A stretch of 64,000 nt of DNA, from NCBI GenBank assembly GCA_900319855.1, contig ONQC01000007.1:1-64000 (forward strand), written 5' to 3'. Under the pieces are notes generated by a model that was given only the letters and a program-made list of their open reading frames with translations, was not told the origin of the DNA and did not search any database. Made by a program: the position numbers and the translations under genes. Below are positions 1 through 64,000 of this stretch, one piece after another (position 1 is the first letter of the stretch; the number at the start of each line of letters is the position of its first letter). This DNA is from an uncultured Bacteroidales bacterium. GTDB taxonomy: Bacteria; Bacteroidota; Bacteroidia; Bacteroidales; UBA932.

Positions 1-99
1 CAGATCAAGGATGTCGAGAACAGCTTCCTGGCTATTGATGGTGTCGAGTTCGGTCGCGGTAACAAGATTCCTCTCTGGCTTTTCGGATTCCTGTATTAA
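1..99 (+). CDS. C-terminal end of an unidentified protein (5' truncated by the window)
   Basis: An open frame runs from base 1 through 32 codons to a TAA at 97-99. The visible tail ends with the hydrophobic, aromatic stretch IPLWLFGFLY. The start and most of the protein lie outside the window. I do not recognise the family from this tail. An aromatic final residue is compatible with an outer-membrane barrel, but 32 residues are not enough to claim it. The next gene is convergent, 39 bases away, with no obvious terminator hairpin between them. Confidence 0.6.
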   Translation, partial: QIKDVENSFLAIDGVEFGRGNKIPLWLFGFLY

Positions 100-138
100 T
101 CGCTATGTGAACTTCGCCTTCACCCGGAATGAGCGCTC

Positions 139-1044
139 TTACGCCCCGTAGAACGTGAGGAGGATCAGGACCGTTCCCAGCAGGGTATAGAACAGGCCGA
201 TGGCGGCATAATAGACCAGGCCGGTCTTGATCGTGAGCCACAGGGCTTTCCGGTTGCCGATCTGCAGCCATTGGCGGTAGTCGATGAACAGGAGGACCCC
301 CAGGATGAGGATGCCCAGCTCGGAACTTTTCCCGAGGGTGAGCAGCAGCGCCAGGGCCATGAAGACACAGAACTGGCAGAGCACATAGGCCGATGCAGCG
401 GCCGCGCCGGAAGACCGGATTTGATACTTTCTCAGCAGCAGGACCATGGCCAGCCAGAGCAGCAGGAAATTTCCCAGGAACCTCGGGATGCCCTTGCTGC
501 GGAGATTGGCCTCGACGGCGGCCAGCGACTGTTTCCATGGCGTGTCGGCCGCCTCCGGATGCAGGTCCAGGCGCGTCAGGAGGATGGCGCGAGAGGAGAT
601 CTTGAAAAACCGCAGGATGTACTGCTCCATCTGCTCTTTGGTGACGATCATGTCGTCCGTGTCCGCCTCCAGTTCGATGTTCTCCCTTTTCGCGGCTTCG
701 ATAAATATCTCTGCAAGGGAGTACCGGCCGGCGCTGGGCTGGACGACCGCCGTCAGGAGGGTAAAGACCGAATAGAAGACCAGCAGCGCCGTAAAGGGGG
801 CCAGGTATTGTTCATGCCGGCCGCGCTGGATATAGTCCCGCATCAGATAGCCGGGACGGAAGATGAGGTCGGTGAAGGTCCGCTTGGCATCCTGGTTCAA
901 AAAAGGGATGAGCGCTTCACGGGCGCCCATATACACGCCGCGACGCTTCCGTTTCTTTTCTGGCTTCCGCCAGGGTATGCTTCCCGTTTCGAGGTAGATC
1001 CGGAACAGGCGCCACCGCGCCACCATCCGCGGGCTGAGTTTCAT
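139..1044 (-). CDS. DUF3667-like integral membrane protein
   Basis: 301 residues. After a basic N-terminus, about residues 53-82 read R-TF-L-RPG---R-YI-RGR--Y--P, the arrangement I associate with the DUF3667 family of Bacteroidota. A hydrophobic segment follows directly (about 83-103), and three or four more lie in the C-terminal third (about 190-300), with a soluble stretch of about 85 residues between. The N-terminal zinc-ribbon cysteines often found in that family are absent. Function is unknown; the protein should sit in the inner membrane. It is transcribed alone from a good -7 element 23 bases upstream. The family call is from motif memory. Confidence 0.6.
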   Translation of the reverse strand: MKLSPRMVARWRLFRIYLETGSIPWRKPEKKRKRRGVYMGAREALIPFLNQDAKRTFTDLIFRPGYLMRDYIQRGRHEQYLAPFTALLVFYSVFTLLTAVVQPSAGRYSLAEIFIEAAKRENIELEADTDDMIVTKEQMEQYILRFFKISSRAILLTRLDLHPEAADTPWKQSLAAVEANLRSKGIPRFLGNFLLLWLAMVLLLRKYQIRSSGAAAASAYVLCQFCVFMALALLLTLGKSSELGILILGVLLFIDYRQWLQIGNRKALWLTIKTGLVYYAAIGLFYTLLGTVLILLTFYGA

Positions 1045-1066
1045 GTCGAAATCTTTTCTGTTTCTG

Positions 1067-1074
1067 CAAAGATA
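1067..1074 (-). promoter_or_regulatory. -7 promoter element (TATCTTTG) of the DUF3667-like gene
   Basis: Reads TATCTTTG on the minus strand, an exact match to the Bacteroidota -7 consensus TAnnTTTG, and ends 22 bases before the ATG at 1044. No convincing -33 element was picked out. Confidence 0.6.
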
Positions 1075-1153
1075 GGCAAATACGCAGGTGTTTCCCCATT
1101 TCCTCCGTGTATTTCGCTCGATTTACGAGTGGAATGACCCCGCATATAAGAAA

Positions 1154-1177
1154 AGGCCGTGCACATCTGCACGGCCT
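1154..1177 (-). terminator. Intrinsic terminator of the small lipoprotein gene
   Basis: A 10-bp perfect inverted repeat (AGGCCGTGCA / TGCACGGCCT) has a 4-base loop. On the minus strand it is followed by TTTTCTTATA, as expected for a rho-independent terminator of the leftward gene ending at 1203. Confidence 0.75.
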
Positions 1178-1202
1178 CTCGTTTATCTCAGGAATAGCTG
1201 GG

Positions 1203-1715
1203 CTATTCGGTCTGACGGTGGAAGGTATAGGTAGCCACTGCCTTGGCGGTGACGACTTTGTCGCCCACGTCGAGGCCCGTTTCTTTTACATACGGCTGCT
1301 GGAGGACCAGCTTCGTCGTGGTGAGTTCCAAGATATCGAAGGTGCCGGCCATGACGAGGACCTGGCCGTCGTCGCTGACTTCCATCATCCGGGCGAGCTT
1401 GATGGTATGTTTCTCGTTATCGACCGTGTACGCGGACTGGCTGGTTTCCCAGCCCATGTGGGCAAAGACGATCAGCGGGTCTTCTTCAAATTTCAGGGTC
1501 GTCTTCTGGACATACGGAATAACGATCGGAATGTTTCCGCCTTCGCCATCGGAACTGCCGCCGGCATCGAAACGATAGGAATCCATGACCCAGGTCCCGT
1601 AAAGCAGACCGGAGTCATCACCCGTCGGATTATCCAGATGACCCGTACAAGAAACGGCCAGAACGGCCAGACACGCCGCGAAAGCGGCAAAAAGAGCCTT
1701 TTTCATAACAACCAT
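1203..1715 (-). CDS. Small lipoprotein, possibly lipocalin-like
   Basis: 170 residues with a lipoprotein signal (hydrophobic stretch ending LAVSC) and then a Gly/Asp-rich linker. The GTWVMDSYRF sequence and the all-beta pattern resemble lipocalin-like small lipoproteins of Bacteroidota. The MKK codon at 1706 would give a more typical signal peptide, so the true start may be three codons in. It probably sits in the outer-membrane or periplasmic leaflet. It lies downstream of the TonB receptor/DUF4249 pair with a 45-base gap and may be its last cistron, because no clear promoter was seen and a terminator follows. Function unknown. Confidence 0.6.
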   Translation of the reverse strand: MVVMKKALFAAFAACLAVLAVSCTGHLDNPTGDDSGLLYGTWVMDSYRFDAGGSSDGEGGNIPIVIPYVQKTTLKFEEDPLIVFAHMGWETSQSAYTVDNEKHTIKLARMMEVSDDGQVLVMAGTFDILELTTTKLVLQQPYVKETGLDVGDKVVTAKAVATYTFHRQTE

Positions 1716-1760
1716 TTTTTAACCTCTTGACCCAAAAGTTTCAAATACCGTTCCAAACTG

Positions 1761-2669
1761 TTACATACCCGGCATCAGTTTCCTGTAATAGGGCCGCAGG
1801 GGGTCGTCGACCGTGACGCTGGCGCTGGCGACGGGGCAGACGGCGAAGTAGCCCAGGGCATGGTCGCCGCGGATGTTGGTCGGGCAGTTAGCCGGTTGCG
1901 GGGAGAACAGCGGGATGGAAGACAGGGTGCCGTTGAGGGCCACGGCTACAAGGTAGTCGAAGTAGTCTTTCTGCAGGGTATAGGCCTCGAGGGTGATGAC
2001 GTCGTCCTTTTCCAGGTATTTGCAGCAGTCGCCGTAGAGTTCCTGCAGGTCGTGGATCTGCATGAGCGTCGCGATCGGGAAGCCGCGGATCTCGTTGCCG
2101 TTGAAGTATTTGTCATCGAGGACTTCTGCCAGTTCGAACGGATAGAAATTCCCGTTGACGGCGAGGGTGACATAGTAGTAATCGGTCCGGGGCTTGTCGC
2201 CGCCCCAGATGGCCACAGTCCAGAGGCTGTCGGCGCCCATGGTCTTGCCGCCGCCCCAGGCATAGTCGATCTCATCGAGACGGAAGCCCGCCTCCGGCAT
2301 GGAGGCATCGGCCTCATAGACCTCCTCTCCTTCCTCGATCCGCAGATGGTACTGTTTCCCGGCTTGGGCGCAATAGCCCTCCGGCGCCTGGTAGACGCCC
2401 GGCTCCTTTTCGCTGAACAAGACGGTCTGGGTCCCGTCGCCGACGGTCACGACGGCTCCGCGCACCGCAGCGGCGGCATGTTCCTCAGCCTCACCGAAAT
2501 AAGGCACCGTCCGGCTCAGAATCACCTGCTGCGGCCGGTCCGGCCGGTCGGTCAAGGTCGCGTCCACCGCAAGGTATTCGTTGTATTCTCCGTCAGACCG
2601 CAGGTCGGTCTTTTCCGTGCAGGCGGCCAGCAGGACAAGGGCCGCGGAGAGGATGGCTAAACGTCTCAT
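1761..2669 (-). CDS. DUF4249 lipoprotein, partner of the adjacent TonB-dependent receptor
   Basis: 302 residues with a lipobox (LVLLAAC) followed by EYLAVDATLTD and an early beta-sandwich containing VRGAVVTVGDG and PGVYQAPEG. This is the pattern of the DUF4249 family of outer-membrane lipoproteins. In Bacteroidota these are nearly always encoded next to a CarboxypepD_reg/TonB-dependent receptor and are thought to be surface lids or ligand-binding partners. Here the receptor ends two bases upstream, so the two are translationally linked. The ligand cannot be told from sequence. Confidence 0.85.
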   Translation of the reverse strand: MRRLAILSAALVLLAACTEKTDLRSDGEYNEYLAVDATLTDRPDRPQQVILSRTVPYFGEAEEHAAAAVRGAVVTVGDGTQTVLFSEKEPGVYQAPEGYCAQAGKQYHLRIEEGEEVYEADASMPEAGFRLDEIDYAWGGGKTMGADSLWTVAIWGGDKPRTDYYYVTLAVNGNFYPFELAEVLDDKYFNGNEIRGFPIATLMQIHDLQELYGDCCKYLEKDDVITLEAYTLQKDYFDYLVAVALNGTLSSIPLFSPQPANCPTNIRGDHALGYFAVCPVASASVTVDDPLRPYYRKLMPGM

Positions 2670-2671
2670 GG

Positions 2672-5038
2672 TCAGAACTGGATATTATAGGAGATGGAAG
2701 GGATGATGGTGAAGAGGTAGACCTTCAGGGCCTGCGCCCGGTCTTCCTTGCGGTCGTAATTGAAGGCGATGCTCCAGGCGTTGTGGCGGGAGTAGGCATT
2801 GTACAGGGACAGGTTCCATTCGCCGCTGAAGCGCTTTTCCTGCACGCGTCCCCGGGTGCGCCAGGTCAGCGACAGGTCGGCCCGGTGGTAGTCCGGGAGG
2901 GTGTCTTCGTTGCGGTTGGAATACACGGGCACCCAAGTGCCTTTGTAGGCGTAGCGGCCGACCGGGTAGGTCGTCGGGGCGCCGCTGTAGAAGACCCATT
3001 CCGCCGAGGCGGAGAGGCGTTTGGTGAAATCGTAGGTCAGCACGAAATTGACGGCATGCTCGTGGTTGAGGGGCGAACGGTATTTCCGGCCGCCGTTCAG
3101 GCCGGAAATGTCGTACCAGGCCTTCGACCAGGTATAGGAAAGCCAGCCGCTCCATTTGGCGAAGTCGTACTTGAGCATCAGTTCGGCCCCGTAGGACCAG
3201 CCTTTCCCGATGCGCAGGAGGCCTTCCCGGTCCGGGTTGTCGATGACGATGCCGGCGTTTTCGACAAAGTCGATGGCGTTGCGGCTCTTCTTGTAAAACC
3301 CTTCGAGGGAGAGTTCGAGGGCCTGGTCGGCAAAGAGGGTGTTGACGCCGAGGGAGAACTGGTCGGAGTACTGGGGCTTGGTGTTGGGCGAAGCGGTGAA
3401 CCAGGTGTCGACCGGGCTGCCGGTGATGCTGACGCGGGCCTGCTGGAGGAACTGGGCGGTGCGTGAATACGCCGCCTTGAGGGAGAGGTCGTCGGTCAGC
3501 GGGAGGGAGGCGGAGACGCGGGGTTCGAGGGCGTTGTAGGTCTGGATGACCTTGCCTTTTTCGACCTCTACGGTCTCTGTAAGTTCGTGGGTATCAGGGT
3601 CAAAGTATTTCTGGGTGGTGCCGCCGAGGCTGGAGAAGGAGGTGAACCGGAGGCCGTAGCGGAGGGTCAGCGGGCCGAGTTTCTGTTCGTTCTGCAGGTA
3701 GGCGGAGGGCTGGACGGCGAAGGCTTCGGGCATCTTGACGTTGTTGACGATGGTGGTGCCGCCCTTGGGGGTGCATTCGCCGGGGGCTAGGGAGAAATAC
3801 GCCAGGCCGAGGCCGGCCTTGAGGGTGTTCCGCTCATCCAGGCGCCAGGTCCATCCGGCCCGCAGCCCGGTCTCCCGGATGCCTTGGACATAGTCGAACT
3901 GCGCTTCGCTGATATCGCCGCCCAGGGTGTTTCTATACAAGGAGTTATAGAGCGTGACGTCGGAGGTGAGGCCCGGTTTCCAGACATGGTTCCAGCGCAG
4001 GGACTGGGTGTTGTTGCGGAAACCGAATTTCATCTTGCCCATGTCGAATTCTTCCATGCTGAGGCCGAAGACGTCCTGGCCGCTGAAGGCGCTCAGGTAG
4101 AGGCGGTCGTTCTCGCCGGCGATCCAGCTGAACTTGGCGTTGAGGTCGTAGAAGAACATCTGGGTGTTGTCGGGAAGGTTGTCGCCGAGCAGGGGGAAGA
4201 AGAGGTCGAGGTAGGTGCGGCGGGCCGTGGCCATGAATGAGAGCTTCTCGGGGATGATGGGGCCTTCGACGAAGACCTTGGAGGTGATCAGGCCGATGGA
4301 GGCGCCGCCGCCGAAACGGTGCTGGTTGCCGTCTTTGGTGTCGATGTCCAGGACGGAGGAGATGCGACCGCCATACGAAGCGGGAAAATCGCCTTTGTAG
4401 AGTTCGGCGCTGCGGATGGCGTCGGAGTTGAACATGGACAAGAAGCCCAGGAAATGGCCGCTGTTGTAGACGGGAGCGCCGTCGATGAGGATGAGGTTCT
4501 GGTCGATGCCGCCGCCGCGGACGCTGAAGCCGGTGGCGCCTTCGCTCGGGGTCTGGACGCCGGGCATCATCTGGATGACGCGGATGATGTCGGTCTCGCC
4601 CATCAGGGCGGGGAGTTTCTTGACGATGGTGGCGTCGACCCGTTCAAGGCCCATCTGGGGGATCTTCAGTTCGTCGCGTTTGCTCTTGGAGAAGACCGTG
4701 GCGGCTTCGAGGGTCTCCCTGTCGGTTTCAAGCAGGAAGTCGAGTTTCGTGGGGCCGCTGACCGTCACGGTTTTGGTGGCGGTTTGATAGCCGGTAAAAG
4801 AGCAGAGGAGGGTGACTTCGCCCGGGCTGACATTGAGAGAATAATAGCCGACGCGGTCGGCGACGACGCCGATGCTGCGGTCTTCGGTGAAGATGACGGC
4901 GCCGGTCAGCGGTTCGCCGCTGGAGGCGTCCTTGACATAGCCCGAGAGCACGGCCTTCCGGCTTTGCGCCCCTGCAGCAAGCGGCAGGAGCAGCAGCACG
5001 GCCGCTGCGAGCCGGGCAAAAAGATATCTGGATCTCAT
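2672..5038 (-). CDS. TonB-dependent outer-membrane receptor with N-terminal carboxypeptidase-like domain
   Basis: 788 residues. A signal peptide ends at about AAGAQ (residues 1-25). A CarboxypepD_reg-like beta-sandwich follows (SGYVKDASSGEPLTGAVI, about 31-115), then the plug (IIRVIQMMPGVQTPSEGATGFSVRGG; the TonB-gated plug normally ends near residue 250) and a 22-strand barrel finishing in SYNIQF with the expected terminal Phe. No SusC-type TonB-box elements stand out. It is paired with DUF4249 (2-base gap) rather than a SusD, so this is not a classical glycan locus. It should import a small ligand using the TonB proteins encoded elsewhere in the window. Confidence 0.92.
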   Translation of the reverse strand: MRSRYLFARLAAAVLLLLPLAAGAQSRKAVLSGYVKDASSGEPLTGAVIFTEDRSIGVVADRVGYYSLNVSPGEVTLLCSFTGYQTATKTVTVSGPTKLDFLLETDRETLEAATVFSKSKRDELKIPQMGLERVDATIVKKLPALMGETDIIRVIQMMPGVQTPSEGATGFSVRGGGIDQNLILIDGAPVYNSGHFLGFLSMFNSDAIRSAELYKGDFPASYGGRISSVLDIDTKDGNQHRFGGGASIGLITSKVFVEGPIIPEKLSFMATARRTYLDLFFPLLGDNLPDNTQMFFYDLNAKFSWIAGENDRLYLSAFSGQDVFGLSMEEFDMGKMKFGFRNNTQSLRWNHVWKPGLTSDVTLYNSLYRNTLGGDISEAQFDYVQGIRETGLRAGWTWRLDERNTLKAGLGLAYFSLAPGECTPKGGTTIVNNVKMPEAFAVQPSAYLQNEQKLGPLTLRYGLRFTSFSSLGGTTQKYFDPDTHELTETVEVEKGKVIQTYNALEPRVSASLPLTDDLSLKAAYSRTAQFLQQARVSITGSPVDTWFTASPNTKPQYSDQFSLGVNTLFADQALELSLEGFYKKSRNAIDFVENAGIVIDNPDREGLLRIGKGWSYGAELMLKYDFAKWSGWLSYTWSKAWYDISGLNGGRKYRSPLNHEHAVNFVLTYDFTKRLSASAEWVFYSGAPTTYPVGRYAYKGTWVPVYSNRNEDTLPDYHRADLSLTWRTRGRVQEKRFSGEWNLSLYNAYSRHNAWSIAFNYDRKEDRAQALKVYLFTIIPSISYNIQF

Positions 5039-5114
5039 AAAAGTTCCCTGTTACGGGAGGATCTTCCCCAAAATCTGTTCCAAACCGGCATCTTGCCATT
5101 TACGGAAAAAGCCG

Positions 5115-5122
5115 TACCTTTG
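5115..5122 (+). promoter_or_regulatory. -7 element (TACCTTTG) of the plsC-like/patatin operon
   Basis: Exact TAnnTTTG match in the longer context CCGTACCTTTG. Only five bases separate it from the ATG at 5128, so transcription should start at or very near the start codon (leaderless or near-leaderless mRNA). Confidence 0.6.
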
Positions 5123-5127
5123 GGATT

Positions 5128-5697
5128 ATGTGTATCCAACGTCATTTGCTGAAGTGGCTCGGCTGGAAAACGGCCGGGGCATTCCCGGACATTCCGAAGT
5201 CCGTGATCGCCGTAGCTCCCCACACAACCTACTGGGACGGATGGTGGGGCTGGCTGACCCTGGAACAGTACCGCATTCCCTATACGATCCTGGCCGACGC
5301 CTTCCTGTTCGATAAGTTTCCCTTCAACATCATGATGAAGGTCATCCATGCCATTCCGGTCAATGTCCGGGGGAAGGATGCCATCCACCAGGTGGCGGAC
5401 CTGCTGAAATCCAAGGAGTCCATGCACGTGGTCATCTGTCCGGAAGGGCAGCTGGCACCGCGCGACAAGTGGCCGGCAGGGTTCTACCACATGGCCCGGC
5501 TGGCGGAGGTGCCGATCGTGGTCGTGGCCTTGGATTACAAGCACAAGACCGTGATTTTCAAGTCTGTGATTACCGACCTGTCGGACCCCGACAAGGTCTG
5601 GCAGACCTTGGTCGATGATTACAGCGGCGGCGAGCTGGGCCGGTTCCCGGAAAAATTCCTGCCGCCGACGGGGAACCTGAAGAAAAAAGAAGCATGA
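5128..5697 (+). CDS. PlsC-type lysophospholipid (1-acylglycerol-3-phosphate) acyltransferase family protein
   Basis: 189 residues. The acyltransferase signature HX4D is present as HTTYWD at about residue 32. The glycerophosphate-binding loop equivalent to EGT/EGxR appears as CPEGQLAP at about 110-117, with a basic, hydrophobic segment before it (PFNIMMKVIHAIPVNVRG). It is short and lacks a clear transmembrane helix, like the soluble or peripheral members of the family. The likely reaction is acyl transfer from acyl-CoA/ACP to a lysolipid or glycerolipid at the inner membrane. Its stop overlaps the start of the patatin-like gene by four bases (ATGA), so the two are co-translated. Confidence 0.82.
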   Translation: MCIQRHLLKWLGWKTAGAFPDIPKSVIAVAPHTTYWDGWWGWLTLEQYRIPYTILADAFLFDKFPFNIMMKVIHAIPVNVRGKDAIHQVADLLKSKESMHVVICPEGQLAPRDKWPAGFYHMARLAEVPIVVVALDYKHKTVIFKSVITDLSDPDKVWQTLVDDYSGGELGRFPEKFLPPTGNLKKKEA

Positions 5698-6698
5698 AAA
5701 AAGTAGCCCTTGCCCTTTCCAGCGGCGGTCCGCGCGGATTCGCCTATATCGGTGCGATCGAGGAACTGCTCGCCCGGAGATATGAAATCACTTCGGTGGC
5801 CGGCGCCTCGGCCGGTTCGCTGGTGGGCGGCGTCTTCGCCGCCGGCGGCCTGGAAGCGTTCAAGCGGTGGCTCTTCCGGCTCGACCCGATGAAGGTGGTG
5901 ACCCTGATGGATTTCTCGATCAGCCGCAACCACCTGGTCAAAGGCGAACGGGTCATCGACGCCATCCGCGAGCAGGTGCCGGAGATCAATATCGAAGATC
6001 TGCCTATCCCGTTCACGGCCATTGCGACCGATTTGTTCACCGGCGAGGAGGTCATTTTCCGGGAAGGCCCGCTGTTCGAGGCCATCCGGGCCTCCATCTC
6101 CATTCCGTCGATGTTCCGACCGGTCCGGTGGAAAGGACGTACGCTGATTGACGGCGGCATCGCCAATACCTTCCCGCTCAACCGCGTACAGCGGACCGAG
6201 GGGGATATCCTGGTGGGCTTCAATGTCAACCGGATTGATGCGGAGCAGATCCACCGTTTCCTCCACGACAAACAGGCCCTCGACAAAGGCGAGGCTTCGA
6301 ACCTGGCCGAGGCCAAGGCGGTGCTGAAGGACACCCTGACGGCGGAAAACCTGGAGTGGAAGGAGCGGGTCCGCCAGGCCGGCGAGAAAGGCGGCCGTTT
6401 CCTCAAGGAGCACCTCGAACTGCAGAAAAAGGAAAAAGAGCTGCTGGCCGCCGGCCGGGAGAACCACATCCCGATGGACGCGGACGACAACTACGCCTCG
6501 ATCCTCCAGCGCAGTTTCGGCATCATGAACCACACCATCGCCCGCATGGGCATCGAGAACTGTCCGCCGGACATCCTCGTGGAACTCCCCTTCGACTCCT
6601 ACCACGGCGTCTACGGCTATTCCCATGCCGAAGAAATCGCCCGCGAAGGCCGCCGCCTGATGGCCGCCGCCCTCGACCGCTACGAGGCCCAGGCCTGA
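5694..6698 (+). CDS. Patatin-like phospholipase (RssA family)
   Basis: 334 residues starting in the ATGA overlap with the acyltransferase gene. It has the oxyanion loop SSGGPRG (about 9-15), the nucleophile elbow G-A-S-A-G with Ser39, and the catalytic dyad partner in IDGG (about residue 153), all as in patatin/RssA serine lipases. The C-terminal third is charged and helical (QKKEKELL) and is not part of the core fold. It lacks a signal peptide, so it should act on the cytoplasmic membrane face. Coupled to a PlsC-like enzyme, a deacylation/reacylation (phospholipid remodelling) role is plausible but inferred. Confidence 0.85.
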   Translation: MKKVALALSSGGPRGFAYIGAIEELLARRYEITSVAGASAGSLVGGVFAAGGLEAFKRWLFRLDPMKVVTLMDFSISRNHLVKGERVIDAIREQVPEINIEDLPIPFTAIATDLFTGEEVIFREGPLFEAIRASISIPSMFRPVRWKGRTLIDGGIANTFPLNRVQRTEGDILVGFNVNRIDAEQIHRFLHDKQALDKGEASNLAEAKAVLKDTLTAENLEWKERVRQAGEKGGRFLKEHLELQKKEKELLAAGRENHIPMDADDNYASILQRSFGIMNHTIARMGIENCPPDILVELPFDSYHGVYGYSHAEEIAREGRRLMAAALDRYEAQA

Positions 6699-6724
6699 TC
6701 CTGCTGGCACGGAATCGCTTGCGC

Positions 6725-6784
6725 TGGTGCAGGCTTCTTTGCGCGGATGCAGGCTCCTTTGCGCGGGTGCAAGCTCCTTTGCGC
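6725..6784. repeat. Three 20-bp direct repeats
   Basis: Exactly three 20-base units (6725-6744, 6745-6764, 6765-6784) share the pattern GG-TGCA-GCT-CTTTGCGC. Units differ from one another at about two to four positions. They start 26 bases after the patatin stop codon. Function unknown. Confidence 0.75.
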
Positions 6785-7010
6785 TGTAGGCGCATGGGAA
6801 CAAGTTTTTGCCTGCAGCATAATTCGCTAATTTTCAATGCTTTACGGCTTTTAAGGAAGTATTTCAGCCCACCTTGAAATAAGGAAAAGTCTATTTATTA
6901 AGTGGTTACATTGCAGGCAAACTGTGTCGTCCTGAAAAACAACACCCTCGAGGCCATTTGCGCAGCTCATCTTATAGTATACTGATACACAGCAACTTAT
7001 ATTTCAGCCC

Positions 7011-7046
7011 GCGCAAAAGGGTACCCTCCGGCACCACCTTTTGCGC
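7011..7046. repeat. 10-bp inverted repeat hairpin
   Basis: Perfect arms GCGCAAAAGG (7011-7020) and CCTTTTGCGC (7037-7046) are separated by 16 bases. It could be a terminator-like or regulatory hairpin, but no gene end is nearby. Confidence 0.5.
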
Positions 7047-7130
7047 AGACAATTTTGTAATCAATTGAAAACCAAACCTTTACAAAGAACCCTGCGCAAA
7101 TCATCCAACACATACTGGAGCGGAACCGAA

Positions 7131-7260
7131 GCCGGATGGCAGTAAGCCTCCGGGCGGCGTAGCCGCCCGCGGCTCCGTGAGCGGGAGGGGCCCACGAGCG
7201 AAGCGAAGTGGGAGGGATAGCCCGAAGGGCGTACTGCCCGGAGGCTTGCTGCCGTCCGGC
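7131..7260. repeat. 130-bp element with 25-bp terminal inverted repeats and a conserved GC-rich core
   Basis: The arms 7131-7155 and 7236-7260 are complementary over 25 bases with two T-G pairs and no gaps. Between them lies a core containing GGGAGGGG-CCCACGA and GTGGGAGGGAT (about 7183-7218). The same core recurs at 7314 and again inside the unrelated arms at 59116-59220. No open frame fits. It may be a miniature inverted-repeat element or a structured transcript end. Confidence 0.7.
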
Positions 7261-7313
7261 GAAAGAGGGGAAGCGAAAGAGCAGCGCGGGCAAGTGGAGC
7301 GAAACAGCCACGC

Positions 7314-7388
7314 GGGAGGGGCCCACGAGCACAGCGACGTGGGAGGGATAGCCCCGCAGGGGCATACCGCCTCGGAGGCTTGCTGCCG
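7314..7388. repeat. Second copy of the GC-rich core element
   Basis: Starts GGGAGGGGCCCACGAG and ends CGGAGGCTTGCTGCCG, matching 7183-7254 with a few substitutions and small indels. The left terminal arm seen in the first copy is not recognisable here, so this copy looks partial. Confidence 0.65.
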
Positions 7389-7390
7389 CA

Positions 7391-7530
7391 GGCATGAAGC
7401 GACGCGCGGCAGGAGCGCACGCGAAAGGCCGCAGGCTCGAAGCGATGCGCAGCAGGAGCGCACACGAAAGGCCGCAGGCTCGAAGCGACGCGCGGCAGGA
7501 GCGCACGCGAAAGGCCGCAGGCATGAAGGA
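7391..7530. repeat. 43-bp tandem repeat, 3.25 copies, ending at the yfcC-like stop codon
   Basis: Units at 7391-7433, 7434-7476 and 7477-7519 are each exactly 43 bases and differ at only a few sites. An 11-base partial fourth unit (7520-7530) directly abuts the stop codon of the leftward transporter gene. Each unit contains GGCAGGAGCGCACGCGAAAG or a close variant. There are no unique spacers, so it is not a CRISPR. Confidence 0.8.
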
Positions 7531-8898
7531 TCAGAAGCCGGCGATGTCGAGCAGGACGGTGGGGAGAAGGAGAAGCAGGCCGAGGCCCAGAAGGACCAGG
7601 ACGCCTTTCCAGATCCAGCGGACCCATTGGGTATAAGGAATGCGGGCCATGGCAAGGGCCGCGATCAGGACGCCGGAGGTGGGGGTGATCATGTTGGTGA
7701 ACCCGTCGCCGAATTGGAAGGCGAGGACCATGGCCTGGCGCGAGACGCCGACCATGTCGGAGAAGGGCGCCATGATCGGAATGGTGATGGCCGCTTTCGC
7801 GGTGGCGCTGGGGATGATGAAATTGATCAGGGCCTGGATGCCGTACATGGCGGAAAGGGAGGCGACAGGGCTGGTGCCGTCAAGGCCCTCCTGCATGCTA
7901 TGTAGCAGGCTGTCAACGATTTTCCCGTCTTGCAGGATCACGATGATTCCCGATGCGAATCCCACGACCAGCGCCGCGGACAGGATGTCCTTGGCCCCGG
8001 CGATCAGTTCCTCGGCGATCCGGTTGGCGGAGAAACCCGCAATCAGGCCGCAGAGCAGTCCCATTCCCAGGAACAGGCCGGTAATCTCCGGCAGGTACCA
8101 ATCCCAGAGCGTCACCCCGACGATCAGCCCCACGACCGTGAGGGCCAATACGACCAGGATCCATTGCTGCTGAGCGGTCAGCCGCCCGCTTTGTGCTTTC
8201 GCACCGTTCTCCGAAAGATCGGAGACCTCGGCGGTCTCCTCCAGGACGGGCGATGGAGTGCGGCGGGAACGGCGGGCGTACAGCAGGACAAAGATGCACA
8301 TCAGCGTCGTCAGGAAGGCCCAGCAGAAGATGCGGTAGCCCATGCCGGAGAAGAGCGGGAGGTCGGCCATCCCTTGGGCGATGCCAACGGTGAAGGGGTT
8401 CAAGAAGGCGCTGGAAAATCCCACATTCGAGGCCACATAAACCACCAGCATGCCCATGATGGCGTCATAGCCCATCGAGACCGCCAGCGGCACCACGATG
8501 CCGATGAAGGGGATGGTCTCTTCGCTCATCCCGAAAACCGCCCCAGCCAGGGAAAACAGCACCGTCAGCAGGATCAGGACCAGTTTGTCCCGCCGGCCGA
8601 CCCGGGCGATGAACCTGCGGATGCCGGCATCCACGGCCCCGGTGGCATTCAGCAGCCAGAAGGCCCCGCCCACCACCAGGATGAACACGATGATGCCCGC
8701 CTGTTTGACAAACCCGTGATAAAGGGCCGAAAACACCTGCCAGGTCTGGGGCACGGCCGGGACCGCCTCGTAGGAAAGGCTCCCGTCAGGCCCTTTCACA
8801 TACTGACCGCCAGGCACGAACCAAGTCGCGATGGCGCACAGGGCAATCATCGCGGCAAGGATCACATAGGTATTCGGTATCCGGCGACCCTTCCCCAT
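7531..8898 (-). CDS. YfcC/DcuC-type membrane transporter
   Basis: 455 residues with an N-terminal RIPNTYVIL motif followed by about eleven or twelve hydrophobic helices. The pattern (PNTYVILA--I, FVPGG-Y, FILVVGGAFW, GM-EE-IPF, MG-D-I-G--VVY-AS-VGF-SAF-NPFTVGIAQG) is that of the YfcC family of the C4-dicarboxylate/basic amino-acid carrier superfamily. Substrate is uncertain: members are annotated as C4-dicarboxylate anaerobic carriers or arginine/ornithine antiporters. It is the last gene of the leftward lemA operon, four bases after the esterase gene. A 43-bp tandem repeat begins immediately after its stop, and no normal terminator is visible. Confidence 0.87.
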   Translation of the reverse strand: MGKGRRIPNTYVILAAMIALCAIATWFVPGGQYVKGPDGSLSYEAVPAVPQTWQVFSALYHGFVKQAGIIVFILVVGGAFWLLNATGAVDAGIRRFIARVGRRDKLVLILLTVLFSLAGAVFGMSEETIPFIGIVVPLAVSMGYDAIMGMLVVYVASNVGFSSAFLNPFTVGIAQGMADLPLFSGMGYRIFCWAFLTTLMCIFVLLYARRSRRTPSPVLEETAEVSDLSENGAKAQSGRLTAQQQWILVVLALTVVGLIVGVTLWDWYLPEITGLFLGMGLLCGLIAGFSANRIAEELIAGAKDILSAALVVGFASGIIVILQDGKIVDSLLHSMQEGLDGTSPVASLSAMYGIQALINFIIPSATAKAAITIPIMAPFSDMVGVSRQAMVLAFQFGDGFTNMITPTSGVLIAALAMARIPYTQWVRWIWKGVLVLLGLGLLLLLPTVLLDIAGF

Positions 8899-8902
8899 CC
8901 AT

Positions 8903-10072
8903 TTACAGTTTTACCTCGATCCGGACCGGATACAGGAAGGAAGGATCCTGCCGCTCGCGCAGCGTCTGGCGCATCACCGCCGGGGTACGCTTCACCGGTC
9001 CCTCGAACAGGACCTTGTCGCCATAGGTAACCCGGACCGGCTTGTCCAGGTCCGCCATGGTATCGTTCAGATAGACCGTCAGCGCGGAATAATCGCATTT
9101 CTCGATCGCAATCGTATTGCCGCTGCGCGACACCCGGACCTCCTTGCCGCGGGCCCGTTCACCCGCCGGCGCGCCGATCCAGTAGAAATACGGCTTCAGC
9201 TCCTCTTCCTGGCGCCAGACGATCTTGTCCGGAGCGGGATTCCGCCGGTACCGGGCCATCCACGGAACGGCCGCCGCATCGACGAGGTCCATCCAATGTT
9301 CCTTTCCCTCAACGATATGACCCTCATGGACATAGCCCGCAGGATCCGCCTTCTGGAGCGAATCCATCTCGGCGATCCGCTCGGTGCAGCGGAGGTTGCG
9401 GTCATACGCCGCATCCAGCGCCCCGCACCAGATCATGAAGGGCAGGTTCCGCAAGTTGAGCAGGGACACGTCGCCCGGGTGGCCGGCCATCATCGAAGCC
9501 GCCGCCCAGTGGTCCGCCATGCGCGGAGCCAGGCGCCAGACGCCGTCTCCCCCAGCCGAATAGCCCATCACATAGACCTTGTCCGGATTGACCCCCATCT
9601 GGGCGACCATCATCCGGATGATCTCCTCATAGAACCCGTCGCTTTCCGGACGGAAATGCAGGTCCCAGGTATTGGTGATGGCCCGCGGGCAGAGATAGAC
9701 CCCCTCGGCGGGCTGGTAGAGTTTCTGCTGGTTGTCCCACTGCTGGTCATTCACTTCGGGGGCCGTTCCGCCGCCGCCATGCAGGGAAATGTAGAGCGAA
9801 CGGCCGTCGGCGGGCTCCTCGCCGAAGACCTTCCAGGCCAGTTTCATGGTATGTCCGCCCCGGACCAGCTCCCGGCTGGAGAACGCCGCGGCCGTAGCCG
9901 ACGACACGGAGTCTTTCCACGCGCCGAGCAGCTCTTCGGCATAGGCGGACGCTTCGGTCCGGGTCAGTTCCGTCAGGTGGGCGTACCGGGACGCGGGTTT
10001 TCCATTCTGGGAGCAGCCGGTCAGGCAGACCGGCAGGAGGGCCGCAAGGGCCAGCAAAGTTTTGATTTTCAT
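8903..10072 (-). CDS. Secreted alpha/beta-hydrolase (esterase/depolymerase-like) lipoprotein
   Basis: 389 residues. A lipoprotein signal ends CLTGC. The alpha/beta-hydrolase features are an oxyanion HGGGG (about residue 97), a nucleophile elbow GYSAGG (about 171-176), an acid in the GALDAAYD region and a His candidate near GKEHWMD. A C-terminal all-beta part (about 310-389) follows. The closest look-alikes are poly(3-hydroxybutyrate) depolymerase-like and feruloyl-esterase-like proteins. The substrate is unknown and it should act at the cell surface or in the periplasm. It sits between DUF2207 and the yfcC-like gene with 4-9 base gaps, so co-expression is expected. Confidence 0.78.
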   Translation of the reverse strand: MKIKTLLALAALLPVCLTGCSQNGKPASRYAHLTELTRTEASAYAEELLGAWKDSVSSATAAAFSSRELVRGGHTMKLAWKVFGEEPADGRSLYISLHGGGGTAPEVNDQQWDNQQKLYQPAEGVYLCPRAITNTWDLHFRPESDGFYEEIIRMMVAQMGVNPDKVYVMGYSAGGDGVWRLAPRMADHWAAASMMAGHPGDVSLLNLRNLPFMIWCGALDAAYDRNLRCTERIAEMDSLQKADPAGYVHEGHIVEGKEHWMDLVDAAAVPWMARYRRNPAPDKIVWRQEEELKPYFYWIGAPAGERARGKEVRVSRSGNTIAIEKCDYSALTVYLNDTMADLDKPVRVTYGDKVLFEGPVKRTPAVMRQTLRERQDPSFLYPVRIEVKL

Positions 10073-10081
10073 AGTTTATTC

Positions 10082-11740
10082 TTATCTGCTTCCACCGCCG
10101 AAGCCGCCGCCGCTGAAGCCGCCGCCTCCGCCGAAGGAGGTGTGGCCGCCCTTGCCGGAAACGCTGCCGGCCTGCTGGCGGGCGATGGCCCGGTTGATGG
10201 CCGCCGTAGATACGTTGTTGGTCATCTGGATGGTCCGCATCATCACGGTCGGATCCACGCCGACGGATTGGGAAATCTCCTGGAACTCGGCCGGGAAGAG
10301 CCGCTCGAACTGGGTCGCCACCTTGTCGGCGATCCCGTAGAGCTGGGCAAAGACCAGGTAGTCTTTCCAGAGGCCGACTTCCGCGGCGCCGCGCTCCTTG
10401 GAGAGCGTGAAGTCGTTCAGGAAGTTCTTGAATTCCACGACATGGCAGGCTTCGCGGGCGCCGTCCTGGTTGGTGGTCGTCCCACGGAGGAAATACCCCT
10501 TGTCGGCCATGTAACGGTGGCCACGCTGCTGGGCGTTGAGCGGCCAGGACGTCACTTTCTTGAAGTTCCGTTCGGACCATTTTTCAAATTCGCCGGATTC
10601 CAGCAACAGGTTGGAGCCGCTGGCCTCCCGGGCCATGTCATAGAGGCTTCGTTCGGTAGGGTCGGCGATCTCGATGCCTTCCGGGAAGGCCAGGTTGACC
10701 CGTTTGGCTTTCTTGGGATCGGGCTGCACGGTGAGTTTCCGGTCCAGGATCCAGCGCAGGAAAAGCGCGCCGATCAGGCCCTTGGAGGACGTCTTGCCGC
10801 CGAAGCGCCAGCCATTTTCCAGGACATAATAGGACGCGAACAGGTCGCCGCCCATCGGCGCCTCGCGGTACCACTCGGTGATCTTGGTCTTGCCGTACAT
10901 GGACTTCTTGTATTTCTTGCCCATGGCCGTCAGCACGATGGCCCGCGCCGCCATGAAGAAACCGCCGCAGAAAATCAGCGCGAACAGCGCCAGGAAGAAA
11001 TTCTCGCCAGGGTCTTTCTCCCCATAGGAGCTGCCTTCCAGGGCCGTGGATTTCATTTCGTCGAAGGACATGTCGCGGGAAACCGCCGGGGAGAACAGCC
11101 CTTTCTCGAACCGCACCATGGCGATGAGCTGGCTGAGCGGCCCGAACGGTTCGGAGGACTCGGCGATGACCTGTCCGTCCTTGACGTTGATGTCTCCGAT
11201 GAAGCCGAAGCCCCAGACGCGGGTGTTGTCATAGGTCCACTGAGGTCCGCCGGTGGCGTTGCGGATGGTCACCCTGGCATGCTGCGGCGGGGCGACGAGT
11301 CCGGGATTGACGAACATGAAATTGAAGGCGTCGGCATCCTGGAGAGACTGGACCAGGCCGGTCACGGTGAACGAGGCCGTCCAGACATGGTCGCCGTAGG
11401 AGCCCTGTCCCCAGCACAATTCGACGCCGTCCCGCTTCTCGACGATGCCGCAGCGGCCGGCTTTCTGGGACAGGGAACGGTCCACGTTCCAGTGGCGGCC
11501 CTCGCTGATAAACTCCTGGCCGTTTTCACTGACCGTAAGGTCCGTGACCGTCATCCGGCCCAGGTTTTCGATGGGAATGTACCACTCGGTGCCTTGCACG
11601 ACGGTCGCATCCCATACCTGCGTGATACGGGCCGAACCGTCCGAAAACAGGTCTACCGTGACGTCTACATCACGGATCTGCTGGGCCGGCAGCACCAGCG
11701 GAAACGCCAGTGCGGCCAGCAGGGAAAAGAGCCTGCGCAT
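10082..11740 (-). CDS. DUF2207 membrane protein with glycine-rich C-terminus
   Basis: 552 residues. A signal peptide (about 1-20) is followed by an extracytoplasmic beta-rich DUF2207 region (IRDVDVTVDLFSDGSARITQVWD) to about residue 235. Transmembrane segments occur around 243-270, with a large cytoplasmic domain after them. The tail is almost pure Gly/Ser/Phe (HTSFGGGGGFSGGGFGGG), typical of this family. Function is unknown. DUF2207 proteins are commonly encoded beside LemA, as here (4-base gap), which strengthens both calls. Confidence 0.85.
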   Translation of the reverse strand: MRRLFSLLAALAFPLVLPAQQIRDVDVTVDLFSDGSARITQVWDATVVQGTEWYIPIENLGRMTVTDLTVSENGQEFISEGRHWNVDRSLSQKAGRCGIVEKRDGVELCWGQGSYGDHVWTASFTVTGLVQSLQDADAFNFMFVNPGLVAPPQHARVTIRNATGGPQWTYDNTRVWGFGFIGDINVKDGQVIAESSEPFGPLSQLIAMVRFEKGLFSPAVSRDMSFDEMKSTALEGSSYGEKDPGENFFLALFALIFCGGFFMAARAIVLTAMGKKYKKSMYGKTKITEWYREAPMGGDLFASYYVLENGWRFGGKTSSKGLIGALFLRWILDRKLTVQPDPKKAKRVNLAFPEGIEIADPTERSLYDMAREASGSNLLLESGEFEKWSERNFKKVTSWPLNAQQRGHRYMADKGYFLRGTTTNQDGAREACHVVEFKNFLNDFTLSKERGAAEVGLWKDYLVFAQLYGIADKVATQFERLFPAEFQEISQSVGVDPTVMMRTIQMTNNVSTAAINRAIARQQAGSVSGKGGHTSFGGGGGFSGGGFGGGSR

Positions 11741-11744
11741 CGGA

Positions 11745-12296
11745 TCAGATGACCGGATAGTCCTTCTTGGTCACGTCTTCGGCGAGGTAGTCGCGCTTGG
11801 CAAAGCCCAGGATGCTGGCGACCACGGAGCCCGGGAACATGCGGACCTCGTTGTTGAACTTGGTCACGGTGTCGTTGAAGGTCATGCGGGCCAGGCGGAC
11901 GTTCTCCTCGTACTTCTCGATGCTCTGCATCGTCTGCTGGTAGTTCTGGTTGGCCTTCAGGTCGGGATACTGCTCGGCGATGGCAATCAGCTTGGCACTG
12001 ATCTCCTTGAGCGCCGTCTCGTTGGCGTCGATCTCGGCCGGAGTCGGAGACGGGGAGGCCGTGATCTTGCGCTCGGCGATGACCTTCTGGAGGGTTTCGC
12101 TTTCGTAGGAAGCATATTCACGGGTCAGCTTGACGAGCGCCTGGAGGGCGTCGTAACGACTGACTTGCTGGACATTGATTTGCTTAAGGGCGTTGTTGCA
12201 AAGTTCGTCGGATTTGACCAGTTTGTTCTGGACGGAAATGACCCAGAATATCAATACGGCCGCTACGGCCAGCAAAAGGATAAGGACGGTTGACAT
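11745..12296 (-). CDS. lemA: LemA family protein
   Basis: 183 residues. An N-terminal membrane anchor (about 4-24) precedes the LemA helical core with NKLVKSDELCNNALKQINVQQVSRYDALQALV, YPDLKANQNYQQTMQSIEKYEENVRLARMTFNDTVTKFN and a C-terminal FPGSVVASILGF. Length and motifs are typical. LemA proteins are membrane-associated with a mostly extracytoplasmic helical bundle; the precise role is unknown. It is the first gene of the lemA-DUF2207-esterase-yfcC operon and is divergent from the Gfo/Idh/MocA gene. Confidence 0.92.
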   Translation of the reverse strand: MSTVLILLLAVAAVLIFWVISVQNKLVKSDELCNNALKQINVQQVSRYDALQALVKLTREYASYESETLQKVIAERKITASPSPTPAEIDANETALKEISAKLIAIAEQYPDLKANQNYQQTMQSIEKYEENVRLARMTFNDTVTKFNNEVRMFPGSVVASILGFAKRDYLAEDVTKKDYPVI

Positions 12297-12324
12297 GGTA
12301 CTGTTCTTTTTGGTTTGTCAAGTT

Positions 12325-12332
12325 CAAAGATA
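12325..12332 (-). promoter_or_regulatory. -7 element (TATCTTTG) of the lemA operon
   Basis: Minus-strand TATCTTTG inside CCGTATCTTTG, 28 bases before the lemA ATG. It lies back-to-back with the rightward -7 element at 12354-12361. Confidence 0.65.
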
Positions 12333-12353
12333 CGGAAATATTTGAAGAATCAC

Positions 12354-12361
12354 TATCTTTG
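12354..12361 (+). promoter_or_regulatory. -7 element (TATCTTTG) of the Gfo/Idh/MocA gene
   Basis: Exact TAnnTTTG match 21 bases before the ATG at 12383. It supports the downstream start rather than longer frames that would begin inside lemA. Confidence 0.65.
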
Positions 12362-12382
12362 GGCAAGAGATATCAATTGGCT

Positions 12383-13366
12383 ATGGGTAAGGAAATCAGA
12401 CGGGTCGGCATCATCGGCGCCGGCCACATCGCAGAAAAGATGGCGGCAACCCTCAACGGCATGGACGACATGTCCTGCCTCGCGGTCGGATCGCGTTCCC
12501 TGGAAAAGGCGCAGGCCTTCGCCGCCCCGCGCGGCATTTCCCGCGCGTACGGATCCTACGATGCCTTGCTGGACGATCCGGACGTGGACCTGGTCTATAT
12601 CGCGACGCCGCATTCGCACCATTTCGACATCACCCGCCGGGCCCTGAAGAAAGGCAAGCCCTGCCTGGTGGAGAAGTCCTTCATGGCCAATGCCCGGGAA
12701 ACGGAGGCGATCCTTGCGCTGTCCCGCGAACGGGGCGTCTTCGTCGCCGAAGCGATCTGGACCCGCTACCTGCCGGTGGTCGGCATCATCCGGGATATCA
12801 TCGCCTCCGGCGCCATCGGGCAGGTCCGCACGATTTCCGCCACGCTTTCTTATGAGATTTCCGCCAAGGAGCGGATCCTGCGTCCCGACCTGTGCGGCGG
12901 CTCCCTGCTGGACCTGGGGGTCTACGGGATCAATTTCGTCCGGGCCTACTGCGACAGCCCGATCGTGCAGACGGCTTCCCTGTGCACGAAGTTCGGCAGC
13001 GGAACGGACATGTCCGAGTCCATTTCCTTCGCCATGGCCGACGGGACGGTGGCCCAGGTGCTTTCCTCCGCCGCCTGCCAGGGCGACAACGTGGGCGTCA
13101 TCGCCGGCACCCTGGCCAATATCTGGGTGGACGATGTCAACAACCCGCAGGTCGTCCGCGTCTATGCGAAACACCATGCCTTGCTGGCTGAGTACCCGGT
13201 ACCCGAACAGATCACCGGCTTCGAATACCAGCTGCGGGCCTGCCGCGACGCCATCCGGGAAGGCCGGATCGACCCGCCGCAGATGCCCCACGCCGAGATT
13301 CTCTATATCATGCAGCTGATGGACGGACTCCGCCGCGACTGGGGCGTCCGTTTCCCCATGGATTAG
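12383..13366 (+). CDS. Gfo/Idh/MocA family NAD(P)-dependent oxidoreductase
   Basis: 327 residues. The Rossmann motif GIIGAGHIAEKMA is at about residues 9-21. The family DDPDVDLVYIATPHSHH segment is at about 65-80, and the catalytic Lys lies in LVEKSFMANARETE (the EKP-equivalent, here EKS). The C-terminal half carries the alpha/beta substrate domain with GGSLLDLGVYGINF. It resembles the dihydrodiol-dehydrogenase-like branch acting on sugars or polyols; the substrate is unknown. The start at 12383 is preferred because it gives MGKEIRRVGIIGAG and follows the promoter. It is convergent with the PD40-SPOR gene, with a 4-base overlap of the two stops. Confidence 0.88.
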   Translation: MGKEIRRVGIIGAGHIAEKMAATLNGMDDMSCLAVGSRSLEKAQAFAAPRGISRAYGSYDALLDDPDVDLVYIATPHSHHFDITRRALKKGKPCLVEKSFMANARETEAILALSRERGVFVAEAIWTRYLPVVGIIRDIIASGAIGQVRTISATLSYEISAKERILRPDLCGGSLLDLGVYGINFVRAYCDSPIVQTASLCTKFGSGTDMSESISFAMADGTVAQVLSSAACQGDNVGVIAGTLANIWVDDVNNPQVVRVYAKHHALLAEYPVPEQITGFEYQLRACRDAIREGRIDPPQMPHAEILYIMQLMDGLRRDWGVRFPMD

Positions 13367-15243
13367 AACAACTCCGCCGTCAGGCCGATGGTCCGCAGCG
13401 AAGACAGGACCCGGTCGGCTTCGGTCCGGTCGTCGAACGGGCCGAGGATGTAGGTCGTGCCGTCCTCGCCGGCTTCCTTGGAGAGGTCTTTGAGGGTCAT
13501 GGCGCGGATCGACAGGATCGTGCTGTCGCCCAGGGAGGCGCCGTCGGCCGGGGTGATCCGGATCTGGTAGGACGGCCGTGCGTTCTTTTCCGCTTCGCGG
13601 GCCTTGGCCACCGGAATGGACACGCCGTCCTGGAAAGCGACGATGAAGGCGCTGCGGAAGCCCTGGCGCTTGACCTTGTTCAGGTTGGCCAGCACGTCCT
13701 TGTAGGTACGGAATACGCCCACGGAGTAGGTGTAGCGGAGCTGGGCGCTCATTTTTGAGAATACGGGACTGAGTCCCCTGAGCTGTTTGACCGTCGCCGG
13801 GGCGGAGGTGGTAAAGAGCTGGATCTGGTAGACCAAACCGTCCGGGAGGGTATTGTCTTCGGCGAACCGGCCTTCCGGCAGGATCATGAAGGAATAATCG
13901 AACGTGGGCTTGGGCTTGAGGATGTTCATCCTGACCGGGCCGCCCATCTCCTTGCGGGAGAAGGCATAGCCGGAGGCGGCGCCAACCACTTCGCGGTCGG
14001 CTTCCTGCTGCAGCTTCCCGGGATCCAGGACCACGCCGCTGACCAGGAAATCCATCTCGATCTTCTGCAGCTCGGTGACGGCCACGGACAGGGAGTCCTG
14101 CAGGGCGGACAGTCCCTGTTCACGGTCCAGGATGGAGGCGGCCAGGGTCCGGCGCTCTTCATCGGAGGCCGTGGCGATCCGGGCACGGGCCCGGTCGATG
14201 GATTGACCCACCGCATAGATGGAGTCCCGCAGCTGGCGGACCTGGCGCATCTTTTCCGTATAGCGGCGGGTATCGACCCCTTCTTCCAGCGACGCGACGG
14301 CGCCGCGGTTTTCCAGGCGGGAAGGGTCGTTGTCCGGCACCAAGCGGGACAGGGCCTTGACCTGCTCCGGGTCGGAGAGGGCCTTGCGGACGGGCATGCC
14401 GTCATATTCAAGGACATAGAGCCAGACGCTGTCTTTTGCACATTCCCGGTTCGAGGCGAACAGGGAATATTTTCCGTCGGGTGTGTTCATGAACAGGAAA
14501 TCGTCGGCCGGGGAGGAATACGGGAAACCCAGGTTGACCGGCGTTTCCCAGTCATGGGTTTCGCGGTTCCAGCGGGAAACGTACAGGTCGTAGCCCCCCA
14601 TTCCGTAAAGGCCCTTGGACGAGAAATACAGGGAGTTCCCGTCCGGGGAAAGCATCGGGAAAATCTCGTCGGAAGAGGAGGTCAGGGTCTCGTTGATCAG
14701 TTCCGGGACGGCCCAGACCGTGTCCTGGAGGTGGGTCCGGTAGATGTTGTGGATCCCGTCCGCGTCGGCGGCGGAGTAATAGATTTCCGGCTCTCCGTCA
14801 GGCAGGTACATGGCACGGACCAGGTCCCCGCCGTCCAGCGAGTCCAGCTGGTTGGGGACGGAGCGCCAGCTCCGGTCTTTCAGCGGATAGTACAGGAAAA
14901 AGTCTTCGATGGAAAACCGCTGCCGGGCGACAACGGAAGGCTGGCTGCAATAGGCCAGCATGTTACGGCCGTTCTGCGCCTGCAGAAGCCGGTCTTCGAT
15001 TCCCTGGCGGACCAGGGAGTCCTCCGTCATGCGAAGGGCTTCGCCGAACAAGTCGGCAGCCTGGCTGAAACGATAGTCACGGTGCAGGGAGCCCGCTTCC
15101 GAGAGGATGTCTTCCAGGGTGCGGACGGGAGACGGAGGCAGGGTATCAAGGACAACGGACACGGAATCCGGTGCCTGGGCCAGGGCCGCGATGCCGGCAA
15201 GGAGGGAGGCGGCGGCCGCGAGGAGTTGCTTTCTTGTGTTCAT
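13363..15243 (-). CDS. Envelope protein with PD40 beta-propeller repeats and C-terminal SPOR-like repeats
   Basis: 626 residues. A signal peptide is followed by a TPR-like helical segment (about 40-95). WD40-like (PD40) propeller blades include FPMLSPDGNSLYFSSKGLYGMGGYDLYVS (about 200-228) and DDFLFMNTPDGKYSLFASNR. A coiled-coil runs at about 315-395. Two SPOR-like alpha/beta repeats occupy the C-terminus (VYQIQLFTT... and YQIRITPADG...YILGPFDDRTEADRVLSSL). SPOR domains bind denuded peptidoglycan, so a cell-wall-associated periplasmic or outer-membrane role is likely. The OmpA domain seen in many PD40 proteins is absent. The -7 element is only 10 bases from the ATG. Confidence 0.75.
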   Translation of the reverse strand: MNTRKQLLAAAASLLAGIAALAQAPDSVSVVLDTLPPSPVRTLEDILSEAGSLHRDYRFSQAADLFGEALRMTEDSLVRQGIEDRLLQAQNGRNMLAYCSQPSVVARQRFSIEDFFLYYPLKDRSWRSVPNQLDSLDGGDLVRAMYLPDGEPEIYYSAADADGIHNIYRTHLQDTVWAVPELINETLTSSSDEIFPMLSPDGNSLYFSSKGLYGMGGYDLYVSRWNRETHDWETPVNLGFPYSSPADDFLFMNTPDGKYSLFASNRECAKDSVWLYVLEYDGMPVRKALSDPEQVKALSRLVPDNDPSRLENRGAVASLEEGVDTRRYTEKMRQVRQLRDSIYAVGQSIDRARARIATASDEERRTLAASILDREQGLSALQDSLSVAVTELQKIEMDFLVSGVVLDPGKLQQEADREVVGAASGYAFSRKEMGGPVRMNILKPKPTFDYSFMILPEGRFAEDNTLPDGLVYQIQLFTTSAPATVKQLRGLSPVFSKMSAQLRYTYSVGVFRTYKDVLANLNKVKRQGFRSAFIVAFQDGVSIPVAKAREAEKNARPSYQIRITPADGASLGDSTILSIRAMTLKDLSKEAGEDGTTYILGPFDDRTEADRVLSSLRTIGLTAELF

Positions 15244-15253
15244 TTCCAGTCAG

Positions 15254-15261
15254 CAAATTTA
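15254..15261 (-). promoter_or_regulatory. -7 element (TAAATTTG) of the PD40-SPOR gene
   Basis: Minus-strand TAAATTTG, a TAnnTTTG match, ending 10 bases before the ATG at 15243. The leader would be very short. Confidence 0.5.
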
Positions 15262-15303
15262 ACGAAATAAATGTCAGAAACTTTCATTCTCGGAAAAAAA
15301 TAG

Positions 15304-15311
15304 TAAATTTG
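15304..15311 (+). promoter_or_regulatory. -7 element (TAAATTTG) of secDF
   Basis: Exact TAnnTTTG match followed by CA, 87 bases before the secDF ATG. The leader is longer than for most genes here. Confidence 0.55.
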
Positions 15312-15398
15312 CACCCTATTTTGCCGTGGTGTGTAATCATGGTCGGTTCGGCCTCGGCACTTGAAAAGAATTTATAATATTTTAAAAACCAATAAAAA

Positions 15399-18300
15399 AT
15401 GCAAAGTAAAGGTGCAATCAGACTTGTGGCCATCCTTCTGGGCCTGGCATGTCTGTGGCAGCTCTCTTTCACCCTGGTGACCAACCTCCAGGAGAAAAAG
15501 GCCGCCAAGTATGCCGACGCTGCCGTGGCAGCCTTCCGCCAGAGCGCCGCATTCAGCAATGTATCCGCAGAAGACCAGGCGTATGTCCTCGACTCCATCG
15601 CGAAGTCCCGGAACACCCGCTACCTCGACTCCATCGCGACCGAGAAGGTCTACTTCGGTTATACGTACAAAGATGTCAAAGCAAAAGAGATCAACCTCGG
15701 CCTCGACCTCAAGGGCGGTATGAACGTCATGCTGCAGGTCCAGCTCGAGGACCTGGTCAAGGCCCTGGCCGGCAACAACCAGACCCCGGAATTCACCAAG
15801 GCCATCGAACTTGCCCGTGAGCGCAGCGTCAACTCCCGCCAGGACTTCATCTCCCTCTTCGCCGACGCGTGGAAGGAAGTGGCAGGCGGCCAGCGCCTCG
15901 CCGCCATCTTCGGCACCTATGAAATGCGTGACCGCATCGATGCCACCAGCACCGACGACCAGGTCATCTCCGTCATCCGGGCCGATGCCGAAAGCGCCAT
16001 CGCCAACTCCTTCAACGTCCTGCGTAACCGTATCGACCGCTTCGGCGTGACCCAGCCGTCCATCCAGAAGCTCGGCAACAGCGGCCGCATCCTCGTTGAA
16101 CTCCCGGGTGTCAAGGAGCCGGAGCGTGTCCGCAAACTCCTTCAGGGAACCGCTTCCCTCGAGTTCTGGACCACTTATTATTATGAAGAGGTCGAGCCTT
16201 ACCTGAGCGAAGCCAACAACGTCCTCGCCCAGATGCTTGAATCCGAAGAGATCCCGGCCGAGCCGGTTGAGGCTGCCGCCGAGACCGCCCAGGATACGAC
16301 CGACCTGATCAGCCAGGAAATCCAGGCCAACGCCGAAGACAGCCAGGCCCTTGACGCCTACCGCAAGCAGAACCCGCTCTTCGCGGTGCTCCAGCCTTCC
16401 GGTTACCGTGGCAACGCCTGCATCGGTTTCGCCCAGGCCGCCGATACGGCCATCGTCAACCGCTATCTCGCCATGCCGCAGGTCCGCGAGGTCTTCCCCG
16501 CCGAATTCCGCGCCATGTGGTCCGTCCAGCCGACCGACCGCGTCAGCGGCGGCAACGTCTATGAACTCGTCGCCATCAAGGCCGCGACCCGCGACGGCAA
16601 GGCTCCGCTCGACGGCGGCAGCGTGACCGACGCCCGCGTTTCCTATGACGGCCAGGGTGTCAACCAGGGTTCCCCGACCGTGTCCATGACCATGAACGCC
16701 GAAGGCGCCAATGTCTGGGCCCGTCTGACCAAGGACAACATCAACCGCCAGATCGCCATCGTCCTCGACGGCATGGTCTATTCCTATCCGAACGTCCAGA
16801 ACGAAATCACCGGCGGTAACTCCCAGATCACCGGTAACTTCACCGTGGAAGAGGCAACCGACTTGACCAACGTCCTCAAGTCCGGTAAGCTCCCGGCCCC
16901 GGCCAAGATCATCCAGGAGCAGGTCGTAGGTCCTTCCCTCGGTTCCCGTTCCATCAAGGCCGGTATGATCTCCTTCCTGATCGCCTTCCTGCTGGTTCTG
17001 ATCTACATGGTGATCTTCTACAAAGGCGCGGGCCTCATCGCTGACATCGCCCTCCTTTGCAACGTGCTCTTCCTCTTCGGAACCCTCGTTTCCTTCGGCG
17101 CCGTGCTGACCCTGCCGGGTATCGCCGGTCTCGTCCTTACCCTGGGTATGGCCGTGGATGCCAACGTTATTATCTATGAGCGCATCAAGGAAGAACTCGC
17201 CGCCGGCAAGGGCCTGAGCAAGGCTGTGGCCGACGGTTACAAGAACGCTTACTCCGCCATCATCGACGGACAGGTGACCACCATCCTGACCGGTATCGTC
17301 CTCTTCATCTTCGGTTCCGGTCCGGTCCAGGGCTTCGCTACGACCCTGATCATCGGTATCATCACCTCCATCCTGACCTCCATCTTCATCACCCGCATCA
17401 TCATCGATGACCGCCTGAACAAGGGCAAGAACGTCACCTTCGAAAATGCCTGGAGCCGCAACTTCCTGAAGAACACCCACGTGGACTTCCTCGGCAAGCG
17501 CAAGTACTCCTACATGATCTCCGGTGCCCTCATCGTCATCGCGATCGCCTCCATCTGCATCAAGGGCTTCACCTACGGTGTCGACTTCCAGGGCGGCCGT
17601 ACCTATGTCGTCCGCTTCGACCAGGCCCAGACCGCTGAGGCCGTCCGCAGCGCCGTCGAGGCCGTGTTCGATGAAGGTTCCGTCGAAGTCAAGCAGTTCG
17701 GTGGTGCCTCCCAGATGAAGATCACCACGACCTACAAGGTCAACGATGAATCCTCCGAGGTTGACGCCGAAGTTGAAGGCAAGATCTTCGAGGCCCTGAA
17801 GCCGTTCTTCACCGACAGCGACATGACCCTCGCGGAGTTCACCTCCACTCTCGACAACCCGAACGGTATCATCTCCTCCGACAAGGTCGGCCCGACCATC
17901 GCGAATGACATGAAACGCGACGCTATCATCGCCGTTATCATCGCCCTCTTCGTGATCTTCGCCTACATCGCCTTCCGGTTCAAGGGTTGGACCTGGGGTC
18001 TCGGTGGCGTGGTCTCCCTGGCCCACACCGCGATCATCATCATCGGTTTCTTCTCCCTGTTCACAGGTATCCTGCCGTTCAACCTGGACGTCGACCAGAC
18101 GTTTATCGCGGCTATCCTGACGATCATCGGTTACGCCATCAACGATAACGTGGTTATCTTCGACCGTATCCGTGAGATGAAGGGCCTGCACCCGAAGGAT
18201 GACTTCAAGGACACCGTCAACCGCGCTCTGAACGCGACCCTGACCCGTACGGTCAACACCTCCGTGTCGACCCTCCTCCCGATGCTCGCCATCGCTTTCT

Positions 18301-18434
18301 TCGGCGGTGAAAGCATCCGCGGTCTCTCCGTCGCCCTCTGCCTCGGTATCCTCATCGGTACCTACGCTTCCATCATGATCGGTACCCCGGTCATGTACGA
18401 TGCCACCATGAAGGCCCAGGCCAACAAGAAATAA
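15399..18434 (+). CDS. secDF: Fused protein-export membrane protein SecDF
   Basis: 1011 residues, the usual fused form of Bacteroidota. The SecD half has an N-terminal helix, GLDLKGGMNVMLQVQ (D1 motif, about residue 104), the large periplasmic P1 domain with RNRIDRFGVTQPSIQKLG, and RILVELPGVKEPERVRKLLQG. Five more helices include GMAVDANVIIYERIKEEL (D4). The SecF half begins near residue 690 (YMISGALIVIAIASICIKGF, GVDFQGGRTYVVRF) and includes GYAINDNVVIFDRIRE. The key Asp/Arg proton-relay residues of D1/D4 are present. It drives late steps of Sec export with the proton-motive force. It is monocistronic, with its own promoter and a strong terminator. Confidence 0.96.
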   Translation: MQSKGAIRLVAILLGLACLWQLSFTLVTNLQEKKAAKYADAAVAAFRQSAAFSNVSAEDQAYVLDSIAKSRNTRYLDSIATEKVYFGYTYKDVKAKEINLGLDLKGGMNVMLQVQLEDLVKALAGNNQTPEFTKAIELARERSVNSRQDFISLFADAWKEVAGGQRLAAIFGTYEMRDRIDATSTDDQVISVIRADAESAIANSFNVLRNRIDRFGVTQPSIQKLGNSGRILVELPGVKEPERVRKLLQGTASLEFWTTYYYEEVEPYLSEANNVLAQMLESEEIPAEPVEAAAETAQDTTDLISQEIQANAEDSQALDAYRKQNPLFAVLQPSGYRGNACIGFAQAADTAIVNRYLAMPQVREVFPAEFRAMWSVQPTDRVSGGNVYELVAIKAATRDGKAPLDGGSVTDARVSYDGQGVNQGSPTVSMTMNAEGANVWARLTKDNINRQIAIVLDGMVYSYPNVQNEITGGNSQITGNFTVEEATDLTNVLKSGKLPAPAKIIQEQVVGPSLGSRSIKAGMISFLIAFLLVLIYMVIFYKGAGLIADIALLCNVLFLFGTLVSFGAVLTLPGIAGLVLTLGMAVDANVIIYERIKEELAAGKGLSKAVADGYKNAYSAIIDGQVTTILTGIVLFIFGSGPVQGFATTLIIGIITSILTSIFITRIIIDDRLNKGKNVTFENAWSRNFLKNTHVDFLGKRKYSYMISGALIVIAIASICIKGFTYGVDFQGGRTYVVRFDQAQTAEAVRSAVEAVFDEGSVEVKQFGGASQMKITTTYKVNDESSEVDAEVEGKIFEALKPFFTDSDMTLAEFTSTLDNPNGIISSDKVGPTIANDMKRDAIIAVIIALFVIFAYIAFRFKGWTWGLGGVVSLAHTAIIIIGFFSLFTGILPFNLDVDQTFIAAILTIIGYAINDNVVIFDRIREMKGLHPKDDFKDTVNRALNATLTRTVNTSVSTLLPMLAIAFFGGESIRGLSVALCLGILIGTYASIMIGTPVMYDATMKAQANKK

Positions 18435-18454
18435 TCTTCGAACGATATCTCCTT

Positions 18455-18484
18455 AAGAGGCAGGCTGGAAACAGTCTGCCTCTT
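18455..18484 (+). terminator. Intrinsic terminator of secDF
   Basis: Stem AAGAGGCAG / CTGCCTCTT extends inward through a G-T pair and CTG/CAG to a GAAA loop. A T-rich tract (TTGTTTTG) follows, 21 bases after the secDF stop. Confidence 0.85.
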
Positions 18485-18593
18485 TTGTTTTGCCCGTTAC
18501 GTACGTATAAATCGTTTTATTTTTATTATTCCCGTTCCATTTATTATTCCTATCTTGGGCTCCTGACCTTTTATACTGACTAAACAAAGCGAT

Positions 18594-20609
18594 ATGGCCC
18601 GCAATTCCAACCTCAAGAAAAATTGGCTGCGGTATGCCCTCCAGTGGGGAACGCTCGCTGCCATCATCCTCTTCCTCAGCGGCTTTGTCCGCCTGTTTTT
18701 CCCGAAAATGGAGCCAGCCGATCCGGAAGCCTTCTGTCCGCTCGGCGGCCTGGAAGCCCTCGCCACCTACGGCGTCCGCGGTTCCCTCCCGTGCAGCATG
18801 AGTTCGCTCCAGATCCTCATGGGCATCACCCTCGCTATTGGCGTGGTCTTGCTGAGCAAGCTGTTCTGCGCCTACCTCTGCCCGGTCGGCACAGTCGAGG
18901 ACCTGCTGGGCATGCTGCGCCGCCGCCTCGGGATCAAACCGGTGAAGATCCGCCGCGGCTCCCTCGGGGACAAGCTGCTGCGCATCGTCAAATATCTGCT
19001 CGTCTTCTGGATCTTCTACATGACCGCGACGGCCAGCGAACTGTTCTGCAAACACCTGGACCCGTACTACGCCGTCGCCACCGGCTTCAAGGGTGAGATC
19101 ACCCTCTGGATGGCCCTCATCACCGTCGCCCTGGTGATCGTCGGCGGATTCTTCGCGGACCGTTTCTGGTGCAAGTATCTCTGCCCGCTCGGCGCGATTT
19201 CCAATTCCCTGAAATTCTGGGCCTGGATCCTGGGCATCAGCCTGGTCTGGTGGGTGCTCGGCAAGGTCGGACTCGCCATCCCGTGGGTCGTGCTGCTGGG
19301 CGTGCTCTGCCTGGCCGGCTACCTGCTGGAGATCCTTTGCGGGAACCCGAAACTCCAGCTCCTGCATGTAGTCAAGGACGATGCGAAGTGTACCGGCTGC
19401 GGTCTCTGCAACAAGGTCTGCCCGTACCAGGTTGACGTCGCCGGCAGCAAGGGACGGGTCACCTGCGTGGACTGCACCCTCTGCGGCGAATGCGTCGGGG
19501 CCTGCAACTTCGGCGCCCTGCAGATAGGCGTATGCGACAAGGCGAAAGGTCCGGGTTGGAAATATGTCCCGGCCATCCTGACCCTGGCGCTCCTCGGCCT
19601 GGGATTCTGGTTCGGCAGCCGCCTGGAACTTCCGACCATCAGCGAGACCTGGAACATGGACAAGGTCGACGCTTCGACGCTCAAGACCTTCGAAATCATG
19701 CCGCTCAAATCCGTCAAATGCTTCAGCAGCTCGATGGCCTTCAAGGGCAAGGTCGAGCAGCTGGAAGGCACCCACGGCGTCAAGACCTATGTCGGCAAGC
19801 ACCGGGTCGTCATCACCTATGACCCGGCCATCACGGATCCGGAAACCCTGCAGGAGCAGATCTATGTGCCGTCCACGTTCCGTGTGGCCAGCCCCGACCC
19901 GAACCAGGTCAAGCGTCTCAAAATCATGACCATCCGCACCGAGGACATGCCGGACCGCCAGGACCTCAACAACCTGGGCCTGCAGTTCCGCTATTCCGAC
20001 AAGAAGATCTACGGCCTCGAGAGCGAATTCGCCTGCCCGCTGATCGTCCGCGTCTTCATGGATCCGGACGAAACCATCGATGAGAAATGGTTCAAGGAAA
20101 AAGTGGAGAAGAAGGTGGTCGAGATGCCGCTTCCGAACGGAAAGGTCCGGGAGATTCCGGTCAGTTTCCGGTTCGTCAAGATGGAGAAAGAGACCGGGGA
20201 AATCGGCATCGAGGAATACCTGAACCGGATGTTCGACGGGTTCAAGGCCGAATACAACGGCAAATATGACGGTCAGGTCCGCAAACGCAGCGAGGTCTAT
20301 GCCGGGCAGCCCCAGTTCTTCTTCGAGATTCCGGATCAGAATTACGAGAAGCCGATCATCCTGCGCAACATGCCGTTCCTGAGCAACCACCTCTCCCGCG
20401 AAGAGGGCATCATCGGCACGTATCTGGTCCTCAACAAAGACCTGGTCCCGGCCATCCGGATCCGCTATGCCGCCCCTTGTACGGAAGACCGGATCTGGGA
20501 ACTGATGAACATGGATACCTGGACGATCACCTATGCCAATGACAATGTCAAGGAGGAACCTGCCAAACTGAGTTTCGACAAGCGGGGAATCAGCTTTCCG
20601 GCCGAATAA
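18594..20609 (+). CDS. Polyferredoxin-like [4Fe-4S] membrane protein (NapH/MauN type) with HMA-like domain
   Basis: 671 residues. The membrane part has about six helices and the paired CXXXCP motifs FCAYLCPVG (about 91-99) and WCKYLCPLGA (about 192-201) of NapH/CcoG-like proteins. Two [4Fe-4S] motifs follow: C266-C269-C272-C276 and C294-C297-C300-C304. After another helix (about 324-341) a betaalphabeta segment (about 360-425) resembles a heavy-metal-associated (HMA) domain but has a single Cys376 rather than CXXC. The remaining roughly 240 residues are soluble and unrecognised. It is probably an electron-transfer protein at the inner membrane; partners and substrate are unknown. Confidence 0.75.
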   Translation: MARNSNLKKNWLRYALQWGTLAAIILFLSGFVRLFFPKMEPADPEAFCPLGGLEALATYGVRGSLPCSMSSLQILMGITLAIGVVLLSKLFCAYLCPVGTVEDLLGMLRRRLGIKPVKIRRGSLGDKLLRIVKYLLVFWIFYMTATASELFCKHLDPYYAVATGFKGEITLWMALITVALVIVGGFFADRFWCKYLCPLGAISNSLKFWAWILGISLVWWVLGKVGLAIPWVVLLGVLCLAGYLLEILCGNPKLQLLHVVKDDAKCTGCGLCNKVCPYQVDVAGSKGRVTCVDCTLCGECVGACNFGALQIGVCDKAKGPGWKYVPAILTLALLGLGFWFGSRLELPTISETWNMDKVDASTLKTFEIMPLKSVKCFSSSMAFKGKVEQLEGTHGVKTYVGKHRVVITYDPAITDPETLQEQIYVPSTFRVASPDPNQVKRLKIMTIRTEDMPDRQDLNNLGLQFRYSDKKIYGLESEFACPLIVRVFMDPDETIDEKWFKEKVEKKVVEMPLPNGKVREIPVSFRFVKMEKETGEIGIEEYLNRMFDGFKAEYNGKYDGQVRKRSEVYAGQPQFFFEIPDQNYEKPIILRNMPFLSNHLSREEGIIGTYLVLNKDLVPAIRIRYAAPCTEDRIWELMNMDTWTITYANDNVKEEPAKLSFDKRGISFPAE

Positions 20610-20611
20610 TA

Positions 20612-20623
20612 CCTATTAATAGG
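20612..20623. repeat. 12-bp palindrome upstream of the TonB receptor operon
   Basis: CCTATTAATAGG is a perfect palindrome just before the -7 element of the next operon. An operator role is possible but unsupported beyond symmetry and position. Confidence 0.3.
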
Positions 20624-20648
20624 GATTTTACAGAAGTATTCCTCTCCG

Positions 20649-20656
20649 TATTTTTG
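20649..20656 (+). promoter_or_regulatory. -7 element (TATTTTTG) of the TonB receptor-S46 peptidase operon
   Basis: TAnnTTTG match in the context CCGTATTTTTGCA, 21 bases before the ATG at 20678. It argues against the alternative TTG start at 20654, which would lie inside the promoter. Confidence 0.6.
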
Positions 20657-20677
20657 CAGACTGTTACGCAATATATC

Positions 20678-23467
20678 ATGAAAAGATGCATCCTGATCTT
20701 CCTCTTCCTGCTGGCCGTCCTGCCGCTGGCCGCCGCGCCCCCGCTGCGGGTGCGTGGCACGGTCAAGGACGCCCGGACGGGAGAACCGGTACCCGGAGCC
20801 GTCGTCAAACTGGACGAGAACTATCTCTGGGCCGTCACCGGGCTGGAAGGAGAATTTGAATTGGAAGGGGTGCAGAAAGGTACATATGACCTGGAGGTCT
20901 CCTGCCTCGGCTATGTGTCCGACACCCGGAAACTGGCCGTCTCGGCAAGCATTGAAGACCTGGTCATCACCCTCTCTGTCAATTCCCTGGCCCTGGACGA
21001 GGTCGTCGTGACGGCCGAGAAGTCCAAGGACAACATCAACACGACCCAGAAAATCGAACGGACGGCACTGGACCACCTGCAGATGAACAGCATGGGCGGC
21101 GTGGCGGCCCTGTTGCCGGGCGGGAAGACCCTCAACCCCGACCTGACGACCGATTCGGCCCTCTCGCTGCGTGCCGGCGGCTCGACCGCCGGTAATGCGG
21201 CCTTCGGCACCGCCGTGGAAATCAACGGCGTGCGGATGGGCGACAATGCCAACTTCAGCGGCATGCAGGGCGTCGGGACGCGGAGCCTGTCGGTGGAGAA
21301 CATCGAGTCCGTCGAGGTCATCACGGGCGTCCCCTCCGCCGAATACGGCGACCTGGGCAGCGGCATGGTCCGCGTGACCACGAAGAAGGGCCGCACGCCG
21401 CTCAGCGTCGTCTTCTCCGTCAATCCGCGCACCTACGAGGCCTCGGTCTCCAAGGGTTTCGAAGTCGGAAAGGGCGTGGTCAATCTCGGACTGGAATGGG
21501 CCAACGCCACCCGGAAGCTCACCTCGCCGTATACCTCCTACACCCGCCGCGGTTTCACGCTGGACTACACCCGCACCTTCGCCGGGGTCCTGCGTTTCGA
21601 GGCCGGCATCAACGGCAACATCGGCGGCATGGACAGCAAGAACGATCCCGACGCCTTCTCGGATGAATACACCAAGGAGCGGGACAACCTGCTGACCCCG
21701 CACCTCAAGGCCACCTGGCTGCTGAACAAGGGCTGGATCACCAACCTCAGCCTCGAGGGTTCGATCTATTACCATGACCAGAAGTCCCATTTCCACGGCT
21801 ACAATTCCTATGCGTCCGCCCAGCCGGCGGTCCATGCCGAAGAGCAGGGCTACTGGGTCGCGGACGCCCTGCCCCTGACCTTCTATTCCGACCAGATCCA
21901 GGACTCCAAGGAGCTGGATTACGCCGCCTCGCTCAAATACAACTGGCTGACCCACTGGGGCTCCGTCAAGAGCACCCTGAAAGCGGGCGTCCAGTGGAAG
22001 GCGGACGGCAACGTGGGCAAGGGCGAATGGTACGAGGATCCGGCGCTGGCCGCCAACGGCTACCGGCCCCGTCCGTATACGGATTACCCCTACATGCACA
22101 CCCTCTCGGCCTTCCTCGAGGAGGACATGACCATCCCCATCGGCAAGACCAGCCTCAACCTCATGGCGGGCCTGCGGGCGGAGACCGTTCGGATCAGCGG
22201 GTCGGACTATGACAACCTGCGCATCCTCTCGCCGCGTCTGAACGCCCGCTGGACGGTGTCGGACCACTTCGCCGTCCGCGGCGGCTGGGGCGTGGCGGGC
22301 AAGCTGCCTTCCTTCTATATCCTCTACCCGCGCCAGGAATACCGGGACATCCAGACATTCGCCTACACCCACGACGGACAGGCCTCCTATGTCTATTACA
22401 CGATGCCGTATACCATGACCTTCAACCCGGCCCTGCGCTGGCAGGAGAATCGCAACTCGGAAGTCGGTATCGACGCCTCCTTCAAGGGGCTGAAAGTCTC
22501 GCTCGTCGGTTTTTACAATATCACCAAGAACCCGTATGAGATGGGTACCGTCTACGAACCCTTCTCCTACAACATGATGAGCCTTCCGTCCGGCTATACC
22601 ATGCCCGGCCATCCTTCCGTGGTCCTGGACCACCAGACCGGCGACGTGTATTTCCGCGGCAGCGACGACGAATTCTACACCCCGGGCCTGCTGCGCGTGC
22701 AGGACCAGACCTTCGCGGCCTCCCGGCGGCAGGAGAACGGTGCGGACATCCACCGCTACGGCCTCGAACTGACCGCCGATTTCCCGGAGATCAAGCCCAT
22801 CCGTACCCAGCTGCGCCTCGATGCGGCCTGGAACCATACGGAATTCTCCTCCGACATTCCTGTCAGCTACTACCAGAACGGCTGGTCGCATACCTCCCTG
22901 CCGAACCGCTCCTACCAATATGCCGGTATCTACCAGGGGAATGCGGGTGTCTGGAACGGCCGCAAGACCGACAACCTGGACGCCAACCTGACGGCCATCA
23001 CCCACATCCCGCAAGCCCGCCTGGTCATCACCTGCCGGGTCGAAGCCACCTTGCTGCGCAACGCGCAGTATACCTCCGACCGGGCGTTTACCGTGAATGC
23101 GGGCTCCGACGCCCCGACCGGCGGGGACATCTATGACGGGAAGTCCTACACGGCCGTCTACCCGGTCGCCTACATCGGCCTGGACGGCGTGCAGCATCCC
23201 TGGACGGCCGAGTCCGCCAGGGACCCGGAGCTTTCCCGGCTCATCCTCCGCTCGGGCAACATCTACACCTTCGCCGCCGACGGCTATGACCCGTACGTGT
23301 CGGCGAACCTGAGCGTGACCAAGGAAATCGGAGACCATGTCTCCCTGTCTTTCTTTGCGAACAACTTTACGAATGCGCGCCGCTTCGTCACCAGCAAGGC
23401 GACGGGCGTGGCCGCGATCTTTACCCCTAACTTTTATTACGGACTGACATGCAGAATCAAATTGTAA
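20678..23467 (+). CDS. TonB-dependent outer-membrane receptor, first gene of a peptide-utilisation-like operon
   Basis: 929 residues from the ATG at 20678. A signal peptide (MKRCILIFLFLLAVLPLAAA) precedes a CarboxypepD_reg-like domain (RVRGTVKDARTGEPVPGAVV, about 25-110) and a plug with NGVRMGDNANFSG and ESVEVITGVPSAEYGDLGSGMV (about 215-235). A long barrel ends in YGLTCRIKL. It has no SusD partner. Downstream it overlaps the DUF4876 gene by 19 bases, and DUF6850, a fimbrillin-type protein and an S46 dipeptidyl-peptidase follow with tiny gaps. The ligand may therefore be peptidic, which is inference from context. Confidence 0.9.
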   Translation: MKRCILIFLFLLAVLPLAAAPPLRVRGTVKDARTGEPVPGAVVKLDENYLWAVTGLEGEFELEGVQKGTYDLEVSCLGYVSDTRKLAVSASIEDLVITLSVNSLALDEVVVTAEKSKDNINTTQKIERTALDHLQMNSMGGVAALLPGGKTLNPDLTTDSALSLRAGGSTAGNAAFGTAVEINGVRMGDNANFSGMQGVGTRSLSVENIESVEVITGVPSAEYGDLGSGMVRVTTKKGRTPLSVVFSVNPRTYEASVSKGFEVGKGVVNLGLEWANATRKLTSPYTSYTRRGFTLDYTRTFAGVLRFEAGINGNIGGMDSKNDPDAFSDEYTKERDNLLTPHLKATWLLNKGWITNLSLEGSIYYHDQKSHFHGYNSYASAQPAVHAEEQGYWVADALPLTFYSDQIQDSKELDYAASLKYNWLTHWGSVKSTLKAGVQWKADGNVGKGEWYEDPALAANGYRPRPYTDYPYMHTLSAFLEEDMTIPIGKTSLNLMAGLRAETVRISGSDYDNLRILSPRLNARWTVSDHFAVRGGWGVAGKLPSFYILYPRQEYRDIQTFAYTHDGQASYVYYTMPYTMTFNPALRWQENRNSEVGIDASFKGLKVSLVGFYNITKNPYEMGTVYEPFSYNMMSLPSGYTMPGHPSVVLDHQTGDVYFRGSDDEFYTPGLLRVQDQTFAASRRQENGADIHRYGLELTADFPEIKPIRTQLRLDAAWNHTEFSSDIPVSYYQNGWSHTSLPNRSYQYAGIYQGNAGVWNGRKTDNLDANLTAITHIPQARLVITCRVEATLLRNAQYTSDRAFTVNAGSDAPTGGDIYDGKSYTAVYPVAYIGLDGVQHPWTAESARDPELSRLILRSGNIYTFAADGYDPYVSANLSVTKEIGDHVSLSFFANNFTNARRFVTSKATGVAAIFTPNFYYGLTCRIKL

Positions 23468-24657
23468 AGACCCTCTTGCTTTTCGGGGCGCTGGTCCTGG
23501 CGGGCTGCATGGAGATGCAGAATCCCTATTCAGACGGCCTCAACCGCCTGACGGTCAGTGCCGTATATCCCTCCGACCATGCGGATGCCACCCGGGCCGG
23601 CGTCGCCGTGACGGTCGAAAGCGTCTCCGGCGGCAGCGCCTATTCCCTGCTGACGGACGCTTCCGGAACGGCCTCGACCACCCTGCCGAACGGCATCTAC
23701 CGGATTTCCATCAGCGACCGGACCGGCTCCGACATTTTCAACGGGACCCTGGACAAGGTCGTCATTTCCGGCCAGGACGTGGCCGTCAGCCTCTCCCTCA
23801 AGTACTCCAAGGCCGGCACGCTGGTCATCAAGGAGCTCTATTGCGGCGGCTGCAGCAAGGCACCGGAAGAAGGCACCTACCAGTCCGACCAGTACGTCAT
23901 CCTGCACAACAACGACTCGCAGGTCCTCTACCTGGACGGCCTCTGCCTCGGTACCCTTTCTCCCTACAACAGCACCGGTTCCAACCCCTGGCTGGACGGC
24001 GGTGAGCTGCCGGATTTCCTCCCGATCATCCAGGCCATCTGGCAGGTCAGCGGGACCGGGACCTCTTTCCCGCTCAACCCGGGCGAAGATGCCGTCATCT
24101 GCCTGCGCGGAGCCATCGACCACAGCGCCCAGTATCCGCTGTCGGTCAACCTCAACCAGCCCGGCTACTTCGTTTGTTACAACCAATCGTACTTCCCGAA
24201 CCCGACCTACCATCCCGTTCCGGGCGACCAGATCAAGTCCGAGCGCATCCTGGAAGTCGTGATCAAGACCGGACAGGCCAATGCCTACACCCTGTCGCTG
24301 AACTCCCCGACCTTCGTGATCTTCCGGGCCGAGGGCACCACCATGCGGGACTTCGTGTCCGTGCCGGAGAACCTCCGGCAAGTGCCGGGCGGCTCCGAAC
24401 GGGTCGTCACCCTCCCGCAGGAGTGGGTCATCGACGGGATGGAAGTCTTCAACGGCGGCTCCTCGGACAACCACAAACGGCTGTCCCCGGCCATTGACGC
24501 CGGTTATGTCGCTCTGAGCGAAACCTTCAAGGGCCACACCCTGATGCGCCGCGTCGATGAGACGGCGAGCGCCGAGCAAGGTTTCGAAGTACTGATGGAT
24601 ACCAACAATTCAACCGCAGATTTCTATGAACGCGAAACACAATCCCTTCACAAGTAG
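23449..24657 (+). CDS. DUF4876 lipoprotein
   Basis: 402 residues with a lipobox (LVLAGC). An Ig-like/carboxypeptidase-regulatory-like beta-sandwich comes first (TVSAVYPSDHADATRAGVAVTVES...PNGIYRISISD). The DUF4876 core starts near residue 120 (GTLVIKELYCGGCSKAPEEGTYQSDQYVILHNNDS...LYLDGLCLGTL). The family is a surface lipoprotein that accompanies TonB receptors and DUF6850 barrels. It overlaps the receptor by 19 bases and the DUF6850 gene by 32 bases, so translation of all three is linked. Ligand unknown. Confidence 0.85.
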   Translation: MQNQIVKTLLLFGALVLAGCMEMQNPYSDGLNRLTVSAVYPSDHADATRAGVAVTVESVSGGSAYSLLTDASGTASTTLPNGIYRISISDRTGSDIFNGTLDKVVISGQDVAVSLSLKYSKAGTLVIKELYCGGCSKAPEEGTYQSDQYVILHNNDSQVLYLDGLCLGTLSPYNSTGSNPWLDGGELPDFLPIIQAIWQVSGTGTSFPLNPGEDAVICLRGAIDHSAQYPLSVNLNQPGYFVCYNQSYFPNPTYHPVPGDQIKSERILEVVIKTGQANAYTLSLNSPTFVIFRAEGTTMRDFVSVPENLRQVPGGSERVVTLPQEWVIDGMEVFNGGSSDNHKRLSPAIDAGYVALSETFKGHTLMRRVDETASAEQGFEVLMDTNNSTADFYERETQSLHK

Positions 24658-26194
24658 GCTCGTCCTCCTGCTGGGCCTTGTGTTTTGCACCCAGCAGGCC
24701 TTCTCCCAGGAGATGTATGACTGGGAGGCCTGGCGGCAAAGCCGCAACATCGCGGGCCTGAGCGCCCAGAGTTCGCCGCGGGTGACCATCGCCGGCAAAA
24801 CGGCCGCTTCGGCCGCCGAACTGTTCGGCGGCTATGCCTCGGGCGGATTCCACGGTGGCTCGGAAGCCCAGGAACTGTGGAGCGCAGGGGCCCGGGCCGA
24901 AACGGAGGTCCACCTGCCGTCGCTGCTGATGACCGGCGACTTCTCCTTCGTCCAGCAGGGCGGAGACAACATGTGCGGTTCCATGTTCACCCAGCCCGGA
25001 TTCTTCCCGGTCGACGTGCTGGAATTCACCCCGGGACGCAAGACCCTGCAGACCTACGGAATCGGCGGCGGCCTGGCCTGGCGCAATGACAGCCCGTGGA
25101 TCCTCGGCGGGACCTTCCGCTTCGAAGGGGGCAACTATGCCAAGCGCAAGGACTTGCGCCACACCACCTACCGGCAGGACCTGGAGGTCGTCCCGTCCGT
25201 CCTCTTCGACCAGAGCGGCTGGCGGATCGGCGCTTCCTACATCTTCCGGAAGACCTCCGAGTTCATCCAGGCCGAACAGATCGGTGCCGCCACGGCGGAA
25301 TCCTACTATGCCTTCCTGGACAAGGGTCTGATGTACGGCGCCTACCAGGTCTGGGACGGCGCGGGCATCCACCTGAATGAAGCCGGCGTCGACCGGTTCG
25401 CCGTCAAGGAATTCACCCACGGCTTCGCCCTGCAGGGCGAGATCGGCAACTTCCTCTATGCCGATGCCGAATGGCGGTTCTCCCACGGTGCGGTCGGGGA
25501 AAAGGGCTATACCTGGTTCCGGTTCCCGGGCATGGCGTTCAGCGGGCAACTGATCTATACGCTGCACCGCCCTTTGGGCGTGCATTCCTTCCGGCTGGGC
25601 TATGACTGGACCCGGCAGGACCTGGACGAGAGCGTCATCGAGAAGGTCTCTTCGGGCGGCGTGACCACGCCGGTCGAATATGACGCCAACCGGATCTACG
25701 AGCGCCGGAGCCTGGCCGTCGGCCCGTCCTGGCGGTATTACCGCGAGAATGGAATGGAACTCGGCGCGGGGTTCACAGTGACCAACAACCGGGACCGGAG
25801 CACGCTGATGTATCCGTTCCTGGATAACGACGAATCCACCGTCGCGGACTTCAAGGCAGATGCCGTCCTCCCGCTGGGCCGGTTCCAACTGCGTGCCGGT
25901 GTACTGTTCGGCTGCAAGATCGGCGAGCACAGCCATGTCATCGACAATGACAACGAAGGGCTGGGCGTCACGACCTTCCCGTTCCGGCTGCAGGAATGGT
26001 GGGACCGGGAGCAGGAACTCTCCGATGCAACCCGCCTGGGCGGCTCGCTCGCCCTGCGCTACGGTTTCTCCCTGGCGGGGGTCGAGGGGCTCTTCCTGGA
26101 AGCCTCCTGCGCCTTCGTCCATGGTTTCAACATCCAGCTCCTTCCGGGCGCCAACCGCCAGGAGAGTCTTCTTACCCTCGGATATGAATTTTAA
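24626..26194 (+). CDS. DUF6850-type outer-membrane beta-barrel protein
   Basis: 522 residues. A signal peptide ends near AFSQ, then comes a short conserved N-terminus (DWEAWRQSRNIAGL). Alternating amphipathic strands run to the end (ESLLTLGYEF, terminal Phe), as in outer-membrane barrels. It matches the DUF6850 family that travels with DUF4876 and TonB receptors. The start at 24626 lies inside the DUF4876 frame; it gives a complete signal peptide and no better later start exists. Its role in the receptor complex is unknown. Confidence 0.78.
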   Translation: MNAKHNPFTSRLVLLLGLVFCTQQAFSQEMYDWEAWRQSRNIAGLSAQSSPRVTIAGKTAASAAELFGGYASGGFHGGSEAQELWSAGARAETEVHLPSLLMTGDFSFVQQGGDNMCGSMFTQPGFFPVDVLEFTPGRKTLQTYGIGGGLAWRNDSPWILGGTFRFEGGNYAKRKDLRHTTYRQDLEVVPSVLFDQSGWRIGASYIFRKTSEFIQAEQIGAATAESYYAFLDKGLMYGAYQVWDGAGIHLNEAGVDRFAVKEFTHGFALQGEIGNFLYADAEWRFSHGAVGEKGYTWFRFPGMAFSGQLIYTLHRPLGVHSFRLGYDWTRQDLDESVIEKVSSGGVTTPVEYDANRIYERRSLAVGPSWRYYRENGMELGAGFTVTNNRDRSTLMYPFLDNDESTVADFKADAVLPLGRFQLRAGVLFGCKIGEHSHVIDNDNEGLGVTTFPFRLQEWWDREQELSDATRLGGSLALRYGFSLAGVEGLFLEASCAFVHGFNIQLLPGANRQESLLTLGYEF

Positions 26195-26209
26195 ATAAAC
26201 CCATTGAAT

Positions 26210-27796
26210 ATGAAAAGATTAATCGTTATTTCCCTCGGTCTTCTCGCCCTGGTTGCCTGCAACAAGCGCGGCCAGGAGCCCGTCAAGCCGGACTATGACC
26301 TGCGTATCGAGCCTGTCATCACCAAGGTCGACGCCACCAACTTCGAAAGCGGCGACGCCATCGGCCTGACCGTTACCCGCGCGTCCGGCGCCTATGCCAC
26401 CAACCAGAAGATGACCTATGATGGATCGACCTTCAACGGCGGCCTGAAATGGTACGAGGAAGGCGCCGACGAGGCCACCCTCGCCGCCTATTATCCCTAT
26501 GCCGAGACCGTCCCGACGTCCTTCACCGTCGCCGCCGACCAGTCTGCAGGCACCTCCTCCTCCGACTTCCTCGCCGCGACCAAGACCGGCGTCCTGCCGA
26601 CCGCGAATGCCGTGGCCATGGTCTTCCAGCACAAGCTCTCCCGCCTGGTCATCAAGGTGACCAACAACGCCGGCTACACCATCGACGCCATGACCCTCAA
26701 GGGCGCCATTCCGACGGCCGTGATCGCCAGTGACTTCACCGCCACCGTCGACGATAAGGCCGCCGCGGCCGACATCAAGGCCTATCCGGCCGATGCCACG
26801 ACCCTCTATGCCATCCTGCCGCCGCAGACCGTCGCCCTCGTGGTTACCGTCAACGCCGCCGGCAAGGAGATGACCCAGCGCCTGGCCGAGGCGACCCTGG
26901 TCGCCGGCAAGCAGTATACCATCAACATGATCGTCAACCCGGCTGACATCCAGGTCGTCCTCTCCGGCGACATCGAGAACTGGGGCGACGGCGGCGAGAT
27001 TCCGGCCGACGATTCCACCCCGGCCGTGCAGTTCGAGGAGAAGCTCTCCGACGGCTATTTCACCTATGACAATGTCCGCTACGATGTCGTCAAGCTCAAG
27101 GACGGCAAGTGGTGGATGGCCAAGAACCTGCGCTATGTCCCGGCCGGTTTCACCGTCAGTTCCGACCTGACCGCCGTCACCGCCGGCGTCTTCAACCCGC
27201 TCGTGCTCAATGCCGATGGCTCTGCGGCCCAGTTCTCCAATGACGACGCCGTCGTGGCCGCCCAAGGCTATCTGTACCAGGCGGAAGTCGCCCTCGGAAA
27301 GAAGGTCGGCGACCTCAAGAGCGTGGCCGAGGCCGAGGCCCTCGAAGGCGCCCAGGGCATCTGCCCTCCGGGCTGGCATGTCCCGACGCTCGATGACATC
27401 CTCGACCTGGTCGGAAAGGGTGCCGGCGTGACCACCCGCACCGATGCCCCGTATTACGACGGCGCCAACGGTTCCATCGCCAAGCTGAACGAGGACGGCT
27501 TCAACATCGCCGCTTACGGTGCCGTCTCCATCCAGGACAACACCAAGACCTCCGGTACCTTCATGGGCCGGATGGCGGGGTATGACCATCTTTGCTCCAG
27601 CATGATGTGCGGCTCCACCTATGCCGGCGTGACCTACAATACAGCCGGCGACGCGACCTCCGGCGTCAAGAACCTGCAGTTCCACGGCTTCATGCCGATG
27701 ACCAACAAGGCCACCGAGGCCGAATACACCATCAACGGCACCAAGGTGAGCTACCGCATCGCCGGCCCGCTCCGCTGCGTGAGAAACGCTGAATAA
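26210..27796 (+). CDS. Fimbrillin-like lipoprotein with C-terminal FISUMP (major paralogous) domain
   Basis: 528 residues from the ATG at 26210. The signal ends LLALVAC (lipobox). The N-terminal half (about 25-265) resembles fimbrillin/Mfa-like adhesin folds: FESGDAIGLTVTRASGAYATNQKMTYDGSTF, FQHKLSRLVIKVTN and GKQYTINMIVN. The C-terminal half has the FISUMP pattern GKWWMAKNLRYVPAG...GICPPGWHVPTLDDILDLV and ends PLRCVRN. These are surface-exposed proteins with presumed binding or adhesion roles. It sits between DUF6850 and the S46 peptidase, with gaps of 15 and 9 bases. An earlier TTG at 26204 is the only competing start. Confidence 0.8.
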   Translation: MKRLIVISLGLLALVACNKRGQEPVKPDYDLRIEPVITKVDATNFESGDAIGLTVTRASGAYATNQKMTYDGSTFNGGLKWYEEGADEATLAAYYPYAETVPTSFTVAADQSAGTSSSDFLAATKTGVLPTANAVAMVFQHKLSRLVIKVTNNAGYTIDAMTLKGAIPTAVIASDFTATVDDKAAAADIKAYPADATTLYAILPPQTVALVVTVNAAGKEMTQRLAEATLVAGKQYTINMIVNPADIQVVLSGDIENWGDGGEIPADDSTPAVQFEEKLSDGYFTYDNVRYDVVKLKDGKWWMAKNLRYVPAGFTVSSDLTAVTAGVFNPLVLNADGSAAQFSNDDAVVAAQGYLYQAEVALGKKVGDLKSVAEAEALEGAQGICPPGWHVPTLDDILDLVGKGAGVTTRTDAPYYDGANGSIAKLNEDGFNIAAYGAVSIQDNTKTSGTFMGRMAGYDHLCSSMMCGSTYAGVTYNTAGDATSGVKNLQFHGFMPMTNKATEAEYTINGTKVSYRIAGPLRCVRNAE

Positions 27797-27805
27797 GAAC
27801 CAATT

Positions 27806-29941
27806 ATGAAAAGGATACTCCTGACCCTGTCCCTCTGCCTGTGCGTCTGCAGCGCATGGGCAGATGAGGGCATGTGGCTCATCCAGGGCATCAACAAGGC
27901 CCTGGAAAAGAAAATGCAGGAGCGCGGCCTGCAGCTCTCCGCCGGCGAAATCTACAACGCCGACGCACCGGGCGCCGCCGTCTCCGACGCCGTCATCTCG
28001 CTGGGCTTCTACTGCACCGGCAGCATGATCTCGGACCAGGGTCTGCTGATCACGAACCACCACTGCGCCTATTCCGACGTATTCGATCTCAGCACCCCCG
28101 AGAAGAACTACCTGGAAGACGGTTTCTGGGCCATGGACCGGTCCAAGGAAATCCCGATCCCGGGCAAGGAGGTCTACTTCCTCAAACGCGTCATTGACGT
28201 AACCGAGGAAGCCAAGGCCTACCATGACGAACTGGTCGCCAAAGGCGAGAACGCCGGTTCGCGCCGGCTGGCCTACCTGATGGAAAACCGCTACAAGGAA
28301 CGTTTCCCGGGCATGGAGGCCACGATGGATTCCATGTGGGGCGGCGAAAAATACTACATGGCCATCTATCAGGTATTCAAGGACTTGCGCCTGGTCGCCG
28401 CTCCGCCGGAGTCGATCGCGGCCTTTGGCGGAGACGAGGATAACTGGGAGTGGCCGCAGCACAAGGGCGACTTCGCCCTGTACCGGCTCTATGCCGCCCC
28501 GGACGGCAGTCCGGCCGAATACAATCCCGCGAATGTGCCGCTCAAGCCGGTCCGCCACCTGAAGATTTCCACGGCCGGCTACAAGCCGGGTGATTTCACG
28601 ATGGTCATCGGCTATCCGGGCCGCACCAACCGCTACAGCTCCGCCCCGGAAATCAACTTCAGCGGAAAAGTGGAGCTTCCGATCACCAACGCGCTCCGCA
28701 AAGGCCAGATGGACGTCATGCGCCGCTGGATGGACTCCGACCCGGCCATCCGCCTGAAATATTCCGACACCTTCTTCAGCCTGACCAATCTGGGTGAGAT
28801 GCAGGAAGGCGAGGAACTGTGCCTGCGCCGCTTCGACGTGTATTCCGACAAGGAAGCGGATGCCGCCCAGCTGCAGGCCTGGATCGATGCGGATCCGGCC
28901 CGGAAAGACCGTTGGGGCAACCTGATCCCCCGGATGCGGGAGATCTATGCCGCCCAGGAGAACGCCGAGAAAGCCCGGATCATCTACCGGGAGAATCTCG
29001 TACGCGGGGCCATCATCGACCGGACCTTCCTGCGGCTGACCAGCGCCCGGGGCGACCTCGAGGCGCAGCGCAAGACCCTGCAGCAGGGATTCGACGAGAC
29101 GGACCTGCGGGTCGAGAAAGATCTGATGCGGCTGGCCATCGAGCGCTACTGCGCCCTGATGGATCCCGCCATCATGGGCCCGTACCAGAAAGAGATGCTG
29201 GCTAAATACAATGGAGAGACCGGCAAGATGGCGGACTGGCTGTGGGACAACTCCTTCATCGCGAAAGGCTCGCTGGAGGCCTACACCGGCAAGGACCAGC
29301 TGCATGAGGATCCGCTCTGGAAGTTCCTCAACGACGTGACCACCACCGACCTCAACAACCTAGAAGGCGGCCTCGAAGCGCGTCAGGAACTGACGAACCT
29401 GCAGCGGGAGTACAAGATCGCCATGTACCGGATGCGCGAGGACAAGGGCGTCCCGCAGTACCCGGACGCCAATTCGACGATGCGCATCAGCTACGGTACC
29501 GTCGGGGCCCTGGAGCCCTGGGACGGCATGTACACTTCGTGGCACACGACCTCCGCCGGTCTGCTTGAGAAATACAACCCCGCCCGGCACGAGTTCAAGT
29601 ATGATGACAGGATGCACGCCTTGGTGAACGAAGGCGACTGGGGCAGCTGGGCAGCGCTGGAGAAGAACGGCCCGCGCAAACGGGCGGCCGTAACCCGGAA
29701 GATGTATATCAACTTCCTGACGGACAATGACATCACGGGCGGCAACTCCGGTTCCCCGGTGCTCAACGCGCGCGGCGAGCTGATCGGCCTGGCCTTCGAC
29801 GGCAACAAGGAGTCCCTGGCCAGCGACGTCTACTACACCCCGGGCTACAACATGTGCGTCAACGTCGACATCCGCTATGTCCTCTGGCTGATCGAACATT
29901 ACGGCGGACTGGACTACATCATCGACGAACTGGGCCTGTAA
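27806..29941 (+). CDS. S46 family dipeptidyl-peptidase, predicted DPP7-type
   Basis: 711 residues. A signal peptide (1-19) precedes the mature N-terminus DEGMWLIQGIN typical of S46. The catalytic His lies in TNHHC (85-86), an acidic partner region in GGDEDNWEWPQH, and the nucleophile Ser648 in GGNSGSP. In Porphyromonas DPP11 the residue 18 after the catalytic Ser is Arg and in DPP7 it is Gly. Here it is Gly666 (LAFDGN), predicting preference for hydrophobic P1 rather than Asp/Glu. It would act in the periplasm, releasing dipeptides from the N-terminus of oligopeptides. It is the last gene of the receptor operon, followed by a terminator. Confidence 0.92.
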   Translation: MKRILLTLSLCLCVCSAWADEGMWLIQGINKALEKKMQERGLQLSAGEIYNADAPGAAVSDAVISLGFYCTGSMISDQGLLITNHHCAYSDVFDLSTPEKNYLEDGFWAMDRSKEIPIPGKEVYFLKRVIDVTEEAKAYHDELVAKGENAGSRRLAYLMENRYKERFPGMEATMDSMWGGEKYYMAIYQVFKDLRLVAAPPESIAAFGGDEDNWEWPQHKGDFALYRLYAAPDGSPAEYNPANVPLKPVRHLKISTAGYKPGDFTMVIGYPGRTNRYSSAPEINFSGKVELPITNALRKGQMDVMRRWMDSDPAIRLKYSDTFFSLTNLGEMQEGEELCLRRFDVYSDKEADAAQLQAWIDADPARKDRWGNLIPRMREIYAAQENAEKARIIYRENLVRGAIIDRTFLRLTSARGDLEAQRKTLQQGFDETDLRVEKDLMRLAIERYCALMDPAIMGPYQKEMLAKYNGETGKMADWLWDNSFIAKGSLEAYTGKDQLHEDPLWKFLNDVTTTDLNNLEGGLEARQELTNLQREYKIAMYRMREDKGVPQYPDANSTMRISYGTVGALEPWDGMYTSWHTTSAGLLEKYNPARHEFKYDDRMHALVNEGDWGSWAALEKNGPRKRAAVTRKMYINFLTDNDITGGNSGSPVLNARGELIGLAFDGNKESLASDVYYTPGYNMCVNVDIRYVLWLIEHYGGLDYIIDELGL

Positions 29942-29962
29942 TTGTTGACAACTTTTTTACAG

Positions 29963-29987
29963 AAGGTACGGATTATTTCCGTACCTT
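29963..29987 (+). terminator. Terminator of the S46 peptidase operon, overlapping the dnaE promoter
   Basis: Arms AAGGTACGGA (29963-29972) and TCCGTACCTT (29978-29987) have a 5-base loop, and TGTTTT follows. The right arm shares bases with the dnaE -7 element. Confidence 0.7.
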
Positions 29988-29989
29988 TG
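29982..29989 (+). promoter_or_regulatory. -7 element (TACCTTTG) of dnaE
   Basis: Exact TAnnTTTG match in CCGTACCTTTG, with only four bases between its G and the dnaE ATG. It implies a leaderless dnaE mRNA. Confidence 0.6.
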
Positions 29990-29993
29990 TTTT

Positions 29994-32900
29994 ATGTCCT
30001 TCGTCCATCTTCACGTCCATACCCAATACTCCATCCTCGACGGAATGTCCTCCATCGAGCACCTGTTTAACCGTGCCGAAGAAATGGGGATGCCCGGCCT
30101 CGCCATCACCGACCACGGCAACATGTACGGGATCAAGGAGTTCTACAAGTTCGCCAAGAAACACCCGGCGGTCAAGCCCATCGTGGGCTGCGAAATCTAT
30201 GTTTCCCAGCACTATGACCACAAGCTCAAGGACAACGCCCACCGCAAGTACTACCACCTGATCCTCCTGGCGAAGAACTACAACGGGTACAAGAACCTGA
30301 TGAAGATCGTCTCGACGGGACATATTGAGGGCATGTACTACGGCAAGCCACGTGTGAGCCACGAGGTCGTCGAGAAGTACCACGAAGACCTGGTCTGCTG
30401 CAGCGCCTGCATGGCCGGCGAGATCGCCCGGGCCATCCTGGACCGGGACATGGAGGCCGCCGACCGGGCCGTCGAATGGCACAAGCGGGTCTTCGGCGAG
30501 GACTACTACCTCGAAGTCATGTACCACAAGACCGAGGTGCCGGGGCTCAGCCTGGATGTCTGGGAAGGCCAGAGCCAGTATGTCCCGGTCGTCTTCGAAC
30601 TGGCGGAGAAGCACGGGGTCAAGGTGGTCGCAACCAATGACGTGCACTTCGTGGACAAGGAGGACGGACCGGCGCATGACCGGCTCATCTGCCTGAATAC
30701 CGGCAAGTTCGTCGACGAGGAGGACCGCCTGCACTATACCCAGCAGGAGTACCTCAAGAGCGAGGAGGAGATGCGGGCCCTGTTCCCGGACCATCCGGAG
30801 GCCATCGACAATACCCTCGAGGTTCTCGACAAGATCGAGCGCTATGAGATCGACCGGGACCACGTCCTGCCGAAGTTCGAACTGCCGAAGGAATTCACCG
30901 ACAACCTGCCTTACTGGCTGGACAAATACAAGGACATCATCGACGCCGGCCGCAACGACGAGCACGGGACCTACCGCGGGGACGATTTCTGCGCCTCGGT
31001 GGCCTACATGTGCAAGATCTGCTACGACGGCGCGAAGGTCCGCTACGGCGAGACCCTGACCGACGAACAGGCCGAGCGCCTGGACTTCGAGCTGAAGACC
31101 ATCTCCCGCATGGGTTTCCCGGACTACTTCCTGATCGTCCAGGACTTCATCAACTGGGCCAAGAACCACGGGATTTCCGTGGGACCGGGCCGTGGGTCCG
31201 CCGCGGGAAGCGCCGCCGCCTATTGCTTCGGTATCACCAATTTGGACCCGATCCGGTACGACCTGCTGTTCGAGCGTTTCCTCAACCCGGAGCGTATCTC
31301 GATGCCGGATATCGACGTGGACTTCGACGATGAAGGCCGCTACCGTGTCATCCAGTATGTCCAGGAAAAATACGGCGAAGACCATATCTCCCACGTCATT
31401 ACCTTCGGTACCATGGCCGCGAAGCTGGCCATCAAGGACGTCGCGCGCGTCAGCCGCCTGCCCCTGGACGAGTCCAACCGGCTGACCAAGCTGATCCCGG
31501 ACCGGCCGTTCACCGTCAAGGTCGACGGCGAAGAGAAGGAGATGAAGCCGACCCTGAAGAACTGCGTCAAGTACCTGCCGGAGATGAAGCAGGAGTTCGA
31601 GAACGGCGACCCGCTGGTACAGGACGTGCTCCATTATGCCCTGAAACTCGAAGGCTGCATCCGCCAGACCGGCATCCACGCCTGCGCCATGATCATCGGA
31701 CGCGGCGACCTGACCGACTACATCCCCATCACGATGGGCACCGACAAGGCGACCGGCCAGGACGTCTGGGTCTCCCAGTATGAAGGTTCCTACATCGAGG
31801 ATGTGGGCATGCTGAAGATGGACTTCCTGGGCCTGCGGACCCTGTCCATCATCAAGGAATGCCTCGCCCTGATCAAGAAGCGCTTCGGCACCGACATCGA
31901 CATCGAGAAGATTCCGATCGACGACCAGAAGACCTACGAACTGTACTCCAGGGGCGACACCAAGTCGGTGTTCCAGTTTGAATCCCCCGGCATGAAGGAA
32001 TGGCTCCAGCGCCTGCATCCGCAGCGTTTCGAGGACCTGATCGCTATGAACGCCCTCTACCGGCCGGGGCCGATGGATTACATCCCGGATTTCGTGGCAC
32101 GCAAGCGGGGCGAGCAGGAGATCGCCTACGACCTCCCGGCGATGGAGGAATACCTGGAAGAGACCTACGGCGTGACCGTTTACCAGGAGCAGGTCATGCG
32201 CATTTCCCAGAAGGTGGCGGGCTTCTCCAAAGGCAAGGCGGACAAGCTCCGTAAGGCTATGGGTAAGAAGCAGATCGCGGTCCTGGAAGGTCTGCATGAC
32301 GACTTCATCAAGGGTGCCGTCGAGCGGGGGCATCCGACCGAGACCCTCGAAAAGATCTGGGCCGACTGGCGCAAATTCGCTTCCTACGCATTCAACAAGT
32401 CCCACGCGACCTGCTATGCCTGGGTATCCTACCAGACCGGCTGGCTGAAAGCCCACTATCCGGCCGAATTCCAGGCGGCGAACCTGTCCAACCAGCTCTC
32501 GAACATGTCCGAGATCATGGAGATCATGGATGACTGCCGCCGCAGCAAGATCCCGGTGCTCAGCCCGGATATCAACGAGTCCGAGAACCACTTCACCGTC
32601 AACAAGGAAGGGGCGATCCGCTTCGGCCTGGGCGGCATGAAGGGCTTCGGTGGAAACATCGTGGAGGCCATCACGACCGAACGGGAAGAGCGGGGGCTGT
32701 TCAAGGATGTCTATGATTTCATCGAGCGGATGGCTGGCATCGTCAACCGCAAGGCCTTCGAATCGCTGGTCTACAGCGGCGCGATGGATTCTTTCGGCTT
32801 CTCCCGCAGCCAGTATTTCATGCTGGGACGGACCGGAAAGGAATGGATCGACGAGCTGATCGATTTCGGAATCAATACCAAGAACGGCAAGGAAGACAAC

Positions 32901-33671
32901 ATGTTCTCCCTGTTCGGGGACACGGAGGAACTCAAGCCGGTGCAGCCCGAGCCGCCGATGGCGCCCGCGGAGGAGGACCAGCTGGCGTTGCTCCAGAAAG
33001 AGAAAGAACTGGTCGGCATGTACCTCAGTTCCCACCCGCTGGATAAGTATCGCTTTGAGCTGGAGACCTTTACCAACTGTCCTCTGGGCAGCCTGGCCGA
33101 CAAGATCACGGAATGCGAGAACAAGCGGAGCACCGCCAAGATTCAGGTGGGTGGCCTGATCACGTCGTACAAGCAGCTGACCACCAAGACCGGAAAGCCC
33201 TATTCCCGGACCCTGCTCGAAGATTTCGGCGGATCCTACGAACTGTCCCTCTTCGGCAAGGACCATGAAGCCTTCATGGGCTACCTGCAGGAAGTCCACC
33301 AGGCGGTCTACATCGAAGGGGAAATCGGAGAGAAATTCCGTCTCAAACCCGAAGAGATCGCCGCCGGCAAACGGGCGCCGTTCGCCTTCAAGGTAAAGAA
33401 AATCAGCCTTCTGGGGAACATTACCGAAGAAAAGCTCCGTGCTTTCGTCATCCAGGTAACCACCCCGATGCTGAGCGAAACCTTCCGCCACAACCTGGTC
33501 AAACTGGTCAAGGCCAACAGCGGTCCCGTCGAGCTCAAGATGTATTTCGTAGACCCCGGAACCGGCTACAAGATCGAGTTTACCTCCAAGAAATTCAAGG
33601 TCGGCATCTCCACGGAATTCCTCGCCGACCTGCGGGCGATGGGCATCCCGTATACCGTCGTCAAGAAATAG
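29994..33671 (+). CDS. dnaE: DNA polymerase III subunit alpha
   Basis: 1225 residues. The PHP domain starts at once (FVHLHVHTQYSILDG, then ITDHGNMYG). The palm includes GPGRGSAAGSAAAYCFGIT and MPDIDVDFDDEGR with the catalytic Asp residues. Other parts are SVFQFESPGMKEWL, the YRPGPMDYIPDF region, the helix-hairpin-helix and beta-binding regions, and a C-terminal OB-fold (KIQVGGLITSYKQLTTKTGKPYSRTLLEDF, about 1045-1095). Length and order are normal for the replicative DnaE of Bacteroidota. The ATG is immediately followed by the conserved N-terminus, so an alternative downstream start is unlikely. It is convergent with the secreted EEP gene. Confidence 0.97.
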   Translation: MSFVHLHVHTQYSILDGMSSIEHLFNRAEEMGMPGLAITDHGNMYGIKEFYKFAKKHPAVKPIVGCEIYVSQHYDHKLKDNAHRKYYHLILLAKNYNGYKNLMKIVSTGHIEGMYYGKPRVSHEVVEKYHEDLVCCSACMAGEIARAILDRDMEAADRAVEWHKRVFGEDYYLEVMYHKTEVPGLSLDVWEGQSQYVPVVFELAEKHGVKVVATNDVHFVDKEDGPAHDRLICLNTGKFVDEEDRLHYTQQEYLKSEEEMRALFPDHPEAIDNTLEVLDKIERYEIDRDHVLPKFELPKEFTDNLPYWLDKYKDIIDAGRNDEHGTYRGDDFCASVAYMCKICYDGAKVRYGETLTDEQAERLDFELKTISRMGFPDYFLIVQDFINWAKNHGISVGPGRGSAAGSAAAYCFGITNLDPIRYDLLFERFLNPERISMPDIDVDFDDEGRYRVIQYVQEKYGEDHISHVITFGTMAAKLAIKDVARVSRLPLDESNRLTKLIPDRPFTVKVDGEEKEMKPTLKNCVKYLPEMKQEFENGDPLVQDVLHYALKLEGCIRQTGIHACAMIIGRGDLTDYIPITMGTDKATGQDVWVSQYEGSYIEDVGMLKMDFLGLRTLSIIKECLALIKKRFGTDIDIEKIPIDDQKTYELYSRGDTKSVFQFESPGMKEWLQRLHPQRFEDLIAMNALYRPGPMDYIPDFVARKRGEQEIAYDLPAMEEYLEETYGVTVYQEQVMRISQKVAGFSKGKADKLRKAMGKKQIAVLEGLHDDFIKGAVERGHPTETLEKIWADWRKFASYAFNKSHATCYAWVSYQTGWLKAHYPAEFQAANLSNQLSNMSEIMEIMDDCRRSKIPVLSPDINESENHFTVNKEGAIRFGLGGMKGFGGNIVEAITTEREERGLFKDVYDFIERMAGIVNRKAFESLVYSGAMDSFGFSRSQYFMLGRTGKEWIDELIDFGINTKNGKEDNMFSLFGDTEELKPVQPEPPMAPAEEDQLALLQKEKELVGMYLSSHPLDKYRFELETFTNCPLGSLADKITECENKRSTAKIQVGGLITSYKQLTTKTGKPYSRTLLEDFGGSYELSLFGKDHEAFMGYLQEVHQAVYIEGEIGEKFRLKPEEIAAGKRAPFAFKVKKISLLGNITEEKLRAFVIQVTTPMLSETFRHNLVKLVKANSGPVELKMYFVDPGTGYKIEFTSKKFKVGISTEFLADLRAMGIPYTVVKK

Positions 33672-33676
33672 CCTTT

Positions 33677-34510
33677 CTAGAAGACCAGGACGGCCCGGAC
33701 CGGGAAATGGTCGGAGATGAACTTGCGTTCCATGTAGGGTTTCGTCACGACCTCGAAGACGGGGCAGCTGGAGAAACCGCTGAAATAGATGTGGTCGATC
33801 ACGGCCGCATTCTCCGTCTTGCCCCAGGCGTTGTAGGTGATGCCCTCGTCCGTCTGGGCGGCAAAGCGGCGGGCGCTCTTCATCTTGGCGTCCAGGCTCT
33901 TGAGGGCCGGATCGTCCGGGGTTACGTTGAAGTCGCCCGTCATGACCATCGGATAGCCTTCGGGATTCATGGAGGCGATCCGCTCCACGATCAGTTCGAG
34001 GCCTTTCTGGCGGGCTTCCTTTCCGACATGGTCCAGGTGGGTATTGACATAGTAGAACTTCTTGCCGGAGGCTTTGTGCTGCATCAGGGCCCAGGTCGCC
34101 GTGCGCTTGCAGGCGGCATCCCAGCCCATCGAAGGTTTGTCGGGCGTTTCGGAGAGCCAGTAGGTGCCCCATTTGATGAGCTTGACGGTCTTTTTGTTGT
34201 AGAAGATGCTCATGTGCTCACCCTCGTGCTTGCCGTCTTCCCGGCCGACGCCGACGCTCTTGTAGCCCTTCGTGTATTCCTCCATGTACCGGACCTGCTC
34301 GGGATAGGCTTCCTGCAGGCCGAAGATATCGGGTTTCTGGTCCTCGATCATCATGGCGGAGCAAGGATAGCGGTATTGCCAGGAATTGGTTCCATCCTCC
34401 GCCGGCATCATCCGGATGTTGTAGGAAATGACGGAGATCTCAGCCGGGGCCTTCTGGGCGGCGGCAGTCAGCGGCAGCAGGGCCGCCAGGAGCAACAGGA
34501 TTCTTTTCAT
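33677..34510 (-). CDS. Secreted endonuclease/exonuclease/phosphatase (EEP) family hydrolase
   Basis: 277 residues. A signal peptide (about 1-19) is followed by the EEP fold: ISVISYNIR (Asn), DIFGLQEAY (Glu metal ligand), YVNTHLDHVG, MVMTGDFNVTPDD (Asp/Asn), IDHIYFSG and ISDHFPV (catalytic His). These are the metal- and phosphate-handling residues of the DNase I/sphingomyelinase/inositol-phosphatase superfamily. Exported members are generally phosphodiesterases or phosphatases; the substrate is not identifiable. It lies downstream of the DUF3863-GH92 gene on the same strand but has its own -7 element. Confidence 0.87.
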   Translation of the reverse strand: MKRILLLLAALLPLTAAAQKAPAEISVISYNIRMMPAEDGTNSWQYRYPCSAMMIEDQKPDIFGLQEAYPEQVRYMEEYTKGYKSVGVGREDGKHEGEHMSIFYNKKTVKLIKWGTYWLSETPDKPSMGWDAACKRTATWALMQHKASGKKFYYVNTHLDHVGKEARQKGLELIVERIASMNPEGYPMVMTGDFNVTPDDPALKSLDAKMKSARRFAAQTDEGITYNAWGKTENAAVIDHIYFSGFSSCPVFEVVTKPYMERKFISDHFPVRAVLVF

Positions 34511-34561
34511 GGTATATGATTTGTCTCAGTCCCGTATCAATCTTTGGGCCGGACGCGGGCT

Positions 34562-34569
34562 CAAAAATA
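34562..34569 (-). promoter_or_regulatory. Possible -7 element (TATTTTTG) of the EEP gene
   Basis: Minus-strand TAnnTTTG match 51 bases before the ATG at 34510, within an AT-rich patch after the GH92 gene. Confidence 0.4.
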
Positions 34570-34624
34570 ACAATAATCTGTCTATTTTCGACAATTCGCC
34601 GTACAATTCTGACTTTCCGAACTG

Positions 34625-37600
34625 TCAAAGAGAGGGCTTGTCGCTCATGCGAAGGACCAGGCGGCCTCCGCTCCGAATGGCCTCGTGCCCGAATTGCGGA
34701 CCCGTAAGCGGCTGGTCGTTAAGGGTCGCCTGACGGATGTACTTGGCATCCTCCGAAACGCCCTCCGCGACAATCTCGAAGGTCCCCCCGTCGGGCAAGC
34801 TCAGTTCTACCTTCCGGAAAACCGGGCTGCCCAGGTCATATGCCGGAAGCCCCGGCGTCACTGGATAGAAGCCCATCATCGAAAAGACCACGAAGGAGGA
34901 AAGTCCGCCGCCGTCCTCATCTCCCGGCACCCCCATCAAATCGTTGCGGAACCAGGTCCGAAGCATCTGCCGGACGCGTTTCTGCGTCTTCCATGGCGCA
35001 CCGGCGTAGTTATATAGATAAGGAATATGCATAGACGGTTCATTGGCCATGGAGAACTGGCCGACGTTTCCGGTATGGTCCGGCATCAGGGCATAGAAGT
35101 CCCGCCGTGACATGCCCAGCGGCTCCTCAAACATGCGGTCCAGATTCTCGACAAACTTCTCAGGACCCCCCATCAGGGAAACCAGGTCCGGGATGTTGTG
35201 CGGGACGTCCCAGCGGTATACCCACCCGTTGTTCTCGTCGTAAGAATCGCGGGCTCCCGGACCGCCGGGGAATCGGTAATCAAAGGGCTCTATAAACTTG
35301 CCGGAGGCATCCTTGGGATGGAAGAATCCGGTTTCCGGATTAAACAAGTTCCTGTAATTCAACGACCGGCGGCGAAACTGTTCCGCTTCCTTCTTCCGGC
35401 CAAGGAAGTCGGCGATCCGGGAGAGGCACCATTCATCATAGGCCGTCCCCAGCGTGACGGCTACGGGCTGCCGCTTTTCGAAACTGTGGACGTTAGGGTC
35501 CGTTTCTTCCTCGCCGGGCCTCAAGGCCGGGATATAGCCATGTGCCTGATAGAACTGGTCGATCCAGCCGGCTTTCTTGCCGGACCATGGCGCCAACGTT
35601 TTCTCCAGCAAGGCCCTGCGGCCATACTCGAATCCTTTTTCCGCATCAACGGACAGCCCTTTGTACAGCGCATCCGCAATCATCGCAACGGCATGGTTGC
35701 CGTTCATGCGACGGGAATCGCCCGTCACCTCCGGGAACGTTGGAAGCCAATTCTCGCCAGTCTGCTCCGCCATCAGCAGGTAAGACCGGATGATATCTTC
35801 CTCCGTTTCCGGGAAAAGCAAGGCGCGGAGCGGATGAGCGGCCCGATACGTATCCCAGATCCAGTCATCCGTATAGAAAGGATGGCCGCCATCATCATGA
35901 ACCTGACCGTCCGAGGCGCTGAAATACCGACCATCTTCGCTGATACAGACCGGTCTTTCCAGGATCCGGTAGAAAGAGGTGTAAAAGACCGCCCGCTCGT
36001 CTTCCGTTCCTCCATGGACCCTGATCTTGCCCAGCGTCTCGTTCCAGATGGCTTTCGCCCGTTCCATGACGCCCTCAAGGTCGAATCCGGACTGCTCCCG
36101 CTGCAAGTTCCGACGCGCTTGTTCCACACTGATAAACGAAACGCCATATCGAAGCCGGAGGGTCCGGGTGCCGGAGGGGAAAACCAGCCGGAGCGCCGAT
36201 GCATTCCGAGGGGCCTCCAGCGGCTGCACCAAATCCGGAGAGACACTCGGCTCCAAATATAGAAAGACGCTGACCTTTCCCGTCAGTTTCTGGCTTCCGC
36301 CGAAACCGTTTCCAATACTGGAAAGTTCTCCACTGTGGGTCAGCAGAGAAACAGAAGGGGCAGCTTGATCCGGAAAACGGAGTTCATAGATCGCACTTTG
36401 CCGGGCAGGGGCAAACCGGACATGGATCCGTCCGTCAGCCAGGTCGGCTTCGTAAGAATATGGGTGGATATGCTCATTGTCATAGCGCATCCGCTCGACC
36501 GGGGCGGCTTCCGGCCCGTCGGAGGGCGAAAGCATGAAGGCGGAGCTGCCCCGGTGGCTTGTCACAATGACAGGAAGACCTTCGACAAATTCCTGGGTAT
36601 AGTCATAGCGCTCGGGCGTTACCCGCAGCATGCCGCCTGGCAGATGAATCGTCGGGAAGGTCGGCACCAGCAGGTGGCTGATATTTCCCATGAAGGGATT
36701 GACATAGTCCGCCGGGGATTTGGTATCAGCAGGTTCCTGCAGACTCTCCCGCCGAAGCTCCGGGTACCGGGAATAGATCAGTTCCTGTGACTCTGCGTCC
36801 AGCTCGCATAGGAGCTTCGGCCGAGCCTGCGGACGGAAGCCTTTCTGGTTCATGACATTCATCAAGGACCAGTCTTTCACCGGATGGTCAGGCGTGGCGC
36901 CGGACGGCTCCCGCGCCGGCAGATCGTAGCGTGTGAAATCAATGACGCGGGCCGGTTCTCCGTCCTTATGCCAGTCTTTCAAGAGAGCAAGCCGGAAGGT
37001 TGGATTCATGAACCATCTGATTTCCAGATTATTGTATGAATCTCCAAGACCTAATCCCCGCTCCTGGAACGAGTAGTCCCAGTCATTGGACGGGTGGGCT
37101 TTGCGCCACATCTTGCCGAATTCTCCGAAAGTCACGAACTGGACATCCGGCCAACGTTGCCGGGTCTCACCCACCCATCGCTCCATCGCCGGGACCATCA
37201 GATCCTTCCCGAATTCATGATACATCTGCGTTTCCCAGATATTCGTGACCCACCCGAAGCCATTGCGCCTGAAACCTTCGTCAAAGTGGATGCTTTCGGT
37301 ATGCATGACCTCCTGTTGTCCCAGTTCGAGTCCCCATCCCTGGTAGGTTTCGATCGGGCCCACGCCACGCCGGCTGTTGAACTGGCCGATGCCATGTCCT
37401 GACGCTCCGCTTCGGCGGGCGCAGATGAAATCCATGGTCCACCCGTCCAGATTAACACAGTCAATGAAATCCTCCGGCCCTTGGGCGGGCTTGCAGAAAT
37501 GTTCAGTCGAGGGATAGAAAGGGTAGGACGGAGAGCCGTCTGCGCCGCCGCCATCGATGGCGTGCTGGCTCCAGATGACGGCGTGTGCCACGTGAATATT

Positions 37601-38113
37601 CTCTTTCTCCGCAAGATATTTCAGCGTACCGGCGGACAGGAATCCGCCCATGATGCAGTCAGGTCTGTATCCTCCTCCGACCAGGTCCGTGATTTCCGCA
37701 AGCGCTTCAGATATTTCTCGGTTAATCCGATCCTCCGGAAGGTACATAGCGGGGAAATAACCCGGAAAATAACTGATTTCGTCGCCATAGCGGTAATGGC
37801 ATTCTACGGCGTACTTTCGAATCTGAACATAGTTTTCGCGTGGATCCTCCAAAGCGTTCAGGGTAAAGCCCCAGGTCAGGCGGCCTTCCGGATTGTTCCG
37901 GGCGAAAGCTTCGCGGAGGGCGGTCACACTTTCCAATGTGTGCCAGTCCGATTCTTCACGGGGATGAAGTTTTACGTCACGGGAGACTTCCCAAGGTGTC
38001 GTCCGGACCATCAGGCAGAGCGTGACATACCGTCCGCCGTCCAAGTCCTGCGCCGTCATGCCAGAGAGAGCGCCGAGAATCAAGGCGAGGATGCAAAGCA
38101 ATATCCGTTTCAT
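34625..38113 (-). CDS. Exported DUF3863 - GH92 (alpha-mannosidase family) fusion protein
   Basis: 1162 residues. A signal peptide (about 1-21) is followed by a roughly 440-residue region resembling DUF3863/DUF3864 (GGGYRPDCIMGGFLSAGTLKYLAEKENIHVAHAVIWSQHAIDGGG...). A GH92 module runs from about residue 467 (ADYVNPFMGN). It keeps YDENNGW with Glu960 (position of the catalytic acid in characterised GH92 enzymes), ANEP with Glu1025 (calcium-site motif), and GDEDGGGLSSF (Asp1065/Asp1067, base region). GH92 enzymes are calcium-dependent exo-alpha-mannosidases acting on host or yeast mannans. Linkage specificity is unknown. No SusC/D pair is adjacent. Confidence 0.85.
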   Translation of the reverse strand: MKRILLCILALILGALSGMTAQDLDGGRYVTLCLMVRTTPWEVSRDVKLHPREESDWHTLESVTALREAFARNNPEGRLTWGFTLNALEDPRENYVQIRKYAVECHYRYGDEISYFPGYFPAMYLPEDRINREISEALAEITDLVGGGYRPDCIMGGFLSAGTLKYLAEKENIHVAHAVIWSQHAIDGGGADGSPSYPFYPSTEHFCKPAQGPEDFIDCVNLDGWTMDFICARRSGASGHGIGQFNSRRGVGPIETYQGWGLELGQQEVMHTESIHFDEGFRRNGFGWVTNIWETQMYHEFGKDLMVPAMERWVGETRQRWPDVQFVTFGEFGKMWRKAHPSNDWDYSFQERGLGLGDSYNNLEIRWFMNPTFRLALLKDWHKDGEPARVIDFTRYDLPAREPSGATPDHPVKDWSLMNVMNQKGFRPQARPKLLCELDAESQELIYSRYPELRRESLQEPADTKSPADYVNPFMGNISHLLVPTFPTIHLPGGMLRVTPERYDYTQEFVEGLPVIVTSHRGSSAFMLSPSDGPEAAPVERMRYDNEHIHPYSYEADLADGRIHVRFAPARQSAIYELRFPDQAAPSVSLLTHSGELSSIGNGFGGSQKLTGKVSVFLYLEPSVSPDLVQPLEAPRNASALRLVFPSGTRTLRLRYGVSFISVEQARRNLQREQSGFDLEGVMERAKAIWNETLGKIRVHGGTEDERAVFYTSFYRILERPVCISEDGRYFSASDGQVHDDGGHPFYTDDWIWDTYRAAHPLRALLFPETEEDIIRSYLLMAEQTGENWLPTFPEVTGDSRRMNGNHAVAMIADALYKGLSVDAEKGFEYGRRALLEKTLAPWSGKKAGWIDQFYQAHGYIPALRPGEEETDPNVHSFEKRQPVAVTLGTAYDEWCLSRIADFLGRKKEAEQFRRRSLNYRNLFNPETGFFHPKDASGKFIEPFDYRFPGGPGARDSYDENNGWVYRWDVPHNIPDLVSLMGGPEKFVENLDRMFEEPLGMSRRDFYALMPDHTGNVGQFSMANEPSMHIPYLYNYAGAPWKTQKRVRQMLRTWFRNDLMGVPGDEDGGGLSSFVVFSMMGFYPVTPGLPAYDLGSPVFRKVELSLPDGGTFEIVAEGVSEDAKYIRQATLNDQPLTGPQFGHEAIRSGGRLVLRMSDKPSL

Positions 38114-38186
38114 TTGGTTCTTGTTATTCGTTTCGCCGGAGCGACAGGATCTTTTTCATAACGCCTAAATTTAGAAATATTCTTGC

Positions 38187-38194
38187 TACTTTTG
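38187..38194 (+). promoter_or_regulatory. -7 element (TACTTTTG) of the ThiL-like gene
   Basis: Exact TAnnTTTG match followed by CA, 24 bases before the ATG at 38219. A frame start at 38183 would lie upstream of it and is rejected. Confidence 0.6.
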
Positions 38195-38218
38195 CACCGA
38201 TTATTAGCATTTCTTTAC

Positions 38219-39217
38219 ATGGCAGAAGAGAATTTCTCCGATATCGGCCGGGTTGAGGCCATCGCGCGCCTGTACGAAGGGACGCCTTTCCATCCTGCGG
38301 AAAACCTGCAGTTTGAAACCGGCGGGAAAGCCTCCGTGGCTTCGGCCAGCCGGATGCTGCTGGAAGGCATCGATTTCAACCTGGTCTATTTCCCCTTGAA
38401 ACACCTGGGCTACAAGGCCGTGATCGCCGTCACCGGCGAACTGTATGCCGCCTTGGCGCGTCCGCGCCTGCTGTCCGTCCGGCTCGGTCTTTCCGCCAAA
38501 CTGGACCTCGCGCAGGTCCGGGAGATCTGGACCGGCATCGTCGCCGCTGCGAAGGAACATGGGTACGGCAATGTGGACCTCGACCTCGGCCCGTCCCAGA
38601 ACGGACTGTCCATCAGCATTTCCGCGGTGGGAGAAACCGCCTTCCTGACATCGAAGAGCCGTCCCCGGCCCCAGAGCAAGGACCTGCTTTGCGTGAGCGG
38701 CAACCTTGGCGGCGCTTTCTTCGGACTGCAAGTCCTGGAGCGCGAGATGCGCCGGTTCGATGCCGACGGGACGCAGCCGCAGCTGGAGAAATACCGCATG
38801 ATGGTCGGGTCCTATCTCAAGCCGGAACTGCCTGCCGGCATCGTGGCCCAGCTGGAAGAGACGGAAATCTTCCCGTCCTCCGCCTGTCTGGTGACCCGCG
38901 GTCTGGCCGACGCCGTCAAGCGGATTGCGCGGGCAACCGGCCTGGGCGCCAAGGTCTATGCCGACAAGATCCCGTTTGAGGGCAATTCGTTCGACCTGGG
39001 ACGGGAACTGGATATCGATCCGGTATCGGCAGCGATGAACGGCGGCGAGGACTACCGTCTGCTGCTGGCGGTGCCGATCCTGAAACTGGAGAAGTTCCGC
39101 CATGATTTCCAGACCTTTGACATCATCGGCCACCTGGCCCTTCCCGAAGCTGGCACGGTTTTGGTCAGTCCGGACGGACTGGAACACCCGCTGAAGGCAC
39201 AGGGTTGGAAAGACTGA
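38219..39217 (+). CDS. ThiL-like (AIR synthase-related) protein with degenerate active site
   Basis: 332 residues from the ATG at 38219. The overall sequence follows Bacteroidota thiamine-monophosphate kinase: MLLEGIDFNLVYFPLKHLGYKAV (47-68), CVSGNLGGAFFGLQVLERE (158-176), NGGEDYRLLLAVP (274-286), IIGHL and a C-terminal AQGW. The residues that bind Mg-ATP and substrate are altered. The expected GDDAA reads GGKAS (35-39), the GGDT region reads DLDLG (120-124), and SDGL reads TRGL (226-229). True ThiL phosphorylates thiamine monophosphate to the diphosphate. This protein is probably not an active kinase and may be a regulatory or repurposed paralogue. No thi genes are nearby. Confidence 0.75.
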   Translation: MAEENFSDIGRVEAIARLYEGTPFHPAENLQFETGGKASVASASRMLLEGIDFNLVYFPLKHLGYKAVIAVTGELYAALARPRLLSVRLGLSAKLDLAQVREIWTGIVAAAKEHGYGNVDLDLGPSQNGLSISISAVGETAFLTSKSRPRPQSKDLLCVSGNLGGAFFGLQVLEREMRRFDADGTQPQLEKYRMMVGSYLKPELPAGIVAQLEETEIFPSSACLVTRGLADAVKRIARATGLGAKVYADKIPFEGNSFDLGRELDIDPVSAAMNGGEDYRLLLAVPILKLEKFRHDFQTFDIIGHLALPEAGTVLVSPDGLEHPLKAQGWKD

Positions 39218-39292
39218 CCCGCGTCACAGGACCCTTCCGCAAGAGATTATTCTGCTTCCTTCAGAAGACAATTTGTTAGTTATAAAAGTTTT

Positions 39293-39934
39293 ATGAAAAA
39301 AGTACTCGCAATCGCTGCCGCGGCGATGATGTTCGTCAGCGCAGCTTCCGCCCAGAACCTCGGCAGCCTGCTCGGCGGCCTCGGTTCCGCCCTGGGCAAC
39401 GGCAAACTCGGAGACACCGTCTCCAAGGTCATTTACGGCTACACCGGCAACCTCAACGCCGTCGACCTCCCCGGCAACTGGACCTATACCGGTTCCGCTG
39501 TCAGCTTCGGTGGTGACAATGTCCTGTCCAACGTCGCCGGCGCCGCCGCTTCCGGCACCGTCGAATCCAAGATCGACTCCTACCTGCAGAAGATCGGCAT
39601 CACCGCCGGCGCCATGCAGTTCACCTTCAACGAAGACCTCACCTTCACCTGCACAATCAAGGGCATCCCGGTGAACGGAACCTGGCAGACCTACGACGAT
39701 GCCAACCGCATCAAGCTCCAGTTCGGCAAGACCCTGAAGTTCCTCAACCTCGACGGAACCCTCACCAACACCGGCTCCGGCTGCCAGATGCTGTTCAACG
39801 GCAAGAAATTCCTCCAGTTCGCCAAGGCGATCATGAACGTCGTCGCCAAGCAGAGCTCCACGGCCAGCGCCCTGAGCAGCCTCGCCGGCAACTACAACGA
39901 CATGCAGATTGGCGTCACGCTGAAGAAGAACTAA
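39293..39934 (+). CDS. DUF4923 exported protein
   Basis: 213 residues. A signal peptide (1-21, ending ASAQ) is followed by NLGSLLGGLGSALG and the DUF4923 lipocalin-like beta domain (LPGNWTYTGSAVSF...MQFTFNEDLTFTCTIKGIPVNGTWQTYDD). The ending is GNYNDMQIGVTLKKN. The family is widespread in Bacteroidota and of unknown function; it is likely periplasmic. It has low sequence complexity near the N-terminus and strong Ala/Gly/Leu usage. It lies 75 bases after the ThiL-like gene and could be co-transcribed or have its own promoter; I see no exact -7 match. Confidence 0.8.
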   Translation: MKKVLAIAAAAMMFVSAASAQNLGSLLGGLGSALGNGKLGDTVSKVIYGYTGNLNAVDLPGNWTYTGSAVSFGGDNVLSNVAGAAASGTVESKIDSYLQKIGITAGAMQFTFNEDLTFTCTIKGIPVNGTWQTYDDANRIKLQFGKTLKFLNLDGTLTNTGSGCQMLFNGKKFLQFAKAIMNVVAKQSSTASALSSLAGNYNDMQIGVTLKKN

Positions 39935-39954
39935 GCGACTTCTCTGACCCGGCT

Positions 39955-39982
39955 TTGCGCCCAGAATTAAATTTTGGCGCAA
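39955..39982 (+). terminator. Possible terminator hairpin after DUF4923
   Basis: Arms TTGCGCC (39955-39961) and GGCGCAA (39976-39982) pair, with partial pairing further in. It is 21 bases after the stop but has no downstream T-tract, so termination is uncertain. Confidence 0.4.
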
Positions 39983-40021
39983 CTCACTGATAAGCAGAAA
40001 ACTACATAGTTTTATTGGCAT

Positions 40022-40060
40022 TTAGCGCAATTTTGGTTAATTTAACCGGAATTGCGCTAA
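40022..40060. repeat. 39-bp near-perfect palindrome
   Basis: Outer arms TTAGCGCAATT (40022-40032) and AATTGCGCTAA (40050-40060) are perfect. The inner GGTTAA/TTAACC also pairs around a one-base centre. Only two T-G positions interrupt 19-base arms. Confidence 0.7.
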
Positions 40061-40074
40061 TTCTTTATTTCAGC

Positions 40075-40209
40075 CGGGTATGTACACGGAAACACCTGCA
40101 GAACAGCGATTTGTTGCACAAACCCCTCCAAAAAGCCGGGAAAAGGAAGGAATTTCCGGGGTTTGTACACAAAAAGCCCGCAGGAATCCGGTTTTACTGT
40201 ACATACCCG
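40075..40209. repeat. 135-bp element bounded by 12-bp inverted repeats
   Basis: CGGGTATGTACA (40075-40086) is exactly inverted at 40198-40209. Inside, ACAAACCCC (40118-40126) is inverted at 40158-40166, nesting a second stem. No open frame is credible. It may be a folded RNA or a miniature element. Confidence 0.6.
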
Positions 40210-40462
40210 TCGTCTAGGGGTGGTTCTCAACACTAGAATAAGCATTTTGCGCCATCGCTAAAAACAAGGGGTCGACCCATATAAAGAACATAACTGGTTG
40301 AAATTCAGCACAATAATTTATTGCATTGATTATCAAGTATTTACACCGCTGAGATTTTTTGAGAGAAAACAGGATTTGTAACTAATTGATTTTCAGTACC
40401 CATTTAGAGAGCCGTGAGAGTTTTGAGAGGGGCAAAAAGTTGGTGTGCGGGATTTCTCATCG

Positions 40463-40470
40463 TAACTTTG
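40463..40470 (+). promoter_or_regulatory. -7 element (TAACTTTG) of the first tonB gene
   Basis: Exact TAnnTTTG followed by CA, 32 bases before the ATG at 40503. A TTGG about 20 bases upstream (near 40440) could be the -33 element. Confidence 0.6.
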
Positions 40471-40502
40471 CATCAGAGAAAAACCACTAACTGACTGGCA
40501 TT

Positions 40503-41192
40503 ATGGAACAGAAAAAAACACTCGCAGCCAGTCTCGAGAATAAGAGGCTGCTGTTTGCAGAATTGGGAATGATTGCGGCGCTGCTGGCCCTTTTGGGCGC
40601 GTTCCAATACAGTACCGCGCAGGCGAAAGTCGCCGTCCTGGAGACAGGCACCGCACCCGTGGACATCGAAGAGATGATCCCCATTACCCAGGAGGAGCCA
40701 CCGCTCCCGCAGAATGCACCGGTCCTCCCGGTTTTAACGGAGGAAATAGAGATCGTTGACAATGACATCCCGATCGAAGACGTTTTCACAAGTCTCGAGG
40801 ATTCCAAAGAACCCGTGGCCATCCGGCCCTATGTGGAAACGGTCGAAGACGAGGAAGTCGAAGATGAAGAGATCCCGTTCGTCCTGGTCGAGAAGAAGCC
40901 CCTCTTTCAAGGAGGCGACGCGAACGATTTCAGCCGCTGGGTCAACGCCCGGCTGGTCTATCCCGAAATCGCCAAGGAAAACAGATCGCAAGGAAGGGTA
41001 ACGTTGTCCTTCCGGGTGAACAAGGACGGCAGCGTAACCGATGTAAAGGTGCTGCGCTCCTCTTCGGATGCGTCGCTGGACCAGGAGGCCGTACGGGTCG
41101 TGTCCGCCTCCCCGAAATGGGAACCGGGCCGGCAGCGGGACAGGGCGGTCGACGTGACCTTCACCTTCCCCGTCATCTTCCAGCTGAGATAA
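40503..41192 (+). CDS. tonB: Energy transducer TonB (copy 1)
   Basis: 229 residues. A short basic cytoplasmic N-terminus with SLENKR precedes one transmembrane helix (about 17-36) and a periplasmic linker that is strongly acidic (EDEEVEDEE) rather than Pro/Lys-rich. The C-terminal TonB domain has FQGGDANDFSRWVNARLVYPEIAKEN...GRVTLSFRVNKDGSVTDVKVLRSSSD and ends PVIFQLR. It transmits proton-motive force through ExbBD to TonB-dependent receptors such as the two in this window. No exbB/exbD are adjacent. It is clearly paralogous to the gene at 57159, sharing the SLENK cytoplasmic motif, domain layout and ending. Confidence 0.92.
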   Translation: MEQKKTLAASLENKRLLFAELGMIAALLALLGAFQYSTAQAKVAVLETGTAPVDIEEMIPITQEEPPLPQNAPVLPVLTEEIEIVDNDIPIEDVFTSLEDSKEPVAIRPYVETVEDEEVEDEEIPFVLVEKKPLFQGGDANDFSRWVNARLVYPEIAKENRSQGRVTLSFRVNKDGSVTDVKVLRSSSDASLDQEAVRVVSASPKWEPGRQRDRAVDVTFTFPVIFQLR

Positions 41193-41239
41193 GCGGAAGG
41201 ACGGAAAATGTATAGAAATAAATTGTATTGTGTTTGAAA

Positions 41240-41282
41240 TAATAATGTGTAACCACTAACTGATTTAACTGACACATTATTA
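41240..41282. repeat. 11-bp inverted repeat after tonB copy 1
   Basis: Arms 41240-41250 (TAATAATGTGT) and 41272-41282 are exact complements, enclosing AACCACTAACTGA, a 13-mer also found in the tonB leader at 40482-40494. There is no T-tract, so a terminator role is uncertain. Confidence 0.5.
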
Positions 41283-41312
41283 AATGGCGTCTGAATGGCC
41301 AGAATATTCAGG

Positions 41313-41355
41313 AACCGGCGTATGACATTTTTGGTTTGCAGGTCATACGCCGGTT
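41313..41355 (+). terminator. 14-bp perfect hairpin upstream of the DUF4838 gene
   Basis: AACCGGCGTATGAC (41313-41326) is exactly inverted at 41342-41355 around a 15-base loop and followed by TTGTATCTTT. It could end the tonB transcript or act as a regulatory structure for the DUF4838 gene, whose start is 29 bases further on. Confidence 0.55.
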
Positions 41356-41358
41356 TTG

Positions 41359-41366
41359 TATCTTTA
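41359..41366 (+). promoter_or_regulatory. Near-consensus -7 element (TATCTTTA) of the DUF4838 gene
   Basis: Matches TAnnTTTG except for the last base, 17 bases before the ATG at 41384. The same TTTA ending is seen before the TPR-HTH gene and tonB copy 2. Confidence 0.4.
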
Positions 41367-41383
41367 CCGGAAAACAAAGAAAC

Positions 41384-43600
41384 ATGAAAAAACTTCTCAT
41401 ATCCCTTTTGCTGGCGCTCACGCTGCTGCCGGCCCGCGGGCAGTTGCGCCTGATCGGAAACGGCCGGATGAACGGAGATATTGTTCTGGCTTCCGGCGGG
41501 GCTTCGGACCACGAACGCCAGGCCGCGGAGATCCTGCAGCGGTTCCTGGGCGAAGCCACCGGCTCCCAGCCGCGCGTCACCGCGAGAAACGGACAGAAGG
41601 GAATCCTGATCCTAAAGGACTTGTCCACCCGCACGGCCTCCACAAAGGAGGCTGCACCGGAGAAACCGATCGGCGAAGATGGCTACCGGCTGACCGTGAC
41701 GGACCGGAACGTAACGCTGGAAGGTGAAGGGAAGGGGCTGGTCTACGGGGCCGTGGAATTTCTCAAGCAGTATCTGGACATCGACTATTGGGGCGGAGGG
41801 GAAGCCTTTGTCCCGACCTGCAAGAAACTGACGCTCAAGCAGCAAAGCCGGACATTTACCCCGACATTCCGCTACCGGCAGAGCCAGAACTACCAGCTGA
41901 AGGCGGATCCCCTTTATAAGGTTTGGTACCACCTGGAAGAGCCGCAGGAGGTCTTCGCGGCCAATTACTGGGTCCATACCTGCGACCGGCTGCTGCCAGC
42001 CAGCCGCTATGGCAAGGAGCATCCGGAGTACTATGCCTTCTACAACGGACAGCGCAACCCGGGCAGTGCCAGCCAGTGGTGCCTGTCCAACCCGGAGGTC
42101 CTGGACATCGTCTGCGCGCGGGTTGACAGCCTGTTCAAGGCCTATCCCGACCATAACATGATCAGCATCAGCCAGAACGACGGTTCCGACACCTACTGCC
42201 GCTGTCCGGAATGCACCCGGATCATGGAAGAGGAAGGCGGCCCGTCCGGCCCGATCCTGCGGTTCATCAATGCCGTTGCCGACCGATTCCCCGACAAACA
42301 GATTTCCACCCTCGCCTACCTTTTCTCCGTACAGCCGCCCAAGAAAACAGTTCCTCGTCCGAACGTCTCCATCATGCTCTGCGACATCGATTGCCGCCGT
42401 CAGACGGCCCTGACCGAAAACCCGTCCGGACAGGAATTCATGCGTGCGCTCGAAGGATGGAGCCGGATCTGTGACAATCTTTTCGTCTGGGACTATGGGA
42501 TCAACTTCGACAACTACCTGTCGCCTTTCCCGAATTTCGGAACGATCAAGGCCAACATGGACATCTTCCGGACCCATGGGGTCAAGATGCATTTCAGCCA
42601 GATCGCCAGCGAACGGGGCGGGGACATGGCTGAACTGCGGACCTACCTGGTGGCCAACCTGATGTGGGACGGGACGGCGGCACTGGACTCCCTCGAACGC
42701 CGTTTCCTCGACCGGTACTACGGCCCGGCCGGCAGGCCGCTCTATAAATACATCCAGCTGATGGAGGGAGCGGCCGTGGGAACGGACGTCGACCTGTTTA
42801 TCTACGATTCGCCGGTCTCGTACAAGGATAACATCCTAAAACCCGCGCTGCTGCGTCGCTACAACGCCCTCTTCGACGAAGCGGAAGCCCAGGTTGCCGA
42901 CGATCCCGTCCGCCTGGCCCGGGTGCGCCGGAGCCGGCTCCCGCTGCAGTACTCCGCCCTGGAGATCGCCCGGACGGATCCGGACCGGGATTTCGAAAAG
43001 CTAAAGGAAGACCTGGCGCTCTTCGAACGGCGGACGGCGGAGTTTGGCGTCCCGACCCTCAACGAACGGAGCAATGCACCGGCAGACTATTGCACCCTCT
43101 ACCGGGAACGCTATCTATCGGATGTGACCGCGAGCCTGGCCTTCGGAAAGCCGGTGAGCTACCTGATCGATCCGCGTCCCAAATATCTGGAGCTCAGCAA
43201 AAAGGGGCTGACAGACGGGATTTTCGGCGGCACGACCTTCGTCGAGAACTGGATCGGATGGGAAGGAACGGACGGGGCCTTCGTCATCGACCTGGAGCAG
43301 GAAAGGCCCATCCGGAGCATCAGCACGGATTTCCTCAAGCAGCTGGGCGCCTGGATCCTGTTACCGGAACAGGTCCGCTACAGCGTGTCGACGGACGGGA
43401 ACGCCTTCACGGAAATCGCCCGCATCGACCTGCCGGAAGATCGGGGCGTAAAGGTCGAGTTCATTCCGGTCGTGGCACAGTGCAACGTGACGGCCCGCTA
43501 CATCAAAGTCGAAGTGACCGGCACGAAGACCTGCCCGCCGTGGCATTACGGCGTCGGGAATCCCTGCTGGTTCTTTATCGACGAGGTGCTGGTCCGGTAA
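41384..43600 (+). CDS. Exported DUF4838 glycosidase-like protein with C-terminal discoidin-like domain
   Basis: 738 residues from the ATG at 41384. A signal peptide (about 1-20) is followed by an alpha/beta domain like the N-terminal domain of GH67/GH20 enzymes (HERQAAEILQRFLGEATG...LVYGAVEFLKQYLDIDYWGGGEAFVP). The DUF4838 domain (about 180-470) contains SISQNDGSDTYCRCPECTRIMEEEGGPSGPILRFINAVA and WDYGINFDNYLSPFPNFGTI. The last roughly 130 residues look like an F5/8-type-C (carbohydrate-binding) sandwich. No activity has been assigned to DUF4838 to my knowledge; the N-domain suggests glycoside hydrolysis. It is convergent with the TPR-HTH gene, the stops being directly adjacent. Confidence 0.8.
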   Translation: MKKLLISLLLALTLLPARGQLRLIGNGRMNGDIVLASGGASDHERQAAEILQRFLGEATGSQPRVTARNGQKGILILKDLSTRTASTKEAAPEKPIGEDGYRLTVTDRNVTLEGEGKGLVYGAVEFLKQYLDIDYWGGGEAFVPTCKKLTLKQQSRTFTPTFRYRQSQNYQLKADPLYKVWYHLEEPQEVFAANYWVHTCDRLLPASRYGKEHPEYYAFYNGQRNPGSASQWCLSNPEVLDIVCARVDSLFKAYPDHNMISISQNDGSDTYCRCPECTRIMEEEGGPSGPILRFINAVADRFPDKQISTLAYLFSVQPPKKTVPRPNVSIMLCDIDCRRQTALTENPSGQEFMRALEGWSRICDNLFVWDYGINFDNYLSPFPNFGTIKANMDIFRTHGVKMHFSQIASERGGDMAELRTYLVANLMWDGTAALDSLERRFLDRYYGPAGRPLYKYIQLMEGAAVGTDVDLFIYDSPVSYKDNILKPALLRRYNALFDEAEAQVADDPVRLARVRRSRLPLQYSALEIARTDPDRDFEKLKEDLALFERRTAEFGVPTLNERSNAPADYCTLYRERYLSDVTASLAFGKPVSYLIDPRPKYLELSKKGLTDGIFGGTTFVENWIGWEGTDGAFVIDLEQERPIRSISTDFLKQLGAWILLPEQVRYSVSTDGNAFTEIARIDLPEDRGVKVEFIPVVAQCNVTARYIKVEVTGTKTCPPWHYGVGNPCWFFIDEVLVR

Positions 43601-45052
43601 TTACTTATTGAAATATTCCAGGAAACGGTCCTTGTCTGGTGCTTCAGAGGCGGCGATACGCCCCTTCAGGCGCCAGATCCGGTTGTAGACATATTGCTTG
43701 TCCCGCTCCATGAGGGTGGAAATGGTGGTCGAAGAGAAACCGGCCGCCACATAGGCGAACAGGCGCAGGTCATCTTCCTTCAGTTTCGGGAACTGGGCCC
43801 GGAAGGCGGTCATCACGCCGTCATGTTCCGCATTCAGCAGATCTTCCAACCCTTTGGAATCCGTCCGGAGGCCGTCGATCACCGACTTGGCTTCCTTCAA
43901 GACCTTGGTCTGGAGGTTCTCCGTGCCCTCATAGATATAGAATTGTTCGCAGAGACGTTCCAAGACGCTGAATCCGGATTTCTCCAGGATCTTGGACGAA
44001 CCGGCTTTCTGCAGGCGGGCTTGCAGGTCCTCGGCGATGCTCATGATCCGGTCCGTTTCCGCCCGCTCTTCGGCCAGCCGCCGCTCGGCCTGCAGGCGGT
44101 TGATCCGATAGATGAACCAGCCGGCCACCAGGCCTAGCACCAACAACAGGGCCAGCACCCATTGGCGCATCCGGGCGCTGCGCAGGCGTTCGGCCGCGAC
44201 CAGGCTTTCCTGCTGGAAGTATTCTTTCTGGGAAGCCAGCGCCGTTTCCCGGGCAGCCTGACGCTCCGCAGCATTGTCCCCGGCCATGACCGCTTCCAAA
44301 GCCTCCAAGGCTCCGGCCGCATCCCCGGAACGGGCCTTGACCTGGTATTCCCGGAACTTGACCTTGGTCGCCTCGTCCTCGCTCTCCGCATCCCGGATCG
44401 CGGCACGCAACCAACTGTCCGCCATTTTCTTATCCCCCAAAAGGGAATAAGCATACGCCGCAATGCCCTCGTCGGTGCAGGACAGGGGCGTGCCCAGTTC
44501 GCCGGCTACCCGCTCCAGCATTTCCAGCGCGAGCACGGGATCCTGCCGCAAGCCGCCGTCGTCGGGATCTTCCACACCGACCAGGCAGAGCGCGGCATAG
44601 GACTGCAGCGTGCGGACTTCCAGCAGCGTGTCTTTGTCCTGATGGGCCCCGAACAAGGCGGATTTGTACAAACCCTCCGCCCGTTGGTATTCCTCCATGT
44701 TATAATAGGCCTGACCGGTCTCCAGCAGGGCCCGGTTGGCCTCGCGGGTCTGCCCGGCCATGGCAAAGGCTTCCGCCGCCCGTTCCATGTAGGCCGCTTC
44801 CTGCAGGCTGTTGTAAGAAGCGTTATAGACACGGGCCATATCCCTGTATATCAACGCCTTGGTCTGATTATCCACCGCCAAGGCCTCCGCCCTGGCCAGG
44901 GACACGGCGGCCTCGTCATACCGGCCGTCCCGATACTGCCGCTGGCCCAGATCGTACCAATATTCGGCATTGACGGCATTGCGCAAACCGGGTCCGCCGC
45001 AGCCGGAAAAGGCTGTGGCCAGCAACAGCAGGCAGGATATTATTTTTCTCAT
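43601..45052 (-). CDS. Membrane-anchored TPR protein with cytoplasmic helix-turn-helix (one-component regulator)
   Basis: 483 residues from the ATG at 45052. The N-terminus looks like a lipoprotein signal (LLLLATAFSGC, Cys18), followed by tetratricopeptide-like helical repeats (about 30-290). One transmembrane helix lies at 297-317, then a coiled-coil (about 318-350). The C-terminal domain has a helix-turn-helix-like end, LKEDDLRLFAYVAAGFSSTTISTLMERDKQYVYNRIWRLKGRI (about 424-466). The expected topology is periplasmic TPR sensor and cytoplasmic DNA binding. It is divergent from the small-peptide/fimbrillin/M6 operon, which it may control. Upstream in-frame codons to 45358 would overlap that operon and lack a signal, so they are rejected. 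Confidence 0.8.
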   Translation of the reverse strand: MRKIISCLLLLATAFSGCGGPGLRNAVNAEYWYDLGQRQYRDGRYDEAAVSLARAEALAVDNQTKALIYRDMARVYNASYNSLQEAAYMERAAEAFAMAGQTREANRALLETGQAYYNMEEYQRAEGLYKSALFGAHQDKDTLLEVRTLQSYAALCLVGVEDPDDGGLRQDPVLALEMLERVAGELGTPLSCTDEGIAAYAYSLLGDKKMADSWLRAAIRDAESEDEATKVKFREYQVKARSGDAAGALEALEAVMAGDNAAERQAARETALASQKEYFQQESLVAAERLRSARMRQWVLALLLVLGLVAGWFIYRINRLQAERRLAEERAETDRIMSIAEDLQARLQKAGSSKILEKSGFSVLERLCEQFYIYEGTENLQTKVLKEAKSVIDGLRTDSKGLEDLLNAEHDGVMTAFRAQFPKLKEDDLRLFAYVAAGFSSTTISTLMERDKQYVYNRIWRLKGRIAASEAPDKDRFLEYFNK

Positions 45053-45186
45053 GGATGCATTGCGGTTTGCGCCGATAAAGATACATAAAAAAATAGAAGC
45101 GTTCGTTGAAAAGATTTGGGATTGAGCGGTTTTTTTTCCAACTTTGGCCCCAATTGCGTTATGTTTTGAACAAGAATCCGTTAAGA
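45053..45186. other. Divergent intergenic region between the TPR-HTH gene and the small-peptide operon
   Basis: 134 bases. It contains a minus-strand near-consensus -7 element TATCTTTA (45076-45083) 23 bases before the TPR-HTH ATG, and a plus-strand CAACTTTG (45139-45146) 40 bases before the small-peptide ATG. A T8 run precedes the latter. These are the likely sites for control of both transcripts. Confidence 0.5.
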
Positions 45187-45312
45187 ATGGAAAAGGAAAA
45201 ATTATTCTATGAGGCCCCGCTGGCCGAGCTGCTGCCACTGCGCCTTGAAACCAGCATCCTCTCCCCCCAAATCGAACCGGGAGGAGGTAACGACGAAGGA
45301 GACGAGTACTAA
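45187..45312 (+). CDS. 41-residue peptide of a Bacteroidota small-protein type
   Basis: The ATG at 45187 gives a 41-residue acidic peptide. A YEAPLAELLPLRLETSILS segment is followed by a Gly/Asp/Glu tail (EPGGGNDEGDEY). Short peptides with a Y-AP--E-----E--IL core and glycine-rich tail are frequent and uncharacterised in Bacteroidales genomes; that is recollection, not a search. It has no transmembrane helix or classical signal peptide. It heads the fimbrillin-like/M6 operon (21-base gap) and is divergent from a membrane regulator, so a precursor or signalling role is conceivable. A longer frame from 45106 would overlap the promoter and is rejected. Confidence 0.65.
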   Translation: MEKEKLFYEAPLAELLPLRLETSILSPQIEPGGGNDEGDEY

Positions 45313-45333
45313 TCCAGACAAAAAGCCCCCCAG

Positions 45334-47064
45334 ATGAGAAATACATGCAAATGGGCAATGCTGGCCGTCCTGGCCGGTTGCCTTTCCGCCTGCGCGACGC
45401 AGGAGGTGGAAGCCCCGCTTCCGGTCAAGGAGCAAGGGACCCGGGTACATTTCACCGCAGGTTCGCTCCAGACGAAGACCGCCTTTGCCGAACCGACAGT
45501 GGAAGATGGCGTTGCCACCTATCCGACCCGCTGGACGGCCAATGACACCGAAGTCGCCATTTCCCTGAATTATGAAACGGCCATCGCGGCCGGCGTCGTC
45601 CCGTCCGCCGATTTCACCCAGGCCGATTTCGAAGCCGACTTCGCCGAATCCAAGGCCTCCGCACCCTATACGTTCTATGTCCTGAGCCCGGCCTCCGCCC
45701 TGAAAGCCGTCAGCGCCAGCCGCAAGGCCCTGACCGTTGAAATTCCGGCCGTCCAGACCCCGATTGCCAACTCCGCCGACGAGGCCGCCCAGATCCTGGT
45801 CGCCAAGTCCGCCGAAAGCCAGACCCTTCCCGAGAAGGTCGACGTGCATTTCGCGCACCTGACCGGCTACGGACGCCTGACTCTGAAGAACCTGCCCGAA
45901 GCCGTGACCTCCGTCACCCTCGTTTCCCCGGAGCAGCCCTGGGCCGGCACCTGGTATTACAATACCGAGGACGGCAGCGTAGAGGCCAAGGAAGCCTCTT
46001 CCTCGATCACCCTCAAGACGGACGGTACCGGCGACATCTGGTTTGCCTGCGCCCCGGTCGACATGAAGGGCAAGAAACTCAAGGTTTCCGCCACGACGGC
46101 CAACGGCGTGTATGAACGGGAAATCACCCTCTCCGGCAAGAACGTCGACTTCACCGCCGGCCATGTCTACAAATTCTCGGTCAACATGGAGTCGGCAACG
46201 TTCATTGAGAACACGAAAGAGGTTTACTATGAACTGGTTACCGATGCTTCGACCCTGAAGGCCGGGGACGAGGTGATCATTGCAAATGTGCCGGACAACA
46301 AGCTTTCCAGTTACTATGCCATGAGCACCGGTTTCCAGACAAAGTATCGAGAAGCCGTTTCCGTTACCGTCGATGAGAACAAGCTCTATGATCCGGCTGA
46401 AAACGTCGAAATCTTTACGCTCGAAAACGGGACTTCCAGCGGAACGTTGTCCTTCAAATCGAAGGCCGGAGCCTACATCGCTGCCGGAGGTTCCTCCAAG
46501 AACTCTATGACCAACACCACAACGAAAGGTGCTACAAGCAGTTGGCGCATCTCGATTTCAGGAGGAACGGCAACCATGGTTGCTCAGTCCGGTAATTATG
46601 TGTATCTACTCTTCAATTATAATACGAAACCGTACCGGTACGCCTGTTACCAGGAAAGCACTGCGAACAACTTGAACATGATGTCAAAGGTCGCCCTCTA
46701 TCGCAAGACAGAAGGTGAGGCGGTTCCTTCTTCTGACGACCCGATCCTGAAGGAAGAGACCTTCGGTGCCTATCTTAACGGTAACAACACCGTCTATGTC
46801 AAGGGTTCCCAGCAGCTGAGCCGCGAATACCAGGGCGATAAGGTCACCTTTGCCATCCTGGATGCCATGGCCCAGATAGTCATGGAATTCAGCGGAATCC
46901 CGGCCGGTGCCACCATCGGAGACGCCTTTACCCTGACGCTCCGCACGGTCGAAGGCAAGAAGACCGTTTCCACCGGATCATACACCGTTACGGTCGTCGG
47001 CGAAGCCGGCGCGAAACTCTGGCTCTCTGACGGAGCCGGTAACGGATTCATTGTCAAAAGGTAG
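45334..47064 (+). CDS. Fimbrillin-like surface lipoprotein
   Basis: 576 residues with a lipobox (LAGCLSAC). The first half (about 25-290) resembles fimbrillin/Mfa-type proteins: VHFTAGSLQTKTAF, NDTEVAISLNYE, VDVHFAHLTGYGRLTLKNLP and VDFTAGHVYKFSVNM. The second half (about 295-576) has a beta-rich region with repeated SGTLSFKSKAGAYIAAGG-like strands and an Ig/BACON-like end (VKGSQQLSREYQGDKVTFAI). It is probably a cell-surface adhesin or ligand-binding protein. It sits between the 41-residue peptide and the M6 protease, six bases from the latter. Confidence 0.72.
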   Translation: MRNTCKWAMLAVLAGCLSACATQEVEAPLPVKEQGTRVHFTAGSLQTKTAFAEPTVEDGVATYPTRWTANDTEVAISLNYETAIAAGVVPSADFTQADFEADFAESKASAPYTFYVLSPASALKAVSASRKALTVEIPAVQTPIANSADEAAQILVAKSAESQTLPEKVDVHFAHLTGYGRLTLKNLPEAVTSVTLVSPEQPWAGTWYYNTEDGSVEAKEASSSITLKTDGTGDIWFACAPVDMKGKKLKVSATTANGVYEREITLSGKNVDFTAGHVYKFSVNMESATFIENTKEVYYELVTDASTLKAGDEVIIANVPDNKLSSYYAMSTGFQTKYREAVSVTVDENKLYDPAENVEIFTLENGTSSGTLSFKSKAGAYIAAGGSSKNSMTNTTTKGATSSWRISISGGTATMVAQSGNYVYLLFNYNTKPYRYACYQESTANNLNMMSKVALYRKTEGEAVPSSDDPILKEETFGAYLNGNNTVYVKGSQQLSREYQGDKVTFAILDAMAQIVMEFSGIPAGATIGDAFTLTLRTVEGKKTVSTGSYTVTVVGEAGAKLWLSDGAGNGFIVKR

Positions 47065-47070
47065 AAGATC

Positions 47071-49716
47071 ATGAAAAAGAACATACTCCTCGCAGCCGCC
47101 GCGCTGCTCCTGTCCATAAGCACCTTCGCCGGACCCGCCTATCCGGGCCGCATCGTCCGCACCCAGCCGGACGGCACCACGATCGGCATCTACCTCCATG
47201 GCGACGAATGGCACCACTGGATGACCGACGATGAAGGGAATGTCGTCAAGGAAGATGAAGACGGCTTCATCCGTGTCGTTACCCAGACACCCGCACAAAG
47301 GACCACCCTGCAACAAAAAGGCGATGAAAGACGCGCCAAGGCCATGGCCGCATTCAAGGAAGCCGCCGCAGCCTCCAAGAATGTAGGTTCCCCGAAGATT
47401 CCGGTCCTGCTGGTCGGATTCAAGGACCAGGCTTTCACGAAGACGGCAGCCGAGTTCAATGCCATGCTGAACACCCCGGGCTATAGCGACAACAACGCGG
47501 TCGGTTCCGTCCTGGACTATTACAGAGACAACTCTTTCGGCGAATTCACCCCTGTATTTGAGGTTCTCGGTCCGGTTACGCTGGACAACAATATGGCCTA
47601 CTATGGCGGGAACGATTCCGATGACGAAGATAATCTTCCCGAAATGGCCCTCATCCATGCGGCGCAGAAACTGGATGCAACCGTAGACTTCAGCCGGTAT
47701 GACAATGATGGAGACGGCACGGTCGACTTCGTTCTGTTCTATTTCGCGGGCTGCGACGAAGCACAGGGTGCCAGTTCCAACGCCATCTGGTCCCATGCCT
47801 GGTATCTTTCCGCCAGTTCCAATGCCTACAACAGCCGTACCTTCGACGGTGTTAAACTGGACCGGTATTTCTGTACGGCCGAACTGAAGGGCTCCAGCCC
47901 TGCTAACGGCGTCATGTGCAGCATCGGAACGACCTGTCATGAATTCGCGCATACCCTGGGCCTTCCCGACTTCTACGATGCGAATTATTCCACCAACGGG
48001 TCTGCCGCAAACACGTACGATTTTGACCTGATGGCAAACGGCGCCTACAACAACAACTCGACAACCCCGCCGTATTTCACGGCGGAGGAACTTTGGGAGG
48101 TCGGCTGGCTGTCCAGTATTCCGGAACTCTCCTCGACTGGTGCAGTCACCATGAAAGCCCTCAACTACCCGGACGCCAAGACCTATACGGCCTACAAGAT
48201 CCCGACATCCGTCACCGATGAATATTTCGTGTTGGAGGTCCGTGGAGGCACCGGATGGGACGCCGCCCTTCCTGGAGGACTCATCGCCTACCATGTCGAC
48301 CGTTCTTCCAGTTATGTATCCCGCTGGTCGGCCAACACCGTCAACAACTACTCCGCCCATCCGTGCTGTTATATCGTTCAGCCTTCGAATCCGACCTCGA
48401 TCTCCGAATTTACCGGTTCCACCATGAGCAGACTCGTATTCGGAACTACTTACAAGACCTTCTCTCCGACGGCCTGGGACGGAAATTCCACGGGGTTCCA
48501 GTTCACTAACATCACCTACGCCAACGGCGTGGCCACATTCAACGTCGTCAACGGTAACTCATTGGGTATCACCGGTACCGTCTATGATTCCGACAACAAT
48601 CCCATCGCCGGGGTGACCATCAGCCTCGAGGTCGGAACCGAACCCCAGGCAGTCCGCAAAAACAGCGAGGGCCCGTTCACGACCCTGGCCAAGAAGATCT
48701 TCCTTTCGTCCAAGAAACGGTCTTCCATCCGCACGAAAGCGGCGGCCGTCACGGCAACCACCGATGCCAACGGCTATTATTCCATCGAATTGGATGCCGC
48801 CGGAACCTATAACGTAACGGCCTCCCTCGACGGCTATGTCAGCCAGACAGCGGTCGTCTCCGTTACCAGCCTGATCGAGACCCAGAATTTCTACCTCCTG
48901 CGCGAGGGTGAGGAACTCCCGTCCCAGGTCATTCCGTTCCCGGATGGTGATGACGGGTACATCGTCGGCTCCAGCACCGATGAACTGATGGGACAGAACA
49001 TGTTCCCGATTTCCGAAATGGCCAAGTATGCCGGGAAACAGATCAAGAGCGTTTCCTTCTACCTGTATGGTGATTCATCTACTTCCTATTCAGATGTTTA
49101 TGCGATTGTCGACTACGGCAATACCCGAAAAGCTACCGTCGCCGTCGCCGATGACGACGTGACCGTAAAGGGCTGGACGACGGTCGACGTGCGCGACCAG
49201 GAACTCATCATCCCCAGCGACCAGGACCTCTATATCGGCCCCGCTTTCAAGGGGGGATACCAGGAGAACGGCTACTATTACGCACTGGGTGCCCATTACT
49301 TCACGGAAGAAGATGAAGAGGGCAATGAGGTGGTTCCGGAATGGGCCGCAAACGGCTGGCCGTACCGGGGTTATGCTGCCGAGTACAACCTGACTTCGAC
49401 CGGAACGCGGTATGACTGGGACCTTGTCTTTGACATTTATATCACCGTCGGCGACTATGTCAAACCGGACACCGGCTACAACTTCATCGCCGATCCGAAG
49501 AAGGGCAGCTACAGCGCCGGGGATGTCTTCGAACTCGTCCTAAACGAGACAACCGGTACCCGCAAGCCTGCTTCTGCGATCGAGTGGCTGATTGATGACG
49601 AGCCTGTCAGCGGCTCGTCCGTGACCCTGACCGCCGGCAGCCATGTGATCGAGGCCCGGTTCACCACCGAGAGCGGCGAAAAGAAGGTCGTCGAGCTCGA
49701 ACTCGAAGTAAACTAA
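47071..49716 (+). CDS. M6-family secreted metalloprotease with carboxypeptidase-regulatory-like domain
   Basis: 881 residues. A signal peptide (1-20) precedes PAYPGRIVRTQPDGTTIGIYLHGDEWHHWMTDDEG, the M6 N-terminal region. An EF-hand-like calcium loop DNDGDGTVDF is at 211-220. The zinc motif HEFAH is at 290-294, followed by TLGLPDFYD, as in immune-inhibitor-A-type peptidases. A CarboxypepD_reg-like repeat (GITGTVYDSDNNPIAGVTISLEV, about 495-610) is followed by beta-sandwich domains to the end. It should be exported and degrade proteins. It is the last gene of the operon, and a strong bidirectional terminator follows. Confidence 0.88.
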   Translation: MKKNILLAAAALLLSISTFAGPAYPGRIVRTQPDGTTIGIYLHGDEWHHWMTDDEGNVVKEDEDGFIRVVTQTPAQRTTLQQKGDERRAKAMAAFKEAAAASKNVGSPKIPVLLVGFKDQAFTKTAAEFNAMLNTPGYSDNNAVGSVLDYYRDNSFGEFTPVFEVLGPVTLDNNMAYYGGNDSDDEDNLPEMALIHAAQKLDATVDFSRYDNDGDGTVDFVLFYFAGCDEAQGASSNAIWSHAWYLSASSNAYNSRTFDGVKLDRYFCTAELKGSSPANGVMCSIGTTCHEFAHTLGLPDFYDANYSTNGSAANTYDFDLMANGAYNNNSTTPPYFTAEELWEVGWLSSIPELSSTGAVTMKALNYPDAKTYTAYKIPTSVTDEYFVLEVRGGTGWDAALPGGLIAYHVDRSSSYVSRWSANTVNNYSAHPCCYIVQPSNPTSISEFTGSTMSRLVFGTTYKTFSPTAWDGNSTGFQFTNITYANGVATFNVVNGNSLGITGTVYDSDNNPIAGVTISLEVGTEPQAVRKNSEGPFTTLAKKIFLSSKKRSSIRTKAAAVTATTDANGYYSIELDAAGTYNVTASLDGYVSQTAVVSVTSLIETQNFYLLREGEELPSQVIPFPDGDDGYIVGSSTDELMGQNMFPISEMAKYAGKQIKSVSFYLYGDSSTSYSDVYAIVDYGNTRKATVAVADDDVTVKGWTTVDVRDQELIIPSDQDLYIGPAFKGGYQENGYYYALGAHYFTEEDEEGNEVVPEWAANGWPYRGYAAEYNLTSTGTRYDWDLVFDIYITVGDYVKPDTGYNFIADPKKGSYSAGDVFELVLNETTGTRKPASAIEWLIDDEPVSGSSVTLTAGSHVIEARFTTESGEKKVVELELEVN

Positions 49717-49734
49717 GTACTTAAGCCTATAACC

Positions 49735-49769
49735 AAAAGAACCCCGGCCTTAACGGTCGGGGTTCTTTT
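49735..49769. terminator. Bidirectional terminator between the M6 protease and glyS
   Basis: AAAAGAACCCCG pairs with CGGGGTTCTTTT, with further pairing inward, giving a stem of about 15 bp. There is an A-tract on the left and a T-tract on the right, placed between two convergent stop codons. Confidence 0.88.
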
Positions 49770-49785
49770 TATTTGGTTGTTGCGC

Positions 49786-51324
49786 CTACAGGTTGCGCAG
49801 GAGGTTGGCCATGTTGACCTTCTTGTCGATCAGGGCGCGGAGCTCGGCGATCGGAACGCGGGTCTGTTCCATGGTGTCGCGGTCGCGGACGGTCACGCAG
49901 TTGTCGGTCATCGTATCGTTGTCGATGGTGACGCAGAACGGGGTGCCGATGGCGTCCTGGCGGCGGTAGCGCTTGCCGATGGAATCCTTCTCGTCATACT
50001 GGTAAGCGAAGTCGTATTTGATCTCGTTGACGACTTCCTGGGCCTTCTCCGGCAGGCCGTCTTTCTTGACGAGCGGGAGGATGGCCACCTTGACCGGGGC
50101 GAGCGGGGCCGGGATACCGAGCACCACGCGGGTCTCGCCGCCAGCGAGCTGCTCAACCTTGTAGGAGTGGCTCAGCACGGCCAGGAACATGCGGTCGACG
50201 CCGATGGAGGTCTCCACGCAGTACGGGACATAGCTTTCGCCGGTCTCCGGATCGAAGTACTGGATCTTCTTGCCGCTGATCCGCTGGTGGTTGCCCAGGT
50301 CGAAGTCGGTACGGGAATGGATACCCTCGAGCTCCTTGAAACCAAACGGGAAGTTGAACTCGATATCGGTGGCGGCGTTGGCGTAGTGGGCCAGTTTCTC
50401 ATGGTCATGGAAGCGGTAGTTCTCGGCGCCCATGCCCAGGTTGACGTGCCATTTCATGCGGTTTTCCTTCCACTTGGCGAACCATTCCATCTCGGTGCCG
50501 GGACGGACGAAGAATTCCATTTCCATCTGTTCGAACTCCTTCATGCGGAAGATGAACTGGCGGGCGACGATCTCGTTGCGGAAGGCCTTGCCGATCTGGG
50601 CGATGCCGAACGGAATCTTCATGCGGCCGGTCTTCTGGACGTTGAGATACTCGACGAAGATGCCCTGGGCGGTCTCCGGACGGAGGTAGAGCACGTCGTC
50701 GGCGTTCCCGGTATTGGAGCCCTGGGTGCTGAACATCAGGTTGAACTGGCGGACGTCTGTCCAGTTGGCGGTACCAGAAATCGGGCAGACGATGCCGCAG
50801 TCGATGATGATGTCGCGGTAGGCCTTGAGGTCGTTGGCGTCCTCGGCGGCCTTATAGCGGTTGTGAACTTCCTCGTATTTGGCCTTTTCGCGGAGGACGT
50901 TCGGGTTGGTGGCGCGGAACTGCTCCTCGTTGAAGGCCTCGCCGAACTTCTTGCGGCCCTTGGCCACTTCTTTCTCGATCTTCTCCTCGATCTTGCCGAG
51001 GTAGTCTTCGATCAGGTTGTCGGCGCGGTAGCGCTTCTTGGAGTCCTTGTTGTCGATCAGCGGGTCGTTGAAGGCGGCGACGTGGCCGGAGGCCACCCAG
51101 GTCTTCGGGTGCATGAAGATGCAGGAATCGATTCCCACGACGTTTTCATTGAGGCGCGTCATGGCTTCCCACCAGTAGCGCTTGATGTTGTTCTTCAGTT
51201 CGACACCCATCTGGCCGTAGTCGTACACGGCGGCCAGGCCGTCATAGATCTCGCTGGAGGGGAAAATGAATCCGTACTCCTTGCAATGGGCGACGAGGAT
51301 TTTGAAAAGTTCTTCTTGTGTCAT
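49786..51324 (-). CDS. glyS: Glycyl-tRNA synthetase (single-chain, alpha2 class II)
   Basis: 512 residues. The class II core includes RPETAQGIFVEYLNVQKTGRMKIPFGIAQIGKAFRNEI (about 209-246, motif 2), RQFIFRMKEFEQMEMEFFV, a motif-3 region (YCVETSIGVDRMFLAVL) and the C-terminal anticodon-binding domain (PLAPVKVAILPLVKKDGLPEKAQEV...). Length matches the eukaryote/archaea-like GlyRS used by Bacteroidota. It charges tRNA-Gly with glycine in the cytoplasm. It lies downstream of folK but has its own promoter overlapping the folK stop codon. Confidence 0.97.
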   Translation of the reverse strand: MTQEELFKILVAHCKEYGFIFPSSEIYDGLAAVYDYGQMGVELKNNIKRYWWEAMTRLNENVVGIDSCIFMHPKTWVASGHVAAFNDPLIDNKDSKKRYRADNLIEDYLGKIEEKIEKEVAKGRKKFGEAFNEEQFRATNPNVLREKAKYEEVHNRYKAAEDANDLKAYRDIIIDCGIVCPISGTANWTDVRQFNLMFSTQGSNTGNADDVLYLRPETAQGIFVEYLNVQKTGRMKIPFGIAQIGKAFRNEIVARQFIFRMKEFEQMEMEFFVRPGTEMEWFAKWKENRMKWHVNLGMGAENYRFHDHEKLAHYANAATDIEFNFPFGFKELEGIHSRTDFDLGNHQRISGKKIQYFDPETGESYVPYCVETSIGVDRMFLAVLSHSYKVEQLAGGETRVVLGIPAPLAPVKVAILPLVKKDGLPEKAQEVVNEIKYDFAYQYDEKDSIGKRYRRQDAIGTPFCVTIDNDTMTDNCVTVRDRDTMEQTRVPIAELRALIDKKVNMANLLRNL

Positions 51325-51355
51325 TGTATGTTGTATTGTTTTATTTTCGGGTCTG

Positions 51356-51363
51356 CAAAGTTA
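51356..51363 (-). promoter_or_regulatory. -7 element (TAACTTTG) of glyS, overlapping the folK stop
   Basis: Minus-strand TAACTTTG followed by CA, 31 bases before the glyS ATG. Its first three bases (TAA) are the folK stop codon. Confidence 0.65.
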
Positions 51364-51843
51364 CGCAAATATTCCGGGAATCTGCGCGCGCAGGCGAGGG
51401 GATGCAACCTGACGCAGCGGAACCAGGACAAAACACCTGTACATCATCAGTTTATGCGGGATTGTCAGGCGGGGTTCGTCCATGGACAGATCGCCGTACA
51501 ACAGGATATCGATGTCGATCGGACGGTCATGGTATACGCGGGGGCCTTCCGGAGACGGTTCCTCCGGCTCGCGGCCCATTTCCGCTTCGATCCGCTTGGC
51601 CAGGTCCAGGATGGCATACGCATGGAGCACGGGATCCTGTCCCGCGTCGGGAAGGTCATATCGGACGGCGCAATTCAGGAATTCTGGTCCTTCGAAGCCC
51701 CAGGAAGGGAACGCCAGCAGGCCGGAAAGGGCGCTGTGCGGCATTTTCAGTCCTTCGTCGAACTTCCGGACGGCCTGCAGGAGATTTGCGCTCCTGTCGC
51801 CCTGATTCGAGCCCAGGGAAAGGTATAGTTCCCGCTTATCCAT
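51361..51843 (-). CDS. folK: 2-amino-4-hydroxy-6-hydroxymethyldihydropteridine diphosphokinase
   Basis: 160 residues. It begins with the HPPK motif LSLGSNQGDRSANL. Conserved features are GPEFLNCAVRYDLP, AKRIEAEMGRE and the signature PRVYHDRPIDIDILLYGD with the metal-binding Asp pair, then LTIPHKLMMYRCFVLVPL. It transfers diphosphate from ATP to hydroxymethyl-dihydropterin in folate biosynthesis. It is the last gene of the sufS-sufE-sufT-folK chain, two bases after sufT. Confidence 0.95.
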   Translation of the reverse strand: MDKRELYLSLGSNQGDRSANLLQAVRKFDEGLKMPHSALSGLLAFPSWGFEGPEFLNCAVRYDLPDAGQDPVLHAYAILDLAKRIEAEMGREPEEPSPEGPRVYHDRPIDIDILLYGDLSMDEPRLTIPHKLMMYRCFVLVPLRQVASPRLRAQIPGIFA

Positions 51844-51845
51844 GT

Positions 51846-52253
51846 TTAATCCAGTCCCAGGTCGACACGGGCCTCGTCCGAGAGCATGCTCTGGTCCCAG
51901 ACCGGGTCGAAAACCAGGTCGATGTGGCAGCTTTTGACACCAGGGACATCCTCGACGCTGTGCTGCACCTCGGCCAGGACCTCGTCGGCCATCGGACAGT
52001 TCGGCGCCGTGAAGGTCATTTCGATGAAGACCTCATGCGCCTTGTTGATCGTCAGCTCGTAGATCAGGCCCAGGTCATAGATATTGACCGGGATTTCCGG
52101 ATCATAGACCTGCTTGAGCGCCAGGACGACGTCCGAATACAGGGGCGCCAAGGCCTGGACATCGTCCGCGGTCAGCACTTCTTTCTGCTTATCTTCGTTA
52201 TTTTCCACCTTATTTTCCTCTTTCTTGCCAAATAAATCCTTGAGTTCCATCAT
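51846..52253 (-). CDS. SufT/MIP18-family (DUF59) iron-sulfur assembly protein
   Basis: 135 residues. A charged N-terminal tail (about 1-28) precedes the DUF59 domain: VVLALKQVYDPEIPVNIYDLGLIYELTI (about 42-69), FTAPNCPMADEVLAEVQHSVEDVPGV with the conserved Cys, and FDPVWDQSMLSDEARVDLGLD. DUF59 proteins help mature Fe-S proteins (SufT, MIP18, PaaD relatives). The ATG at 52253 overlaps the sufE stop, so it is translationally coupled to the cysteine desulfurase pair, supporting an Fe-S role. Confidence 0.9.
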   Translation of the reverse strand: MMELKDLFGKKEENKVENNEDKQKEVLTADDVQALAPLYSDVVLALKQVYDPEIPVNIYDLGLIYELTINKAHEVFIEMTFTAPNCPMADEVLAEVQHSVEDVPGVKSCHIDLVFDPVWDQSMLSDEARVDLGLD

Positions 52254-52666
52254 ACATTCTCCTCCGCCGTTTTCCGGATGGTTTCAATCATGGATACCAA
52301 GCCGTTGACCCGCGTCGGAGAGAGGTTTTCCTTCAGGCCGATCTGCTCGATAAAGGAAAAATCGTCCGCCACGATCTCGGCCGGGGTCCGCCCGGAAAAC
52401 ACGCTGATCAGCAGGGAAATGATCCCTTTGGTGATGATGGCGTCGCTGTCGGCCTTGAACCAGAGCCGGCCGTCCTGCATGTGCGCATCCAGCCAGACGC
52501 GGGACTGGCAGCCCTTGATCAGCTTATCCTCCGTGCGGGCTTCTTCCGGATAGGGTTCCAGATTCTTGCCCAGGTCGATCAGATACTCGTATTTATCGAG
52601 CCACTCCTCATACATGGAGAAGTTCTCAATGATTTCATTTTCAACTTCCTGAATGGTTTTCATCAT
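52250..52666 (-). CDS. sufE: Cysteine desulfuration protein SufE
   Basis: 138 residues from the ATG at 52666. The SufE hallmarks are YEYLIDLGKNLEPYPEEARTEDKLIKGCQSRVWL with the sulfur-accepting Cys in GCQS (about residue 59), and GIISLLISVFSGRTPAEI. It accepts persulfide from SufS and passes it to the Suf scaffold. The ATG overlaps the sufS stop codon (ATGA), which fixes this start. Frames extending to 52795 lie inside sufS and are shadows. Confidence 0.95.
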   Translation of the reverse strand: MMKTIQEVENEIIENFSMYEEWLDKYEYLIDLGKNLEPYPEEARTEDKLIKGCQSRVWLDAHMQDGRLWFKADSDAIITKGIISLLISVFSGRTPAEIVADDFSFIEQIGLKENLSPTRVNGLVSMIETIRKTAEENV

Positions 52667-53886
52667 GACAGCATCCCTATGGCCTTGTGCAGGCTCTTGA
52701 TAAAATATTCTGCTTCTTCCATCGTATTGTAAGGCGCCAGGGAAGCCCGCAGCATTCCGGTGACGCCATAACGGTCCATCAGCGGCTCGGCACACATCTG
52801 GCCGGACCGGACCGCGATGCCCATCTTATCCAAAATCAGAGCCAGGTCCTCATGATGGACGCCTTCGACGGTGAAGGAGAAAAGGCTGATTTTTTCTTCC
52901 GTTCCATGTGGAACACCGTACAAGCGGATTCGCGGATCCTGTGTCAGCTGAGAAAGAAGATACGATTTCACTGCATCGACCTGTTCGGTTAATTCACTGT
53001 CAGACAATTGCTTCATAAAATCAATCGCCGTTTTCAGCGTCGGCGTTCCAGCCATGTTCTGGGTACCTGCCTCAAATTTCTGCGGCAGCGGTGCATAGGT
53101 CGATCCGGAGAAACGGACGGTACCGATCATTTCGCCGCCACCCATGTAGGGAGGCATCTGCTCCAGCCATTTCCGCTTTCCGTACAGGACGCCGGTTCCG
53201 GGAGCTGCATACATCTTATGCCCGGAGAAAGCGTAGAAATCGCAATCCAACGCCTGGACGTCAACCGGTTCGTGTACGATTCCCTGTGCCCCGTCGACCA
53301 GAACGGGTACCCCGTGAGAATGGCAGGTCCTTATTATTTCGGAAAGGGGGTTAACAAGGCCTAAAACATTGGATATATGATTGACTGCCAATAATTTAGT
53401 TTTATTGGAAATCAATGGTTCGAGCTTGTCGGTGCAAAGGTGTCCCTCCTCGGAAACCGGCAGGACTTTCAGCACGGCGTGCTTCCGCTCGCACAGCATC
53501 TGCCAGGGAACGATGTTGGAATGATGCTCGGCCTCGGATACGATGATTTCATCGCCCTCGTGCACGAAAGCCTCCCCGAAGGAAAAGGCGACCAGGTTGA
53601 TGGAATGGGTTACGCCGGAGGTAAAGATGATTTCGCTGCGGTCTGCCGCATGCAGGAAATCCCGCACTGCATCCCGCGTTTCTTCGTAAGCCTGCGTGGC
53701 TTCAGCGGCTATCAGATGCACGGCCCGGTGCAGGTTGGCATTGCAGTCGGAGGACAACTCCACCCACCGGTCCAATACCGCCTGCGGGCGTTGGATCGTC
53801 GCTGCATTGTCGAAATAAACCAGCGGCTTTCCATACACCTGACGGGTAAGGATGGGAAACTTGGATCTGATATCTTCGATGGTCAT
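52663..53886 (-). CDS. sufS: Cysteine desulfurase SufS
   Basis: 407 residues from the ATG at 53886 (MTIEDIRSKFPIL). Fold-type I PLP enzyme: YFDNAATIQRPQAVLDR, TSGVTHSINLVAFSF, AEHHSNIVPWQ, VDGAQG, the PLP Lys in FSGHKMYAAPGTGVLYG (about 226) and the catalytic Cys in RSGQMCAEP (about 364). It mobilises sulfur from L-cysteine for Fe-S clusters with SufE. sufBCD are not in the window. The start is chosen because a -7 element lies 22 bases upstream and the longer frame to 54108 runs across the divergent ruvA. It carries a degenerate parS-like sequence at 52900. Confidence 0.95.
   Translation of the reverse strand: MTIEDIRSKFPILTRQVYGKPLVYFDNAATIQRPQAVLDRWVELSSDCNANLHRAVHLIAAEATQAYEETRDAVRDFLHAADRSEIIFTSGVTHSINLVAFSFGEAFVHEGDEIIVSEAEHHSNIVPWQMLCERKHAVLKVLPVSEEGHLCTDKLEPLISNKTKLLAVNHISNVLGLVNPLSEIIRTCHSHGVPVLVDGAQGIVHEPVDVQALDCDFYAFSGHKMYAAPGTGVLYGKRKWLEQMPPYMGGGEMIGTVRFSGSTYAPLPQKFEAGTQNMAGTPTLKTAIDFMKQLSDSELTEQVDAVKSYLLSQLTQDPRIRLYGVPHGTEEKISLFSFTVEGVHHEDLALILDKMGIAVRSGQMCAEPLMDRYGVTGMLRASLAPYNTMEEAEYFIKSLHKAIGMLS
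52900..52915. other. Degenerate parS-like site inside sufS
   Basis: CGTTCCATGTGGAACA matches the 16-bp site at 54604 at 14 of 16 positions. It is weaker evidence than the two perfect sites and could be chance from a VPHGT codon run. Confidence 0.35.
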
Positions 53887-53907
53887 AAAGGTCTTGCTAT
53901 AGACGGG

Positions 53908-53915
53908 CAAATTTA
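53908..53915 (-). promoter_or_regulatory. -7 element (TAAATTTG) of the suf operon
   Basis: Minus-strand TAnnTTTG match 21 bases before the sufS ATG, divergent from the ruvA promoter. Confidence 0.6.
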
Positions 53916-53960
53916 ACAAATATCTCGCATTAAGTGACAGGGAATCGGGAATATTCTGCC

Positions 53961-53968
53961 TATATTTG
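53961..53968 (+). promoter_or_regulatory. -7 element (TATATTTG) of ruvA
   Basis: Exact TAnnTTTG followed by CA, 23 bases before the ruvA ATG. An AAGGAG stretch nearer the start may be one of the few Shine-Dalgarno-like sequences here. Confidence 0.6.
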
Positions 53969-53991
53969 CAAAAAGGAGAAATCACAAAACC

Positions 53992-54579
53992 ATGTTTGAC
54001 TACATCAAAGGAGCCCTCGCAGAACTCTCTCCGGCCAAAGCGGTCGTTGAATGCGGAGGCATCGGATTCGATATCCAGATATCGCTGCAAACCTTCCAGG
54101 CCTTGCAAGGAAAAGAGAATGTCACGGTCTACCTATACCACTACCTGCGCGAAGATGATGAGCAGTTTTACGGGTTCGCTACCCGGGATGAACGGGAACT
54201 TTTCAAGTTGCTGATCAGTGTCTCGGGTATCGGTGTGGGTACGGCGCGGATGATGCTTTCCTCATTGACGGATGAAGAAATCCGGCAGGCTATCCTGGCG
54301 GAAGACGTGGTCCGGATCAAAAGCGTGAAAGGAATTGGATTGAAAAGTGCCCAGAGAGTCATCATCGACCTCAAAGACAAGATTGTCAAAGGAGCCGGTA
54401 CAGACAACATCATTCCTGTCATTGGAAACAACGACAGTCTCGTTCAGGAGGCGACGACCGCGCTGGTCATGCTCGGATTTACCAAACCCAACATCAACAA
54501 GGTTCTGCCGGGAATCCTGAAGAAAAACCCGGACATGCGCATTGAAGAGCTGATCAAAGAGGCGTTGAAAAAATTATAG
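53992..54579 (+). CDS. ruvA: Holliday junction branch-migration protein RuvA
   Basis: 195 residues. The N-terminal OB-fold (MFDYIKGALAELSPAKAVVECGGIGFDIQISLQTF) includes the acidic-pin region YLREDDEQFYGFATRDERELFKLLISVSGIG. Tandem helix-hairpin-helix motifs follow (ISVSGIGVGTARMMLSS and IKSVKGIGLKSAQRVIIDLKDK), and the C-terminal RuvB-binding domain is at about 145-195. It binds four-way junctions and loads RuvB, which is encoded 8 kb away at 62061. It is monocistronic and ends at the parS-like palindrome. Confidence 0.96.
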   Translation: MFDYIKGALAELSPAKAVVECGGIGFDIQISLQTFQALQGKENVTVYLYHYLREDDEQFYGFATRDERELFKLLISVSGIGVGTARMMLSSLTDEEIRQAILAEDVVRIKSVKGIGLKSAQRVIIDLKDKIVKGAGTDNIIPVIGNNDSLVQEATTALVMLGFTKPNINKVLPGILKKNPDMRIEELIKEALKKL

Positions 54580-54601
54580 AGGACGATTCAAAAACAAAAA
54601 A

Positions 54602-54621
54602 AGTGTTCCACGTGGAACACT
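54602..54621. other. Perfect parS-like palindrome, also a possible bidirectional terminator
   Basis: AGTGTTCCACGTGGAACACT is a perfect 20-bp palindrome whose inner 16 bases TGTTCCACGTGGAACA match the widely conserved chromosomal ParB-binding parS consensus. It lies between the convergent ruvA and mnmG ends, with an A7 run on the left and TCTATTTATTTT on the right, so it could also terminate transcription from both sides. Confidence 0.75.
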
Positions 54622-54632
54622 CTATTTATTTT

Positions 54633-56624
54633 CTACCGATGAAAGTAAACCAGGAGAACGGAAACGTCTGAAGGAGAAACCCCGGAAATCCGGGAAGCCT
54701 GGCCGATATTTTCAGGACGATAGCGATTCAGTTTCTGTCGACATTCAATCGAAAGCCCTGTAACCTTCTCAAAATCGAAATTAGCAGGAATAGCTAAATC
54801 ATCCAGACGGGAAATCTTCTCCGCTACAGCTCGCTCACGATCGATATATCCTTTATACTTGATGGCGATTTCAGCAGAATCCAGGACTTCTTCCGCATAA
54901 GCGGAAACAATCCGGGAAAACCGTTCATCTAACGAATCAGCACGAGACTCACTAAAGAGCGGATCAGATATAGAATCCGATAATGTAACTACAGAATCGG
55001 GGGTAATTCGATCAACGCTAAACCTAGAAAGTGTTCCACGTGGAACAATCGAATACAATTTCCGATAGGAAACTTCCGGACGGGAAACCAAATCAACGAT
55101 GCGCTTCGATTCAGAAAGTTCAGCAGAATCCACAGAAGCAAGGTAAGGATTAACCTGCTCAGCGCGGAGATTAACCGCTTCAGCTAAATCGGAAAGGGCA
55201 GAAACCTGCTCATACTTCCGACAGGTAAAATCGCGCCTAAAAGTACTTGCAAGGCCGATTTGCCATGATTTTTCCGTCAGCCGAAGATCCGCATTATCCT
55301 GACGCAAAAGAATGCGGTACTCTGCACGGGAAGTAAACATCCGATACGGCTCATCAACTCCCTTCGTAATCAGGTCGTCAATCAAGACACCGATATAGGC
55401 CTCATCGCGATGCAATACAAATGGTCCTTCCCCGACAATCTTCCGATGGGCATTGATACCAGCCATCAAACCTTGCGCAGCGGCCTCTTCATAACCCGTC
55501 GTACCGTTTACCTGACCGGCCAAAAAGAGGTTTTCAACGGTTTTTGATTCAAGCGACACTTTAAGATCCAAGGGATCAAAGTAATCATATTCAACCGCAT
55601 AAGCCGGTTTAAAAATAGATACGTCAGAAAAACCGGGAATGGCTTTCAATGCCTGAATCTGAATATCGAGCGGCAAAGAGGAGGAAAAACCCTGGAGATA
55701 ATATTCGAAAGTATTCCGTCCTTCCGGCTCAAGGAACAACTGATGGGAATCCTTGTCGGCAAAGGTACGCAGCTTATCTTCGATGCTGGGACAATAACGG
55801 GGACCCTTGCCATGGATCAGGCCATTAAAGAGAGGGGAATCCTTGAATCCACTCCGAAGGATATCATGGACCTGCTCGTTGGTATGGAAGATATAGCAAG
55901 GCATCTGGTCCTTGCCTGCCTGCGCCTGGGAAAGGTAAGGAAGGAATGAAAACTTGGCAGGATCCGGATCACCAACCTGCAGCTGGGCGACGGACGTATC
56001 GACCGAACGGATATCTATCCGGGGCGGAGTGCCCGTCTTCATCCGGGCAGTGGGGACACCCAGGGAAACCAATTGCTCGGTCAGACCGAAAGAAGACATC
56101 TCTCCGATACGGCCTCCCTCGAACTCCGTACGACCGATGAATAATTTTCCCCCAAGGAAGGTCCCGGCGGTCAAGATAACTGCCTGAGAATGAAAAATTG
56201 CACCGGTTCTCGTACACACGCCGCAGATTTTTGAATTCTCAAAGAGGAATTTTTCGACAATATCGGCGTAAATACTTAATTTACAATTCCTTTCAAGGAT
56301 AGAACGCCAGTTACGGGAAAAGGCCTGTTTATCGCATTGAGCCCGCGGACTCCACATGGCAGGACCTTTGGACTTATTGAGCATCCGAAATTGCAAGGTA
56401 GACATGTCCGTCACGATACCGGAATATCCACCCAGCGCATCGATCTCCCGGACGATCTGTCCTTTCGCAATTCCTCCGACCGCCGGGTTGCAGGACATCT
56501 TCGCAAAACCGGTCAGGTCCATTGAAACCAACAGGACGGACGATCCCAGGTTCGCTGCAGCCATGGCAGCTTCACAGCCGGCATGACCACCCCCGACGAC
56601 AATGACATCAAATGAACGCTCCAT
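54633..56624 (-). CDS. mnmG: tRNA uridine-5-carboxymethylaminomethyl modification enzyme MnmG (GidA)
   Basis: 663 residues. The FAD-binding motif [15 protein letters not shown] starts at residue 6. Other family motifs are [42 protein letters not shown], the long [12 protein letters not shown] segment, [19 protein letters not shown] and [17 protein letters not shown]-terminal helical domain ends in [18 protein letters not shown]. With MnmE it modifies the wobble uridine of several tRNAs. It is longer than usual because of an apparent insertion around residues 515-570 (YSIVPRGT...SADSLDERF), which contains a perfect parS-like sequence. AT content appears higher than in most of the window. It overlaps the ybeY stop by one base. 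Confidence 0.95.
55032..55047. other. Second perfect parS-like site, inside mnmG
   Basis: TGTTCCACGTGGAACA is identical in all 16 bases to the site at 54604. On the coding strand it encodes part of VPRGT in MnmG. Two identical 16-bp palindromes within 430 bases are very unlikely by chance. Confidence 0.75.
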
Positions 56625-57049
56625 CAGGCAAGGAGAGATTTGCGAAGGTCCAGATAGTAATTCTCCTTAGAGCGCATCATAGCTATGTCTTCCTCGGAAT
56701 GGTCATCATATCCGATCAGGTGCAGGACACCATGCACTATGACACGGTTCAATTCATCTTCGAACTCGGTGCCGTAAAAAAGGGCGTTTTCACGAACCGA
56801 ATCTACGCTGATAAACAGGTCACCGGACAAAACATTGCCTTCACAATAATCAAATGTAATGATATCGGTAAAGTAATCATGCTGCAAGTAGCGCTGATTG
56901 ATGTCCAGAATATAATTATCCGAACAAAATATGACATTCACGGCTCCCAACTTACGAATCTCACTTTCCGCAACGACCTTCAGCCATTGGGAGGTGAAAC
57001 GCTTGGGTTTGAATTGAAAAGGCGTATCTTCGAAGAAATAGCGAACCAT
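56624..57049 (-). CDS. ybeY: Endoribonuclease YbeY (16S rRNA maturation)
   Basis: 141 residues from the ATG at 57049. The C-terminal half carries the zinc-binding signature [16 protein letters not shown] (about 107-122), preceded by [10 protein letters not shown] and [12 protein letters not shown], as in the YbeY/UPF0054 family. It matures the 16S rRNA 3' end and takes part in ribosome quality control. The start is chosen because a -7 element lies 20 bases upstream. Longer frames would overlap the divergent tonB. It is in an operon with mnmG (1-base overlap). Confidence 0.92.
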
Positions 57050-57069
57050 ATAGCGGGTAAATATTTCTG

Positions 57070-57077
57070 CAAATCTA
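57070..57077 (-). promoter_or_regulatory. -7 element (TAGATTTG) of ybeY-mnmG
   Basis: Minus-strand TAnnTTTG match followed by CA, 20 bases before the ybeY ATG. Confidence 0.55.
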
Positions 57078-57118
57078 CAACTATTTGATAAAAAATTTGA
57101 ATTAAAAAGAATTCTTTC

Positions 57119-57126
57119 TAACTTTA
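57119..57126 (+). promoter_or_regulatory. Near-consensus -7 element (TAACTTTA) of tonB copy 2
   Basis: Differs from TAnnTTTG only at the last base; 32 bases before the ATG at 57159, the same spacing as in tonB copy 1. Confidence 0.45.
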
Positions 57127-57158
57127 CGCCGCAAACCGACAAAACAAAAAACCAAGAT

Positions 57159-57851
57159 ATGGAAGTAAAGAAATCAGCGAAAGCCAGTCTCGAAAACAAG
57201 AAACTGATCTTCACCGAAATCGGTATGGTGCTCGCACTGCTCGTCGTCTGGGGAGCATTCGAGTATACCAGTAAGGAGAAAAAGACGGCCGCTTTGGAAG
57301 CGGAGAATGCTGTCGTGATCGAAGATGAAATGGTTCCGATCACCCAGGAGACCCCTCCGCCGCCGGAGGCTGCCCCGAAGATTCCGGTCCTCTCCGACCA
57401 GATCGACATCGTCGATGATGAAATCAAACTCGATGACGACACCTTCATGAACCTTGAAGATGACGCCAACATGGGTGTTGAAATCATGGACTACGTCGAG
57501 GAAGTACAGGAAGAGGTTGTCGAAGAAGAAGCGATTCCTTTCCAGCTCGTCGAAGAGAAACCTTCCTTCAACGGTGGCGATGCCAACGAGTTTTCCAAGT
57601 GGGTTAACTCCAGACTCGTCTATCCGGAAATCGCGAAGGAGAACGGTGTCCAGGGCCGTGTAACCCTGCAGTTCACCGTGAACGCCGACGGTTCCGTATC
57701 GAACGTAAAGGTCCTACGCGGCGTTGACTCTTCCCTTGATAAGGAAGCTGTCCGCGTTGTTTCCAGCTCCCCGAAATGGAAGCCTGGCAAGCAGAGAGAC
57801 CGCGCCGTCAAGGTTACCTATACCTTCCCGGTGATCTTCCAGCTCCGCTAA
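57159..57851 (+). CDS. tonB: Energy transducer TonB (copy 2)
   Basis: 230 residues. The cytoplasmic N-terminus with SLENKK is followed by one transmembrane helix (about 18-36), an acidic periplasmic linker (IVDDEIKLDDDTFMNLEDD, EEVVEEE) and the C-terminal domain PSFNGGDANEFSKWVNSRLVYPEIAKENGVQGRVTLQFTVNADGSVSNVKVLRGVD, ending PVIFQLR. It closely resembles copy 1 at 40503 in length, order and ending. It should couple ExbBD to TonB receptors. It is monocistronic with its own terminator. Confidence 0.93.
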   Translation: MEVKKSAKASLENKKLIFTEIGMVLALLVVWGAFEYTSKEKKTAALEAENAVVIEDEMVPITQETPPPPEAAPKIPVLSDQIDIVDDEIKLDDDTFMNLEDDANMGVEIMDYVEEVQEEVVEEEAIPFQLVEEKPSFNGGDANEFSKWVNSRLVYPEIAKENGVQGRVTLQFTVNADGSVSNVKVLRGVDSSLDKEAVRVVSSSPKWKPGKQRDRAVKVTYTFPVIFQLR

Positions 57852-57872
57852 AAGGAGAGGAAGAAAAAGTAC

Positions 57873-57896
57873 AAGGCTGACCGCAAGGCCAGCCTT
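57873..57896 (+). terminator. Intrinsic terminator of tonB copy 2
   Basis: AAGGCTG pairs with CAGCCTT, then one mismatch, CC/GG and a GCAA tetraloop, followed by a T-tract to 57900. It lies 22 bases after the stop. Confidence 0.85.
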
Positions 57897-57915
57897 TTTT
57901 GATGAATCATAATCT

Positions 57916-59109
57916 ATGGTAAATACAGAAGAACAGAAGATAGAAAAAGCCGTATTCGTCGGCATTATCAAAGACGGGGAAGACGACCGGAAAGTGGCGG
58001 AATACCTGGATGAACTGCAGTTTCTGGCGGAAACTGCCGGCGTAGTGGGAGACAAGAAATTCGTTCAACGCCTGTCCAAACCGGAAAGTTCCACCTATAT
58101 CCGGAGCGGTAAACTGCAGGAAGTAGCGCAGTATTGCGAAGAAAACAGCATCAATTACGTCATCTTCGATGATGAATTGACGGGTATCCAGCAGCGTAAC
58201 ATAGAAAAGGTCGTCAAGAATACGGCCGTCATCGACCGGACCAGCCTGATCCTGGAAATCTTCGCCCAGCGGGCCAAGACTTCGTATGCGAAGATGCAGG
58301 TGGAACTGGCCCGATATAATTATATGCTCCCCCGCCTGGCCGGTATGTGGACCCACCTGGAGCGACAGCGCGGCGGCGTGGGAACCCGTGGCGGTATGGG
58401 TGAAACCCAGATTGAAATCGACCGCCGTATCGTTAAGGAAAGAATAACGCGTCTGAAGGAGCAGCTGAAGAAAGTCGACAAGCAGATGGCCACGCAACGA
58501 AGCAACAGAGGCTCTCTGGTGCGTTTGGCGCTGGTCGGGTATACCAATGTAGGGAAGAGTACTTTGATGAATCTGCTGGCCAAATCTGACGTATTTGCAG
58601 AGAATAAACTCTTCGCTACCCTGGATACGACCGTCCGTAAGGTTGTAATTGAAAACGTGCCTTTCCTGCTAAGCGATACGGTCGGATTCATCCGGAAACT
58701 TCCCACCCAGCTGATCGAGGCTTTCAAGAGTACCCTGGATGAGGTCCGGGAGGCAGATATCCTGGTCCATGTCGTAGATATTTCAGCACCGGATTTCGAG
58801 GAGCAAATGGAAATCGTAGAACGGACCTTGAAAGATATCGACGCTGCCAACAAGCCCGTTTATGTCGTATTCAACAAGATTGACCAATATCAATATGAGG
58901 AATATGACGAATTCAGCCTGGAGCCGAAAACGAAGGCCAACCGGTCGCTGGAAGAATTGAAAAACAGCTGGATAGCCGAGGAAAAAATGCCCTGTATCTT
59001 CATTTCCGCCAAGGAAAAGATCGGTATACAGAAACTCCGCAACGACATCTACAAGATGGTTGCGGAGATCCATGCGGGACGTTATCCCTTCAATAATTTC
59101 CTCTGGTAA
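57916..59109 (+). CDS. hflX: GTPase HflX
   Basis: 397 residues. The N-terminal HflX domain includes SKPESSTYIRSGKLQEV and FDDELTGIQQRNIEKV. The glycine-rich linker (RLAGMWTHLERQRGGVGTRGGMGETQIEIDRR, about 137-170) leads to the G domain: G1 GYTNVGKST (about 213-221), G2/G3 with DTTVRK and SDTVGF, G4 NKID and G5 SAKE. HflX is a ribosome-associated GTPase that splits stalled or hibernating ribosomes. No exact -7 element was found; it may be expressed by read-through of the tonB terminator or from an atypical promoter. It ends at the large inverted-repeat element. Confidence 0.95.
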   Translation: MVNTEEQKIEKAVFVGIIKDGEDDRKVAEYLDELQFLAETAGVVGDKKFVQRLSKPESSTYIRSGKLQEVAQYCEENSINYVIFDDELTGIQQRNIEKVVKNTAVIDRTSLILEIFAQRAKTSYAKMQVELARYNYMLPRLAGMWTHLERQRGGVGTRGGMGETQIEIDRRIVKERITRLKEQLKKVDKQMATQRSNRGSLVRLALVGYTNVGKSTLMNLLAKSDVFAENKLFATLDTTVRKVVIENVPFLLSDTVGFIRKLPTQLIEAFKSTLDEVREADILVHVVDISAPDFEEQMEIVERTLKDIDAANKPVYVVFNKIDQYQYEEYDEFSLEPKTKANRSLEELKNSWIAEEKMPCIFISAKEKIGIQKLRNDIYKMVAEIHAGRYPFNNFLW

Positions 59110-59115
59110 TCATAC

Positions 59116-59220
59116 AAAACTGAAGTACCATATTTGTTTAAGTCGACATTGGCTCCCGAAGAGGGAGGGGACCCACGAAAGTGGGGAGGATCGACGAAAC
59201 AAATATGGTACTTCAGTTTT
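59116..59220. terminator. 24-bp inverted-repeat element between hflX and the sdhB/frdB end, with the conserved GC-rich core
   Basis: The arms 59116-59139 and 59197-59220 are perfect complements over 24 bases; the right arm runs into TTTTT and the left is preceded by A/T-rich sequence. GTCGA/TCGAC continues the stem after a bulge. The loop carries GGCTCCCGAAGAGGGAGGGG and CCCACGAAAGTGGG, the core shared with the elements at 7131-7388. Placed between convergent genes, it probably acts as a bidirectional terminator. Confidence 0.75.
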
Positions 59221-59226
59221 TGGAAT

Positions 59227-60006
59227 CTACTGACGGAACTTAGCCTTCAGGAATTCACGGTTCAGGCGGGCGATGTGATCCACGGAAATACCCTTCGGGC
59301 ATTCCATCTCACAGGCGCGGGTGTTGGTGCAGTTACCAAATCCGAGCTCGTCCATCTTGGCCACCATCGCACGGGCGCGGCGGGCCGCTTCCGGACGTCC
59401 CTGCGGAAGCAGGGCCAGGGAGCTGACACGGGCCGCTACGAATAGCATGGCGGAACCATTCTTACAGGTAGCAACGCAGGCACCGCAGCCGACGCAGGCA
59501 GCGGCATCCATGCTCTTCTCGGCATTGTCATGCGGAATCAGGATATTATTGGCATCCTGGGCGGCACCGGTACGGACGGAAATGAAACCGCCGGCCTGGA
59601 GGATCTTGTCAAAGGCGGTACGATCCACCACAAGGTCCTTGATCACCGGGAAACCGGAACTTCTCCAAGGCTCGACCGTAATGGTCGCACCATCCTTGAA
59701 ATGACGCATGAAAAGCTGGCAGGTCGTCACATGGTCATCCGGACCATGGGCACGTCCGTCAATATACAGGGAACAGGCACCGCAGATACCTTCGCGGCAG
59801 TCATGGTCAAAGGAAACCGGACCGCTGCTCTTGCAGCCCTTGTCAACGGCGACGGGATCCATTCCTTCGCGGATCAGCTGCTCATTGAGAATATCGAGCA
59901 TTTCCAAGAAGGAAGCATCCTCTTCGATACCGGCAATATGATAGGTCTCGAAATATCCTTTGGTCTGGGCGTTCTTCTGACGCCATATCTTAAGATTGAA
60001 TTCCAT
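59227..60006 (-). CDS. sdhB: Succinate dehydrogenase/fumarate reductase iron-sulfur subunit
   Basis: 259 residues. The N-terminal plant-ferredoxin domain has the [2Fe-2S] cysteines in [20 protein letters not shown] (about 69-88). The C-terminal half has C-VGCGAC-ATC (about 142-151) and [16 protein letters not shown] (about 226-241), supplying the [4Fe-4S] and [3Fe-4S] sites. It passes electrons between the flavoprotein and a membrane quinone subunit. In fermenting Bacteroidota the complex usually works as fumarate reductase. It is five bases downstream of sdhA. Confidence 0.95.
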
Positions 60007-60011
60007 CTCGC

Positions 60012-61958
60012 TTAGTCTTTGTAATTTCTCGTTTTCACCTCGATAAACTCATACTTGAGCGGTTCCTTGTGGAGCTTAGGTTCCTTACCCTCGCCCTGGT
60101 ACTCCCAAGCGGCAACATACATGAAGTTGGCATCGTCACGCTTCGCCTCGCCTTCCGGCGTCTGGCTTTCCTCACGGAAGTGGCCGCCGCAGGATTCGGT
60201 ACGGTTCAGGGCGTCACGGGCCATCAGTTCACCGATTTCGAAGAAATCAGCAAGACGGAGCGCCTTCTCAAGTTCCTGGTTGAATTCATACTGGTCACCC
60301 GGTACATATACATTCTCCCAGAATTCCTTCTTGAGCGCCTGGATCTCTTCAATGGCTTTTCTCAGGCCGGCATCGTTACGGGCCATGCCCACATAGTTCC
60401 ACATGATATGACCCAGTTCCTTGTGCAGGGAATCGACGGTCTTCTTGCCCTTGATGGAGAATAGTTTGTCAATCCGCTCCTGGACATGCTTTTCAGCCTC
60501 GGCGAATTCCGGTGCATTGGTATCGGTCTTCGGCTCGGCAAACTTATGGGAAAGATAGTCGCCGATCGTGACAGGCAGGATGAAGTAGCCGTCGGCCAGA
60601 CCCTGCATCAGGGCGGAAGCACCCAGACGGTTGCCGCCATGGTCGGAGAAGTTGGCCTCACCGATCGCATACAGGCCCGGTATGGTGGTCTGCAGGTCAT
60701 AGTCTACCCAGATACCGCCCATGGTGTAGTGGATAGCCGGATAGATCATCATCGGCTCTTCCCAAGGGGAGGAAGCGGTGATCTTCTCATACATTTCGAA
60801 GAGGTTGCCGTAGCGCTCGGCGACACGCTGGTGACCCAGGCGCTTGATGGCATCGGCAAAGTCCAGATAGACGGCCAGACCGGTCTCATTGACACCGAAA
60901 CCGGCATCGCAGCGCTCCTTGGCAGCACGGGAAGCCACGTCACGCGGGACGAGGTTACCGAAGGCCGGATAGCGGCGCTCGAGATAGTAGTCACGGTCTT
61001 CTTCCGGAATCTGGGAAGCCTTGATCTCATGCTTGCGGAGCTTCATGACATCTTCCATCTTCTTCGGCACCCAGATACGGCCGTCATTACGCAGCGACTC
61101 GGACATCAGGGTCAGCTTGCACTGCTGGTCGCCGTGGACCGGAATACAGGTCGGATGGATCTGCGCGAAGCAGGGATTGGCGAAGAAAGCGCCTTTCTTG
61201 TAGCACTGCCAGGCTGCGGAACCATTGGAATTCATGGCGTTGGTGGAAAGGAAATAGGTATTTCCGTAACCACCGGTCGCAATCACGACGGCATGGGCGC
61301 CGAAACGCTCCAGCTTGCCGGTCACCAGGTTGCGGGCAATGATACCCTTGGCCTGTCCGTCGATGACGACGAGGTCCAGCATTTCATGGCGCGGATAACT
61401 CTTGACGGTACCGGCTGCAATTTCCTTGTTCAGGGAAGCATAGGCACCCAGCAGGAGCTGCTGTCCGGTTTGACCGCGGGCATAGAAGGTACGGCTGACC
61501 TGCACGCCACCGAAGGAACGGTTGGCCAGGTATCCGCCGTATTCACGGGCGAACGGTATACCCTGAGCGACGCACTGGTCGATAATCGCCGCACTGACTT
61601 CCGCCAGACGGTAGACATTGGCTTCGCGGGCACGGTAGTCGCCACCTTTGATGGTGTCGTAGAACAGACGGTAGACGGAGTCGTTGTCGTTCTGGTAGTT
61701 CTTGGCAGCATTGATACCGCCCTGGGCAGCGATGGAGTGTGCCCGGCGCGGAGAATCGCTGATGCAGAAAATCTTTACATTGTAACCGAGTTCACCGAGG
61801 CTGGCGGCTGCGGAAGCGCCACCCAGACCGGTACCGACTACGATGATTTCGAGTTTCCTCTTGTTGTTGGGACTGACAAGACGAATTTCGGATTTCCTTT
61901 TGGTCCACTTTTCAGCGAGCGGTCCATCGGGAATCTTGGAGATTAATTGATCGGCCAT
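60012..61958 (-). CDS. sdhA: Succinate dehydrogenase/fumarate reductase flavoprotein subunit
   Basis: 648 residues. The FAD-binding motif [21 protein letters not shown] (about 38-58) is followed by the flavinylation His region [17 protein letters not shown]. Other motifs are [37 protein letters not shown]-like AQIHPTCIP, the active-site [15 protein letters not shown] and [10 protein letters not shown] equivalents ([14 protein letters not shown]). It matches the long type B flavoproteins of Bacteroidota. It interconverts fumarate and succinate. The cytochrome b subunit gene that normally precedes it is missing: only 102 bases separate it from ruvB. Confidence 0.95.
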
Positions 61959-62060
61959 TGTATCTTTTTTATGAAATTGTAGATGATTTCAAAGTATCCG
62001 CAATTTTAATCATTTTTGGTCAAAACTGCAATTGCAAACAGCCGGTAGCTGTATTATTTA

Positions 62061-63116
62061 TTAAAATAGGTTGTTTTCGATGATTTCCGGACCGTCGAAA
62101 ATGCTTCCACCCGCCATATACTTCTCCAGTCCGAGGTGTTTGTAAGCCATTTCCGTCGCCACGCGGCCGCGCGGAGTACGCTGGATGAAGCCTTCCTTGA
62201 TCAGGAAAGGCTCATATACCTCTTCCAAGGTTCCGGTATCCTCGCCGACGGCCGTCGCGATGGTACCTACGCCCACCGGACCACCCTTGAATTTGGTGAT
62301 GATCGTATGCAGGATCTTGTTGTCGATCTGGTCCAGGCCCCGCTTGTCGATATTGAGGGCATCCAGGGCATAGCGGGCTATCTTGATGTCGATGTGTCCG
62401 TCTCCCATGACCTGGGCGAAATCCCGCACCCGTTTGAGCAGGGCATTGGCGATACGCGGGGTACCGCGGCTGCGGAGGGCGATTTCCAGGGCGGCCTGGT
62501 CTTCGATGGCCACTTTCAGGATGCCGGCACTGCGCCGGATGATCCGGATCAACTCCTTCGTATCATAATACTCGAGTGCGAAGGTGATACCGAAACGGGC
62601 CCGCAGCGGCGCCGTCAGCAGACCGCTCCGGGTCGTGGCGCCTACCAAAGTGAACGGATTCAAGGATATACGGACGGAACGGGCACCGGGCCCCTTGTCA
62701 ATCATGATGTCGATGACATAATCCTCCATCGCGGAATACAGGTATTCCTCCACTTCCGGGGACAGCCGGTGGATCTCATCGATGAACAGGACATCCCCCG
62801 TCTCCAAGGAAGTCAGCAGACCGGCCAGGTCTCCGGGTTTGTCCAGCACCGGACCGGAGGTAACCTTCATGCCCACGCCCAGTTCGTTGGCGATGATGTG
62901 GGCCAGCGTGGTCTTTCCCAGTCCGGGAGGGCCGTGGAAAAGGACATGGTCCAGGGATTCCCCACGGAGCTTCGCGGCCTGGATGAAAACCTTCAGGTTG
63001 GATATGATTTTCGTCTGTCCTGTAAAATCTTCCAGTTCCTGGGGCCGGATAATTCCGTCTAAATCCTTATCTTTGTCCGCGCTTTGGGTATAGGGGTTGA
63101 ATTCGCCAGGGGTCAT
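62061..63116 (-). CDS. ruvB: Holliday junction branch-migration ATPase RuvB
   Basis: 351 residues from the ATG at 63116. It has Walker A ([20 protein letters not shown], about 62-81), Walker B with DEIH (LFIDEIHRL), sensor 1 ([11 protein letters not shown]), the arginine-finger region LRARFG and the C-terminal winged helix ([40 protein letters not shown]). It is the hexameric motor that acts with RuvA. A TTG at 63125 is possible but the ATG fits the -7 element 20 bases upstream. It is divergent from mfd across the candidate origin spacer. Confidence 0.96.
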
Positions 63117-63136
63117 CGCAAGCAAAAATTAATATA

Positions 63137-63144
63137 CAAATATA
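63137..63144 (-). promoter_or_regulatory. -7 element (TATATTTG) of ruvB
   Basis: Minus-strand TAnnTTTG match 20 bases before the ruvB ATG, inside the AT-rich spacer. Confidence 0.55.
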
Positions 63145-63188
63145 GATATTTTTATAGATATCTGATGTTTTATATTTTGCTGTTGAAA

Positions 63189-63197
63189 TGTTGATAA
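63189..63197 (-). promoter_or_regulatory. DnaA-box-like 9-mer
   Basis: TGTTGATAA on the plus strand, i.e. TTATCAACA on the minus strand; 8 of 9 bases match TTATCCACA. Confidence 0.45.
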
Positions 63198-63381
63198 CTG
63201 TAAAATACCTATTGATATTCAAGCGCTTGATATAGTTCTTACTTGTTGATTGCATGGCTGGAAAATTGATGGAAACTTTCCGTCTTTCCCATTTGGAAAA
63301 TCCGGATTCATCCTGCTTTCTCATTTTTCATTGGAAAAGCAACAGTTTGTCCGGAAAAAGTTATCCCGGGTTTTCAACCGG

Positions 63382-63390
63382 TTATCAACA
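63382..63390 (+). promoter_or_regulatory. DnaA-box-like 9-mer
   Basis: TTATCAACA on the plus strand, the second of three identical 9-mers. Confidence 0.45.
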
Positions 63391-63416
63391 GGTTTTGAAC
63401 ATTAATAAACATCGGA

Positions 63417-64000
63417 ATGTTGATAAGTACGAAATCGACTGCCCTGCTTGAGAAAAGTATCGGACAGCACCAGGATTCTTACTGCAACGGCCTGTTCCTT
63501 TCTGCAAGATGGTTTGTAATGTCCCGGATTGCACGGAAAGGAACCCATCTGGTCGTGCTCCCTACCAAGGAAACGGCGGAGTATTGTGCGGCAGACCTGT
63601 ATAATTTAATAGAAGGAGACCGGGTTTTCTATTTACCGGACGGCGGGAAGAACGTTGAGAAAAGCAATTACAAGTCATCGCTGGCTGTCCAGCGTACGGC
63701 CGCGATCGGCCGGATCATGGAAGGAAAAGACGACCTGCTGGTCGTGGTTACCTATCCGGAAGCGCTAGAAGAAAAAGTAATGGAAGGAAACCGGATCCGG
63801 GCTTCCGTGCTTACCGTGAAAAAAGGAGATGAACTCAGTCATGACAAGATCAAGGAAATCCTCGCCGGGCAAGGTTTCGAGCGGACGGATTTCGTATCGG
63901 CGCCGGGACAATATGCCATCCGTGGATCCATTATTGATATATTTTCCTTTTCTGACAATGACCCCTACCGGATTTCCTTCTTTGGCAATGAAGTAGAGAA
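63417..64000 (+). CDS. mfd: Transcription-repair coupling factor Mfd (N-terminal part, cut by the window end)
   Basis: An open frame from the ATG at 63417 runs 194 codons to the window edge without a stop. It has the UvrB-like N-terminal domain of Mfd: HLVVLPTKETAEYCAADLYNLIEGDRVFYLPDG, a conserved SVLTVKKGDELSHDKIKEILAGQGFERTDFVSAPGQYAIRGSIIDIFSFSDNDPYRISFFGNEVE. Mfd removes stalled RNA polymerase and recruits UvrA for repair. A TGA at 63396-63398 in frame rules out an earlier start. The third DnaA-box-like 9-mer overlaps the start codon. Confidence 0.92.
   Translation, partial: MLISTKSTALLEKSIGQHQDSYCNGLFLSARWFVMSRIARKGTHLVVLPTKETAEYCAADLYNLIEGDRVFYLPDGGKNVEKSNYKSSLAVQRTAAIGRIMEGKDDLLVVVTYPEALEEKVMEGNRIRASVLTVKKGDELSHDKIKEILAGQGFERTDFVSAPGQYAIRGSIIDIFSFSDNDPYRISFFGNEVE

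Follow-up and report, generated by a model that had tools for sequence, protein, structure and literature searches.

The chromosomal origin of replication (oriC) of Bacteroidetes commonly lies far from dnaA, as stated in a study on Prevotella intermedia OMA14 (PMC4755523). For chromosome I of this strain, the same study describes a cluster of DnaA boxes at the transition of the GC skew, with dnaA not nearby (PMC4755523). The site described here fits this rule of an oriC far from dnaA.

The window, i.e. the whole stretch of 64,000 nucleotides that was analysed, comprises positions 1-64000 of the 76.7-kb contig C30 from the genome of an uncultured gut bacterium of the Bacteroidales (G000; 2,148,248 bases in 60 contigs, 90.9% complete). 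Close to its right end, ruvB (-) and mfd (+) are transcribed apart from starts that are separated by 300 bases (63116 and 63417). The spacer between these genes is very probably the DnaA-dependent chromosomal oriC of this genome, since the same initiator-binding sites are retained there in relatives and, in several of these genomes, the strand composition is reversed at this point. A first-pass annotation had proposed an oriC at 63117-63426, and the skew in relatives, the box cluster and the nearby parS sites support this proposal. In the literature searched, with origin databases such as DoriC outside the scope, no paper was found that places an origin between mfd and ruvB.

DnaA boxes in the spacer between mfd and ruvB

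Three identical TTATCAACA 9-mers, a weaker TTATCCCGG box and a 12-bp palindrome in a divergent AT-rich spacer had been noticed in the first-pass annotation, and all of these features were found again (Table 1). The three 9-mers at 63189-63197 (-), 63382-63390 (+) and 63418-63426 (-) are exact and span 238 bp. The TTATCCCGG box at 63361-63369 is a weak member of the right array with three mismatches, and the AT content, as a matter of composition only, amounts to 0.77-0.93 in 30-mers across 63125-63199. Beyond this earlier reading, sites with one mismatch to TTWTCMACA were found at 63181 (-), 63292 (-), 63371 (+) and 63393 (+). The boxes of the right array follow each other in steps of 10, 11 and 11 bp, which corresponds to about one helical turn per box. 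In an alignment of 22 rows inspected by eye, TGTTGATAA was the usual form of the left boxes, and the palindrome was not conserved.

Table 1. Coordinates of the spacer, its flanking genes and the parS sites in the window.
Feature	Position	Strand	Remarks
mfd-ruvB intergenic spacer, proposed oriC	63117..63416		kept divergent spacer, skew switch in relatives, box enrichment
ruvB, left flank	62061..63116	-	Pfam RuvB_N, AAA_lid_4, RuvB_C; ATG start
mfd 5' part, right flank	63417..64000 (to 66596 on C30)	+	Pfam UvrB_inter, CarD_TRCF_RID, DEAD, TRCF
AT-rich stretch, proposed DNA-unwinding element (putative role)	63125..63180		3' side of left minus-strand boxes
Conserved motif TACAAATATA (reverse TATATTTGTA) inside AT-rich stretch	63135..63144	-	in 72/80 spacers
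Left DnaA boxes	63181..63197	-	motif scan; TTATCAACA 63189-63197 and ATTTCAACA 63181-63189, one-base overlap
12-bp palindrome TCAAGCGCTTGA	63219..63230
Right DnaA-box array	63361..63401	+	TTATCCCGG 63361, TTTTCAACC 63371, TTATCAACA 63382, TTTTGAACA 63393
TTATCAACA over mfd codons 1-4	63418..63426	-	exact match
parS GTTCCACGTGGAAC	54605..54618		perfect match to GTTNCACGTGNAAC
parS GTTCCACGTGGAAC, inside mnmG	55033..55046		perfect match to GTTNCACGTGNAAC
parS-like GTTCCATGTGGAAC	52901..52914		one mismatch

In dinucleotide-shuffled windows, TTATCAACA occurred 0.20 times on average and none of 100 shuffles reached three copies. The whole genome contains ten copies, three of them at the spacer, and nowhere else in the genome do two exact copies lie within 3.9 kb of each other; the unique 9-mer cluster that had been named beforehand as a mark in favor of an origin is thus present. 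The sequence TTWTCMACA was counted 48 times genome-wide, the three of the spacer being those counted as TTATCAACA. With seven sites of at most one mismatch to TTWTCMACA, 63181-63426 comprises the densest 300 bp of C30. Altogether, the DnaA boxes at the mfd-ruvB spacer form a cluster exceeding chance, which is one of the features looked for in an oriC.

Other box groups were rejected as rivals. The runner-up on C30, five boxes at 52.6 kb (52,638) in the window, falls in coding sequence. At C16:2674/2824, one TTATCAACA and one TTATCTACA occur without an array, and C19:6137-6157 comprises two boxes ahead of likely rplC/rplD.

The divergent spacer on C19 (G000:C19:6137-6235, L250:1537-1635) carries TTTTCAACA and TTTTCCACA on the minus strand, 12 bp apart, and TTATTAACA on the plus strand. 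The genes following this group, which were named by sequence recognition, are presumably those of the ribosomal proteins L3 and L4, and the boxes possibly reflect a control of the ribosomal operon by DnaA.

Conservation in related genomes

For the analysis of conservation, 80 related Bacteroidales loci were kept of 571 found, with a RuvB that is 78-89% identical (best segment) to that of the window. Divergent mfd and ruvB around a short spacer were observed in 79 of the 80 loci, with a gap of 231-493 bp between the alignment ends; in the 80th locus (L060), the spacer is cut by the contig end. This set overlaps with the genomes sampled for GC skew, as L066, L065 and L025 lie in G119, G120 and G124, and the contigs of L007 and G084 are both 154,898 in length. 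Since the rows are related to each other, all counts over the 80 rows represent non-independent events.

In the 79 spacers including 20 bp per gene (25,220 bases), TTATCAACA was counted 121 times, compared to 10 times in 928,370 bases of flanks. Because the spacers are AT-rich, a control with dinucleotide shuffles was added. The 80 trimmed spacers (window included) comprised 77 TTATCAACA compared to a shuffle mean of 1.2 (20 dinucleotide shuffles, maximum 3), 94 TTTTCAACA compared to 1.6 and 6 TTATCCACA compared to 0.1. At least one TTWTCMACA was present in 79 of the 80 spacers (79 relatives and the window), at least two in 70 and at least three in 54, and TTATCNACA was missing from 10 of the 80.

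The phasing of the boxes is conserved as well. On the plus strand of the mfd side, 66 of the 80 spacers showed boxes (at most two mismatches) 10-12 bp apart, and the histogram of box spacings on this side has peaks at 11-12, 22-24 and 33-36 bp. Pairs at 10-12 bp were counted 111 times, and 100 mononucleotide shuffles yielded 0.4 such pairs on average. In 64 of the 80 loci, the AT-richest 50-mer begins in the third of the spacer next to ruvB. A crude scan for the DnaA-trio (repeated TA[AG]) revealed no enrichment, with 27 of the 80 spacers compared to a shuffle mean of 31.6.

Relatives from other genera showed TTATCAACA in the mfd-ruvB spacer in the case of G003, G077 and G111; the spacer of G010 is without an exact TTATCAACA and contains one exact TTTTCAACA and otherwise variants. 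Among the matches listed, pairs of TTATCAACA within approximately 400 bp were also found outside the spacer in G119 (C8, C12) and G111 (C2, C4), so that the 9-mer by itself is no origin marker in these two genomes. A search of the 0.8-1.5 kb upstream of ruvB in the 27 best-scoring loci of other Bacteroidales families (L186-L212) revealed no mfd, and the mfd-ruvB setting therefore looks family-specific. In all three same-family loci of that comparison set, mfd lies upstream of ruvB.

GC skew and parS sites around the spacer

Ten genomes were sampled for GC skew (G003, G010, G022, G058, G077, G084, G111, G119, G120 and G124). G119, G120 and G124 were picked for their long contigs and are three of ten named genomes among the matches listed. 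The single-contig relatives G003, G010 and G077, which belong to other genera of the window's family, were covered by 20 stretches of 20 kb each. The first-pass annotation had named a skew minimum at about 63.2 kb as a mark in favor of the origin. A skew minimum at the spacer was present in five of the relatives (G119, G058, G010, G003 and G077), but not in the window's own contig C30 (76.7 kb), where the skew is weak and the cumulative minimum lies at 49,248. The switch from minus to plus falls within approximately 0.6 kb of the spacer in G119 and G058, as judged by the best break, and in G010 and G077, as judged by the cumulative minimum.

Two of the switches were located on long contigs. 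On the 577-kb contig G119:C1, the best break was located at 418,001 compared to a spacer at 417,900 (0 of 1000 block permutations), with all 11 stretches on the left being negative, the last of which contains the spacer, and all 8 on the right being positive. On G058:C2, from the window's genus, the best break at 215,001 compares to a spacer at 214,700 (0 of 1000 block permutations), with 4 of 4 negative stretches on the left and 3 of 3 positive ones on the right.

In the single-contig genomes, ruvB is located at C1:15180 (G010), C1:1494335 (G077) and C1:672434 (G003). Contiguous stretches resulted in a cumulative minimum at 16,501 for G010 (spacer at 16,400) and at 1,493,501 for G077 (spacer at 1,494,050). 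Since the largest difference of means in G077 was found for a single break at 1,564,001, 70 kb off the spacer, the evidence from this genome is weaker. For G003, the minimum interpolated from coarse sampling was 670,500 compared to a spacer at 672,200, which is a fit within 2 kb, and the opposite switch was found with a maximum at 1,786,500 compared to the antipode at 1,786,705. Before that, coarse interpolation had been 83 kb off the spacer for the minimum of G010 and 117 kb off for that of G077, and contiguous sampling brought both to within 0.6 kb. With the origin at the spacer and the terminus at the antipode, the predicted sign was observed in 18 of 20 stretches of G003, 18 of 20 of G010 and 12 of 20 of G077.

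A first circular two-break fit on the sparse samples was discarded, since single bins stood for up to 40 kb and were badly weighted. This fit chose the spacer in none of the three genomes, the best fits near the spacer being ranked 98th of 27,472 in G010, 1761st of 27,414 in G077 and 9th of 26,850 in G003. It was replaced by the interpolation at the level of stretches, supplemented by contiguous sampling near the spacer in G010 and G077.

Among the remaining relatives, G022 and G124 showed breaks at the spacer (111,001 and 107,001) that were not significant (490 and 82 of 1000 permutations). No significant switch was found on G120:C1, where the best break at 90,001 lies 15 kb away from the spacer at approximately 74,600 (398 of 1000 permutations). 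Two stretches of G084 were uninformative. The single 20-kb stretch sampled in G111 is consistent with a switch, its successive 5-kb bins being -0.168, -0.004, +0.131 and +0.092 with the spacer near the middle.

Two peculiarities of the skew were observed in addition. The stretches at 2.54-2.58 Mb and 2.62-2.64 Mb of G010:C1, within approximately 135 kb of the proposed origin, have a reversed GC skew and are possibly recent inversions or inserted elements. The clear positive-skew arc of G077:C1 is short (approximately 1.5-2.0 Mb of 2.38 Mb), which places the skew terminus far from the antipode and is attributed to a rearrangement or an assembly fault.

The parS-like sites which had been noted 8-10 kb away are also real matches, with GTTCCACGTGGAAC at 54605 and 55033 and a site with one mismatch at 52901. 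The two former are the only perfect GTTNCACGTGNAAC matches of the genome, 8-9 kb from the spacer, and apart from 52901 two other one-mismatch sites exist in the genome. In six relatives (G022, G058, G084, G119, G120 and G124; 1.1 Mb sampled), all eight perfect parS lie 9-23 kb off the spacer and, as in the window, on the ruvB side. No perfect parS was found in the 1.58 Mb that were sampled from G003, G010, G077 and G111, or in the 80 related loci, the flanks of which extend only approximately 6 kb beyond ruvB. A single ParB-family match was found in the genome, on C21.

Adjoining the parS at 54605, ruvA (53992-54579, +) lies approximately 7.5 kb from ruvB, so that the two genes are split and both are near the proposed origin. 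Most of the nearby gene directions had been read earlier as those of leading strands departing from the spacer. This holds true for ruvB on the left and mfd on the right, but not for ruvA and an HflX-like GTPase (57916-59109, +), which are situated just left of the spacer and point right.

Initiation at the spacer, alternative explanations and known origins

What was observed comprises the boxes with their phasing and conservation, the AT-rich stretch, the parS sites and, in relatives, the switch of the skew; by analogy with characterised origins, we infer DnaA binding, unwinding, helicase loading and an action of ParB. DnaA-ATP would first occupy the high-affinity TTATCAACA boxes and then the nearby weaker, TTTTCAACA-like boxes on the mfd side, which are one helical turn apart. 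Together with the minus-strand boxes of the ruvB side, this would nucleate a DnaA filament and open the AT-rich 63125-63180. The helicase would be loaded at the opened stretch, and two forks would depart, one via ruvB and one via mfd. ParB bound to the parS sites 8-10 kb off may help to part the new origins.

The box at the mfd start deserves separate consideration. The third 9-mer overlaps the start codon of mfd (ATGTTGATAAG) and is therefore partly coding. Of 79 relatives, 45 carry an exact TTATCAACA at this place, and in six of them (L011, L024, L049, L053, L073 and L074) the box is kept with a GTG or TTG start. An ATG start is used by 68 relatives; codon 2 is TTG in at least 41 of these, although TTG accounts for 8.8% of the Leu codons in these mfd genes. 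Judging from this pattern, the box may have an effect on mfd as well, but the pattern could in part be due to selection for A/T-rich starts. Since the box is absent in L003-L010, the closest relatives by RuvB, the origin does not depend on it.

An alternative explanation, by which the spacer is no more than a bidirectional promoter for mfd and ruvB under the control of DnaA, with the true origin elsewhere, would account for this start box. It would also account for the promoter-like TACAAATATA on the ruvB side, which occurs in 72 of 80 spacers, more than any other 10-base word, and is probably the -7 box (TAnnTTTG) of the ruvB promoter. Moreover, the small box pair ahead of the likely L3/L4 genes on C19 indicates that boxes do occur at promoters. 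However, such a promoter leaves the skew switch in several relatives and the nearby parS unexplained, and a promoter would require neither so many boxes nor such phasing, which makes this explanation very unlikely.

Given that a DnaA box covers the mfd start and the motif of the ruvB promoter lies inside the unwinding stretch, the oriC could have a double role as a DnaA-controlled bidirectional control region for mfd and ruvB, which we put forward as a tentative and rather doubtful addition. In this case, initiation would switch mfd and ruvB as the forks are launched through both genes, of which the former encodes a factor that couples transcription to repair and the latter a motor acting on forks and Holliday junctions.

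A site for the titration or reactivation of DnaA (datA- or DARS-like), located near the origin without being the origin, would likewise appear as a cluster of DnaA boxes. Since the skew switches within approximately 0.6 kb of the spacer in G119, G058, G010 and G077 and no better box cluster exists on C30 (7 compared to 5 in the runner-up), this is extremely unlikely. An origin at dnaA combined with a chance cluster in the spacer can practically be dismissed: many bacteria have their oriC beside dnaA, a common trait that is not required, but dnaA is found on another contig (C15:32472-33848), where the surrounding 5 kb contain no TTWTCMACA, lies 0.6-1.0 Mb from the spacer by the shortest way round in G010, G077 and G003 and on a contig other than that of the spacer in G111, and chance is ruled out by the conservation of the boxes.

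With the mfd-ruvB spacer as oriC, a sequence-level origin becomes available for a Bacteroidales family that is represented in this analysis almost exclusively by metagenome assemblies, and a further, family-level example of an oriC remote from dnaA is added. The spacer would be a simple landmark that is usable even in fragmented genomes, e.g. for anchoring growth-rate estimates from metagenome read depth, for ordering contigs and for rotating chromosomes to the real origin.

Altogether, the proposed origin is of an ordinary kind, and it is its place between mfd and ruvB that is newly mapped, in the Bacteroidales family of the window. With the DnaA-dependent origins of the E. coli and B. subtilis type, it shares a cluster of TTATCNACA-type boxes, an adjoining AT-rich stretch, a skew minimum and parS nearby. 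Unlike this type, the main box is TTATCAACA and the second form TTTTCAACA rather than TTATCCACA, the site lies between mfd and ruvB instead of beside dnaA, and the crude DnaA-trio pattern is not enriched. Like the oriC of P. intermedia OMA14 chromosome I (PMC4755523), it belongs to Bacteroidales and comprises several boxes at a skew transition far from dnaA.
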